64,000 nt of DNA from NCBI RefSeq assembly GCF_020382885.2, contig NC_058499.1, forward strand, positions 315,001 through 379,000, given 5' to 3'. The stretch is from Scatophagus argus (taxonomy: Eukaryota > Chordata > Actinopteri > Scatophagidae). This document shows, piece after piece, positions 1 to 64,000 of the stretch; the first letter of the stretch is position 1; each line of letters starts with the position of its first letter. The position numbers and the translations under genes are program-made. A model generated the notes under the pieces. The model searched no databases. It was given only the letters and a program-made list of their open reading frames with translations, and was not told the DNA's origin.

Positions 1-932
1 AACATTGTGTTGAACTGCCTGTAACAGGAAGTGCTCTGTTTCCAAGAAGTGTTATTTATTTCATTTAATTCAGTCGGTCAGTGACAGACAAAATCTTATT
101 TGCTGACTGACGGTTATGTAACCTGTAAAGAAAATCCAGTTTCTCTGTGGTTCTTGATTAAAGTTTTTAGTTTTGTTAGACGTGTTTCATCATGTTTTTG
201 TCTGTTTTGGCAAAAGCAGTTTTAAACTTTTTTTCAGGCCTTTATTTTATTTTAACAGGATGATCTCATCATGCAGTTGTGTCAGTTTTAATTATGTTGG
301 CATTTGTGATTTAATTATGGCGACATTTCAGATTGAAGTTCTTTTCTTTTCTCAGTTTCATGTGAAATACGTCACAGCAGGTGTGTGTAGATTCAGTCTA
401 ACTTCATTAAATGCTGAAACGTGATTTATTTGATTTGTGTGAACGTGTTTGTTTCGCTCCAACCTGCTGAAGACAAACGGCCCAGAAGCACAAAGCCGGA
501 GCCTCACTGTGTGTTCTGCTTGTTCTGAGCGAGTGTTTTAGGTCGGCGCTGGGCTCAGGTCCAGTTTCCACCCAGGTGTTACAGCTCACACCTGAAACAG
601 CTGGAGACAAGCTGCTGGCAGGCGACTGGGCTTGTCCTCTTCATCGTCCTGTAGAGATGTGGACACACAACACATGAAACATAGTTTAAACAACATCCAC
701 CATGTAAATCAGACAGTTTCCACTGCTCCTCTTACTGCGATCGTCACAGAAAACCTCCACGCGCTGCGGCTGGCGAATAAAACGGCTTCATCGAGTTTGT
801 CATGCGGGCAGAAGCGAGAACACACGGGCTGCCTGTCGTCTCGTGCTTCGCTTCACAGTAGACCACCAGTCACCTGTTCTGATCTCCAGCAGCTTCAGTG
901 TCTGTCTTCTAACCTCCGCGTCCTGTCCGCAG
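1..932. other. Presumed fbln7 5' intron; no gene seen
   Basis: No exon is recognisable before the first supported fbln7 exon at 933. That exon starts inside the protein, so the signal-peptide exon must lie upstream, most likely to the left of the window. I looked on the + strand for a short ORF starting with a signal peptide and ending at a splice donor and found none. The sequence is AT-rich with no obvious repeat. Confidence 0.5.
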
Positions 933-3900
933 GAGTGTCCCTCCACCCATGACCTGGTGACCGCACTGCGGCAGGTGGAGAAGATGTTGGCGGTCCACGA
1001 GGCGTCGTACCAGCAGGGTCTGCGCTCCCTGAGGAAGAAGATGAGCGCTCTGCACAACAGCACCATGGCCATCTTTAAGACTGGCGGTGAGGAACATCAC
1101 TGTAACCCTCCACAGGAAGGTGTTAATGTGAGCGAGCTTCCAGACGTTCAACTCTCATCCTTCATGTACGTCGTCATGTACTCACTTTAAGTCCGAGTCA
1201 GTCTGGCTTTAATCCGTAGGATGTGGTTTCTAAGACCATATGTGGACGGTCGACAAAGCATGAACCGACTAGGCAGAGCTGCATGGAATTATATTGGAGT
1301 CACATTTCTGAGCGCACAAAAGGAAATTTTGAGTGCACAAAAATACATTTTACAAGCACACAACTTGTATTTTGAGGAAAATATGTGTATACATTATATT
1401 TTTTACTTTTTTTTCTTTTAAAAAGAATATGTCGGTAATTCCTGCTATGCTTGAGCCACTGTACCGAAATGTCGTTTGTGATGAAAATCCAAATGACAAA
1501 TAAAGAAAGTCTAAAAATTAAGATCATCACACCAAACTTATGGTTGAGCAAACAAAAATCGACTCTGTGCTCAAAGGATACCTTCGTCCGCGCTCAGGCA
1601 GACTGCTGCGCGCTCACAATGCGACTTTCACGTCGCAGCATCCACGTGGGAAGTTTTACCATAGTAAAGAGTTTTACTAGACCGCAAGGGGAACCACGAA
1701 AAGTCTTAGAAACTGATCTCCGCTCCGCAGTCTGGGGGCTACACAATCTTTAGTTCATTAAACATAACGAGTCTTGTTAAGCCGACAGCTAAAAGGACGC
1801 GGCTACGTGTACAGCACCGTTTAGAACCCATGTGACCCACTTCAGAGGACTTCCGGCTGTTTTTCACTTTATCGCTAACGTTGAATAAAACCATGGGGGC
1901 AGCCACGTTGCCCTTCTGTTGATGTAAAGCGAGTACTGTACGGTGTAACACGATCACGTGTTGAACTGTACCACCACTCGCGAACCAACATCTCATTACG
2001 CTGCATTAAATGCCTCCACAAAGAGAATCGACTGGATTAATCGACTGGACAAACTTTTTGCTGTTAGCTTAACAAGACTCGTTACCTTGCGGTCTAGTAA
2101 AACTCCATGGTAAAACTTCCAGTCCGGATGCTGCGATGTGATTGGAGCAGAAGCAGGCAATGACAAGTGTTCGCCTTCCAAGTTCTGTGATTGGTTGACC
2201 TTTGTGGCACATTTATAACGTGCAAAACTTGAGCGAGCGCCGCTGAGGGAAAGTCGCAGTGTGAGCGCGCATTGTGAGCGCGCATTGTGAGCCTGAGCGC
2301 GCAGCAGCGTGCCTGAGCGCGCAGCGCGCAGGAAGGTATCTTTAGAGCACAGAACCGGTTTTTGTTTGCTCAACCATAAGTTTGGTGCGCACGATTTTAA
2401 TTTTTCTCAAATTACAAGTTGTGTGTTTGCAAAACGTGTTTTTGTGTGCTCAAAATTTCAGAAATGTGGCACGAATCTAATTCCACAACATCCGAGGGAA
2501 GAAAACTATGAACTAATCAGAGTGGTGTAATCCTGAATGTCTCTGTCTGCTTCCAGCATCCTGCCCCAAACCCGAGCCCCCCTCTCACGGCCGCAGACTG
2601 GGCAGGGTGTTTGGTGTCGGACATGAGGTCCACTTCCTGTGCAAGCCTGGCTACGAGCTGATTGGCCCACGGACCCGAGTGTGTCTGGAATCGCTGAAGT
2701 GGAGCGGCCAGCAGCCAGTGTGCCGACGTAAACCCTGACACTGGGCCACAGTTTGGACCACAGTTAAAATACCGATACTGGTCTGGCACTGGTCTGCAGG
2801 TACCGGACACCAGTAGTTCTCCTTAGTCTTGTTTCGTTTTTTTTTTTCTTTTCAGGCCTCGGCAGCACCGGCGGTTCCCTGGCCTCCTTCTCTTCTGCTG
2901 CTCCCTCTTCTCGCTCTTCTGTCTCAGCTGCTCTGTCGGCATCCTCTTCATCATCACCCTCTCCCGTCTCCTCTTCGACTCCTATGCCTTCCACCCCCTC
3001 TTCCTCTGTCCGTCCATCTCACTGCACTCACTTCCTGGGCTCCACCCGCTGCACCTGTGACGTGGGTTTCACCATATCAGGCCGTGACAATAACATCTGC
3101 ACAGGTGATGAATATTTCTGACCAATCTGTGATGTGTTGTGACTTCTTCTAAGGATTCTGTCTGTGTTTCAGATATCGACGAGTGTCATTTGTTTCCTCT
3201 TGGGCAGCCCGGCCGGCTCTGCGTCCATCAGTGCGTCAACACTGCTGGCAGCTTCCACTGTTTCTGTCCCGCCGGCTACGACCTCGCCAGAGACGGCCGC
3301 AGCTGCTCAGGTCAGAGTTCAAAGGTCGCCCCATCAGTTAGGATGGTGTTCAGAGACACGTGGACTTTGTAACGTTCGTCTCTGTCCTCCTCTCTTCAGA
3401 CATCGATGAGTGCGAAAACCGGATGCACAACTGCACAGGAGAGCAGCTGTGTGTGAACACCTACGGAGGTTTCCAGTGTGTGATGGTGGAGTGTCCCAAC
3501 CTGAAAAACGCCACATACATCAAGACGTCACCCATGTAAGAGCAAATTGGCCTGAATCATGTCCATCCTTCTGCCATCCTGCTTTCGGTCTTACCTTTTC
3601 TTCCATGCAGTGAGGTCAGACGACTGGTAGTGACAAGTATGTCCACACGTCTGTGGGATGTCCATCATTCTGTCACAAAAACACTTCAGTGAAACAAGTC
3701 CTGGATCGATAAACCGCCTTTTTTAGCATGTTAGCATGTTAACCGCACACTAGCAGAGCTGAGAGGGTCAGATTTACAGCACGTAAACTAAAGTATGAGG
3801 TGACAGTTAGGAATCATCAGGTTATGCGTTACAGTCAACGTCCAACTTCAGTTCACTGCACAGAAACAAAAGGCTCAGCTCTCTGACGGGCTGCTGATCA

Positions 3901-5002
3901 CAGAGATATTGTTAGCTGACGGGCTAACTGCCTATTAACAAAGAGCGAAATCGCATCTCAAGAGTACAAAAAAACAACAACAAGAAAAATGAAAGGTGGA
4001 CAAAAGAAGCAATGAGAAGACAAAGGCTCAAAGATAAAATGTAAATGACAGAGACAGCTAGGAGAGCAATTTGAAGACAATAAGATTTCCCTCCATGTGA
4101 CCCACTTCCTTTCTCCAACCAACATTTAGCTTTCCTCCTGGGACAGTCGCTGGGCTGAAAGTCAGCCTGAGGTTTGGCCTCTGGCGCCCTGCTGAGGTTT
4201 CCAGGCTCCTCGGCTGATCAGCTGATGGCTCGAAACATGTTTATGATGGAGGACAGGAACCAGATGAGTTTACCAAAGTGATTTTGGTATTTTCCTGCCG
4301 CTGAATACTAACTGTATATCTTATGAAGGACAGGGTTGTGGTGGACAGACTTTGCAGGAGGACATCTTGCCCACACAGAGGCTTAGCTTTAGACTTGGAA
4401 AGGTCTTGATTAGTACGGTTAAAGGACAGAACAAATGTCCCCGAGGGTCCACAGCAGCTTCTTCGTTCTTCGCCACAAAGGTCCAGAGACAAAGACTGAA
4501 TAAATGGATAAGAGATAAGATTTATCCCATAGGATCTTATGTTTCATTTTCCATTAGAAAAGCTAACAGTAGAAGAGACGTAGACGTAAAAGCAGCCCCT
4601 GACTCAACATTTATGTTATTATTATATTTATGTTTCACAAGGCGCTGCGAGAGGAACCCGTGCATGCTGGGAGACAAGGGATGCGCTCAGGCGCCCAGCT
4701 CCATCTCCTTCCACTTCCTGTCTGTGGTGTCTAACATGTCAGCACCCCGCGTCCTCTTCCGGGTGTCGGCGGCTCGCGTGCTGGGCGACACGCTGCGTTT
4801 TGGCCTGGCTGGCGGCCGTGGGCGGGGCCACTTCAGCGTGCAGCGCTCTGGCCGGCAAACCGGCACCCTCCTCCTGGTGACGCCCGTCAAGGGTCCTGCC
4901 ACTCTGGAGGCTGAGGTGGAGATGAGCGAGATGGAGCGAAACTCGCTGCTGGGCCGCTACCTCACCAAGGTCACCCTGTTTGTTTCTCCACACGAGTTTT
5001 AG
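933..5002 (+). CDS. fbln7: Fibulin-7, 5'-partial
   Basis: Secreted extracellular-matrix glycoprotein of the fibulin family. Six exons are visible: 933-1086, 2557-2727, 2856-3104, 3173-3310, 3400-3535 and 4642-5002 (stop TAG). Frame is kept at every junction. In order the exons encode a short coiled coil ([14 protein letters not shown]), a sushi/CCP domain with four cysteines (SCPKPEP to QPVCR), a Ser/Thr/Pro-rich linker, a half EGF module (RCTCDVGF), two calcium-binding EGF domains that both begin with DIDEC, and the C-terminal fibulin module starting RCERNPC. The visible part is about 402 residues; the human protein is about 440. The signal-peptide exon is missing and is probably left of the window. 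The EGF domain that follows the sushi domain in mammals has no exon here. Intron 933-2557 carries a long inverted-repeat element. The gene converges with glg1. Identity is firm from the coiled coil-sushi-EGF-fibulin order, which is peculiar to fibulin-7. Confidence 0.95.
1284..2492. mobile_element. Long terminal-inverted-repeat (foldback) DNA element
   Basis: The left arm (about 1284-1775) and right arm (about 2055-2492) are inverted copies of each other. Matches include TTATGGTTGAGCAAACAAAA at about 1540 with its complement near 2365, the TTTTACTAGACCGCAAGG block at about 1672 with its complement near 2085, and AACGAGTCTTGTTAAGC at about 1767 with its complement near 2065. The left arm carries an extra 130 bp or so around 1380-1510. 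The core (about 1790-2050) has no recognisable ORF. This is a non-autonomous DNA transposon of unassigned family, sitting in an fbln7 intron. Confidence 0.75.
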
Positions 5003-5540
5003 GTGGAGGACTGGAGGCTCCTCAGGGTGCCATTTTGTCACTCAGTTACACCAGTTTACCCAGAAAGAAGGAGCCAATCCATCACAAAGTTGATGTCAAA
5101 ATGATTTTTAAATGTATTTGTTATTACTGAGAGGAACAAGAGAGGACTTTGTAAATACATCAGAGATGATCCTTTAGCCTCCAAGCCTCTGAATGAGTTC
5201 GACTGACAGTAGTGCTAGTATGAATGCGGCTTCCTGTTAATATTTCCATGAGTTTATATGAGTCTAATGGCTAATAATAATCTCCAATCTGTTTGCCTGC
5301 TGCATGATGACAATTTTTAATTTTCAACTTTTTCCTCCCAAGTCACCACACTTAATTTATCCCGTCAGAAAAGCCAAATGTAATATTTTGACATAACATA
5401 CAAATTAAAATGCCAAGGCCGTCAGCTGGATAAAACTGTGAGGTTATTGCTTTATGCAGATACAGTTTAAATTAAGTGATCATTTCGACACCAAGCAAAC
5501 AAAAATATAAATTTCTTCCTTTTGTGATTTTTTGTTAATT
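5003..5540 (+). other. fbln7 3' untranslated/downstream sequence
   Basis: Sequence directly after the fbln7 stop codon. It is AT-rich and without ORFs. No strong AATAAA lies close to the stop; the first clear one on this strand is at 6006-6011, beyond a dispersed repeat. The 3' end of the transcript cannot be fixed from sequence alone. Confidence 0.4.
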
Positions 5541-5542
5541 TC

Positions 5543-5790
5543 AATTCAGTTTATTTATATATGTGTCAATTCACAACAAAAGTTATCTCATGACCCTGTC
5601 CAATCAGAGCAGGTCGAGACCAAACTCTTTAATTAAATTGTAACATAGAGAACCCAACATTCCCCCATCAGCAAGCAGTTGGTGACAGCGGAGCAGAAAC
5701 ACTGACTTTTAACAGGCAGAAACCTCAGAGTAGACCCCGACTCGATGTGGACGGCCATCTGCCTTGACCAATTTACAGGACAGATATGTT
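5543..5790. repeat. Dispersed fish repeat
   Basis: Begins with CAATTCAGTTTATTTATATA and continues with a motif on conserved AACCCAACATTCCCCCATCAG and GGCAGAAACCTCAGAGTAGAC text. Related text recurs in this window at about 56,800-56,900, at 53,752-53,790, and as a short fragment near 12,330-12,360. Recurrence marks it as an interspersed repeat. It has no coding capacity and I do not assign a class. Confidence 0.65.
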
Positions 5791-7790
5791 GCAGCAGAAT
5801 AAAAAACCTCTGATGCATTATCACAGCAGGTTATTGTCTTTTCCAAACAGATAAAACAAGACTTTCAGCAGCCATCTTTAAAAGCGGGTCAAAAATGTTT
5901 GTTATGTTATATGTAATATGTTTTAATCCAGATAGTCTTTCTGGAAAATATAGTGTTGTTAAACCTCTGTGTGTGTTTTTGACAGCTCAGTGAGTTAAAT
6001 GTGATAATAAAGCATGAGAGGAACAAACTGGGACGTGTTTGTTTGTCTCCATTTGTCTTTAATCTGACAACAATCAACATGTTTACCCCGTGAATCTGTT
6101 CTGTCAAAGGTTGAAGGCATTTTTGGATGTTTTGAGACTTTCGAGTTCTGTTGTCTAAAGCTTCAATGTCGTTGGACTGAAGAATTTAACGCAGATCTGC
6201 GAGACGGCCTGAAGCCTCCACAGGACACACACACACACACACACACACAGAGCCATACATGTTTACCCCGCATGTCTGCAGGCACATCTCACACACGTGT
6301 CGAAGACAGAAAACACGCAGCAAAGATCAGCGTGGATCCAGACGAGGCAGCAGCTGGAACGTGTTCGCCGTCCAACACTCCAATCTGCTTTGACAAGAGA
6401 GAGAGATAATGTGGAAATTAATGCAAAACCAGGGGCGATCATCATGAGACCCAACCACTCAAAATGTCAGCTTCCATGCAGCAGTTGAGACTTTTGAGTC
6501 TGGATCAGAGGGGTGTGACGGCAGAAAACACTCGACTGTTTTAACCCTAACCCTAGACTTTTTACTTTCTACAAATAGAAAATGCATCACAGTGAAGTAA
6601 TGTAGCTACTTCACAGTCAGTTAGTTTACGCTCAGAAAAAAACAGCAGTACATGAATGAATCTCTCCATAGTTGTCATGAATGTGAGAATTTGCTGGTGA
6701 TTATTCGATGATAGCATCAACTCACGTTGTGCATTTGTCCGATTTCTGCCAGTAAGGCGGTGTTAAAAAACAACAGACGTGACTTTGATTTACATCCAGA
6801 TCAGGTTTTCATAACTAAATATAAGGAAACCAATGGCTGCAGGGAAGAGCAAAGATGCCCTTCAAAAACACTGAAAACAATGATGGGCTGCAGTTCAGCT
6901 AAAACACACAAAACCACAGACGTCCTTTAATTTTCCAGCAGATGAAGGATGACAGAAATTCATCACATCATACATCACAGCTGAGTTTCTAAAGTTAAAC
7001 CTTTTATTGTGTCTGCTCAGTGTTTTAGTGCCATCAACATGTTCTCACTGAGACAAAACAGAAGGATTTAAGGCGGATAATCGCAATGAATGCTGTTTTG
7101 ATCAAAGGCTTTGTCTTTCCAAAATACAGACAATTATCTCTTTTTTTTTAATTTGCTAAAAAACATGGATGTATGGAGAGCAAGTCAAAGGTCTGAAAAC
7201 ACTAAAGTCTGGAGACTAACCAGACTTCTGGAGCACCTCATCCCCGCTGCACATTAGCTGCTGCTAGCATAACGCACCTTGAATTCTAACCAAAATGTCA
7301 GGGTTTGCGTTGCACAGTGGGTAATGCAGGCCGCAGATTTTAACAAGACACAACAATCTCTGGAATAACAAGAGAGGAGAATCTGAGGAATAAAAAGAGG
7401 ATTTCTGTGGATCTCCTCTTAACTTCCTGAGGAATTTTTAAAGGCGTATTTAACTTTTTGTTTGTCTTCCCATTCACAAGCACGTCGAAGGCAGTTTGAG
7501 TGGGAAAGCTGATAATGCCGTCAATGATCAGGTAGAACCTGCGTATGTAACGCTACACTGACCTACGTCACACACCTCCACCTAACACTGAGTTTAAACT
7601 GGATCATGTTTTGGAGAGCGAATGTTTTCTGCTTGTCCTGCAGCTGCTCTGACTTGCCTCTCTGTGACTGTGAGTTTCTCAGTGGACAGACAGTTTACTT
7701 GTTGCTAAAGTAGTTAAGTTGCTGCTGCGGCTCCTGTTAGCTAGTTAGCTCTATTAGCAGATGAAAGAAGATGAAAGATGAAAGTGACAT
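5791..7790. other. Intergenic spacer between fbln7 and glg1
   Basis: Non-coding by inspection. It holds a short (CA)n run at about 6228-6250 and an AATAAA on the + strand at 6006-6011 that could serve fbln7. No RNA gene or conserved ORF was recognised. Confidence 0.4.
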
Positions 7791-7794
7791 ATCT

Positions 7795-8034
7795 TGTCAT
7801 TGGAGGGAACTCACTCCAATGAAATTCGTGCTCTGCATTTAACCCACCCAAGTGACGTGCACACACACACAGCAAACCCGGGGCAGTGGGCGACCGCGTG
7901 CAGCGCCCGGGGAGCAGTGGGGGTTAGGTACCTTGCTCAAGGGTACCTCAGCCATGGACACCGGTACGGGGAATCGAACCAGCGATCCACCGGTTACGGG
8001 TCCGACACTCTAACCGCTGATCCACGACTGCCCA
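7795..8034 (-). repeat. tRNA-derived SINE
   Basis: Read on the - strand, the head at about 8034-7960 resembles a tRNA: an A-box-like stretch (GTGGATCAGCGGTTAGAG) is followed about 35 nt later by a B box (GGTTCGATTCC). The body runs on to about 7795. A second, diverged tRNA-derived SINE is at 41,205-41,424. Its internal RNA polymerase III promoter elements define the class; the family name is not assigned. Confidence 0.75.
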
Positions 8035-8760
8035 GTGCAGCTAGCTGAGCGCCACACTGCTGGACTGCAGGGAGGAGGAGGAGGAGATGGTTTTCATATC
8101 CAGGGTGGAGAAGGACACGGCGGAGAGCAGCAGAACCGGGCTTAGCAGCCTCTAAGGACATCAGGACAGAGGAGCAGACACCGAAGAGGACGCTGACCGA
8201 GGAGGAGAGAAAGTGACCGAGCCAGAGGACAGGCGAGAGTAAATCTCAGACTGGCGGCCAGTCGTTGGTGAGAGCTTCTGGAAGACAGACGGCGAGCTGG
8301 ACTTCCTGCTGTGGGACCAGGAAGTCGTATTGGCTGACCTGCTAAATTTTGTCTCGTGTTGTCGTACTTGCTTCACGATTTGCTGACGTTCTTGTTTTTA
8401 ATATTCAGCAGAACGGGCCCGTTTCCTCAAAGGGTTAGCTGTTAGCTTGTCACAGCCAGGTGTTGGCAGCACATGGTCTTCAGTTCAGGTTACGTTAGCT
8501 TGGCATGCTAATGCAAATTTTTGAGACACAGGACGCTGCCAAGCTTTGGTTTGTTGTTGGTTGTACAGCTAACAAACTGAAACCTGGGATTATTTGCAAC
8601 ATTCACAAACAAAGGATTTGGTTAAAAAGGATTCAGCTGATCGGCGTACTTTTTAAATCACACAACCTCAGCTGCTTTGGTCTTTTCAGGGAATTTGATG
8701 GACAGAACTTTACGTTGTGCTTTAAAGATGGTTTTGAAACAAACAGACGGGACAACAGAA
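8035..8760. other. Intergenic sequence, no gene supported
   Basis: Contains a 118-codon open frame from 8505 on the + strand with a weak, fragmentary resemblance to a THAP-type zinc finger. It lacks enough of the signature to be called. Otherwise nothing is recognised. Confidence 0.35.
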
Positions 8761-11413
8761 TAGAAACCTTGCAGACTTTATTATTATTAACAAATTGTCC
8801 AATTTCCATCTGTACAGATCAACAAAGAAAACCAAAAAGAAAAGTTGACAGGGAAAAATAAATCAGATGATGAGGAGCTCCGTGGATTCAGAAACAAAAT
8901 ATCGTTTTTTTATCATCACAGACTTAAAATGTTCGAGTTATCAAAGCTCGGGACAACAAGAACAGCAAGGAAATGACCGGAGATCACAGCATCCTGTGGA
9001 CACAAAGTCTGTGGGCAGCACTCACGCTCTCACACACACCTGGACACGCCCACACACTCCTCTGTCGGGTGCTGCAGGGGGTCCTGGGATGTTCTGTACA
9101 GCCGGTCCCTCGGCGGGACGGTGAGCAGGCACGCTTTGAGAAAACTGACGGCAGATGGAAAACAAGTGAAGGCAGTTCAACAAATGAGGACGTCTCATTT
9201 ACAAGCAGGAGTGCAGCACAGCAAGCTTCAACAGTTAGACATGAAGAGTACGGGCTAACTGCACGGCACGTCAGCAGTATACTACACATGTACACGGGAC
9301 TGAGCTGCCACAGGCCAACACACCGAGACACGCCGTTACACGGACACCTCGACCGCCGCCGTCCCCAGCAGACTGCGAGACGAAGCCCCGGTGCCGCGAA
9401 AGCCCGCAAAGGGACCTCTGAGTGACTTGAGTCAAACTTTTCCTTGGTTTGAGTGGCGTGTTTCTGGTTTGTCTCGTGGTTTTTTGTGCATTTCCTGTGC
9501 TGAGATCAGAGGTCACTGACATCCATCACTGCCTTTGAGGCCCCCATTCCAGACTGAGCTGCAAACATGAACTCACGTGGGCCAACGGTCGACTCGGGGA
9601 CAGGACAGGTTCTGCTGACGTCAGCCCAGCAGGTCACACAGCACCTCACACTTCTGTTTGAGCTGCTGTCCACCCTCGTGTCCTGTTCACCCGGCCTTCA
9701 CACCAGCCGTCACGACCAACCACAGACCGTCTGTCCAACGACTGTCTGCCCACAGATGTTCTGTCATCAATTAACCGACACACCAATCAAAAGTTACCAA
9801 TAAAATGTGCAGATCGACTTCATCAAACGTCTACTGCTTTTGTCTGTCCTGCACCAAAGTTGACTGTTGGGCTCTAGGAAACTGAGATGCAACAGGAAGA
9901 GGATTCAAATAATCCAGGAGCTTTCACAGCAGGCCAATCTGAAACCGCTTCCTGGACTTGCTGGACCGCAGGTCTTGATGGATGCAGCGACTCATCACTG
10001 AACTCTTTCACCTGTCTGGTCTGGAACAAAGCATCACGAGCGAGTGGCTCCGGTTCTTTGTCCACTGCCACACAGGAAGGAGGACACACGTCCTCCCTCT
10101 GTCCCTGTCCCCAGAGGAGGGACACTTGCTGGAAAAGGCAGCCAGAGAACATTCAAATCATAGAAAAAGAGAACTGAAAGACTTTGACCATTAGTAAACA
10201 AATAAATAAGGCTATGACAAAACAATATATATATATTTATAGATATAAAAAGAACCAAAAATGTGCAATGATTCCAGTATCATCTTTACTCAAATGTTCA
10301 CATCTCCATCATCATCCAGAATCTTTTCACTTCCTCATTCTGCATTATTCTCAGCTTGTCCGCACCAACCAGCAGCCGCTCTGCGAGTTCATGACTGGCA
10401 CAAATACAGAGCCAGTTCTCCCAGTCTGTCTGCTCCCCCCAGTCCAGGACCAGACTGGGGTCGCGGCACGGCGGAAACCAGCCGCGGCGTCTCCAGACGG
10501 CGATGGCAAACACACGTCTCAACCCACTGCTGGAACGCTGACATCAGCTGAACTGAGCGCAGCAGGTGGACGTGGTGCGTTTATGGCGCAGGTAGGGCTG
10601 GGACAAAACATCAAAAAAGTCAGACTGCATTAGAGGAGAGCTGAGGCTGCCAGGTCTGCCATTTCAAAAACAAAACTAATAATTCCTGCTGTACGAAGAG
10701 CTCTGAACAAGATGGCCCCTCTCTGTATCTCATCTGTGGCTCGGTGGAGGGCTGGCCGCTTGGCACCGCCCGCCTGGCAGTCCCATGGCGATAAAACCTA
10801 ACTAACACACATCAGCAAAACAAAGAGAGAGAGAGCGAGAGAGAGAGCCAAACAAACCCCAAAAACCGTTCGACACACACACGCACACACACACACATAC
10901 AGTCATTAAAATACTGGAGTCATCAACCCGCTCTGTACACGAGCAAATCCCATCCCTTTTTCTACACATTTACAGGAAACATGATTTCACTCTCCTCCCT
11001 CACTCTCACGCCTTCACCTCTGACTCCACACCCCCACCATCCTCCTCCCCCTCCTCCCCCCGCCACCCCACAGCACAGGGGGAGTAATACTGCATCTACA
11101 TCAGGAGAGTGCAGATGAAGCTGCAGGAAAACTCGGTGCTCTGCATCAAAGCTCAGGAAGAGAAGGAAAAAAAGACCAAGAAGAGGAGGAAGAGGAGGAG
11201 GAGGAGGCGATGGTGGGCGTGGCCCCCTGGGGAGTGGGCGGGGCTCATGTAGACGAGCAGCAGGTGTGTCACTGATTAAGGTGAGGTGAGGAGAGCTCAG
11301 TCGGGGAGGAAGTGGACAGGTGGAGTCTTCAGGTGTGTGAGGAGCGATAGAGGTTCTTTTGGGCCGTGGTCGTTTCTCCTGTGGGTGCGTCCTGACCCCG
11401 GAGTGGGCGGGGT
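8760..11413 (-). other. glg1: Probable glg1 3' untranslated region
   Basis: Sequence downstream of the glg1 stop codon. On the - strand an AATAAA signal is at 8777-8782, about 2.6 kb after the stop, and no other gene intervenes. Long 3' UTRs are known for vertebrate GLG1. It includes a GA-rich and (CA)n patch at about 10,825-10,900 and a GGA-rich patch at 11,160-11,215. The exact polyadenylation site is inferred from the signal only. Confidence 0.55.
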
Positions 11414-14400
11414 CTACCTGTCCTTCAGCTCCTGCGTGACGCGTTTGGTAAACCTGCCGCAGAGCAGCCCGATCAGAAAGAGCAGCGCCACACCTGCACC
11501 AATCACAGTCAGGATGTAGTTCTTGGATGGTGACGCCATCACCTGCATGGCCAGGTCTGAGAAACCGTCAGCGGGAGCCACCTGACATGAAGTGAGGACA
11601 GAGCGGCATACCTAGTTAGTTCCAAAATCAAAGACCTTTCCTATTTCAAAACAAAAGCTCAAACTAAAATTAAATTCTAAAATTTTGATTCATACATTCA
11701 ATATCAAAGCAAGACTCAGAGTGAAACAGATTTACTGCAGCTTTTTAAAGGTGACTTGACAAAACTCATTCCATCACTCTCAAAGAAAAACATCTCAATC
11801 TGAATTCATTAGTAATCATTAATTAATAACAATAACAAAATCATGCACAGCTTTTCAAGACAACATTCCAGTCCATGCTCATCCTAAAAGACTCCCTAAC
11901 TGCACAGTCCAACAAGTGATGTTTCCTGCGTCACATCAGCCGTGTGCTCGCGGGGTTTTCACCCACAGGAGCAAACAGCTGAGCTCCGTCTTACTTTGGC
12001 GGCGTAGCTCCACATGTCGATGCGGTCCTGCAGCCTCTTCTTGCACTCTGGCTGCAGACGAACACGCTTGTCCTGCAGCGCCTCCATCAGGCACGACATC
12101 TCTGAGGACACAACACAACGAGATCGTGTCATCTGATGAGACAAACTGAACCAGACAAACCTGCACCTAAAACCTGAACAAACTGAAGCAACATTCAAAC
12201 AATGAAGAGACACACACGTCAAACATCCGAGCAGTTAAACTGATGTTTATGCTTTACAAAAAGGAAAAATGAAAAACAGCTGCATGTCAAAGACAGAACT
12301 TCACTCAGTTCAGTTCAGTTTAAGTCAGTTTATTTATCCAGTGCCAAACTCTTTAATTAAATCAGTGACTCTTCTGTACGTTCACCTCAACTCAGACTCA
12401 CAGAAATCCAAGAACAAAATTCAATCCAGAAAAGTGTCCAAGCAGGATTACATTCAGGTACCGTGAGGTGTGTGCGTGTGTGTGTGTGTTTATATGGACT
12501 CACGCCGCCCTTTGCCAGGTGGGATGGCGGCACACTGGTGTTTGATGTCCAGGGCGCAGGCTGTGTGCAGGACAGGGTCGACAAAGATGTCTGCCTTACT
12601 CTCCTTCAGCACGTTCAACACTTCCTGCAAGAGGAGGGGCAGGTGGGGGCAGGGAGGCGGAGGCAGTAAAGAAATGAGTGCATGCAGAGGCTGAATGTCA
12701 TGATGCTGCGATTTACGTGCCCCTCAGGGGTCAGTGAAAGCAGCAGTGAGACTGTTTACCTTCTTGCATCCTTCCTGTTTGATTTTCAGCAGGTTCACCT
12801 TCAGACATTCCTCCACCTGCCCCGTCTGCTCCTGAGCTGCTGCTTCCTCTGCACACAGCCTGGAGATCTGCGCGCGCACACACACACACACACACACACG
12901 TTCCTCTCAGCTTTGTTCCTGGGGACATTTTGTATTACTGAATCTACATGTGTCAGGTTTGTGATCAATTAATTCAGCATCATCTGATGTCTGACAGAAT
13001 GAATGATGAATCCTTTCAGCCAATCACACCAGCTGCTTTCAACTTTACCAATGAAAAATGTGCAGCTGGTGAGCGTGCTGGCGCTACCCCCTGCTGGCCA
13101 GACAGCCACATTACCACTAATGATCCCAGATGAGAGTCACGCCGCACACCTGCTGCACATCACAGTACATACAGTACACTCACAGTACCACCTGCAGTAC
13201 CAAGCATCTCCATGTCGTGATGCTGACAGTGCAGTACTTTAATTCAGCTTTGTGTTTTGGTCAACAGGAAACGCGTGGCGGCTGCTGCGGTCCAATTGAA
13301 ACACATGAGTGAAGGCAGTTTCGGACCCTGATCACGTGTGGCCGAGTCGTAGTGACCCTGTGTGAAATGCGCGAACCTCTTGGGTGCAGTGGATCTGCAG
13401 CTGAGGGTCCAGCCTGTAGTCCAGAGCCGACTCCTGCAGGATGACCCGAATCTGGTCCTCGCAGTCTGGAGACAAACGCTGTCACAAGCAAACACAAGAA
13501 GAGGAGGACTTTGATTTGACATTTGACTAACCGTCTTCATCGACTGCTTCACGATCCCATCAGGCCGAGTCACGTTTCACTCCGCAGAGCTTAAACATCA
13601 TTTTCTGTCTGACACAAACTCAGTCTACGAAACACAACAAGGACTCAGCTGTGACAGCAGCAAACTGCTGAAACGGCACGAAAAAGGAAATGCAAACTGG
13701 TCGCCTTCCTGTGAGGCTCATGAGCTGTTCATTAACTGAGCAGACAAACTTAATTTGAGTAACGTCTGTTCCATTTTGCACCTTTTCTGATGCCATCCTT
13801 TAAAATGTGCATAAACACGCATTAATAAGACACATCGAACGACTCCGGGACCAGAGAAGACGGCAGGTGTCTCACCTGGTCGGCGTACTTCAGTTTGAGG
13901 CAGGAGATGACCTGACCCTCCAGCTCGCTGTCAGCCGACGCCTTCGTCAGGATGGGCTGACAGAACTTTGGGATGTCGGCTTTACAGGCCTTCCTCAGCA
14001 CCGGGTTCAGCCTGTAGTCTGCACCGGCACGCGCACACGCACACACACACACATGCACACACACATTAAGCAGCTGCACTTGAGGTCATGCATGTGTGTG
14101 TGCACGCGTGCATGTATGTATGTGTGTCTGTGTGTGCACATGCGTGTTTGCGCGTCTGTGTGCATGTGTGCGTATGTGTGTGCGTGTGTACCTGTGTTCT
14201 GGGTGATCTGCCTCTTGGTGATCATCTGCTTGCACTTAGGATCCATCAGCTCGCTGTTCTTGTTCTGTTTCAGGCACTGGAGGACGTTCTTTCCCTCCGA
14301 CTCGGTGCAGAACCTCTGGAACACAGAGACATCGGACTGTGACCGAAGGCAGCAAACGCTCCGTCAGCTCCGACACTTCAGTTTGTTTCACATTAACGTA

Positions 14401-17362
14401 ACAACTGCACACAACATGTTGTTTTGCTGGCCTACCCTGATCATGTGCTTGCAGACTCTCATCAGCTGGTAGTCCAGTTCAGGATCCACCATCTCCACCT
14501 CCTGCAGCTTGAAGATCCTCTGGTGACAGCGCTGAGTCAGCTGACGTTTGTTCTCCTTCAGACACTCGATGACCTGCAGAGAAAGACACACCTGGTGGTC
14601 ACGTACACACACGCACACACACCTGGTGGTCACACTTGCACATGGTGTGACGGCTGCAGGACATGGAAAAGTTCTCCAACAACGTCCACCTTATCTGAAG
14701 CACCTAATTCATTTTACTGCTAACAACTGAAAAACTGATGTATTGTAAAAACTGTGTGTGTGTTTGTGAGTGTGTCTCAGTGTGTGTGTGTGTGTCTCAG
14801 TGTGTCTCAGTGTGTGTGTGCCTCAGTGTGCGTGTGCATCAGTGTGTGTGCCTCTGACCTGAGCGTTGCCGAAGGCCACGGCCTGACACAGTCTGTTGAT
14901 GTCCTGCTTACAGGAGTCGTAGAGTTCGGGGTCCAGCCGGATGTCCTCGGACTGCAGACGTTCACAGAAAACACAAAGAAAAGACAGAAACTTTCCATCA
15001 GTGCAGACTGAAGACAGCAGAGACAACAAGAAGCAGAACTCAGACCGACGGGTCTTAACATCTCAGCAACAAGCTGGTCTGATCCACCTCAACTCTACTG
15101 CTGTGGTGACACACTGAGACAGACACACACATACACACACACACTGAGGGACACTCACTCAGACACACACAAACACACACACTGAGACAGACACACACAC
15201 ACACACGCTTCATGGTTTCTGCCTCAGTGTGAGGACGTGGTTGTCAAAGTGAGTTCTGAGTGTTTTCTAAGCGTCCATGTGGACAAACATGTGGTCCCAG
15301 AGCTCGGCCGGTCGGCGCCGAGCTCCCAAGTCCGCCATCGGACTTTTTCATCTGGTTAGTAAAACAGGTTGGACTGACGGTGACTTTGCTGCGTGTCAGT
15401 GAACGTACCATCTCCACCTCCTCCACCCGCAGCTGTTTGCGACACTTGACGGACACGCGCTGCTCTTTGACGTCCTGCAGGGTGTCGTTCCTCACCGTGG
15501 TGCTGAGGCAGATCACGACATCCACCCTGACAAACAAAAAGAGGGCAGCTTACACACAGTCAGACGGGACGACGGACGTCTTTACACCATAAATCCAGAA
15601 ATCAAACAGAGTGTCAGGACTGAACAGTCCAGGTGGAGTTTCTCTGCAGATCCTGTACAGTAGCACCAGCACCATCACGTAGTCTTCACCCGCTCAACGA
15701 TCTGTACTGTTAGACTGAAGATAACAAAACTTTTTGTGGTAAACATCTGGAGGAAGTGCTGAGTGTCCACTGACTGGGGACACACTAAGACAAAGGCCTG
15801 GTTCTCTGAGCCCCATCCTGTTCTAAGAAGGTAATGCAACAGTTTGGGAGTTTGGGACTCAGGCTGAAGGGGTCCAGCATCTGTGACCAGTTCAACCATT
15901 TGAGTCTGCTGGAGAGAGGAAACAGTCACACACAGAAACACCTGAGCTGAGATCTCTTCTGTTCTGGGATTTCACTCAGGGTCAGTCTCACCTAAAAATG
16001 TGCTGAAATGAGCAACAAAATTACCAAAAGTGCCTGGAGACACCTGAGCGTGGACGGTCAATGTCCACCTCCTGCAGCAGCACGGGACACAACGTCCAGA
16101 ATAAAGACTGTGACATGAAGCTCAAAGCTCCTTCTTGTATACATCTGAAAAACTGACCAAGGGGACTTTGGGACCGTTTTTGCCCCTCTTACTTTTTCTT
16201 GATGTTGGGACACAGTTTGAGGACGTCCTCCTTGCAGGCTGTCTTGAACTTGTATGAGAAACGGAAATCTTTGATCTGAATCTGTGGACAGACAGACAGA
16301 CAGACAGCTTGTTAGTGATGAATCCAGTAGACAATATGGCTGCAGCCTGCACGCTTGCAAACAGACGTGTCTTCAGTGCACATACACTTAAATGACAAAA
16401 GTATTGGGACATCTGATCATTACACCACATCCTAAAGACATACATTAGTATGGAGCTGGTTCCCCCTCCTTTGCAGCTCTAACAGCTTCCACTCTTCTGT
16501 GAAGGCTTTCCACAACATGTTGGAGTGTTTCTGTGGGAATTTGTGCCCATTCATGCAGTAGAGCATTTGTGAGGTCACACACTGATGTTGGACCAAAAGG
16601 CCTGGCTCACAATCTCCGTTCCAGTTCATCCCAAAGGTGTTGGATGGGGTTGAGGTCAGGGCTCTGTGTGGGCCAGTCAAGTTCTTCCACACCAAACTCT
16701 CAACCATGTCTTTATGGAGCTTTGCTTTGTGCACTGGGGCACAGTCATGCTGGAATAGAAAAGGGCCTTCAACAAACTGTTGCCACAAAGTTGGAAGCAT
16801 AGCATTGTCCAAAATGTCTTGGTGTGCTGAAGCATTAAGATTTCCCTTCACTGGAGGTCAGGGGCCGAGCCCAAACCCTGAGGAACAGGCCCATAACACA
16901 CCTGAATTCAACACTACGGAGAGGTGTCCCAATACTTTTGTCCATACAGCGTTCATCACATTCTGATATCAGTCAGATGACACGTTGGAGACACGTCTGT
17001 CCTGTTGTATCAAAGACACGCTGCAGAGTACAGCCTGAAGAGCTGAGTAACATGGACGAGCTTGTCCATTATGTCCTCACCAGCTGGAAGTGAGTCACTC
17101 CCACAGCACACTTCTCATTCATCTCCTTCTGGTGTTTGTTCTGAACCAGACAGTCCATCAGGTCTCCGGTATCTATCTGGTTATCAGCCACCTCCTGACA
17201 GACAGACGGACAGACAGAAAGACAGAAAGACAATTAACTGGCAGTTTGTGGATTAAATTAATGTTATGATCATATAAGACTTGAATCGTTCAGTTGATAG
17301 ACCGTCATCAATATGGCTGCAGTCAACACAAGCTGCCACAGAGGACAGACTGAACGCCTGTG

Positions 17363-17399
<37 letters not shown>

Positions 17400-20300
17400 T
17401 ACTGTTGCTGTTCGACACACACGTTAGGACACAGCGTGCTGCTTCAGAAATGTTCACAGACAGCACAGCAGAAGGTGTTAATGATCACAGGTCACATGAG
17501 GCCGGAGGAAGAGGACCAGCTCTTCCCCACACCAGCTTCCTGTTTGCGTGCAGCCTTCAGTTTTGTATGCGTGTGTTAACATGTCATCAGGTCACGTGGG
17601 AAACCTCCTCCAATCAAACAAGCTGCTGTGCAGGCCACTTTTTACACTTGTGGCCTTCTTAAACCAGAAACAACAGATGTCTTCTTTTGATGCAGCTGAG
17701 CCAAAAAGTTATGAAATCTCTTCCAGTAATTCAGTTCAGAGTGGATTAAAAGAAGTGGGAGTGAAGTGCAGACTTACATGGCAGTGGGTCTGGATGACGG
17801 GTTCACAGGCTCTCATCAGCAGGGCCTCGATCTGAATATCCTGATGACAGACATTCACAAAGAGCAGATCAGTCAGTTCAGCTGAACCCTTCCGTCTTTC
17901 AGAAAGTCATGAACTGTTCCAAACTCTATCAAACCAACAACACAAAGTCTCAAAGAGTCTGAGTCCGATTCTGGTTATTATCCACTAAATGATGACTGAA
18001 ACCACTGACTTTGCTCGGGTCAGATGCACAGACTGATTGTGAAACTCTGAAGAACTGGTGGTAAACTGTGACAACAGTTAAATGATTTCCTGGTGGATTG
18101 TGGGCAGCAGCAGGGGTGGTGGTTACCTCTGATTCCAGCTCCGTCAGGTTCCCCACCACTTCTCTGCATTCAGACACGAGATCCTCCAGGTGGTCCTGCA
18201 GACACTCCAGCTCCTGTCCGGCCTCCGTCTTCTCGCTGCACCACTTTCCCAGGTCGGTCATACATCGCCTCTGGAGCTCCGGGTCCAGCTTCACGTCCAG
18301 CGCTCTCTGGTGGAGAATTCTCTGCACCTCGACCTTACAGTCCCTGGACAGCTGGGGGAGGGGGGCACGACCACATTGGGTTAGAGGACACTCTGACTGT
18401 TCAAGGGGACCTTAAACTGATACTCCACTCCTGATTTCTACTGGTCTGGTCTTTCACAAACATTTCTGAAGCTCACAGGTTTGTAAGTACATTTATTCAG
18501 TCACAACATGACTCACAATAACAGAAACAAAGAGGACAGTAAGAGTGACATGAGAGAAGATCTATGACAGTTTCACCAAATCATACCAGTATGTAGGACT
18601 AGTCAGACCAGTATGAAAGGTGCAGTATCACTTTAAGGACAGCCAAAACGTGTAACTTCTGATTTTAGCAAAAAGCTGAATTTGTTCTGGCTGATTAATC
18701 AGTGTAATCATGTTGTCTGTGATTGGAGATCGATTCTTCATGTCACAGCTCAGCAGCTCAGGTCCCGTCAGTCCCGACATGCACTGACCCCAGATCAGCT
18801 ACAGAATCACCTCCCCTACATTAAAGCACCAGCCACCATGAGCGCTTCCTGTGATTATGAGGGTGAGCTCAGCAGCAGGACTCACAGTCACATCGTGGTC
18901 TTCGGCTTCAGACGCCCCACCGGGGAGCTACGAGAACACGCTCTGGTCAGTGACAGCGTTAGCACACTTCCGGTCAGGTTGCTGTAGCTTTGACTTTCCT
19001 TATGCTTACTGACAGAATGATGAGACAGTTTCTACTCTGTCGCTCTGGGCATTCAGATGATGCTCTAATGTGATCGGAAAAGCTTTAAAGCGAAGTCATC
19101 ACTAACTGACGTTCTGTTATTTGACGATCCAAATAACTCTGGAGGTCAACGGCCTGAAACTTTGAAAATAATCTGCACAGCACAAAGTTCGACTGAGAGA
19201 AAATCATTCTGAATGAAAACGAGGCCTGAAGGTGAAGAAAGGACCGTGAAATGTGCTGGGTCTTGGAGTCAGAAACCACATACTGTAAATTTGTCTATGC
19301 TGTGAGTGACCTGGCCCGATGTCATGTCAAACGTCTTCCAGTGGTGGACAGACTCACCCTCCGTCCCTGCTCCACCGAGCGGTAAGCGTGGCGGTACAGG
19401 CAGGAGAATACGGCGCCGGGCGGCATCATTTCACTGGTCTCGTTCCAGCCGTGAGTGTGGCAGAGGCGGGCAGCATCGCCCTGGCATTTCTTATACAGGA
19501 TGGGGTCCAGCCTGGACAACAGGGAGAGACGCACCGCTTAACAAAAGGGTCCTCCGACATGAGACGGACGTCTCTCAGGACGCATCAACATGGTTTCAGA
19601 TCTCAGTCAGGAGAACAGTTTGTGATCTCAGTGAAGGTTTTATCATCTGGGGAAGGAGGAGGGAGACTTACTTCCAATCTCTGGCGATGAAGTACTGCAG
19701 CTCCAGCAGTCTGTGCTCACAGTCCTCCACCATCTTCTCAGTGTACAGATGCTCCATGAGACAAGACAGGATCCTGCATCATCAGTAACACAAACTTTCA
19801 AACTTCAGCCTTCACGCAAATCAGTTCAACTGTTCCTGAAGGATCAAGTCTTTCATGATCAAATACAACAAGCACCTCACTTTAACAAGAGACCCTTTAA
19901 GATTAGGCTTCCTGATCTCAGAAATCAGTGAATTAAAAAGGGTCTGCTGAGAAAAAAAGGGTAATGAGACCACTACCATTGTTTACAACAAATATACAAC
20001 ATAAGTATGAGCGTTACTGACGACCGAGTGCTGCAGAGTTTGACAGGAGGACTCACATGGGGTCTCCGTTGCGGATGTGTTTGCAGGCAGTCTGGATGAC
20101 GGACTCGCAGGCCTCGTTGAGCGCTCGGTCGATGCGGTAGTCGGCTCCGGGGTCGGCTTCCTGCATCAGAGTCTGGAGCTGAGGATGAAGACACGAGAAA
20201 CCAAAAACAGACATGGGAATCCACGAATCTGTCAACCGTTTTCATTCCTCTGGGCTGGAATTGAATTCTGGTTCCTATGGCTCATGTTAGCGGAGACTTA

Positions 20301-23300
20301 CGGCCCTCTGACAGTTGGAGTCGACGGCTCCCATGTCTCCTCGGCCGACCCTCATGAGGCAGTGCAGTGTCCGTCCTTTGCGGTGCAGACCGGAGCAGTG
20401 ACCCTCGATCTCACTGCGGCAGTGCAGCACGATCTCCGGACTCAGAGAGAAATCCTCCATCAGCATCCGCCGGTAATCCATCATCTCACCCTGACACTCA
20501 CCGCTGACCACACGCCCTGAAACACACGCACATGCAACAAATTAAAGTCTGTGCAAGTTGACGGACTGAAGGAAACCTTTAAGTTTTTAATGTAATTTTT
20601 AAAATGCTTTTCAAAATGGTGTGTGTCTTTGTAAAGACTTTCCATAAGAAGACAAATCAGGACGTCCACTGAGGACCCGGGAACGGAACTCGGTTTACCT
20701 CGGTGCACGGCAGACTCCAGGCACAGCAGCAGGTAGGACAAGCGAGCTTCTCGAGCCCGGGGCATGTTGGAGTCGGCACTGCAGCGGTATTTCCTCAGGT
20801 CTGACTTGCAGGCTTTGGCCAGTGAGTAGCTCACCTTGTAGTCCTGACTGATGAGCTTCTGCCTGGTGGTCAACGCCTCACGGCACTGAGGACACAGACA
20901 ACATCACAGCAGGCGTTCAAGCATGAGTGGACACTTTTTAACCTGGTTTTACTCCAGATGGTCTCACAATGTGGGTAACAACAGTGTGAACTTGTTAAAG
21001 AATAAGTGAAAAAAGCGAAGGTATTTCTGCCCTGGTGAAGAGCACTCACCCTCTCAGACATGGCTTCCTCAAACTTGTGATTGAAGAGACATTTGTAAAC
21101 TCGTCCCTCTCCGGCCAGCGTCTGAAAAACAGGCAAGGCAGAAACACGTCCGTTAGTCCATCAGCTCAAAATGGTGTTTCATCAAGCCTCAAGGGTGAAG
21201 AAAATCTGATTCTGCTCAGATAACAAACATAATTCTGTCAGACGTGCTTTCATAGAGGATGAAGACTCAGGAGTGTCAGCTGTGACCCCCTGCAGAAACA
21301 CCTCGCAGTCTGACAGAAGGTCAAAGCTTCCCAACAGCCTGAGACGAGCTGGCATCGTGAATGTGAAGGACAGACGCAGACCTGAGCCAAACCTGAAACC
21401 TGAACTGAGGGACAGTTTAAAGACATCTCTCACATCTCATGGACACTGACTGGACATATACACAATATAACATGGACAGGAAGGAGAACTCACAACAGCA
21501 AGAAATACATGTGTGTTAAACGAGAAAGACGTCAGGAAAACTGAAACTCAGTCTTCACTAAGTCACAACTGACAGAAAACTTCCTGTGGAGAAGCTTAAA
21601 ACCAGCTGAATGCTCACATTTTCACAGAAACGTTCCCGGTCGTCGCGGCAGGCGAAGTACAGGTAGCGATCCAGGTGGAAGTCGTCCGACGACAGCTCGG
21701 CCACTCTCATGATGGCCTTCTTGCAGTCCTCCTTGATGGCGTGCGCCCCCAGCTGATCCTCGGCCTCCCGCACCAAACCTCTCTCGAGACATGCGATCAC
21801 CTCGCCCTGAGAGTGGATGTCCTGCACAGAGACGTCCGACAGGGAAAGCCGTCACATTGGGGGCAGCTCACAGCTTTCAATCAAATCAATCAGTTGGCCC
21901 CATTAAACCCAATGACTTCAGCATGCGGTCTGGTCTGCCTGCTGACAGCAGGACACTTAGAGAGACAAAGTTATCAGTCTGTGCTTGTCATCACATCCTG
22001 CAGCTTTTGGTCCTTCTGCTTTGACGAACAACAAGCCACAACAGTTCAGAAACAGTTCCTGGTACTCTGGACAGAGACACACTGACAGCAAACACTTCCT
22101 GTTTATCTAGACTAACCCTTTAGAAGAAGTATTCATCACAGTCTGACTGATTACAGAAAGACACCACAAGAGAACCAGCGACATCTTTTTGTGTGCCGTC
22201 AGCCACGGCTCTAAGGTTTCCTGTGGCTCGTTTGAGGCTCACTGGAAACACATCTTAACACACTGCAGTGCGTAGAAGTTTCACACAGCTGAGGGGGAAC
22301 TAAGTGAAACACCCCAGGTCTATCAGTGTGACACAGAACTGTCTGATGAGAAACCACAGCCATCAGCGAGTCAGACCACCAGCTCCATGATTCTGTCTGC
22401 GTGACTCAACGAGGAGAGAACCAGGACTCCTGTGCCCCGCTACACTCCGACCCTCCTGTCCTGGTCCAGTTCAGCCAAAGAAACTCAATCAGCTGAGAAC
22501 AATCACTTAAAAAATTGTCATGCTTCCTTTATGCAGGTACACCCAAAGGCTGTTAAAAGAATATTGGGTGTGATTTCTTCCATTTTTGCTAAACGTTGCT
22601 GATTAGAAAGCGATGAGAAAGACGACACTCTCCCAGCTGCTGAGACTAAATCCCAATAATGAAACCAACTGCGCTGCCACTGACAATAATTCACTCCAAG
22701 TTCTAATTGTGCTGATGTGACATCCCATAATAACTGCGTGTCTAACAGGCTTATAAGGTTCAGCTTGACTCTGCTTGCTGTCAAAACTTCCTGTTCTACT
22801 CCCAGCTGAGTCACACTGAGCGAAGCTTCGGAACCAACACAGAATCTCTCGCCGTGTTCGGTCCCCGAGACGGCTGGCCGGGTCCGCCAGCCCCTGAGCC
22901 TGGACAGACAGCCACACACTGACAGGACCGTCCACTGATCAATAATCAGAGGCAGAGGAGGTGCTCGGCGCTGGGCCCTCACATGCTACGACATGATCAG
23001 ACCTTCTGATCAGGTCCTCATGCGACTTGTTACCAAGTCCTGTGGGGGCCTAGAGCATACAGCCAAGGTGTGAGACGACGCTTCATTTTTATTCTACAAA
23101 CCGTTAAACCGTGTTAAATTCAGTCTCCTCCAGTGAATTTAAAATAATCAACACTTAACTGCCTAAGGAACATTTTCTGAAACGTTTATGTAAGCAGGAG
23201 TGAAGTCTGAATATTAATGAGCGAACCAGATGGACTCACATAAAACTTCATGAGAAGTGACAGGAAAACTGCTGAGCAGAAACCTGCGTTCTGTTTTCCC

Positions 23301-24889
23301 AACATCACTCAGGAGGACTGAACTCGCTTCTTGTGTTCAGGAAGTGGGCGGGGCTTTATTTCAGCTCACCTTTTCTCCAGTGCTGATGCTGCCGCAGCGC
23401 AGAGTGTTGATGTCATCGTGGCACTTGTCCATGAAGCCACAGATCAGCCGGTAGTCACTGAAGACGATGCTAGTCATCTTGGTGATGTACTGGTTGCACT
23501 GGTAGTCGCTGATGTTGCCACGGTGATCTACCAGGCAGGACACCAGGTAGCCTTTCCCCAGCTCCTCCGCCGCACACTCTTTAATCTGAAGGAGGAGCAG
23601 AGCAGGCGTCAGGACAGGAACAACTCAGAACTGCTGCTGTTGAAATATGCTGAAAGATAAACGTGATCAAACTGAAGTCTGAACAGACGGGACAACAAAG
23701 AGTTCAGCTGATGGGTCCAACTCACACTCGTCTCATTTAGCACTGACTGACGTCCTCTGTTTCATGGCCTGATAATTCAGGAGGTTTCAGGAGGGTCCGA
23801 TGCTTTTTAAAAACAAACTGGAGCTTGAGCGGATCTAAAAGATTACGTCTGCTAAATTACAGATGTGCCACATCTGCTGAGCTGAACAAAATGAGCCACA
23901 TCAGATCAGAAATCAGATACTAAAGAAATTAGCAGAGCAGGCTGAAGTGAACAGACTACAGATTCTAAATGGAAAAGAGGTTTTCATGTCACTCAGTTTC
24001 TAAATGTGGTTTTGTTCTGGCAGGAATTCAGCTGATGTTCCACTCATTTGTGTGGCACAGAGGAGGAGGAGCAGGAGGAGCAGCTGTGTGACAACAGGGA
24101 GGCCAGAAGACAGTGACGTGACAACAGGATGGACGATTCCTTGCTTTTAGCGACTGACCTCTGAGATAGTGGTCTTGCAGACCTCCACAGCCACAGACTC
24201 AAACTTTGGGTCGGTGGTCAGGTTCAGCTTGTAGTTCCACAGCAGCTGGAGGAGAGGGGACAAACAAAAACTTTCAGGCACGTTCAGCTACAGCCGCCAT
24301 CTCTGGAGCTGCAGGACAACTGCTGCATGCTGGAAAGTGGTGGCACTTACGTGGTTGCATTCAGCAGCAATCTCAGTTTCCTGAAAAAGGAGGAGAGGAA
24401 GGATAAATGAGAGTATGAACTGGCGATAAGTTCAGGGTTCAGATCGACTCTGAGGCGCCCATTAAACATCACAATGCAGTAACACGTGCACAACAGTCCA
24501 TAATCCACTGCAAGCTTGTCTGCAGTGTAACGATGCGTTCAGGCGCCTGTTGTTGAACCTAGCAGAGGTGCAGTTCTGGTCCACTGGCTGTCCACAGGAC
24601 ACACCTTTATAGGAGGCCTCCGTCCAGGGAAGCGGCCCCAGAGTCAGGGCACAGACCTGACACATCTGACTTCCTGTCAGGACAAGCAGCCAAACGCCAG
24701 TCCTCCCTTCAGCTGACTGTGTCTGTGTGTGTCTGTGTGTGTGAGATGAGATAGATAGAGAGAGATAGAGAGAGCGAGAGTTAGAGAGAGAGATAGAGAG
24801 AGAGAGAGAGAAATCACAGCTCTGCAGATGGCGAAAGACTTTGACTGTTTACCACATGGCAGCCACAACACAAGCCAGGAATATGCTGG

Positions 24890-24923
<34 letters not shown>

Positions 24924-27900
24924 TGTCACTGTGCTCCTCACACACACACAGTGAGTGCAGCGTGGGGTCTCAGCCTGCTGCTGCTGAAGATGAAGACTGC
25001 AGACCAGAACGACCCGTCACCACTGAGACCAGAACAGCCCGCTGTGGCGTTTTGAAGCTTGATACATGCATTTTCAGGAAACGCCATTTGAACGTCCTGA
25101 GGTGAGTGTGCTAAGGCAGAAATCAGTGAAACCCAGCAAATTTATGTGCACCTTTACCTGTCACGGTCCACCGGAAGATCACCACCACCTCACTGGGCTC
25201 AGACTCACATGACAACACAGAGACAACAACGACGACGACTGACACTCATCCTGCCAAACACAGACAACATGGTTTGTTCATGGGCCTGCAGCTCTGGAGC
25301 TTCTGACCGGCACCTGAAAGCAGCATCGTGTTGGTTTGTGAAGTGTGTGTGTGTCGGAGCCAGCCAAACGTGAAGCTGCCGTTACACTGGGTGGAGCTGC
25401 TCAGTCCGACGCCAGCCAGCAGGACGTTTGTTTTATTCTCTGGACACCCGTCGAGGACAACGCCGGCTCTGCACACGCTCAGTGCGCCTCTGGACGCTGC
25501 TGCAGAGCACCGTGTGGCTCTTGTCGGCGGCTGTCCAGCTCTGCGTGTTCACAGAGCCAGAAGAATCCAGCCTGCTCACAGAGGTTACCTGTTCAGGTTT
25601 GAACAGCTTTGGTATTAGAATGCTGTGTTTTAACACCTGAAATGCATGTTATAGATGAAGTCTGCTTGCTCTCTGAAACATCACGAAACACAGGTCCTGT
25701 TGCCAGAGCAAAGCCCAGAGACACTTTCAACTGAAGTCCAAACTGAGAGAAGCAGAAAATCCAGATTTACATTCCGTGATTATTAATAATCAGTATTGGC
25801 CCTGAAACAGCTACACTGATCAATTCCTCCTAAAAAAATGTTCTACTTCACCTTCACTTCAAAACAAAGCTCACAGTGAAGACACCTGCAGCTGCACCTT
25901 TTTATGACTCCTTCATTGTCGGGAGACAAGTATTCTGTACTTTAAAACAAGTAGCAGTATCACAGTAATGGGAGAATACTTCAGAAAGTACATGCATTTA
26001 TGGTCTGATTTAAATAAAAGCAGAAAGTGAAGTGAAATGTACAAGTTTGTTAGAGATGAAAACGGCCATTCATTCATGTGTGTACTTCAGGTACTGCTCT
26101 GCTAAAATGGCAAAAGTATGTGGACAGCTGACATGAAGGTGTCCCAGTTTGACCTGGAGCACCTGCACTCAACCCCACCTGTCACCACCAAGACCAGCTG
26201 AACCCCGACCGGATCACCAGCGTCTCAAACCACCAGTGAAACCGAATGGAGCAGAAAGGACGATCGTTCACCTCCGACAACAAACCACACACGAGTATTT
26301 CAGCACTTCTGTAAACGAAGTTTTTACATTTGCACCTCTCCAAACAAACTAAGACTGTGGTGTTAGACGGAGCCCCTGGCACCACTGTGGGTGGAGGGCC
26401 TCTACAGCAGCTCAGTACACAGCACCAACCTGTTGGTAAACACAATGTCCTTCACGGGCTGACTGCCCATAATCAAACTGGGCTCAAACGGGAGGCTGAG
26501 GCAGAAACAGACGTAAGGAGGCTTCACGCAGGGAAACATTCAGCCTCCTCCCTCTGAACCGAGTCTCTGCACCACGTACACAAAACCACAGCCAGCAGCA
26601 GGACCGACAGCAGGCGGGCAGGAGACACACAGGAATGCTGCGAGTCTAAAAGCAGCAGCTAATGTCAGCCTCCGACCGGAGAGCAGCAGCCTGCCAGCTG
26701 GGCAGCTCCAGGCATCACACCCAAAAACCTGATCCAGGGCAACCAAGGAATCCAAGACTTTCCTTTAACACCTGAGAGAAAAACTACAAGGACATACTGA
26801 GAACGACAGGAAGTACAGACACTGATCAAATCAATGAGCTGCTCATCAGATATCCTGTTTATTTTCTTCTGAAACACACACACACGTGCGTGTGTGTGTG
26901 TTGCAGTTTATGTTTGAGCAAATAAAAAGGAAATCTACAACTATTTTAAGTCTGTGATTCTGTGATATCACACAATTAAATGTGAAAAACGTAGTTTGCA
27001 GATTTAATTTCTGTTTAAAAAAAAAATCTAAATCAAAATGGGAAAAACTTGACCTACTGTGGACACGAGGACAGGAAGTAGTCCTGCTGTCTTTGTAAGA
27101 CTTGTAAGATGTAAGATGTGTGGAAGTTGATGTTCTGACCGGTAAAAAGTGTGACGACGGTCAATGACAGTTTCTGTGAGCCCAGTTATTCAACGCTAAT
27201 CCATAAAAACAACAATGAGGTTCCACATCATTGATTACGACGCAAGACGGGATACACGTCAGCTCACGGGTTCTGCTGAGGACAGAACAAGACATCAGTG
27301 TCCTCAAATGAAACACTGTCTCACTGTGGAGAGGACATGTCCAGTGACAGTCCATTCACACCTCTTTTCTAAAATCAGCCATAAACCTGAAGCTGCTGCA
27401 GAAGCCAATGAGGAGTGAGCATGCAGACATCGCACTACGTGAGAAGAATGAGGAAATTTAAGACAAAGGAGGACGCCGTTTTTCTTAACCTTCTGTTACT
27501 TCCTCAACTTATCTTTTATGCCTGCATTTAGTGACGGACAGCCTGATGACTTCAGAATGCATCCACAGTCGACTTTTCAGGAGAATCATAGAGATTCTGC
27601 TATTCAAGTCTTTTGACTTCTGCTTTCAGACTCCACAGAACCTCCAGACCAGCAGATCTGAACGAAGTGAGCAAACCAACCGGGCGGATGAGACAATCAG
27701 AAGGCTCTGCCAACTGGACCAACTTCTTCACATCAGGGCAAGTTAAGGAGTGAGCCATCGCACTTTCTCCACATCTCTGCTGAGAGCTGCACGTGCTCAG
27801 AACCGATCGAGAACTCGTCAGAAAACGTTTGTGGGTGAAGACTTTACTGAGGTGCAGCCTTTAGTTGGGTGGAGACAGAGGATGTGGGAGTAACTCTGAG

Positions 27901-30494
27901 AGGGGGATCGAGCAGACACGGCCGCGAACCTCGGGCTTTGTCCTTATTTAATAACCACTAATAAATAAAACAATCTGCATGGGGCAAACAAAAATGGACT
28001 TGGGCCAGTAGATTTCTGACCCGCCTGCTACGAGCGCAGCAGAATGGGAGCTCAGTCCAAAGAGAAACTCAGGTCCGGGTTAGCTCAGGTCTGATTGTAG
28101 TCTGCAGAGCATTTCTAACATGAGAAAAAGGATTTATCGGAAGGTGAAATTATTTAATCACTAATCGTCTCAGCTCGCATTTTGCTCTCCCCTTGAACGT
28201 GAATCAGGAGGGACCACAAGACGACAGAAGACTCTCCATTAGCCTTCAGGTCATGTTGTTTATACATGAAGTTTGACTGACTCACGCACAGCTTCAGCCT
28301 TCCTGCAGCAGCCTGATCTGTCGCTGCCTTGTGACTCTGAGTGAGAAGATACCTGGTTGTGATCTCCTGTTGCAGAGTGTCTCAGTCTGCTGCTGACAAG
28401 CAGCTAGTGGGCTTAAAGCAGTGAGTGAGCAGTCAGCCGCCACAGCCAACAGTCTCGATCCCTCCTGACGTACTCGAATGGGCCTGAAGGTCACAAAACA
28501 ACCCAGTGACTGAAAATTACAATGTTCAATTGGGAAAGATTTGTCCCGGTGACTCTGAGTGGGTGAGTGATCCTCCACCTTCACTAACTCTGGACTGAGC
28601 TGGAACAAAACTGTACCAGCTGCTCGACAAGCTCCCTCCAGATAAACAAAGCTCATCTTGTCTTCCTGTACATCGAGAACAAAGTTCACATCAGCGTGTG
28701 AACTTATGTGTCAGCGTACGTGTGAATGACACCTCCGCCAGCTGTCAAACTGCTGTCAACCTCAACGTGGTCACGCTGAGTGGAGAAAAGAATGAGCGTC
28801 ATCAAACTCGGGCTGAAATAATCAGCCAACACACATAAAACTAAACAACTTTCACGGTCACCTTCCCTCACATTTCAATTACTTATCAGCCCAAAATACC
28901 AAACCTGGGCTGTGACAACATGTTACCTTAGTTTGGACTGAACAAAAGTGTCCCCGTCCCTTTATAGTGACGATACACTAATCAAACTATTCTCGGGGCA
29001 GAAGCAGGATTACACTGACTGTTTGGTCAGATTCTACTTTGTCTCGTTTGAACATAGTTTGGTTACAGTCCAGGTGAAGCGGCAGGACTGAAACAGGACA
29101 GACAGGGGGGACATAAAGCTGGCAGAACGTGGTTGGAAAAGGAAAGTCCACGGACGACCTTCTCGGGGGGAAAACCAGACTCTCCACACCAAATGGATTT
29201 TAACTGTTCTGTCTGCATCACTTTGACGAACTGAAAGACCAGCTCGAACCCACACACGGTAATAACCAGTTCGGTTAGTCGTCGGTCATTTTCATGTCAG
29301 AACGAAACCTTGTAATTAGCGATAACAGACAAAGGCAAACACCCAGCAGCGAGAGACTCGGTGACGGTTAGCTCGGCTAACATCTCGCTAGCAGAGCAAT
29401 GACAGCCGTTAGCAAGTGGTGGCAGCATTCTTATTAACTAACCTGGTTTAAATAAGTTACCAGGTTACTGAGTTGTCGGACACATTGTGAGGTGAACTGT
29501 GGTTCTGGACTGTTACATCTACTACGACTGTTACACAATTTTGTTTTCAATTTCACATTTAGCCGCTAGCTAATCGAGTCCACATGCACGTCGTCTTGTG
29601 ACTCCGAACTGCGCTGACAATCGGCAGGTTTAACGCTGCATCTCACCGTTAAATCACAGACAACAAGCCGAAGAAAACCTGGAGAGTTAATCTGTAAAAA
29701 CTGAGTCTTCTGGTGAATTTGGCTCACAAGTGTTCCACGGAGCAAGATTTTTTTGAGTATTACTGAACTGTTTTTCTGAGTATAAACGTCACACCGTTCC
29801 ATTTCTATGTGTTTATGAGAGACGTTAAGGACAAGTAGTTACAGGCGACACGATTCAAAAACTTGCCAGTCCTAGAAAAGGTTCGCGTCCTTCATGGTAC
29901 TGTATCATGCCGAATTGAGGAGTGGATCCTGGCTACTCTGTGTATGTGTTCAAACTTGGTATACAGTGGATGGCACACTGGAGTTGATATCATGCGTAAT
30001 AAACTGCTTATTTTTTGCCCGGGATTTAGCGTGACGTTCTCTGAATACGAGTGCTATCAGTTGGCTAACTGTGGCAGCTAACGTTAGCTTGATGGTTCAG
30101 CAGGCACACCCTGCTGCTTTCGCTGCCACCACAGGACCCTGTCTCGCTGATTTACCTCTTTCTTGTCCTGGAGACACTCCAGCACTGCCAGGTTGTTGTT
30201 CCAGGAATGTTTGGGACAAAGCCGGGTCAGGTCTTCCCTGCACACCGCCTCCTCAGCCAACTTCCAACCGGTAGAGCGCCGCCGAGACAGCGAGGCCCCA
30301 GCGCCCGGGTTCCTCTCAGCCGCTGCTGGGTTCACCCCAGCCGGTCCCGGACCTCCGGCTGGATTCTGTGGGCTATCAGCTTTAGCAACAAGTTTGGCGA
30401 CGATGTTGTTTTGTCCTCGACTTGGATGCACAGACGACAACATGCACATCAAAAGCAGGAGCAGAGGAACACGTATGCAGTCCGCCATCTTCAC
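11414..30494 (-). CDS. glg1: Golgi apparatus protein 1 (MG-160/ESL-1/CFR)
   Basis: Single-pass type I Golgi glycoprotein that binds FGFs and E-selectin and restrains TGF-beta maturation in mammals. The model is 1146 residues (human about 1180) in 25 coding exons, 5' to 3': 30156-30494, 24351-24380, 24159-24245, 23370-23585, 21618-21821, 21050-21121, 20699-20885, 20302-20516, 20057-20178, 19672-19773, 19358-19511, 18127-18351, 17778-17840, 17081-17194, 16193-16281, 15409-15526, 14859-14951, 14436-14573, 14192-14315, 13876-14018, 13377-13478, 12760-12867, 12504-12624, 11995-12101, 11414-11581. All junctions are GT-AG and in frame. Visible features are an N-terminal signal peptide ([13 protein letters not shown]), a proline/alanine-rich stretch, tandem Cys-rich GLG1 repeats, a transmembrane helix at about 1114-1133 and a short basic tail ending ELKDR. 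A second ATG two codons in is equally usable. Exon 2 is only 30 bp, and the exon 21 donor (GTTCGC) is weak. Very confident. Confidence 0.97.
14019..14191 (-). repeat. CA/TG-repeat-filled glg1 intron
   Basis: The 173-bp intron between glg1 coding exons 19 and 20 consists largely of (CA)n/(TG)n runs at both ends. They begin within a few bases of the donor and about 15 bases from the acceptor. Confidence 0.8.
14750..14850 (-). repeat. TG-rich microsatellite in glg1 intron
   Basis: Imperfect (TG)n with interspersed TGTCTCAG units immediately downstream of the exon 17 donor on the - strand. A similar CA-rich block with GACACACTGAG units is at about 15,110-15,205 in the preceding intron. Confidence 0.8.
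16385..16950 (-). mobile_element. Decayed Tc1-like transposon in glg1 intron
   Basis: Inverted ends GACAAAAGTATTGGGACA (16394-16411) and its exact complement (16925-16942) enclose a frame on the - strand (16432-16851). That frame matches the C-terminal part of Tc1/mariner transposases, for example [13 protein letters not shown] and [15 protein letters not shown]. The catalytic N-terminal half is absent and the frame degrades after the HKA motif. This is an internally deleted, non-autonomous copy between glg1 coding exons 14 and 15. Confidence 0.85.
17367..17399. repeat. (TG)n microsatellite
   Basis: Nearly pure TG run in a glg1 intron. Confidence 0.85.
24381..30155 (-). other. glg1: glg1 first intron (5.8 kb)
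   Basis: Separates the signal-peptide exon from the 30-bp exon 2. I found no coding exon, RNA gene or transposon ORF in it. It contains the compound microsatellite at about 24,717-24,920 and a short (CA)(TG) run at 26,876-26,902. First introns often hold regulatory elements, but none can be recognised here from sequence alone. Confidence 0.6.
24717..24920. repeat. Compound TG/GA microsatellite
   Basis: (TG)n then imperfect (GA)n with GATAGA interruptions (about 24,717-24,812), then (TG)n at 24,891-24,920. It lies in glg1 intron 1. Confidence 0.85.
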
Positions 30495-30620
30495 AGAGCC
30501 AGTCAGCCTGCTGCTGCGTTCAGGAGCTACTGGAAATATGGGACTCAGAGTTTTTTTTTCGTATCAAGCGGGGCGGGGGGGGGCAGGGAGCTCATGAATA
30601 ATTAATAAGGGTGTGTGGGT
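30280..30620 (-). promoter_or_regulatory. glg1: GC-rich glg1 promoter/first-exon region
   Basis: GC- and CpG-rich stretch spanning the glg1 first exon and its upstream edge, including a long G run at about 30,570-30,590. This is consistent with a CpG-island housekeeping promoter. The transcription start is not determined. Confidence 0.45.
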
Positions 30621-31510
30621 TTATGCTCCCTCTGACTCATCCAATGACACCCACGTCTTCTCGAGACATTCCTGATTATTTTCCCGGGGTACATTTGAAA
30701 GGTGGTTTTGTACTGAAGATGAACATCTTTAAAATATCTCACGAATACAGTTAGATTTTTAAGTAAAAGACCCTGTAATATGGAGTTTTTTTCTCATTTG
30801 ATTTCATGATAAAATGAAAATAAAATATGGTGCCAAATGTCCATCACAGTCCCACAGCTGGTGCTTTCAGGTGTCTTGTTCTGCTTGAGCAGCATTCCAG
30901 AATAAAAAAATATCTAGTTTACAAAGGTATCAAACAGAAGCACAACAAATATGAACAACTGAGCCAGAAGATATTTGTGACTTATTCTAAAAATTGTTGA
31001 TTAATTTTCTGCTGTCATTTGGGTGGAAATGGGAAGCAGCTCGTGTGGTTTTTATTCACGTAGCCTGAACTGAGTGTTTGCACAAGACTGAGCAAGTCGA
31101 AGCAGTTTGTTTGACAAACAGAAGAACTGGCTCTTGAGTAAATAGTTTGACTCACATGAGGAAACATGTTGTCTTGTGGACTTTTTTCAGACACAGGGAC
31201 AAGGAAATGGGAATGGTGTTGTGGTGTACCTTCCTAGCATGTGATTACAGGTAAATATATGACTTGGAATTTTGCAAACAAGAATTGTTGTTAGATCAGT
31301 GAATAAAACTGAGCTACAACATGATATGCTGTGAAGAACACATTGATCAAAACAGAAATAATCAAAAGACATTTCACATACTTGACTCATGAATACATTT
31401 TAGTACTCTTTTTCTATTTTTACATGTTGTCAAAAAACTTCCCTAAAGGTGTGAATTAAAACAAAGTCTGGTTTATAAACGAAATAACAACCACTGGCAC
31501 TTCAGAGTGA
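30620..31510. other. Intergenic spacer, nothing recognised
   Basis: AT-rich sequence upstream of glg1 with no ORF, repeat or RNA gene that I can support. Confidence 0.5.
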
Positions 31511-31514
31511 CATG

Positions 31515-32460
31515 ACTGTGTGTCCACATCAGACAGTAACATCATCATAAAGTTTGCTGACGACACAGCCATCGTGGGGTTAATCTCCCACAACAAGGAG
31601 GAGGCCTACAGGAAGGAGGTCACCCACCTGGAGAGCTGGTGCCAGGAGAATAACCTCCTGCTGATTGACTACAGGAGGAAGCAGCAGAAGGACATCCGTC
31701 CACTCTGCATCGGCGGGTCTGAGGTGGAGAGGGTGGACAGTTTTAAATACCTCGGTGTGACCATCACACCGGACCTGTCCTGGTCACTGCACATTCACAG
31801 GACTGTGAAGAAGGCCAGGCAGCGTCTGTTCCACCTCAGACGCCTCAGAGACTTCAGGCTCCCCCTCAAGGTGCTCAGGAACTTCTACACCTGCACCACT
31901 GAGAGCATCTTGAGTGGGAGCATCACCACATGGATGGGCAGCTGCACAAAGCAGGACCTCTCGGCCCTCAGGAGGCTCAGCTGAGCGGACGATCAGAACA
32001 ACTTTACCCGACCTGCAGGACATTTACACCAAACGATGCAGGTCGAGAGCTGAGAAGATCCTCAGGCAGCCCCATCACCCCGGACACTCACTCTTCTCCC
32101 TGCTGCCATCAGGCCGTCGGTTCTGCTGCCTGAGAACCAACACTGAGAGGATGAGGAGAAGCTTCTTCCTCCAGGCCATCCGTCTGCTCAACAGTGAGTG
32201 TTAATCTGGACAATCCCACTCCCACCTGCACTACATGCACTAGATGTAAATACTATTCATGTAAATACTGCACATTTTCACTTTTTTAATTTTAATTTTA
32301 TTATTTTTTTATAAGCATTCTCTTTTTGCAATATTTAAATTTGTATTTAATTTATATTTAATATAAATAATTTAATTTATATTTATATTTTTTGGTAGCA
32401 GGGACATAAAGAATTTCACTGCACATTTTACACATACAAGGAACTTGACTCTGGTTACAC
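31515..32460 (+). mobile_element. 5'-truncated non-LTR retrotransposon (LINE)
   Basis: The C-terminal part of a reverse transcriptase begins at the catalytic FADDTAIVG motif (about 31,550) and continues through YLGVTITPDLSW. A frameshift near 31,975 moves the rest into another frame (DIYTKRCRSRAEKILRQ, about 32,015), which runs to about 32,204. An AT-rich 3' tail follows, ending near AAAGAATTTCACTGCACA. The 5' truncation and frameshift make it dead. Its clade is not assigned; the wording is of Jockey/L2/Rex type. Confidence 0.85.
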
Positions 32461-32529
32461 TTGCTCTCAGTTCCCACAGGACATGAGACTGTAAAGATAA
32501 TTTAAAAAACAGGTTTTCAAACAGGTTGT

Positions 32530-33200
32530 GGTTGGGGTGTGGGTCTGTGGTGATGCATCCTGTCTGTTTCCTCACTCTGGAGGTGTTCAAGTCCTGAATG
32601 GAGGGCAGTTTGGCTCCTCTGCAGACCTGAATGTCCTTTTCAGTCTGTTCCTGTCCCGTTTGGTTGCTGAACCTAACCAGACGATGATGGCGGCGCAGAG
32701 AACAGACCGGATTAATGTTGTGAAGACCTGGACCAGCGGCTCCTGGGGAAGGTTGGAAGTAAATCCTCTACTGGGCCTTCTTGATGACTGTGTCTGTGTT
32801 TGCTATCCATGTCAGGTCCTGGGAGATGGTGGATCCCAGAAACCTGACTGTTTGAGCGTGATGATGGGCTCCTCCTGAAGTCCACTGTCACCTCCACAGT
32901 CTTCAGTAAGTTAAGCTCCAGGTTGTTCTGACCACACCAGTGGACCAGCTCATCCACTTCCAGTCTGTGGGCACAGAGTCTTGTTTTAGGCCGATGACTG
33001 CTGTGTTGTCTGCAAACTTGAGGATTTTGACGGACGGGTCTCTCGAGGTGTAGTCGTTGGTGTAGAGGAGCACTCTTGTTCAAGTGCTTGATGTTGGTTT
33101 CCCCAGCCTCATCTGCTGCCTCCGGTCTGTCAGGAAGTTCCAGCTTGGAGTGGAGGATTTCAGGGATGATGGTGTTGAATCTCCACCTCTGAAGTCCAGA
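32530..33200 (-). mobile_element. Second LINE reverse-transcriptase fragment
   Basis: On the - strand the frame 33083-32712 contains LVHWCGQNNLELNLLKTVE followed by VTVDFRR. This is the stretch after the catalytic aspartates of a non-LTR reverse transcriptase. The reading frame is broken on both sides. It faces the LINE at 31,515-32,460 tail to tail. Confidence 0.75.
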
Positions 33201-33404
33201 AGCTGAAGTCCACGTTTGAGGATAGGGTTACTGAAGTTACTGAAATAACTGACTAAAGTCTAAAGTACAATTTATGAGGTCCTTGTACTTTATTTAAATA
33301 GATTTCCACTTTCTTCTACTTCATACTTGTACTCCACTCCACTCCACTACACTGAAATGTGAACGCGGCGAGTCACGTCACCAAGCAGCCCACTCGGTAA
33401 AAAT

Positions 33405-33975
33405 AAGTCATTGTTTTATTAACTCTGAAGTCGTACACAAACAGTCGGTAACAAACATACATGAATACAACCTCCTTCACAGAGAAAACAGGAAAGCTGA
33501 CGGCCACAGCAGCAAAGTCTTTTGGCATGTGAGAACAATCAGGTTCAGTTCAACAGAATCAGAGCAAACAGAAGACAACAGAAACAAACTGAAACAACTG
33601 CTAAAATCAGAACTAAATCTCACTCACACAGTCTGCAGGAATGTTTTCCTCCAGCAGAGCATCACCTCCACCAGCTCACAGCACTTAAGCTGAGACGAGT
33701 TCAGTCTGCAGGACTCATGTGGACTCGTGAGCGGCACGTTCCGCTTCATTACGCTCAGGCTTCGTTTGGCTTCCTGAGCAGCAGCCCACATGTTTGCTGC
33801 CAAAACACCAAACTAAAATGTAACCGTTTCCTCTGCCCGTTTTTCCAAATGTACAGATAAAAAAGTTCAGCAGCACTAGATTTTCCACAGTTCCTCACAG
33901 ATCTTCGTCTCCATGTTCTCTGGGACGGCCAGAGATTCTTGTCTCCTGGTTTCTGGAAGACAAAGTTCTTGTCGT
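33405..33975 (-). other. rfwd3: Probable rfwd3 3' untranslated region
   Basis: An AATAAA signal on the - strand at 33415-33420 lies about 555 bases after the rfwd3 stop, with no intervening gene. The 3' end is inferred from this signal alone. Confidence 0.55.
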
Positions 33976-35694
33976 TCACTCCCACCTGTACAGCTTCAGC
34001 ATCTTCTCTGTGAGCGACGCCAGGAAGTGCTCGCCATTCACCGTGAACGGACTGATGTCCAACACCGGGAGGTCGGCCGGAAGCTTCTGCAGCAGGGAAC
34101 CGCTGCCTGCATCCCACACCTGAGGAGGAGGATGACCAGCAGGAGGAGATGAAGCAAGAGGAGGAGAAGGAGCAAGAGCAGGAGGAGAAGGAGCAAGAGG
34201 AGTAGGAGAAGCAGGAAGGGGAGGAGGTGGAGGAGGAGGAACAGGAGGAGAAGGAGCAAGAGCAGGAGGAGGAGCAGGTGGAGGAACAGGTGGAGGACCA
34301 GCAGGAAGAGAAGGAGCAAGAGGAGGAGGAGGAACAGGAAGGGGAGGAGTAGGAGGAGAAGCAGGAAGGGGAGGAGGTGGAGGAGAAGGAGCAAGAGGAG
34401 GTGGGAGGAGCAGGAGGGGGAGGAGGTGGAGAGAAAAAGACAAAGATGAGACAGAGGAGAAATAAGCAGAGGAGACAACTTAAAGGTCTTTCACATGAAA
34501 AAGAAAGCATTAAAAAATGGAAGATGAAATACAAACAAAGCTGCTGAGAAGCTTTCTGCTCTTCAAAAGCAAACATTAAAAACTGATTAAATACAAATGT
34601 ATTTATTTAGTTATTTTTCAAAATAAAGAACAGTTCAAAACAGTTTGATCTGAAGGGGCAGTAGGAAGCTCACACTAACAGGACTGACCATGGTGGAGTT
34701 GGAGGCCTCGTCCCCGGCGCAGACCAGCGTCCCGCCTCCGTCCGGACTCCTGAAGACGGTGTTCTTGGTGAGCAGCTTGCAGGACGAGCCGGCGCTGAAG
34801 GTCTGCACTGGAGAGCAGGAGCAGCTGGGCAGCTGACTGGAGTCCTGCTGAGGCGTCCTGGTCAGGGCCATGAGGACGCAGTGCAAAGACGGGTTGGAGC
34901 GTCCTATAGGACAGACCAGGACAACACTGTTCTGATTAAAAGGCCTTCCCACCAAAACCACATGGACGGCAGCGGAGACGGGAGGGACTGCTCAGGACCA
35001 AATGGACCACAGCTGGTCCAACTGGTTTTGGATCTTTCACCGGGAATTCATTCTGTTTTCTAACTGGTGCAGTGAAAAATGCCTCCTGCAGTGTAAATAC
35101 AACACACAGCACTTTATTTTGAAAGTGAGCTCAGCTGAGCCTTCAGTGTTTAACTTCCTGAAAACGTTTTTCTTCACTGTAAACCAATTGGGCCAATACG
35201 TCCGCATGTATGAAAGCTCGGCTCTCACCTGGCCTGTAGGTGACCAGACAGTGTCGGCTCTCCGTCTCCACCTGGATGTCTGTGCAGCCGGACGTCTCCA
35301 GCGGCAGGAGGTGCGGTCTGTACGTGGTCTCGTTGACCTGCTCCCAGAAACAGCCGCCCTCCAGAGAACCAGCGATCAGCCCGCCGCAGGGGAACGAGCT
35401 GGACGCCGCCCGCGGGACGTAGCACAGAGACGCCACCGGACACCTGAAGGCATCGAGAGTTCAACAAGGTTCAACTTGGGATCAAGACCTGATCCCAAAA
35501 CCACAAGCAGCTTGTTCTGCTCCACAACAATCCTCAGAGTTAATGAGCATCACATGTGTGCGTGTGCATGTGAGTGTTGTGTGTGTGTGTGAGAGAGAGA
35601 AAGAGAGTGTGTGTGTGTGTGAGTGTGAGAGAGAGAGAGAGAGAGTGCGTGTGTGTGTGAAAGAGTGTGTGAGAGAGAGAGAGTGTGCATGTGA

Positions 35695-35793
<99 letters not shown>

Positions 35794-35880
35794 TGTGTGT
35801 GTGTGTGAGTGTGAGAGAGAGAGAGAGAGAGTGCGTGTGTGTGTGAAAGAGTGTGTGAGAGAGAGAGAGTGTGCATGTGA

Positions 35881-35913
<33 letters not shown>

Positions 35914-35916
35914 TGC

Positions 35917-35951
<35 letters not shown>

Positions 35952-36000
35952 TGCGTGTGTGTGTGAAAGAGTGTGTGAGAGAGAGAGAGTGTGCATGTGA

Positions 36001-36040
<40 letters not shown>

Positions 36041-36044
36041 GTGC

Positions 36045-36085
<41 letters not shown>

Positions 36086-36104
36086 TGCGTGTGTGTGTGA
36101 AAGA

Positions 36105-36136
<32 letters not shown>

Positions 36137-39100
36137 GTGAGTGTGTGTGAGCGTACCTGGAGCGCAGTGGCTGCAGCTCCTGGATGTGGGTGCTGGTGTC
36201 TCTGGTGTCGTAGAGGAGCACTGAGCCGTTGCTCAGACCTGCGTAGACGTAGTTGCTGTTGTCCAAACACCAGCAGCAGCTCCACACGGGTTTGCCTGCA
36301 TTATAAGTCTGCACCACCGTGTTGGTGAGCAGACTGCAGCACACACAGTCAGTACACAATCACGTAGAGGTTTTCCTGTGTGTGTCTGCGTGTGTGCGTG
36401 TGTGTACCTGGTCAGTTTGATGGTGTTGTCCAGGGCAGCAGACAGCAGCAGACTGTCGTTCTGCCTGTTGAAGGACAGACCTCGGATCTGTTTGCTGTGG
36501 ATGGGGACGTACTGACTGGCCTTCATGTTGACAACACTCACCTTCTTCACCCCGCAGCCTGAGGGAGGACACAGAGGGAGTCACACATCACTTCCTGTCT
36601 GTCCACAGCATGTGAAGAACAGTGAACATGAAGCTCAGAGCTTCTTCAAAGGGACTGAAAAACAGCTACACATGATGGCCTGAAGGTGGAGCTAAAGGGA
36701 GGCTCATTCAGCCAGTGCCAATGGCTGAGGAGGAGGAAGGAGGAGGAAGGAGGAGGAGGTCTCACCAGGCACCAGTGTGGAGTGAGGCGAAGGCTGCGAG
36801 GCCAGCAGGCAGCTCAGAGGCTCGCAGAATGATAAAACTCTGGATCCTCCGGCCTGGGACACCAGCACAGCCTTGGAGAAACTGTACTGGGCCGTCTTGG
36901 AGCCGTCCAGCCTCTGAGACGGACCGAGCAGGAGCGAGGACAGTGTCGACGAGGACGATGATGCCGACAAGGAGGACACTGAGCTTCTACCTGCCTGGGC
37001 CATGAGAGCCCTGAGCTCCTACAGACAGAAGAGGACACAAAGTCTGAAGCACATCCACAGACAGGACAGACCTGAGGACGTCACTGAATACAACATGAAT
37101 AAAACTGGAGCAGTCCCTTTAAGACCCACAATAAGATGCACTGAAGGGAAATACTGCTCAAAACCACAAAGGAAGTTCTAGTTCTGACTGTACTAAAGAC
37201 AAAGAGCAGACATGAAATGAACCAAACCCGAACCCAACCCGTCAGCAGGCTCAGTTCGAGGACATTAAAACTCGTACCTGCAGCTCTTGTTGCGCTTGTC
37301 CGTATTTGTTAGTGACAACCTGCAGTTTCAGTTTGTACTGAGCTGATTCCAGTTCAGCCTTCCTCCTCAGAGACTGCTCCTGCTCCAGAGACCTTCACAC
37401 ACATCAAAGGTTTGATTAGAGGCCATCAGTGGCACGAACAGAGCGACACACCGACAGAAGGCAGCTCATGTTGGTGTGTTACAGGCAGTTTAGTTACATT
37501 CTCAGAACAGTAACTTGAAGACAGAGTGTGTATTCAGTACACACGTTGACATGCTGTACAGTCATAAGTCATACATGTGTTTGGCAAGTTTTCCGGCCAC
37601 CTGTTGGTGGGACAGGACAGGTGTGTCTCACAGTAAAAGGTCCCTCTGGGGTGAAGTATTGTTCTGTCCCTCGTACAGACCACATCACTCACTTCTTTAA
37701 GCTCTCCTGCTCCGAGGTGTCGAGCGCTCTCAGCTTCGGCGCGTACAGCAGCACGATGTCTGAACGCTTCGCCTTCTTGTTGCACTGCAAACAGAAGCCA
37801 TCACACAGCAGGAGTCAGACGCGCCACACGACACCACTGATCCAACTTCCTGTTCAGATACAGAGACCCCGCTGACCTGAGGACATTTAGCGGCCGGACC
37901 CTGAGCCTTCAGCCAGCGCTGGATGCACGTGAAGCCGAAGAGGTGCCCACAGCGCAGAGCGGACAGCCTGTGTTCGCCCGCTGTCGTCCACGCCTCGAAG
38001 CAGATGGTGCAGCTGTCACCGTCACCTTCCTCACCGTGCGATGGCGGCGCAGAAGCCGAGGCCACGGGGAGGGGCTAGAGGTGCACAGAAAGATTTTCAA
38101 GACACAAAAATATATGAGTACAGTACAGATTCAAACTGAGGTCAGCGTCAGGCTAAATGTCGGCCCGTACGGTGTAGTCGACAGGTACAGGTGAGGAGAC
38201 TGGCTCACTAACAAACTCTTTTGAAAGGATTCCAATTTTCTGAAACACAAAGTAGGAGAACGAATGAAGAGTCTTAAAAAGCTTCATGTGAAACAAGCTT
38301 TTTCACTTCACACGGTTTAACGAGTGACGTGACCGTTTACATTACATTACATTGTATTTGGCAGACGCTTTTTAAACCCAAAGCGACTTACAATCGAGGA
38401 CATAAACAGTGCGAACCAACATAAGCAGGAGTACGAGAATACAAGAGATTTGCATTACATCTCATAGGCAATTCAGGAGCAGTAAGTTACATTGTCATAC
38501 AACCAAAAGTGTCACGGAACAGGTAGGTTTTCACTTGCTTCTTGAAGGTCTGTAGAGAAGATCCTTGTCTAGTGGCTATTGGTAGTTTGTTCCACCATTG
38601 GGGGACAATTACAGAGAACTAAAGAGTTTAAAGAGGCGAGTCGAGTCGGACTCGTCCCGGCTGGTTGTTCACTTAAATGATTTAGGAAGCCTGCGCTGTC
38701 AGCTTCGATCGCTGACTCCAAAGCAGCAGGAGCACTAGAAAGACGATGGAGAAGATGTGACTGTTACCTGGACGATCTCACCGTGAGCTTCTGTCCCGTC
38801 ACCATCTGCAGCTGAACTGGAGTCTGAACACAGCAGATAAACACAAAACATCCGGACTGTCAGAACTCAACACAGACTCTGCGCTGCTCTGTGAGAACAC
38901 ATTAAGTAAATTCTGGTCAGACTCACTGGTTGGACCAGCTTCCTGTGGTTGTATGTGCTGGATGGGGGAATCGCGGCGGGGACTGGCAGGTGGCAGGGGG
39001 TCGACAGGCTCCGCAGCAGCAGTCGTGCCTTCTTCATCCTCCTCTTCCTCCTCCTCAGACTCGCTGACCTCGGTGGTGCTGCCGGACTCTGGTTCAGCCA

Positions 39101-39590
39101 CGCTGGCAGCCGGCGCTCGCAGCAGGAAATCCGGAAAGCCTCTGGAGGGCGCTGCAGTCTGGCTGGGGTAGTGCACCCTGAGACCCTGCCTGGAGCAGCC
39201 CACACACAGGGTTAACATGTCAGAAGACAAAGAGCTGCTGGGAGGAGACGGGAGAGCAGCGGGTTAGAATGAAGCACATGAGGCATGGACCACGTTTTCT
39301 TTGTACCTCAGTCTCCTCCGTATGGGAGCCCCCTGGGCGGAGGACGGCGTGGCCACTGAGCCGTCGACTGCTCTCTGACTGAACGCCCAAGTGGCAGGAA
39401 GTCTGGGTGGCACACGAGCCGCCGCCCGTCCCCCTTCATTGTCATCTTCATCATCCTCATCCACCTCAGTGCTGCTGCCGGAGTCTGAAATGACGTGTGG
39501 AGCGCTGACGTCCTCAGCGGGTGGAGCAGCACCAACCAGCTGTCTGCTGCCTTGTCCCTCCATCGGAGAGTCCACCTCCATGGCCTCCAT
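33976..39590 (-). CDS. rfwd3: E3 ubiquitin ligase RFWD3
   Basis: RING and WD40 E3 ligase that ubiquitinates RPA and RAD51 at damaged or stalled forks, in the Fanconi anaemia pathway in mammals. The model is 743 residues (human 774) in 13 coding exons, 5' to 3': 39307-39590, 38927-39189, 38768-38823, 38171-38239, 37877-38074, 37693-37784, 37278-37392, 36766-37018, 36408-36558, 36157-36333, 35229-35443, 34689-34903, 33976-34119. The start is the MEAMEVD methionine, because the acceptor at 39606 lies 15 nt upstream. The N-terminal region is acidic and disordered ([12 protein letters not shown] near residue 140). The RING spans about 246-294 (CTIC, CGHLF, KCPQCNKK), a coiled coil about 310-359, and WD40 repeats run from about 400 to the end ([14 protein letters not shown], ending KLYRWE). 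Two introns are almost filled by simple repeats that touch splice sites. Gene order with glg1 and mlkl matches mammals. Confidence 0.96.
34120..34440 (-). repeat. Polypurine (GGAGGA/GCAAGA) tract at an rfwd3 acceptor
   Basis: About 320 bases almost purely purine on the + strand, in imperfect units such as GGAGGAGAAGGAGCAAGAG. In the rfwd3 transcript this is a very long pyrimidine tract that ends directly at the acceptor of the last coding exon (34119). The long translated frames across it are compositional artefacts. Confidence 0.9.
35560..36145 (-). repeat. Compound CA/GA satellite filling an rfwd3 intron
   Basis: About 590 bases of alternating (TG)n and (GA)n. A higher-order unit with GTGTGTGAAAGAGTGTGTGA recurs at about 35,650, 35,835, 35,955 and 36,090. 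The tract ends about 10 bases from the donor at 36,156. Frames here, which translate as runs of His/Thr and Ser/Leu, are not genes. Confidence 0.92.
38335..38625. repeat. Dispersed fish repeat in rfwd3 intron
   Basis: Starts with TTACATTACATTGTATTTGG, followed by CAGACGCTTT and AAAGCGACTTACAAT. It contains a GGTAGGTTTTCACTTGCTTC block and ends near GTTCCACCATTGGGGGACAA. I recognise this wording as a widespread fish interspersed repeat. It has no coding capacity. Confidence 0.65.
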
Positions 39591-39607
39591 CTGCTCAGCA
39601 GTACACT

Positions 39608-39665
39608 GAATAGAACAGAAAGCTTTATTGTCATTATACTTACTGTACAATGAAATCTGGTTGGG
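39608..39665. repeat. Short LINE-tail-like fragment next to the rfwd3 start exon
   Basis: Text CTTTATTGTCATTATACTTA, then GTACAATGAAATCT, is typical of the 3' ends of fish LINE/SINE elements. It begins 1-2 bases beyond the acceptor of the first coding exon of rfwd3, so it forms the end of that intron. Confidence 0.45.
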
Positions 39666-40720
39666 TCTCCCTAGTGAGCTCACAACACATTACATTCATC
39701 CCAACAGTCAGCATTCACATCACAGCATTGATATTCACATGTGAACGGACAATAGATGAAACAGTAAAGATATTCTGCTACTGAGACAGTTCAAAACGAC
39801 GCTCTGTCAACACATCACGTCAGCAACATTTCACAGTAAACCCCAGCTTTCTGTGCGCTGTGAAGCACATAAGTTAGTTTAAAAAAATAAACAAATAAGA
39901 AAAACAGAAGAAAAAAATCATGTTCATTGTCTGTTCTGGGATTTGGGGGTGGAAAACCAGCATGCAGTTGTTCAGAAAGATGGTTATGATCTCCATGGTA
40001 ACACCAAACCCCACCTGCTCCACTGGCTCATCCAGCAGCACAGGGCAGAAGTCCACCACCCTGTCAAACAACTGAACTGACTCTGAAAGCTTCACACAAA
40101 CTGGGCTCCAACCAGCTGCACCGAATACACCGCCTACAAGAGGCTAACTCACGTTTACAGACACGGCATATACAGTTAAAGATTAGTCTGACTGTCAAGT
40201 CCAACTGCCCAACAATCTATCTTCATAATTTATTAATACAGCTGCGATCTGCCTCCGCTGTGCTCCCCCAGCCAGGCCGCGCCTTCAGCGGCCGAGGACT
40301 GAACTGGAGACCGAGGTCCCCGAGGCCTCCGGGCAAAACTAGTGTTAGCTAAATGTAGCCGCTTGACTTTATTCCAGGCTTTACTCGGGGTGATTCTGAT
40401 GCAGTTTCTTAGCATGTAAGCACCGCTATAGAATAATATAGAGAAAAGTAATGGATTCTCCGTTTGGATGCTGTAGGAACAACGGACGCTGGAGCTAAAC
40501 TGCGCGTTCGGGAGGTTGTGAGGCTGCGTTTAACAGTTTAAACTACGATTTGATTAAAGTCAGTGCATAACTGACCCATTCTGATGTTAACTGTGGTGTC
40601 GTTGCTGTACAAACGCTTCCGGAGATGAGTGTGGCTGGTCGGCTGGTTAGCGCAGCTAGTTTGTTAGCTATCAGCCTTGGGTCTGCTCGCGTTGTAGCGG
40701 CGCGGCAAGCGGCCACCTAC

Positions 40721-40790
40721 CTGTATGGAAGTGAAGGCTTAACAACAGCTGCTGATCCTGAAACGCACGCACGGTGACAACATGGCTCCA
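40721..40790 (-). other. rfwd3: Putative non-coding first exon of rfwd3
   Basis: A GT donor on the - strand (GTAGGT, just below 40,721) follows a GC-rich stretch upstream of the rfwd3 start exon. Intron 39,606-40,720 would join this exon to the start-codon exon. The upstream limit and transcription start are guesses; the promoter should lie at about 40,790-40,960. Confidence 0.45.
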
Positions 40791-41204
40791 AACAAACTCA
40801 TCACGCGGGGCTGCCAGGGGTGACTTTACGGTTCACTTTAATGCAGTCAGGAGTGTTCACGTTAATCCAGACAGGTCCGCGGTCAAGGCTCGAATCTCCC
40901 GGCGCCAGTTCACTCTGCCCGCCCCATCCTGCTGCGACGTCACCGCCAAAGATCGTATATGGGCAAGATGAATCACACCTCATAATCTCTTTGATGAACT
41001 TGGTAGCAAAAGTCGCCAAGGCAGTTTAGAAGGACTTTACCGCGTTTACCGTAAACAGTAAGTATTATGTTTGTAACAACAGTTTCAAAATTTTACATAA
41101 AATGTACCCTTCTAACTGTTTTATTGTTAAGTTTACAGAGAGGCGTTATGTTATCCAGATGATGTTGCTTTTGAATATATGATTAACTTCATTATTTTGA
41201 TTTT

Positions 41205-41424
41205 TTTTCAATTTTATTATACTTTATTAATCCCAAACTGGGAAATTAGGGGTTAAGTGCCTTACTCAAGCGCGCATCAGCTGGCTAATGGGGGGTCGGG
41301 GGGTTACACATTATTAGTCACTCCAACAGAGTCAAATTTTGCCTGCCAGTCCAGGGTGGAATCAAACCGACGACCCTCTGGTCACAAACCGCTTCTCAAA
41401 CCTCTAGGCCACGGATGCCCCCAA
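41205..41424 (-). repeat. tRNA-derived SINE with LINE-like tail
   Basis: On the - strand the head has an A-box-like GTGGCCTAGAGGTT and a B box GGTTTGATTCC about 40 nt later. The 3' end near 41,215-41,250 (TTTGGGATTAATAAAGTATA on the - strand) resembles fish LINE 3' ends, as expected for a SINE that borrows LINE machinery. It lies just beyond the mlkl 3' end. Confidence 0.7.
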
Positions 41425-42164
41425 CATCTGCTAAATTTTTATTTTATTCACAAGCATTGGTGATATCTTGGCAATATATTAGTAAATATTCCCTACATTT
41501 CTATCTCTGTAGACTGTAGATGGATGTCATCGTATCTGTCTGATGAGATCATCATTTTCATTGTCATGTTTCCAGTGTTATACACAACTTTATCCTTTGG
41601 CTATCATTTCAACCGCTAAACATTTACTAAACCGCAATACCACAGCGCAGGGATATTCAAGTGATTTGGCAGAGTGGTTCATTTCAGAGTAAAGTTTATG
41701 TCATGCTGACACAAAGGATAAAAGAGGAACAAGCCTGCAACAAACAACTTTATGTGAAACACTGAGTTTGTTGTGAGTAACAGATTTGTTGCAGCATTGA
41801 GATGAGGCCTTCTCAGTTTGATGAGAGGCAGTTACAGCAGCTGCTGTGCGCTGGTCTTCATACCAGGTTGGTACATGTGTGACTGTCCAGGGTAGTGAAG
41901 ACCTGATCGCACAGTCATGTCAAAAACACACAGACAGAGCCATAAGAAGGCTGAGCTTTTGGAAACAGATTTGAACAGTATGAGATGCTTATGCAAGAGT
42001 TACAGCCAACTGAAACACAAACTTATGGCTTTTGGTACCTGCTAAACCTTCCTGTGAAGAATAAAGACATTATCAGCAAGTTACAGGCTGGGTTCATCAT
42101 TTCACAGATGTGCTCGTCCTCCTGGAGGTGAGTAGAAACCCTGAGTCCTGCTGCCAGAGGGCTT
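41425..42164 (-). other. mlkl: mlkl 3' flank, possibly 3' UTR
   Basis: Non-coding stretch between the mlkl stop and the SINE. AATAAA-type signals on the - strand at 41438-41443 and 41443-41448 lie about 720 bases after the stop and could terminate the transcript. Nothing else is recognised. Confidence 0.4.
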
Positions 42165-45100
42165 TCATTGATCCTCCAACTGTGCCACCGCAGTGCGCAG
42201 TTTATCCACCAGTGCTGCAGAGGAGAAAGACAGCCACAATTTATTAATCAATGACACTTTTTAAACATGTCAAATTATGTTAAAGCATGTAGGAAAAATG
42301 TCCTCCATAAACACTCAATAGAGGCAACTCACCTCCAGCAGACGGTCTGTGAAAGCTGTCATAGGCCCGACAGGCTTTGATCAGATGTCCCAGTGCTGCA
42401 GGACAGTCGGCAGGGAGCGGCTCCTGAAATTTCTCCTCGCACACTTTCTGATAGATGTCCTGATCCGAGAAACCTGCAACAAAAGTGACAGCACATTAAA
42501 GAACAAACGTAGAAGCCAGCAATTCTATAGTTTAATTTATTTTCATCCATTCATGCAGCCTGGCTTCATGGATGGCAGTGTTGGTGGGCCCTGCTGAGGT
42601 ACCTCTGAGCAGGACCCAGGAGACCTGTGTAGACAAAGGCTGAATGAATGAATAGAAATGAACTGCACACACTGTATAAAATGAATTGTATTTGAATGAT
42701 TCTAAATGAGTGTCAAACAGAAGCCAAACAGTTTGTGCAAAAGCGTGATTCTCCGGCAAGTCAGTGCAAAATTATGTCACTTGGTGCCCATTTTAAGCAA
42801 CATGACTTCACGCTGACCACAGCCGCTGTGGGCTGAGAAAGAGGAAACGTCTCGTCAAGCCTGCAGGAGGTGAGCACTCGATGCTGAAAACAGTTGACTG
42901 CTATGATCTGCAGATACACACCTTCAAAAGGTCTCCTACGGGTCGCAATTTCCCACAGGACCACTCCAAAGCTGAAAGACAACGTTTACATGTTGTTGAG
43001 GACACATTTTATTTGGTTCTCTTCACTTGAAATGTGCACAGTTTGAAATCCGAATTTAACATCCAGTATGTAACTTGCTCATGTATAACGTGGGAACTTG
43101 AAGCTTTCTTGAAAGTTGTAATTAATGATGAATAAATCATTTACTAATGCTTTATATTAAATTTTAAGAAGAAGAGCATTTGGGTTGCCAGGTGGGTGTT
43201 TTAATTTGTCATCTGAACGGCTGCAGAGCATCTGGACCAGATAAGATAAGATAGGTAGATAGATCTAGATAGATAGATTTAATAGTCCCGCACTGGGGAA
43301 AAATCCCACTGAACGCTCTGCATGTATAACAGCCACCCACTGACATGTGAGCGCCCCCAAAGTGAAGCCCAAACATCTGCATCGCCCCCTGGTGGCTGGC
43401 TACAGTACACCTCCCCCCCAAACGCATTTTTCATATTCAGCGTTTACCCTGCGTGCCACGAGTCAGCACTGGTTATTATGAAACATAAGTTTAATAACTT
43501 CGAGAAATTTAATCAAGTAATCCTTGACGGTGTACCTCCAATCTGAGGCCACATATTTGCAAATGCAGTTACTTACGTTGTGTAATCTGTAATCTGTTTT
43601 TGGTAACTGACCTGTACATCTCATATGCTTTGCTGTAGACGTGGTTGATGTCGCTGAGCATCTGAGGAGGGGAGTAGCACAGAGACCTCGTCTGTTTGTT
43701 CTTTGCTACCTTTTTTAGCGACGTCTCGGTTTTTGCCAGCTCAAAACCTCCCAGCTGTAAAAAAAAAACACCATCCTCAAATTTAACCCCCGTTGACCAG
43801 CCACTTCAATCCCACCATTTATCAATAATCCCAGCATGCACTGGTCTCAGCACCTTGACTGTGTAGTCCTTAGCCACCAGGAACTTGCTGCTGTTGATGC
43901 ATCCGTGAACCTTAGACTTTACCTCTGTCTGGTGCAGCCTGAGAGACAGCAGTGAAAATCATCTTCTTTAGTAAATAATACAATTTAATGTTGCGCTAGA
44001 GAAATGTACCACTTCCTGAAGTATATCAGTAACACAATATAAATTCCATATACTGTGACAGTGGATTTATCTGAGTGATTGTGGGTGCTTGAATGAGCCC
44101 TCCCCCCTTCTTCTCTCCGTGTTTCCATCATGCCTCATACAACATAAAATGAATCACTGCAGACTCACCTGTAGAGTCCTTTTGCTGCATCCAGACACAT
44201 ACATGCTTTCCTGGTCCAGGACAGTTGGCAGTCAGAGTCCAGGACCTGACGGAGGCTTCCCTTCTCACAGTACTCCATGATGATGAGGAACTGAGGGCTG
44301 GGTCCTATCGCCAGGCCACATCACATTACTGTCATTTTCAAGGCTGAAGGTGCCTGAGATTCACCTGCTCCAGGTAACTCACCATCCTCCTCCAGCACGC
44401 AGATGCCAAACATTCGCAGGATGTTGGGCGACTCAAACCGCTTCATTGTTTCAACTTCCTTATTGAAAACAGACCGCACCTCCCTACATATAGACACAGT
44501 GAGGGACGAATACAGTACGTCACATATTTATACACACTGATACACAAGGCTGTGTGCAAATACAAAGACCGAGTTCACTGTTTGACTCACTGGCAGGGGC
44601 GGACGAAGTTTGACTAAGTAGAAATAGCACAGTGTAACGCAAGTATATACATTATCTAATATTTTGTGTTATTATTTTTGATATTTATCTCTGAACGAAA
44701 AATAACTGCTTTTCTTAACTGGAGGATGTGATTTTAAGTGGGAGTTGTGGGCACAGACCTCGGGCTGGTGTTCACAGGTTCCGTGTATCTCTTGACGGCC
44801 ACCTGGAATCCATGATACTCCCCCCTGTAGACCTCTGAGGTCCCTGTTGTCATGAAAGGCACTTTGGGATCATCGAGATACTTGATCTCGTCTGGTTTGA
44901 TCATTCGGATGACTTCGTCAGTGATGCTGGGCTTACTCACTGTGAAAATAAAGAAAGAAGCTGCTGACGGAGGCTCAGCACACACTCAGTCACGCTTTTT
45001 TCACAGCGCAAGGCTGCAACACAATGAACCATATTCTTTATCTGTATTTCAACAACAGCATATTAAAAATCAGGCCGTCTGTTCTTGTTGCAGAACCGCC

Positions 45101-47817
45101 TCTTCACATAAGAGATGTTGCTGAGGGAAACGGGCAAAGACTAATCAGGGCTCTTAAAACATCAAAATGATGTGTGGTCATGCTTAAAGAGCAAAGCCCT
45201 TAATAATGACATAACAATGACATTAAGATGGTCTTCCTGAAGGCTCACATGACAGCTACTGCAACACCAGTTTTTAAATGCAGTGACCCTCACAGGCCCA
45301 TCAGTGACCAAGCAGCAGTATCACACATAGTAGAGAAATGGGGCGAAGAGGGACTGATCTGGACCAAGTCCACCTTTTCCCTGGACCCAGTGCAGTTAGG
45401 ATTTAGAGCCAATCACTCTACAGTTAACTGCATCTTTATGGAGACAGTTGAATGGTTAAAGGCTGTGCTTTAAATCTTTGACACTGTAAATCATGCTGTC
45501 CTCCTCTCTAAGATATAGATTTCTCTCCACATGCACTGAGGTGGAGTCACACCTCTGTGACAAATCTCAAACTGTCAGAGACCACAAGTGCTGTCAGCTC
45601 CACAAGCATCCCACAAGGATCCATAGTTGGCCCACTTCTAGTTAGCTTATATGTTGATGATCTGCCATCCATTTGCCTAATGTGTGTTCACAGCAATACA
45701 AAAAGCCCAGGTGCTTCCAATGGCTCGTGTTACTGAAAGGTTAAACCACTGCTGTACAACTGAAAGTGCTCATATGTGTTTCAGAATAAAACAGAAGTCA
45801 GGACAAATGGAAGGAACACTTTGGTCTGAAGTGCTCACAGTGTTTGTCTGCTTCCTTAAAGGCTCATCTCGTCTTGTTGTGTCTCAGACGATGTGAGCCT
45901 GAAACACCGTGGAAACAGTTTGATAAAACAAAGTAAGAAGCAACATGTCAAGTGTAAGCTGGTGAGTTGGGAGAAATTCATCTATGAAACACGACCCAAC
46001 AATTATATTTATACTTCACAGTGAAATAGACAATAAAATGCTAGTGGATTAAAGATATCAGCATGGGCATAACTAAAGTATAACAACTACTTCTACTGCT
46101 ACGGCTTGTAGTACTACCTGCAATAGCAGTACTGACGCTGTAGCTTGTGCCCTTGCAAAGTCATTTTCTTAACAAACTTCCAACAAAATCCTGCTGTCAT
46201 ATATTTAGGTGTTCTGGTGTACTCACACATCTCCATGACATTTTCCACTTTGCTTTTGAGGTGTTCGAATTCTCTCATCATGGCCTCTGTTTTCTCCTGC
46301 TGGCTCTTCATGTGGTCCAGAAGCACTAGGAGACAAAGAAACACTGATGGAACAAAGGCAAGCAGACACTGAATCCTGATCTCACACATGGACTTAACTG
46401 GACTGAGAGCTCGTATCTTTCAGCGTTCATGTTTGCTCTATTGCCACACACAACGAGTGGAGTGAAGAAAAGACAAATTGAGGGAAGGTCGACGCCATTC
46501 TGGTCTTTGCAACATAGAAAAGGTTCTTGTACCGTTTCAGTTTGACCAGTTGAAAAGTATCGTGAAGCTTTTAGTTGACCTTTAAAGAAAGACATTTTAC
46601 TTTTACCAACCATGTTTTTGTATTTGCTCAATAAATGAACCATATTATTCTAAATTGAACCAACCTCCGGAGTTTATAGGGAGCTGGAAACTCCACTCAA
46701 GACTCAAGTTCCTCTCATGGGAATGAAGCATTCATGTCATACCGCAGCCACTGCTAATGTTGGGAAAGTTCACTTTCTACATGAACCAGTTCAAAGTTCA
46801 GTTCACAAATCTTAAAATGAACAGTAGTTCAGTTCATAGTTCATAATTCAAAATTTTGAACTAAGCTCAAGGTTCCTAAAATGAACTAGTTCATAGTTCT
46901 TTTCTCTCTTCAATACTCTGCTGCGAGCTATTATTTGTCAAAATTATTGCCACAGACCATGGAGAACCACAGACTATTATTTTATCAGTTTTAACACTGA
47001 AACTATGAGTCAGATTCATCTTCGTATCAAACGCCGTAGAGTCTGAGCGGTCTGTTGGGATGACCAGTTTCTCTTCAACACGGCACATCAGACTTTGCAC
47101 AGCCAACTATGAAATCATCCAACTGTTCTGAGTTGTTCAATGTTGTGAACACAAGTCGGAAACAATCTTTAAAACTTTTCTGGAGCGTAAAAAAAAGCCT
47201 GCCTAAAGTTTTTTGCATTTGTAATTGTCTAGAAATGTGATAATTTCAACAATGTATTGCTTTAAAGATCAAGTTGAAGCTCACGCAGAGCAACTGAACT
47301 GGTTTCTGTTGTCTTTACTCGTCATACAAGAAAATTGTCATCCACAAGCGGAGCATCAGTTTCCCTCACATCTCTTCAGTTCCCTGTCGTCCTCCCTCCC
47401 GTCCACCTCGTCCTCTTTCTCTCTGGAGGTCAGTTCAAACACCTGGTACAGCAGGCCCCCCTGCTCCACCTGCAGAGCTCCAGACAGGACCTGGAAGGCA
47501 TCGTTGAGACGTTCGTTCACGCTGTTGAACTCGTCTCCGTGGCTACTGGAGTTGAGGATGCGCTCCATCCAGTTGGCCAAAGTGTACTTCCTGATGAGCT
47601 CCTGCGCTGAGTTCAGAGTGATGCAGAGCTCCTTCAGAGCATTTTCAACGTCAGCAGAGGTTTGTCCCCGCCCTCTCTGTTGGATGGACCTCACCAGCTC
47701 TTCCAGGGCTTTGACCCGGTCAGAAACACGTCGGCAGCGCTTCTTGTTGGCCTTCACATTCTCCACCAGGGTGTAGATCTGTGTGGCCACGGACAGGATG
47801 GGGTCTATGAAGTCCAT
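42165..47817 (-). CDS. mlkl: Mixed lineage kinase domain-like pseudokinase
   Basis: Terminal effector of necroptosis. After RIPK3 phosphorylation the N-terminal four-helix bundle oligomerises and permeabilises the plasma membrane. The model is 477 residues (human 471) in 10 coding exons, 5' to 3': 47370-47817, 46227-46325, 44759-44939, 44383-44483, 44169-44304, 43854-43938, 43612-43754, 42922-42971, 42333-42473, 42165-42214. The 4HB domain is residues 1-125 ([20 protein letters not shown] matches the human helix). The brace spans about 150-182 and the pseudokinase about 205-460. VAVK keeps the ATP-site lysine (K232). The catalytic HRD is replaced by HGC (333-335; HGK in human) and DFG by GFE (353-355), as in MLKL. 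Adjacent Thr-Ser (361-362) sit where RIPK3 phosphorylates human T357/S358. A LINE fragment lies in the second intron. A putative non-coding exon is near 49,860. Very confident. Confidence 0.95.
43230..43300. repeat. GATA-rich simple repeat
   Basis: GATAAGATAAGATAGGTAGA with related units, followed by TTTAATAGTCCCGCACTGGG, which resembles fish retroelement tails. It lies in an mlkl intron. Confidence 0.6.
43325..43425. repeat. Dispersed repeat, copy 1
   Basis: Shares AAAGTGAAGCCCAAACATC, then CGCCCCCTGGTGGCTGGCT, with the sequence at about 59,060-59,135 in the same orientation. Both copies are non-coding. Confidence 0.65.
45225..45900 (+). mobile_element. Degenerate LINE reverse-transcriptase fragment
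   Basis: Broken frames give successive reverse-transcriptase pieces in the right order: a [15 protein letters not shown]-like stretch with [13 protein letters not shown] (about 45,295-45,440), then DTVNHAVL (about 45,480), [18 protein letters not shown] (about 45,610-45,660). Stops and shifts interrupt each piece. It lies antisense in the mlkl intron between coding exons 2 and 3. Confidence 0.8.
46764..46905. repeat. AGTTCA-motif repeat
   Basis: Many degenerate copies of AGTTCA and TGAAC in both orientations, including TGAACTAGTTCA, a palindrome. It resembles the sub-terminal repeats of hAT-type DNA transposons, but the ends are not defined. It lies in the first mlkl coding intron. Confidence 0.4.
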
Positions 47818-47924
47818 TATCAGCTGGAGAGAAAGACAGGAAGTTATCTGACCTGCAAATAAAGTTTAAGTGAGCCACAGTTAACTGAAATAACCCGAAC
47901 TGAACCAAACTGAACTGAAGCGTG

Positions 47925-47962
47925 CCGGGCCGGGCCGGGCCGGGCCGGGCCGGGCCGGGCCG
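47925..47962. repeat. (CCGGG)n pentanucleotide repeat
   Basis: About seven perfect copies of a GC-only 5-mer, each with a CpG, about 110 bp upstream of the mlkl start codon. If the non-coding exon at 49,860 is real, this lies in the 5' UTR intron, close to its acceptor. Confidence 0.95.
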
Positions 47963-49861
47963 AGCTGATCAAGTCCATCTTTAGGAAGGTGAGACTGGCT
48001 GCCATTATTGTGTGTACAGACTGTACATGATCACACACACAGAGTCATACACATACTGAAGACAGTATTGTTTGTTTGTAAAAGAATTACACAGTCCAGG
48101 GAAAATTCAGTGCATTTATCTATAATCCATAACTATATATATCTCTACGTCTTTATAATATCAAGTCCAGCTACCACAAATACTCTCACTCAAATATTAT
48201 TTTCTCCTGTGTGTTTGATAAAAATCACAGTTAGCAGCTATTTTAAACATGAAGTTGTATATTTGTGAGGAGTTTTGAAAGACTGATGTCTTTTCAAAAT
48301 TAGGGCTTGGAGCTGAGCGGACAGGAAGTCAGCCAGGACGGACATCAATTATTTCACTATCAGAACTACTGCTCATTTATGTTTTTAAATAGCTGCACAA
48401 ATCACAGAAAACAAAATGAACCATGTAGAAGTCTCGATAAATCTGCCTTTGAATTCGTGCCACTAACACAGTGAAATGTAGACAGGATTTTGATTTTGAA
48501 CGAACTTCGCTGTGAGCAGTTTTCACCGCCTCAGCAGGCTCAGTGTGATCACCAGTCCAGCTGACGTGTTAACTAAAGTGACTTCAGGTGAACTGAGCTG
48601 ATGTGAAGTGAAGTTATGTGCAGAAAGGATTTACACCCAATCAGGAGGCCTGCAATGTTGAGCCGAGCGTTCAGGTGAGCGTTCAGGTGAGCGCTCACCT
48701 TCCTCTGTCAGTAATTCATGTTGACACTGAGTCACAGTCCATCAGTCACATCTGGATAGACCTGCTGACTGCTGTTTCATCCACACACTCCACACCAGTT
48801 TATTTTATCGCCGGCTGGATTTAAATAACAAAAAACCAAAAAATAAAACAACACTGATTCCAATAATCAGACAAATCAGTCGACTACAGTAACACACATG
48901 TAAATATGTGTAAATGTATTTGCTTTCAGTGACACTTTTGAAAATGAAGTACATCAAGACACAAGTACTACTCATATGGGTGACTTTCAGTTCTAGCAAA
49001 GTAATACTTTGATACCACACTATCTTTACTCACTACTCTTTAACTCGGGTATGACTCTTGAGCACTTGTTACAACACTGAACATCAGCATGTACTGTATG
49101 TTTAACTCCATGTCAAAGTGTTGGACACATTAAAATGCTGACCTGATGGTGGCGCTAGATGAAAAGGCCTTTGATCACCACAGTCCTTCACATGTTTCAG
49201 CCTGGACCAAAATGGAGGAGCAGCTGATGCTAACAGCTAACAGCATTTCTAACAAAGTAATGTTCATGGTGGGAAAACACCGTTAAAATGTGGTCATGTG
49301 ACTTCATTCGTACTGCAGAATTACAGCAGAGGTGAAGTGCTTTAAAAAGATAAACATCATTCATAATGATTAATCATCATCAGACTAAACAACAGCCGAT
49401 TTGTGTCTGTAAACAAGTAAAATGTTGCGTAAAACCTCAGTCTGCAGAACCTCAGAGTGTGAACGTGTTGGCTGCTCTGCAGATCCTGAGCTCATAAACA
49501 TGAGAGCTGTTTGGCAGGTAAAAACTTGTCTTTGTTCATTTCTAAGAGGGGAAAACAGAGAGGAAGAAGGGAAACTCCACCTAAAACCAACAGCTGAAGG
49601 AGCCTCCACTGGAAGGGAGGTGATTGTGATTCTCAGCTGCCTTGGAGGAAATAAAAAGTGTTTGTGTTTGTGTCATCTTTCACCCCGAGGTGGATCAAAC
49701 CCCAAAGCCCCCAACCCCAACCCCCACTGAAACCAGCATTACATCCAAACTAAGAACTTCAGTGGAGAACTGAGTCACTGAGCTGCTGAGCTACAGACTG
49801 AATCTACAAGAGGCATGAAGTCTTTGACTGGTCACATGATCAAAAAAAGAAACATTATTTA

Positions 49862-49950
49862 CCTGTAAGCAAAGCTTCCCGTCTGAATGGAGGAGTATGC
49901 TGTGTGTGAGTGAAAATGATACTCGGTGGCCTTCAGCTCCTCCCTCAGCT
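49862..49950 (-). other. mlkl: Putative non-coding first exon of mlkl
   Basis: On the - strand the sequence ends CAGACGGGAAGCTTTGCTTACAG before a GTAAATAAT donor. The sequence at 56,363 upstream of the kinase-less 4HB gene has the same layout: CAGACAGGCCGCTTGTCTACAG, then GTAAATAAT. The shared text before and after the donor suggests homologous first exons. An acceptor just above 47,825 (on the - strand CCAG, then CTGATAATGG) would receive it. The upstream limit is unknown. Confidence 0.5.
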
Positions 49951-52900
49951 ACTCACTTCCTTTTCCTCTTTGCAGTGTTTTTCTCGCTCTGCTGACACGC
50001 CCATGACTGACTCATCTTGTTTATGAAGCATGGATCATGTCTGCAGGCCTCCTGACTATCTGTGATGTTGTTGGTCTGTCTGACCCACTTCAGCTCCTCA
50101 TACAGTTTGTGTATTACTGTACAAAAACAGCTTTGTGTTTGCACACACAACTCATGGCATGTCCTGATGGTCCTTAACAGGCAGCAGATTGTGTATTTTC
50201 CAGAGTAAAAGCACATGTTTGCACAGTAACTACCAGAGTGCTACGAGAGGTAAACTTTGTCCAGGACATGTCGGACACACAGATGTTTTCATATAAACGT
50301 GACAAACACCTGATATCATGTTAATAGCCTGAGGTCCCAGGTAAAAGTCAGCATGGTCACTGGTTTTATAAAAACAAAACGTGTTACTGTGCTGTTGTTC
50401 CTTTGTTTGCGAGGATTGTGATTACAATATGCTTAGAAGGAGTGACGCCACTATTTATTATTGTCATTGTTGTTGTTGTTGCAGGACAAACGGTTTTGCC
50501 CATAAATCACTAGCATTCTGCTAATGTATGCTGATTGGTCAGTTAAAGATTTCAGACTAGCAGCGTTACGTTACTTCAATTAACATTACGTGAACATAAG
50601 CACAATACCACGGTTTTGGTTTTGTGTGTTATAGTCCTTATGTATTTTCCTAACGAGAGCTACAGCAGGCGTCTGGTTAAAACAAAACACAAAGTTAGTG
50701 TTTGATTGATGTGTGAAACCAAGATGGCGAATGCAGTAAACTGGTGCATATGCCAATAATAAAACAGAAAGGCATTTCATTACAAAAAAGCTGCAAAAAT
50801 CAAATCTAGTATCACTGTATCTATTGTCTCTACTGCTCATACCAAAAACTTCATGAAAATTGGCAGAAAATTTTTTTTACTCGCATAAAATGTTCATTTT
50901 GGGGCCCCAGCTCCATAAGTCCCCATTCATTTCGGACTGTCTCGCAAACATTCTCACTGTGGAAGTTCTCCTCCTATTAGAAATCGCCTGGGTAGACATC
51001 AGTATGGGCAGATTGGGTTTGTTGACTTCTGTTAGGTCTGTTCAATAAAGTCAGTACGAGTGGAGCCACGTCTGCCTGTGCGAGCTGCAACATGCTGAGA
51101 AGCAAACCTTAACATACATGACCTTCCTACAGCTGAACTGAAAAGTCCCGTTGTGTGCGCTTCATTTGAGCTGTCTGGACACGCACACCTCATAAAGATT
51201 AATCATTTTACTGAGTTTGACAAAAGCTGACGGTAAATCAGTAAACCTTCACGCATTCAGTGGTTTGTCCAGCAATCATTAAAGTTTAGATCATCTCTGA
51301 GCGGTGAAAGTACAGCTCATGGACAGGCTGAAGTATGGGGCAGGGAAAAGGACAAAAATGTGACCACTGAGAAGTCGGAGGAGGCTATAAGCCGGCGGAA
51401 ACCAGCCCCTGATCTGGCCAATGGTAAACTGAAGCTGGTAACTGAGTCAGAAATTTGGAGCCGACTATTCTTCAGGCATAACAAGATGGAGGGATGATGA
51501 CTTTAGCTGACCTGGATTGTAAATCCTTGTTTCATTTTCTTTTATGCACACACATGCGTGAACTCAGACAACTGGCATCTGGATCACTGTAAGTTGTTGT
51601 TTCCTCTTCATGTGTGAGTTAACTTCTACTCCTGTCAGCCAGAGGCAGGCTGCTTCAGTGAGTTATTAATGTTATTAAAACGGAGACTCAGCGAGACTGC
51701 GTCTTGCAGCTACGTCATCTTAAATCGGTCACGTGACAAGGACGCGCCGGCGCACATTTTGCGCACATTTGTCACATTTTGCTCGAAGCCCTAAAGAAAC
51801 TGGTGCAATTTGTCATGCAGGAGCCAGAACAACCGTCTGATGATGTGAAAGAAGCCTTGAAAACCAACAAGGTCATGTTATCGGCTGATAGAGTCATACA
51901 ATGAGACCAGATGGCTGAGTCAGAGTTCAACAACCTGAACTAAAGTCTCACTGATGCCTTCATGGCCCTCTCTGTGAGTCTGCACGTCTAGCAGGGGAAG
52001 AGACTGGCCGAAGTTGAAAACATGCCAGCTACGTCCCACAAAGAGTGACATCAGGACTAATGTGTGACAGCAGTGTTTTGTGTACCAGAATCAGTCAGAC
52101 CTGCCTCACTGTTGAAAACCCAGGAAACATTTTTAAATAACTATCCAACTTTGTTCTATGGTTGAGGCCTTCGTGTGTTTTACTTTGATGCTTATGGTTG
52201 CTTCATAAATGCTTTAATAAATTCACTTTTGTGGTGGATATGGTTGCACCTTTCAGTTCTTCAGTGGAGTTCAAAAACAATCTGGTCATGACTACCATCT
52301 GTGCCTGTAATCAATAAGAGCCATGTTGTTCAGCTTAATTTCCACAAGATGGCGCTGTGAGTCTTAAGAAATATGATGCAAAGTGATGGAGCCAGGACCA
52401 CACAAGACCATTTAAAGTGCATTTAAGAATTAATTTGAGAAAAATACTTTGTTCATGATTCACTGAAACTGAATCCCTGCAAACTACAGGCATGTCAGAA
52501 ATGTATGTTTTATACCCATGATATTAACATTCAGTGCAATGCGTATCATACAGATATGCTGAATCTTTAATCTGTTTAATCTGTTAATCTGAATCTGTTT
52601 GTGCATCATGACAACACTGTGGTTAAGGTCTGGTTAGGTTAGGGTACAAAAACTCTTGGTTAGATCATATTTTGTCTTTGAATACATATAGTGGTTTAAA
52701 TCTTTAATTCTGTTCTCCTCTCAACATCAAAGTCTGCTCATACATACATGTATTCCAAACGTAAGAGAAATGTTGACATGATACGTGAGACGTATATCAC
52801 ATCTATTAGGTACCAACATTTTATTCTGTTGATTGGGCTGTTTGTAGGCGCAAGTTGAAATAAAGCTGTTCAAAGACTGAGCGAGTGCTTGATGGTCATG

Positions 52901-53570
52901 AATTTCCATAATCTGTGCACTCTGACGTCCACATGCGTTTTGTGAAGTCTTTATTGTCTTTATTGTACTCATGGTGTTATTTCAGCAGTTGAATCTAAAA
53001 TGATGTAGTGATCAGGCAGTGATGTGCTCTAAGGCCCCACCAGGACCATGTCTGGCCTTGTAACGTTTCTTATCTCACAATCTGACATTCATTTTAGTGA
53101 CTTGCAATTTGTACAATTTTTGGCATCAAGATAACAAAAAGAGAAGATTTGTTGGATGGACAACAGGACGGCAGGAGGACGCAGCCATGAGGTCTTTCTT
53201 CTACGCATCATTCTGCATTATGTATTGTTTACTTGTTTGCCTGCAAATACTTTTTTGTTCTTTATTTATTCGGCAGGTCTGTTTAATCTGCATGAATTGT
53301 CCTTAGTTCTCTCACTCTGTTCATTCACCTGAACAGGTAAACTTCACCTTGAACACATCATGTTAAAGGTGACAACATGAGGTAACTGTTGTTCTCTGTA
53401 CTTCTGTGAAAACATGAATAGTTAGCACTGAAGGAATAACTATGGATTATGATGTTGCTATTCCCCTTCAACACATCATTCACATCACAATGGTGAGGGA
53501 GATCAGCAACAAGGGATGACCCAAATGCAGCCAGTCGAGGTAGCCATATGGTTTCAGTGATTTACTGTAG
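49951..53570. other. Intergenic region, no gene supported
   Basis: Between the putative mlkl first exon and the kinase-less 4HB gene. I looked for pseudokinase-like exons (VAVK, GFE, WEIA motifs) on the - strand and found none. No transposon ORF was recognised either. Confidence 0.5.
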
Positions 53571-53679
53571 AAGTGACGGTATAAATGAGCTTACAGGCAG
53601 GACCGGGTGGCTCGAAAACAGAAGCAAAAGCACACTGCCGCTACAAAGTGTGGTGGGAATCGAGTGGAACTGGACAGGT

Positions 53680-53795
53680 GTATGAACTGTGAGACTGATG
53701 AGGAGGTGGGGGGAGACAGCCAAGCAGCGCAGGGTTTTGTTGGGTTAGAGGACCCAACAAAACCCCCACGAGCAAGCATTTGCGACATTGGTGTT
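53680..53795. repeat. Dispersed-repeat fragment with hairpin
   Basis: ACCCAACAAAACCCCCACGA with AGCAAGCA matches the repeat type seen at 5543-5790 and 56,790. A perfect 14-bp stem (53732-53745 with 53752-53765) and a 6-nt loop are formed at its edge. Confidence 0.55.
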
Positions 53796-54593
53796 CATCA
53801 TGGATTCATCATGTTGGAACGATAAACGTCTGAGCCAAAGTCTGTGCCAATCCATCCAGTAGCTGTACAGACTTCAGTGAATGAGTGAAAACTCTGACTT
53901 GGTGCTGCTGTCACCACAGCAGCAAACTGGTGGACCAAATAGAGTTTGCATTACACGCATTAAAACACATTAAAAATGGAAAAATAAACAAAATGATCAG
54001 TAGGATTTTTATTCATTGCCTAATTCGTGTCATACACAGTAGTGAAGTGCTTCAGATAAAAATATCAAAATAATAATCATGAATTTAAAAAGTATTAAAT
54101 GCAAACAGAATAAATGCACATGTAAACACTGAACTGACTTTCTTTTATATACTGACTTCAGAGAGAAAATCTATTCCTGGAGCACAAACAGATTTTAACA
54201 TACAGAGTTTGACCTTTTCTCCTCTTTTTCATGCTTAAGTTAAGTTAAGTTAATTTCAGCATATCCAGGCCTGAGGAGCAGTACCACATCCTCACAGTAC
54301 TGCTGGATTTGTTTTGTCTTGGACATTTGTCATGTGTCCTCACCATCTTATTCATCACCAACACCATCTTGTTTCCGGTCTCTATATAATAAAAATACTG
54401 AATAATAATGGGGTTGAATATTTGGCCAAGTAACATGTTAAGATGAGTGTATTTTGTTTGTGGGTACTTGCCCAGAGAAACAGCACCAGGGAGCACATTG
54501 TGGGTACTGCAGCTATGGAAAAAAGGGTTCTCCTACTCAGCCTTTTGCTTTCATATATCACAGAAAAAAATGCAGTAAAGCAGTACTGCTACT

Positions 54594-55544
54594 TTAAGGA
54601 AAATGAGACTTCTTGACCACATAAGTGGTTACAACAGCTGTATTTTGTGCTGATAAAGTCATTGGGGCCAAATTTGCTTGCACTGGGGCAACAGTCCTTA
54701 GGACAGGTTTGGAAACCATGGTGGAGGAGATAACAACAGGGGACACAAAAGCAGGCTTGGATACAATGATGTTGGAGAAAGGCATGGGGGCCATGATTCT
54801 AGGCTGAGGCATGGGAGCAGCATGGATAGACACTGGCATGGGGGGCATGATGCTGACAGGAGATGTGGGACCATAGATTGGCATGGACGGCATGGGAGCT
54901 GTGGGACCATAGATTGGCATGGGCGGCATGGGAGCTGTGGGACCAGACATGGGCATAGGGGACATGGGAGCTGTGGGACCATAGATTGGCATGGGGGGCA
55001 TGGGAGCTGTGGGACTAGACACTGGCATGGGGGGCATGGGAGCTGTGGGACTAGACACTGGCATGGGGGGCATGGGAGCTGTGGGACTAGACACTGGCAT
55101 GGGGGGCATGGGGGGCATGGGGGGCATGGTTGCTTCATCCTGTCTCCTTCCTGAGACAGTTTCATACACTTTGTGCAGTACATTCCCCTGTTCGATCTGT
55201 AGAGCTCCAGACAGGATCTGAAAGTTATCAGTGAGTCTTTCATTGATCTTGTAGAACTTGTCTTCATGAATGGTGGATTTCAGGAAGTTCATTACAGGTT
55301 TAGACTGGGAATATTTCTCCATCACCTGCTTGGCACAGGTCAGAGTGGCACTGAGTTCCCGCAGAGCGTTGCCCACAGTGAAAGAGATTTGACCTGACCC
55401 CCTCTGTTTGATGGTGAGAACTAGTTCCTGCAGGGCCTTGACTCTTTGGGCGACTCGTTGTAAGCGGTCCTTGTTGGCCTTCGCATTGTCAACCATCTTG
55501 AGGATGACTGAGCTCATGTTCAAGACAAAATCAACTATATCCAT
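54594..55544 (-). CDS. Kinase-less MLKL-like 4HB protein with Pro/Met repeat tail
   Basis: Intact single-exon frame of 316 residues. Residues 1-125 are homologous to the 4HB domain of the neighbouring MLKL: KANKDRLQRVAQRVKALQEL against [20 protein letters not shown], and INERLTDNFQILSGALQIEQ against [24 protein letters not shown] splices to its brace and pseudokinase after about residue 149. This frame instead reads into seven 12-residue repeats of the type PMPPMPVSSPTA (145-228). A tail rich in Pro, Met, Ser and Val follows, with two VSKP motifs, ending KKSHFP. No pseudokinase exons were seen downstream. An acceptor (on the - strand TACAG, then CTAATCATGG) sits just before the ATG, as in mlkl. 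In MLKL the 4HB domain binds phosphoinositides and permeabilises membranes; whether this one does is inference. It could also act as a dominant regulator of MLKL, or be untranslated. I know of no named family for this architecture. Confidence 0.85.
   Translation of the reverse strand: MDIVDFVLNMSSVILKMVDNAKANKDRLQRVAQRVKALQELVLTIKQRGSGQISFTVGNALRELSATLTCAKQVMEKYSQSKPVMNFLKSTIHEDKFYKINERLTDNFQILSGALQIEQGNVLHKVYETVSGRRQDEATMPPMPPMPPMPVSSPTAPMPPMPVSSPTAPMPPMPVSSPTAPMPPMPIYGPTAPMSPMPMSGPTAPMPPMPIYGPTAPMPSMPIYGPTSPVSIMPPMPVSIHAAPMPQPRIMAPMPFSNIIVSKPAFVSPVVISSTMVSKPVLRTVAPVQANLAPMTLSAQNTAVVTTYVVKKSHFP
54861..55112 (-). repeat. Coding 36-bp minisatellite (7 copies)
   Basis: Exactly 252 bp, seven 36-bp units encoding variants of PMPPMPVSSPTA; the copies nearer the 3' end read IYG or MSG in place of VSS. 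The first three copies are nearly identical, which suggests recent expansion. The array keeps frame throughout. Confidence 0.92.
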
Positions 55545-56362
55545 GATTAGCTGTAGAGACAGAGAATGAAATGAAATGGTGCAAAACCAGACCCAATCAA
55601 ACTGAATTCAACTGAAATCAACAAAACCTCAAGTTGCACATATTTAACTGACCTGAGCTTAAAGGTTCTATGTGTACATTTATTTATTAACAAGAACAGT
55701 GAACAATTTCTAGGACATGTGAACAATAACAGCCCACCTCTATATCGCACGTATTATATTTAAGTCCACTGCATGTTATCATAGCTGTCCTTGTCCAGTA
55801 TCTTTAAATGTTTTAGTTAACTAGTGGGATTAAAGGACAGGTTAACACTTTATCCACCTGTGCCCACATGAAGATCTAAACAGTAAGTCATTTAAAGATC
55901 CACCAACAGAAATTAACATGAGGCTTCAGCAGTGTGATTAGACAAATCAAATAGATAGTCTTTGTGTTGCTGTTCTCTGTAAATTGGGAAGAAACTCACT
56001 TGCTTTGAGTACTAAAGCCTCATCTTAGTAGCAGATAAGCTTTGGGAAGTATTTTAAGTAGAATCAGGATTTAGGTCCTCAGCAGCTACGAAGACAATCC
56101 ATTATCATATTATTGCAAAGCCAGTTTCAGTGGCCATATGGTCGCCTGACTACTGCTTTAAGACTTGAGAAACTATGAAGTTATCCTTTAAATGTTCTTT
56201 ATCGTCTGCCTCTTAATCATTACATTACACATTCATAGTAAAAATGTAGGAATTGTCACAAAGTTAAAATGTTTTTAGTCCATTGAAAGTTCAGATTTCA
56301 GAGATTTTGGGCAGCAAGACCAGAAATTTGGTTAGAAATTATCATTAATGTATTATTTACCT

Positions 56363-56450
56363 GTAGACAAGCGGCCTGTCTGTATCCAAATGTACCAACA
56401 AGGCAAAATGAAAGTAGTTATGCACACAAACTTCCCCATTCTTCTCAGGT
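56363..56450 (-). other. Putative non-coding first exon of the kinase-less 4HB gene
   Basis: Ends in a GTAAATAAT donor on the - strand, preceded by text similar to the putative mlkl first exon. The intron to the acceptor just above 55,550 would be about 0.8 kb. The upstream limit is unknown. Confidence 0.5.
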
Positions 56451-56789
56451 GTTTCACCTGAAAAATGTGGGGCATCTGTGCTGCTGTGCCAACACTGTGC
56501 CGTCAACACAAAAACAACAGAACCTGCTAATCCTGTTTAAGGCTGTAAAATCTGCAGTTACGTGAATACTGAGCCAGTCAGACAGTTACGGGTAATGAGA
56601 GCCCAGTGAGGAGGACTTTCTCAGTGTTATCTGACAGATGTGTAGGTTTCTATCAATCAGAAACTCAGACAGTGGGAAGAGCTGCCTGAAAGACCGAAAG
56701 GAATGCACACACTTCCATTTGTGAGGCTGAAACTGAGATTTAATTCTGTACTTTTACCTGACTGATGGTTCATCAGAACCAAAAATTTA

Positions 56790-57560
56790 GTTTTTAGTAC
56801 AGAGAGACACAACAAAGCCCCCATGAGCAAGCACTTGGTGACTGGTGAGGAAAAACTTCCTTTAAGAAGGCAGAAACCTCAGGGCAGACCCTGACTCAAT
56901 GGGGACAGCCCCCCATCTGAAGATAGAGAGAAAGGGGGCATACAGAGTAAAAGTAATAATAACAAAGTACTGGAACAACAAAAAAATAAATATTAATGTT
57001 ACTAATAATGATAGTAGTAGTAATAATAATGTAGAAATATAACAGATGGTAATAACAGTCATCAGTGTCAGAAAGGACCACAGCAGGAGGTCCAGACACG
57101 ATCCACGGGAACCTGAGAGACGAGAAAGCACAAAGACTTGACATGCATTGATGGGACATGAATGTGTGCAGGAGAGTTAGAGGAGGAGAGAGAAGCCCGG
57201 TGCATCGTGGGAGATCCTCCCCGGCAGTCTGAGCCTATAGCAGCATAACTAGAGACCTGAACCAGCCCTAACTAAGCTTTATCAAACAGGAAAGTTTTAA
57301 GTCTACTCTTAAACACAGAGAGGGTGTCCGCCTCCTGGACCAAAACCGGAAGATGGTTCCACAGTAGAGGAGCTTGATAACTAAAGGCTCTGGTTCCCCT
57401 TTTCCTGGTTCCCTACTTTTGGTGACTTTTGGAACCACAAGTAACCCTGCATTGTGGGAGCGTAGAGTTCTGGTTGGATAATAAGGTTCTACGATAAGAT
57501 GGCGCTTGACCACTTAGGGTTTTGAATGTGAGGAAGAGAATTTTAAACTCTATTATAGAG
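56790..57560. repeat. Dispersed fish repeat, long copy
   Basis: Begins with CCCCCATGAGCAAGCACTTGG and AGGCAGAAACCTCAGGGCAG, as at 5543-5790, and continues with AAGTTTTAAGTCTACTCTTA and GATGGTTCCACAGTAGAGGA. No ORF carries a recognisable domain. It separates the 4HB gene from tmed6. Confidence 0.65.
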
Positions 57561-57746
57561 AAGGCAACACAGGAGAAATGGGCTCTCTGACATGAGTTTT
57601 AGGAAAAAAGCTTTAACAAATGTGAGAGACACCTGGAGTGAACAGTGTGGGTGTCTGAATGAGCAGATGACAACACCATGCTCAGACAGGCCTTTCAGGT
57701 GACCTCCTGCAGAGGATGACCTCTTGGGACCATCATCAATGAAGGT

Positions 57747-57752
57747 TTTATT
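57747..57752 (-). terminator. Candidate poly(A) signal of tmed6
   Basis: AATAAA on the - strand about 107 bases after the tmed6 stop codon. Confidence 0.55.
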
Positions 57753-57858
57753 TGCTTCAGACAGTGTGCAGAATATATATGGATCAAACGGATCAGTGAA
57801 AGCCTGCAGAAATCAGGACAGGTTAAAGCAGTGATGTTGATGTGTGGAAGTTCTGCTC

Positions 57859-60377
57859 TCAGCATCGCGGCCTGCTGGAGTCTCTGTGGAAGAGTCTCTT
57901 GAGGACCAGGAGCTGCAGGTATCCAGTCAGGAGGATGAGGAAGCTTTGGGTCGCCGACCACCAGGTGACGTAGCTGAGGTTGAACAGGAGGAGGTAGTGA
58001 TCCTTCCCCTTCCTCATGCGGGCGAAGTTGTAAAAGCGCCACATGTGGAAGATCTGATTCTGGATCTTCTGCACACTCTCCTAAACCAAACATGGTACAT
58101 TGTGTGTTCAGTTCAGTGTGACAGTACTTTACTTATTTAAATTTTAGCTCCCGCATGTCAATATTCAATTCAGATATTAAAATGACATTTTTGTAAGGGT
58201 AGATGATTGCTGTAGTATTGTTTGAGGGTGACAAGGTAACGAAGCACCTGCTGCCAGTCTAACATCACAGCCTCTAACACACCAGTCCGTCACCCCCGTC
58301 AGTGTCAGTGACATCACTTGTTCCACGTTTCTTTGATCTTTATATATTTTAAACACATGATGCAGAATTCTACTCCCCGTTCAACTGTAGTATCAAGCAA
58401 AACTGCGACTGTGAGACAAATACCTCAATATTAGCCAAAGTGTTGTTGAGGACTTCCTCTCCCTCCTCCATCTCAAGACCTTCGTAGATGACACCAAAGT
58501 TAACAAAGACCCTGATTCCTCCGAACTGGTTGTTGTGATTCCCAAGACACATCCGGTAAAAACCTGTCAGGAGGAAAGTGCAGGTACTGCAGAGGTGATA
58601 CTTGGATATGTGATGGACTCAGGAGAGTGTGTCGTACCTGTCTCCTCAGCCTGGAAGTTCATTTGACCGACGGGCTCGTTCTTTAAAGTGATGAGAACGC
58701 CCTGTGGTGAGTTGACTGTCACAAAAATCCGGTGATCAGTGGCCATCCCGGTTACCCGCTGCACCTGTGGTTACATACAAATAATAAACAAGTCAACAAG
58801 TGCCGTGAAAAGACTCAAACCGTCAGTCCGTCGTGACCGATATCGTGCACTGTGTATCAGCCAGATTTATGTTCCTTCATCACCATCAACACACACACAC
58901 AAGCTGCAGTTTATTTGGACTCACACACTCGCCATCTTACTGTCCTGGTGCCAGACACTCGCTACAAAACAGTCCTCAACAAAAGCACATTCCCTGCTCT
59001 TTGAATAACATTTGCTAAAACTGCTAACTGTATATAAAGATGGACGGCATCAGGGCTTCCTCAAAGTGAAGCCCAAACATCAGGGCGCCCCCCTGGTGGC
59101 TGGCTGCAGTACAGCTCATAAGCCCCTCCCTTCTGTCATTTTAGGCAATTCTTATCACACTGATGTTTGCTCAAGTGTTCATTTTTCTGATCAGTTTGGT
59201 TTTAATTAGTTATCTCCTATCTCCTAGGAGAGATAGTGATGAAGCTAGAATCTCCTATCATGGAGATTCTAGCTTCATCTTTGTTCAGTGGGAGGAAGTA
59301 GAACTGTGTCGTCCATCTGAAAATATGTCACTGGCTAAAACCTACTGTAACCGGCTGTTTAATGAAATCCTTGAACCTTTGTTAAAAATACATTTTTGAT
59401 GTGTCATCTTTAAGATTTACTTCTTCAGGAGCCAGTGGGCTTGGAGATGAAAGCCACTGTTGAGGCAGTGAAGCCATGAAATGGACTAACACACTGATGG
59501 TTTTGGTTGTTCAGTTTCTCCATAATAAGAATAATACAGAACAACACCACCCTTATCCTAAGTACATATAGCGGCACCTTCTTCAAACATGGTAACTTCA
59601 AAAACAGCATAGCTTTAAAGATGTAACAAGTGTGACAGTTCTACCCATAAAGCACACTATGAGCATACGTAGCTGTTATAGAGTATTTCTGATGGATCTG
59701 ACAGGTTAGGTGTGGTTAATATTTTAGCCTCCAGTGGCAGGCCTTCACACTTTCACTGTCACTGCATATTATTTCTGACGGTCCCATTCTTCAGTAATGG
59801 CTTCACCATTGCAGGCAAATACAACAAGTGGCAGCAAAATTGAAATATAAAGAAGCATAAAATATTAACATATTTGTTTGCAGAAGCATATAACGCTAGC
59901 ATTCATTCTGGGTTACTTTATTAGATTATCAACAAAGTTGTGTTTCGTTTATCAGTTCACAAGCATGAGAAAGCCATTGTTTTACCAAAGATCACCTCTG
60001 AGAAGTCAAACTGGGTCACCTTGAAAGTGTGATAAGCCTGAGAACAAAGGAAACATATACCTGGAAACATACTCTTCTCTGCATTTGTTCCATAAAAGTG
60101 CACTGAATTACGAACATATTTATCTTTGGAGACAAGAACAGACCCAGTCGTGCAGGTTTCCAGGGGAAAGTCTCACCATGTACATCAGGTAGAAGTTTCC
60201 ACTCTGCTGGGCAAAGTGCCAGAAACACTCCATCCCTGCAGCGGGAACCTCCATGGCAAAGTCATATTGATCCGATCCCCTGAACAAACCTGCGTCCACC
60301 TCGCCGAGGGAAGGTCCAGACCTTTGGGTCCAGACACGCTGAGAGATCAGCACTATGAGCAGAGTGTTGAACAGCAT
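57859..60377 (-). CDS. tmed6: Transmembrane emp24 domain protein 6 (p24 family), copy 1
   Basis: Type I membrane cargo-adaptor of the p24 family in the endoplasmic reticulum and Golgi. The model is 229 residues (human 240) in four exons: 60177-60377, 58638-58764, 58424-58563, 57859-58080. It has a signal peptide (MLFNTLLIVLISQRVW). A GOLD domain spans about 37-125, with the p24 motif CFWHFAQQSG and later FQAEETGFYRMC. A lumenal helical segment follows (FHMWRFYNFARMRK), then a transmembrane helix at about 194-216 and a short tail ending RPRC. The FYNFARMRK segment and the PRC terminus are characteristic of TMED6 rather than other p24 proteins. The tail lacks the usual FF-KKxx coat-binding motifs, as in human TMED6. 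A paralogue lies 3 kb upstream. Confidence 0.95.
59060..59135. repeat. Dispersed repeat, copy 2
   Basis: Counterpart of the sequence at 43,325-43,425, in the first intron of tmed6 copy 1. Confidence 0.65.
59238..59279. repeat. Perfect 18-bp hairpin
   Basis: GATGAAGCTAGAATCTCC (59238-59255), loop TATCAT, then the exact complement (59262-59279). A smaller palindrome (TCTCCTAGGAGA) lies just to its left. It is in a tmed6 intron. Confidence 0.95.
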
Positions 60378-60583
60378 GACTGCAGCTCGCTGCAGGGAGG
60401 ATGTGGCGAAGGAACCCGCTGCTTTCTGCTGTTGATTAGATCTTAGATATCAACTGGAAACAAATGACTTACAACGCTGTACGCTCGATAACATATCAGT
60501 ACAACTCAGCCATAGTCATGCATGGTGGACGTACAGGGTGAACTGCGGATGTCCATGGAAAAAATTCCATCCGTCCACCCATC

Positions 60584-60930
60584 CATCCATCCATCCATCC
60601 ATTTTCTATACCGCTTATCCGTCAGGGTCGCGGGGGAGCTGGAGCCTATCCCAGCTGACTACGGGCGAGAGGCGGGGTTCACCCTGGACTGGTCGCCAGT
60701 CAATCGCAGGGCCGACACACAAAGACAAACAACCACTCACACACACACATGCACTCCTAGAGGCAACTTAGAGCAGCCAATTAACCTGACATGCATGTTT
60801 TTGGTATTGTGGGAGGAAGCCGGAGAACCCGGAGAAAACCCACGCAGGCACAGGGAGAACATGCAAACTCCACATAGAAGGGCCCAGACCGGGATTCGAA
60901 CCTGGAACCCTCTTGCTATGAGGCGACAGT
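60584..60930 (-). repeat. SINE/LINE-tail-type dispersed repeat
   Basis: On the - strand it runs from a B-box-like GGTTCGAATCC (about 60,890-60,900) to a terminal (GGAT)n-type tail with AAAATGGATGGATGG at 60,584-60,605. The internal wording is that of a very common fish interspersed repeat. It lies upstream of tmed6 copy 1. Confidence 0.75.
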
Positions 60931-61129
60931 GCTAATTTATGGATAAAATCATAAAAGAAAGTGTCAACAGGTTTCCTAAAACTCACCCAGTGCTTATTTA
61001 AAATTAATTTACTTGGCACCATCCTAATGTTAAAATTTAAAGAGGAAACCTCTTGTAAGATGGAGATTGATCTGACAATGATAAAATACACATAATACTA
61101 CTTCACCTGAAGACAGTTGTGTCTAATGT

Positions 61130-61765
61130 CAGGCTTTGAGCCCATGATGAAGTTGATAACACTGGGGATTGGGGCTTGGAGTCAGTGGTGAGAAACTGAC
61201 AGAGCTAAAGAGGCCAGGTACCGACATGGAGGTCATGAAGTAGCTGATAGACATGACGGCCATGGGTCTGTACATTTGCATGGGGGCATGACACAGCTCA
61301 CAGGTATGGTGACCCTGGGGATGGATGCTGGACTTGGGGGCCTGATGTTGTGAAGATCTGCAGGATTTGTGGAGCGAGTAGGAGGTCGTTTTCTCCCTCA
61401 TTGTTGTACACTCACTGCAGTATGTTTCTCTGTTCAGTCAGCTCCAGACAGGACCTGGAAGCTGTCCGTGAGTCTTTTGTCCACGCTGTAGAACTTGTCC
61501 CTGAGGCTGCTGGACTTCATGAAGCTCACAAAGGCTTTAGTTTGGGAGAATTTCATCATCAGCTCTTCAGCAGAGTCTTGCAGAGTTTTGCAGAGTTCCT
61601 TCAAAGCCCTGCAGACAGTGGGAGAGATCTGACACGTCCTTCTGTGTTTGGCGGTGAGAATGGGGTCCACCAGCGCTCTGACTCTCGGACGAGATGTTGG
61701 CAGTGCTCCTTGTTGGTCTTCGCCCTCTCAGCCATGTTGCAGATGGTCTAGCAGACTCTACTATA
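61130..61765 (-). pseudogene. Decayed kinase-less MLKL-like 4HB copy
   Basis: On the - strand, fragments align along the 4HB domain: AKTNKEHCQ, then VDPILTAKHRR, ALKELCKTLQDSAEELMMKF and YSVDKRLTDSFQVLSGA. These correspond to AKANKDRLQ, ALRELSATLTCAKQVMEKY and YKINERLTDNFQILSGA in the intact gene. The start ATG is TTG (about 61,765), helix 1 is partly deleted, and a frame shift lies near 61,690. After the 4HB region a Met-rich stretch (APMQMYRPMAVMSISYFM, about 61,260) resembles the tail of the intact gene rather than a pseudokinase. A functional shortened product cannot be fully excluded. Confidence 0.75.
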
Positions 61766-63082
61766 TTCAAAGCATCTCCGAGACCCACCCGTAGAGTCAG
61801 ACAGGCGGTTAACTGAGACTGAAGTGGTGCCACGGTGGGGTGAGTTTAACCAGGCTTTTCAGGCTTGCTGGTTATGACAGCATCTGGTTTCAGTAGTTTA
61901 TTTTTATCACATAATTAAATTGAAACAAGTGCCAGAGAAAGTCTGAGAAAATGAAATTTGTGTTTTTGCTTCTCAGAGGTTTACCTGAAACATTTTATGG
62001 TGCTGTGACTCAGACGCAACAACAATATCAATATTCTAATATTGTTCCTATCAGGTTGGCGTCCACGCTGTGGGGTGTGGAAACAGTCAAAAGAGTCCGT
62101 TCTAACAGCGACGGGCAGACCAGCACACAACACGTTTCAACCAATGATCCAGAAAGCGTGACGTCACAGAGCAGAATGAGTTTAATCCAATATATCAGTG
62201 TGTTGCTGCAGTGCATCACCCACGAGTCATCCACCCTGCGTCTTGTCCGTCTAGTCTTTACAGGAAGTCATTTAGGCCGTCCATTTTTTTGGAAGGGTGG
62301 CACGGGGTGGAGTTTCCTCAAAGTTCACACTGTGGTAAAACGTGACGGTGACACGTTGAGCCTGTTCACCATCGTCCCGTCCTGTCCGGTAAAATTAAAG
62401 CCTGATTTGAAGAAAGACGGTTGTCTGGAGCTGCCACATCCACACACAAACTGGATTTCATTAGTACACACCAGGTGTGTGTTGTGTGTTTTTACCAGGT
62501 CGTGGGCTTCTTCTGTGATGTGTATCTTCATTATTTCCAGGGGAATCTGCTCTCCAGGATTATGAGCTGATGTTGTATTGAGTTGTAAACCACACACTGT
62601 GTGACTCTGAGTTTTTCTCTGTTTTATTTGGTATGCATGTTGAAATATGAACACATGAACGCATCTTTTCATTTTTAACTTATGCTGACTGTAATTCACA
62701 CACACAAATCCTGTTTATTCAATTTCATTGAGGAGATGAGAAGGGAGGAGATGAGGAGGGGAGGAAACTAGGACATAGGAGATGAGGAGATGAGCAGAGG
62801 AGCAGATGAGGAGATGAGGAGGGAGGAGATGAGCAGATGAAGGAGGAGCTTCGTGCTCTGACATTCAGAGAAAACAGGAAACACTTGATTGAGTTGTGAG
62901 GCTGACAAGCTCCTTTTACTGTCCGACTTCAGAAACCCAAATAAAAACGAGGGAGGATGAAAAGAACGAAGGACACAAAGGAAGGACATTTATGTTATTT
63001 TTAGGAGGAACATTAAAACCTGCTGTACTGTGTAAAAAAGTACAAGTACACAGACAGAGTACAGCAGCCTGACGTGTTGGTG
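61766..63082. other. Spacer between decayed 4HB copy and second tmed6
   Basis: Non-coding by inspection. Contains a GAGGAGATGAGGAG-type simple repeat at about 62,735-62,845. The 3' UTR of the second tmed6 must begin at its right edge; no close AATAAA on the - strand was seen. Confidence 0.5.
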
Positions 63083-63936
63083 TCAGCAGCGCGGCTTCTC
63101 CTCCTCACCGCAGCTCTTGGTGATGAAGAGTCTTTTGAGGAAGAGGAGCTGCAGGTAGCCAGAGGTGACAACGAGGAGGCTGAGGGCTGTCGACCACCAG
63201 GTGATGTACTGCGAGTTGGACTGCAGCAGGAAGTAGTCGGCGCTCTTCCTCATGCGACCAAAGCTGTAGTAGCGAAACATGTGGAAAACGTACTTCTCCA
63301 ATCTGTGACTCGCATCCTGCAAGACAAGTACAAATACTGCAAGTATTAGTGTCATACTACGTCATTGCCACTACAAACACCAGTATTACTACTAATACCA
63401 TCAGTACTACGCTCACTTTTACCACCCTACTGCGTCCCTTCTGCCATCACAGTTACCACTTTGATTACATTTAAAAGTACAGGTTTTTTTACAGAGTAAT
63501 TAAACACACTGAGTACTACTTCTACTTTCACTGTGATGATTACTGCATGCGCGTACCTGTATGATGCTCAGTGTGTTGTTCAGGTCTTTGCTGACCTCCT
63601 CCTTCTTCTTCTTGGCTTCCTCCCTGCTCTTGGCGGGCTCTTGGAAGCCGTCGTAGTAAACGCCGAAGCTGAGGAAGACCTGCATGGTGCCGAAGCGGTT
63701 GTGGAAGTTGCTGAAACACATCTGATAGAAACCTGCACAGACATACGACAGGTGAGAACACACAGCGACAGGTGAGAACAGACAGACAGACAGACAGACA
63801 GACAGTTACCTGTTTCCTTTGCCTCAAAGTTGATCTGACCCTTCGCATCATCAACAGTCGACACTAACAGACCGCCGGGAGTGTTGACGGTGACAGACAG
63901 GTGTCTGTCATGGCCGACGCCTGTCACCCACTGGAC
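63083..63936 (-). CDS. tmed6: Transmembrane emp24 domain protein 6, copy 2, 5'-partial
   Basis: Tandem paralogue of the complete tmed6. Three exons are visible: 63810-63936, 63557-63732 and 63083-63316; exon 1 (signal peptide and start of the GOLD domain) lies beyond the right edge. The first visible exon has the same length (127 bp) and phase as its counterpart. Conserved segments include FEAKETG joined to GFYQMC, FHMFRYYSFGRMRK, the WWSTALS start of the membrane helix, and a tail ending EKPRC. It differs by a Lys/Glu-rich insert (EEAKKKKEE) before the conserved LNNTL, absent from copy 1. GACA microsatellites flank the first visible exon. There is no stop or frameshift, so it is likely functional. 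Confidence 0.93.
63772..63806. repeat. (GACA)n microsatellite in tmed6 copy 2
   Basis: Tetranucleotide run just below the exon 63810-63936. A second, interrupted GACA/GGCA run is at 63,945-63,980 on the other side of that exon. Confidence 0.85.
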
Positions 63937-64000
63937 CTGCACACAGACAGACAGACAGGCAGACAGACAGACAGGCAGACAGTTACAGCCGTGTCTGTAG

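Follow-up and report, generated by a model that had tools for sequence, protein, structure and literature searches.

Next to the ordinary MLKL gene of the fish Scatophagus argus lies a second, intact frame in which the killer domain of MLKL, its N-terminal four-helix bundle (4HB), is joined to a Pro/Met-rich tail in a single coding exon that is most likely terminal and kinase-less. In mammals, the pseudokinase of MLKL makes necroptosis subject to RIPK3; here the 4HB appears to stand on its own. The evidence that the frame belongs to a functional gene is of moderate strength. More tentatively, we propose that its product is an MLKL-derived, RIPK3-independent membrane-binding protein, likelier a modulator than a strong killer. 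Coordinates given below (Table 1) are those of the window, the whole 64,000-nucleotide stretch of contig NC_058499.1 that was analysed.

Table 1 Features of the locus in window coordinates; a slash marks the splice junction
Feature	Position	Strand	Basis or remark
316-codon frame of the 4HB-tail gene (MLKL_N 4HB and Pro/Met-rich tail)	54594..55544	-	ORF, Pfam, frame check
4HB part of the frame, residues 1-140	55125..55544	-	Pfam, PDB MLKL chains, identity to window MLKL
Coding exon, six bases ahead of the ATG	55545..55550	-	acceptor ...CTCTACAG/CTAATC-ATGG
End of predicted 5' untranslated exon	56361..56375	-	donor CAG/GTAAAT; predicted
36-bp tandem repeat, 7.1 copies, (M/P)-rich 12-residue coding units	54859..55112	-	
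Non-repetitive C-terminal tail, 84 codons	54597..54848	-	
AATAAA	54008..54013	-	sole AATAAA/ATTAAA within 1.2 kb past the stop of the frame
MLKL 4HB exon	47370..47823	-	donor GAT/GTGAGG, phase 1
MLKL brace exon	46227..46325	-	begins at 46325, phase matching 4HB exon
MLKL pseudokinase exons, seven pieces	42283..44985	-	window similarity
Broken third MLKL_N copy, then tail-related DNA	61129..61800	-	profile, alignment, codon comparison

An intact frame with an MLKL four-helix bundle

The frame is open throughout and encodes exactly 316 amino acids followed by a stop, as the original prediction had it; over the same interval, each of the five alternative frames carries between 9 and 22 stops. Residues 6-138 match the Pfam family PF22215 (MLKL_N) at profile positions 3-135 of 142, scoring 108.1 bits at an E value of 3.3e-31; the family cut-off is 27 bits. 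Solved MLKL chains in the PDB are matched by the same domain with E values of 3e-6 to 1e-4. Compared with the 4HB of the neighbouring MLKL, it shows 48.9% identity over 137 residues in a gap-free alignment, slightly beyond the 125 residues for which the likeness had been claimed. A Pfam search with all 316 residues returned no kinase match, and the family DUF7792 was matched only weakly.

The 4HB of the ordinary MLKL (47359-47817, minus strand) reaches 29.8 bits for DUF7792, where the cut-off is 27, and also gives weak PUB10_N and SesA matches. These profile matches hint at a wider helical-bundle domain family.

The Pro/Met-rich tail

The 176 residues from residue 141 onwards include 51 Pro, 23 Met, 20 Ser and six Lys/Arg, and not a single acidic residue (Asp/Glu). 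Besides the 36-bp tandem repeat, a 9-bp unit is repeated 3.8 times at 55096-55129. The tail had been described as a repetitive Pro/Met/Ser stretch with no pseudokinase; its composition and the absence of a kinase agree with that description, and the repetitiveness does not extend to the roughly 84 C-terminal residues.

When the tail was searched against solved structures, BclA alone was matched (E 3e-4), which we take to reflect low complexity. When the final 87 residues were searched against the genome at the protein level, with four candidates scored, the gene itself was the sole location. We also considered whether the tail arose from the intron that follows the 4HB exon in MLKL, for which there was no support: the alignment score of 12.5 was reached in 48 of 300 shuffles. 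Between 54698 and 55267, long frames are also open in another minus-strand frame (189 aa) and on the plus strand (110 aa); they look like by-products of the tail repeat.

The surrounding MLKL locus

Read along the minus strand, the genes are ordered as follows: an ankyrin-repeat gene in the flank, a p24/TMED gene, a broken 4HB copy, a second p24/TMED gene, the 4HB-tail gene (54.0-56.4 kb), MLKL (42.3-47.8 kb) and RFWD3 (about 36-38 kb). The ordinary MLKL thus lies 3' of the 4HB-tail gene on the same strand. Its 4HB scores 165.9 bits against MLKL_N, and its pseudokinase pieces, joined by hand, match Pfam PK_Tyr_Ser-Thr at 2e-34.

A WD40 piece aligns with RFWD3 (6cvz) over all of its 47 residues with 51 bits, ranked second behind a generic WD-40 repeat protein. 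The upstream ankyrin ORF matches ANKRD27 (4b93) as one among many ankyrin chains, and the name ANKRD27 therefore rests on synteny. PMC11476962 describes both genes as MLKL neighbours in fish and tetrapods, which makes orthology of the present locus to the known MLKL locus the likeliest reading.

The two tandem p24/EMP24_GP25L (TMED) genes, at 57859-60449 and 63083-64000 on the minus strand, are interleaved with the 4HB copies, and the second of them extends past 64000 into the flank (63.1-64.6 kb). Their p24 name comes from the final exon, which in both copies matches Pfam EMP24_GP25L; two other pieces of one copy lacked a Pfam match and were assigned through their likeness to the other copy. 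The pair shows 47-62% identity per exon, a saturated dS of about 2.4 (220 codons) and an omega of 0.15. Duplication of a TMED-plus-4HB block in a single event is unsupported, as this dS of ~2.4 stands against a neutral-scale divergence of the 4HB pair of about 0.5 substitutions per site (0.87+0.68 per codon).

Predicted splice sites and the missing brace and kinase

At its 5' end, the 4HB-tail gene is built like MLKL, whose 4HB exon has the acceptor ...CTCTCCAG/CTGATA-ATGG: the spacing of 6 nt between acceptor and ATG is identical in the two genes. For the putative upstream exon that the original prediction placed near 56,363, a candidate donor is present, with 56361 as the last exon base. At the other end, the AATAAA signal follows the stop at a distance of 0.58 kb.

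Past residue 125, the best donor of the frame scores -1.28, compared with 2.87 for the donor that MLKL itself uses. The top donor anywhere in the frame reaches 3.34, with its last exon base at 55326, within the 4HB and in phase 0; the score is a rough one, built on approximate site frequencies, and an unused GT inside the MLKL 4HB exon attains 5.11. We also compared MLKL pieces with the window ORFs (2684 ORFs of at least 15 aa). The brace piece found no second copy at E<=1, bar one chance match of six residues, and the eight brace and kinase pieces together found MLKL alone, bar chance matches of 5-13 columns.

Because no other brace or kinase exon similar enough for this comparison was found in the window and no good donor follows the 4HB, the exon is most likely terminal and kinase-less, as judged from these predicted signals. 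Splicing into unseen pseudokinase exons is rendered unlikely by the donor scores and the exon comparison. The initial description of a kinase-less MLKL relative is thus upheld by the MLKL_N profile, the MLKL-like locus, the failure to find an extra kinase or brace exon in the window and the lack of a donor past the 4HB that scores near that of MLKL.

One could also picture the frame as an alternative first coding exon of MLKL, spliced to the MLKL brace and kinase exons; it lies upstream of MLKL on the same strand and has the same acceptor-ATG spacing. However, its best donor past residue 125 is the one scoring -1.28, the stronger donor inside the 4HB is in phase 0 where the MLKL brace exon needs phase 1, and the gene has an AATAAA of its own. 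We consider such an arrangement very improbable.

A broken third copy and the origin of the design

Searching the genome (570.7 Mb in 48 contigs) with PF22215 led to three places, all of them in the window, after all six first-look candidates had been scored: MLKL, the 4HB-tail gene and, at 61.1-61.8 kb, a copy that is broken. The 4HB of this third copy is interrupted by frameshifts and stops, and its start codon and acceptor are unrecognisable; an open piece of it still scores 55.7 bits against MLKL_N. Its 4HB DNA is 68.9% identical to that of the intact gene over 347 columns, and 118 of 137 codons can be read in register, with two more being stops. The broken copy provides a natural near-neutral yardstick for its intact relative.

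DNA related to the tail follows the broken 4HB. Its local score against the tail of the intact gene is 24.5 (maximum of 18.5 in 200 shuffles), and against the non-repetitive part 20.5 (maximum of 17.0 in 300 shuffles), the shuffles preserving base composition only. Between the two copies, blastn and tblastx matched the 4HB and left the tail unmatched, and a protein-level search of the genome that started from the tail missed the 61-kb copy; the case for a tail common to both is therefore suggestive rather than strong. Since the broken copy bears related tail DNA, the design of a 4HB followed by a tail is probably older than the duplication that separated the two. An assembly chimera or a chance fusion of a 4HB with a repeat was rejected, as the 61-kb copy has related tail DNA beside its own 4HB.

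A scan of viral contigs with one alignment gave 254 stretches that fitted the pattern, none of which was confirmed as a relative.

Selection and survival of the frame

In a pairwise codon model of the 4HB-tail gene and MLKL (137 codons), omega is 0.32 with a 2dlnL of 17.7 against omega 1, at a distance that is saturated. A three-branch model assigns omega values of 0.51 to the 4HB-tail gene, 0.31 to MLKL and 0.93 to the broken copy. Of these, the MLKL value alone departs significantly from 1 (2dlnL 12.7); omega 1 is not rejected for the 4HB-tail gene (1.29) or the broken copy (0.10). Because the branch of the 4HB-tail gene does not reject omega 1, the pairwise signal may stem mainly from the MLKL side. 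The proposed check for purifying selection on the 4HB thus came out divided: the pairwise value speaks for it, and the value on the gene's own branch does not separate it from neutrality.

The openness of the frame provides a further line of evidence. Neutral evolution was simulated in 8000 runs at the fitted length of the gene's branch, 0.164 per site. Counting stops only, the whole frame survived in 5.1% of runs and the 4HB part in 13%. With frame-breaking indels added at 0.02, 0.043 and 0.075 per substitution, survival fell to 0.2%, 0.01% and none for the whole frame, and to 3.0%, 0.7% and 0.04% for the 4HB; the lowest of these rates is an assumed one, and the other two follow if the broken copy is credited with 4 or 7 such indels, some of which depend on the alignment. 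When divergence is instead set at values between 0.05 and 0.2 per site, also assumed, the whole frame survives in 36% to 3.8% of cases by stops only. Under this model, it is unlikely that the frame has stayed open without constraint.

These numbers bear directly on the possibility that the duplicate is a relic, open by chance or functional until recently, with no present role. Its sister copy 6 kb upstream is already broken, the omega of 0.51 on its own branch cannot be told from 1, and repeats that are poor in stops stay open easily, as the stops-only survival of both the whole frame and the 4HB illustrates, most of all at the smaller assumed divergences; a recent loss of role would moreover give the same picture of frame survival. 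Yet whole-frame survival is at most 0.2% once indels occur at 0.02 or more per substitution, the 84 non-repetitive codons of the tail are open too, and the acceptor, the start context and the gap-free alignment to MLKL have all been preserved. A relic is, in our estimation, a rather unlikely account of the gene.

A candidate modulator of MLKL

The reading that we tentatively favour is that the 4HB exon of MLKL was duplicated in tandem and that the duplicate became an independent gene with one coding exon while retaining the 5' intron-exon arrangement of MLKL. The brace and pseudokinase exons would have been lost, or never acquired, and the exon would run on into the low-complexity Pro/Met tail. 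Transcribed and translated, as we infer, the product may bind membranes, the 4HB of MLKL, or both, without gating by RIPK3; the tail, presumably disordered, would serve as a spacer or docking strip. In partnership with MLKL, the protein could then modulate it through mixed assemblies or through competition for membrane sites.

Given the missing brace, a modulator seems to us likelier than a strong killer. The human N-terminal constructs N-154 and N-166 reportedly lack part of the brace as well. As described in PMC4725247, these two constructs are non-lethal, which argues for a modulator, and N-201 is lethal. Still, a missing brace need not mean weak killing, because the flounder 4HB alone, like flounder 4HB plus brace, killed HEK293T cells and inhibited the growth of E. 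coli according to PMC10825024, in which full-length flounder MLKL did neither. The same source cites work in which the N-terminal region of stickleback MLKL induced no cell death.

For the flounder protein, the double substitution N105A-D106A is reported to give significantly less LDH release and, in the 4HB plus brace, to abolish bacterial killing (PMC10825024). At these positions, matched to flounder by numbering and motif alone, the window MLKL has Asn105 and Asp106 and the 4HB-tail gene Thr105 and Asp106: of the two residues altered in the double mutant, Asp106 is kept and Asn105 is changed to Thr.

Instead of modulating MLKL, the 4HB could be constitutively membrane-permeabilising, an executioner restrained by transcription and not by RIPK3. 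Human MLKL2, which is without much of the pseudokinase, is reported to be deadlier than the full-length protein (PMC4725247); the killing and growth inhibition by the flounder 4HB alone point the same way, and the 4HB family match of the present gene is intact. The non-lethal human constructs N-154 and N-166, the missing brace and the altered Asn105 count against it, and a protein that kills constitutively, lacking any visible gate of its own, would require tight control of its expression. We regard this role as unlikely. The results obtained with a 4HB devoid of its brace point both ways, and we therefore keep the modulator as a tentative first choice, followed closely by the killer and the relic.

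A gene for a 4HB without brace or pseudokinase, placed beside a full MLKL, would test whether a genome can retain the killer domain when uncoupled from its regulator, and would also reveal whether it adds a further killer or puts a brake on cell death. As a small protein from a single coding exon, it is easily tested. Were it only a relic, it would still illustrate gain and loss in the MLKL arrays of fish, whose copy number varies. In its broadest form, the proposal is that a vertebrate lineage has made the killer domain of MLKL a kinase-free gene, a RIPK3-independent killer or brake with the Pro/Met tail as its new control; we think this possible, if doubtful.

Comparison with known systems

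Fungal HeLo/HELL and plant RPW8-type domains are helical bundles, active in cell death or on membranes, that can stand without a kinase. They come from other kingdoms and are joined to other partner domains, and their likeness to the 4HB-tail gene is by analogy alone.

With ordinary MLKL, the gene has in common the MLKL_N 4HB, a locus flanked by RFWD3 and an ankyrin-repeat gene, and the acceptor-ATG spacing. It differs from it in having no detectable brace and no detectable pseudokinase with RIPK3 phosphorylation sites; the Pro/Met-rich tail stands in their stead. Multiple copies of MLKL are themselves familiar in ray-finned fish: two to four genes are reported for 31.1% of 174 species, and of the copies in Perca fluviatilis, one is enriched in gill and another in ovary (PMC11476962). 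Copies lacking the pseudokinase go unmentioned in the abstract, results and discussion of that paper. Across the open-licence literature other than preprints, searched by titles and abstract openings, no vertebrate kinase-less MLKL gene was among the matches listed.

A parallel in outline is human MLKL2, in which, as presented in PMC4725247, the 4HB is likewise kept and much of the pseudokinase is gone together with the activation-loop sites. MLKL2 is a splice isoform of 263 aa, whereas the gene described here is a separate one that lacks the brace and ends in a tail not seen in MLKL2; MLKL2 appears to retain the brace sequence, and the antibody used recognises the brace (PMC4725247). Given this precedent, domain loss in itself is not new. 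Extra MLKL copies in fish are already known as well, and the new variant is a separate MLKL gene that is kinase-less.
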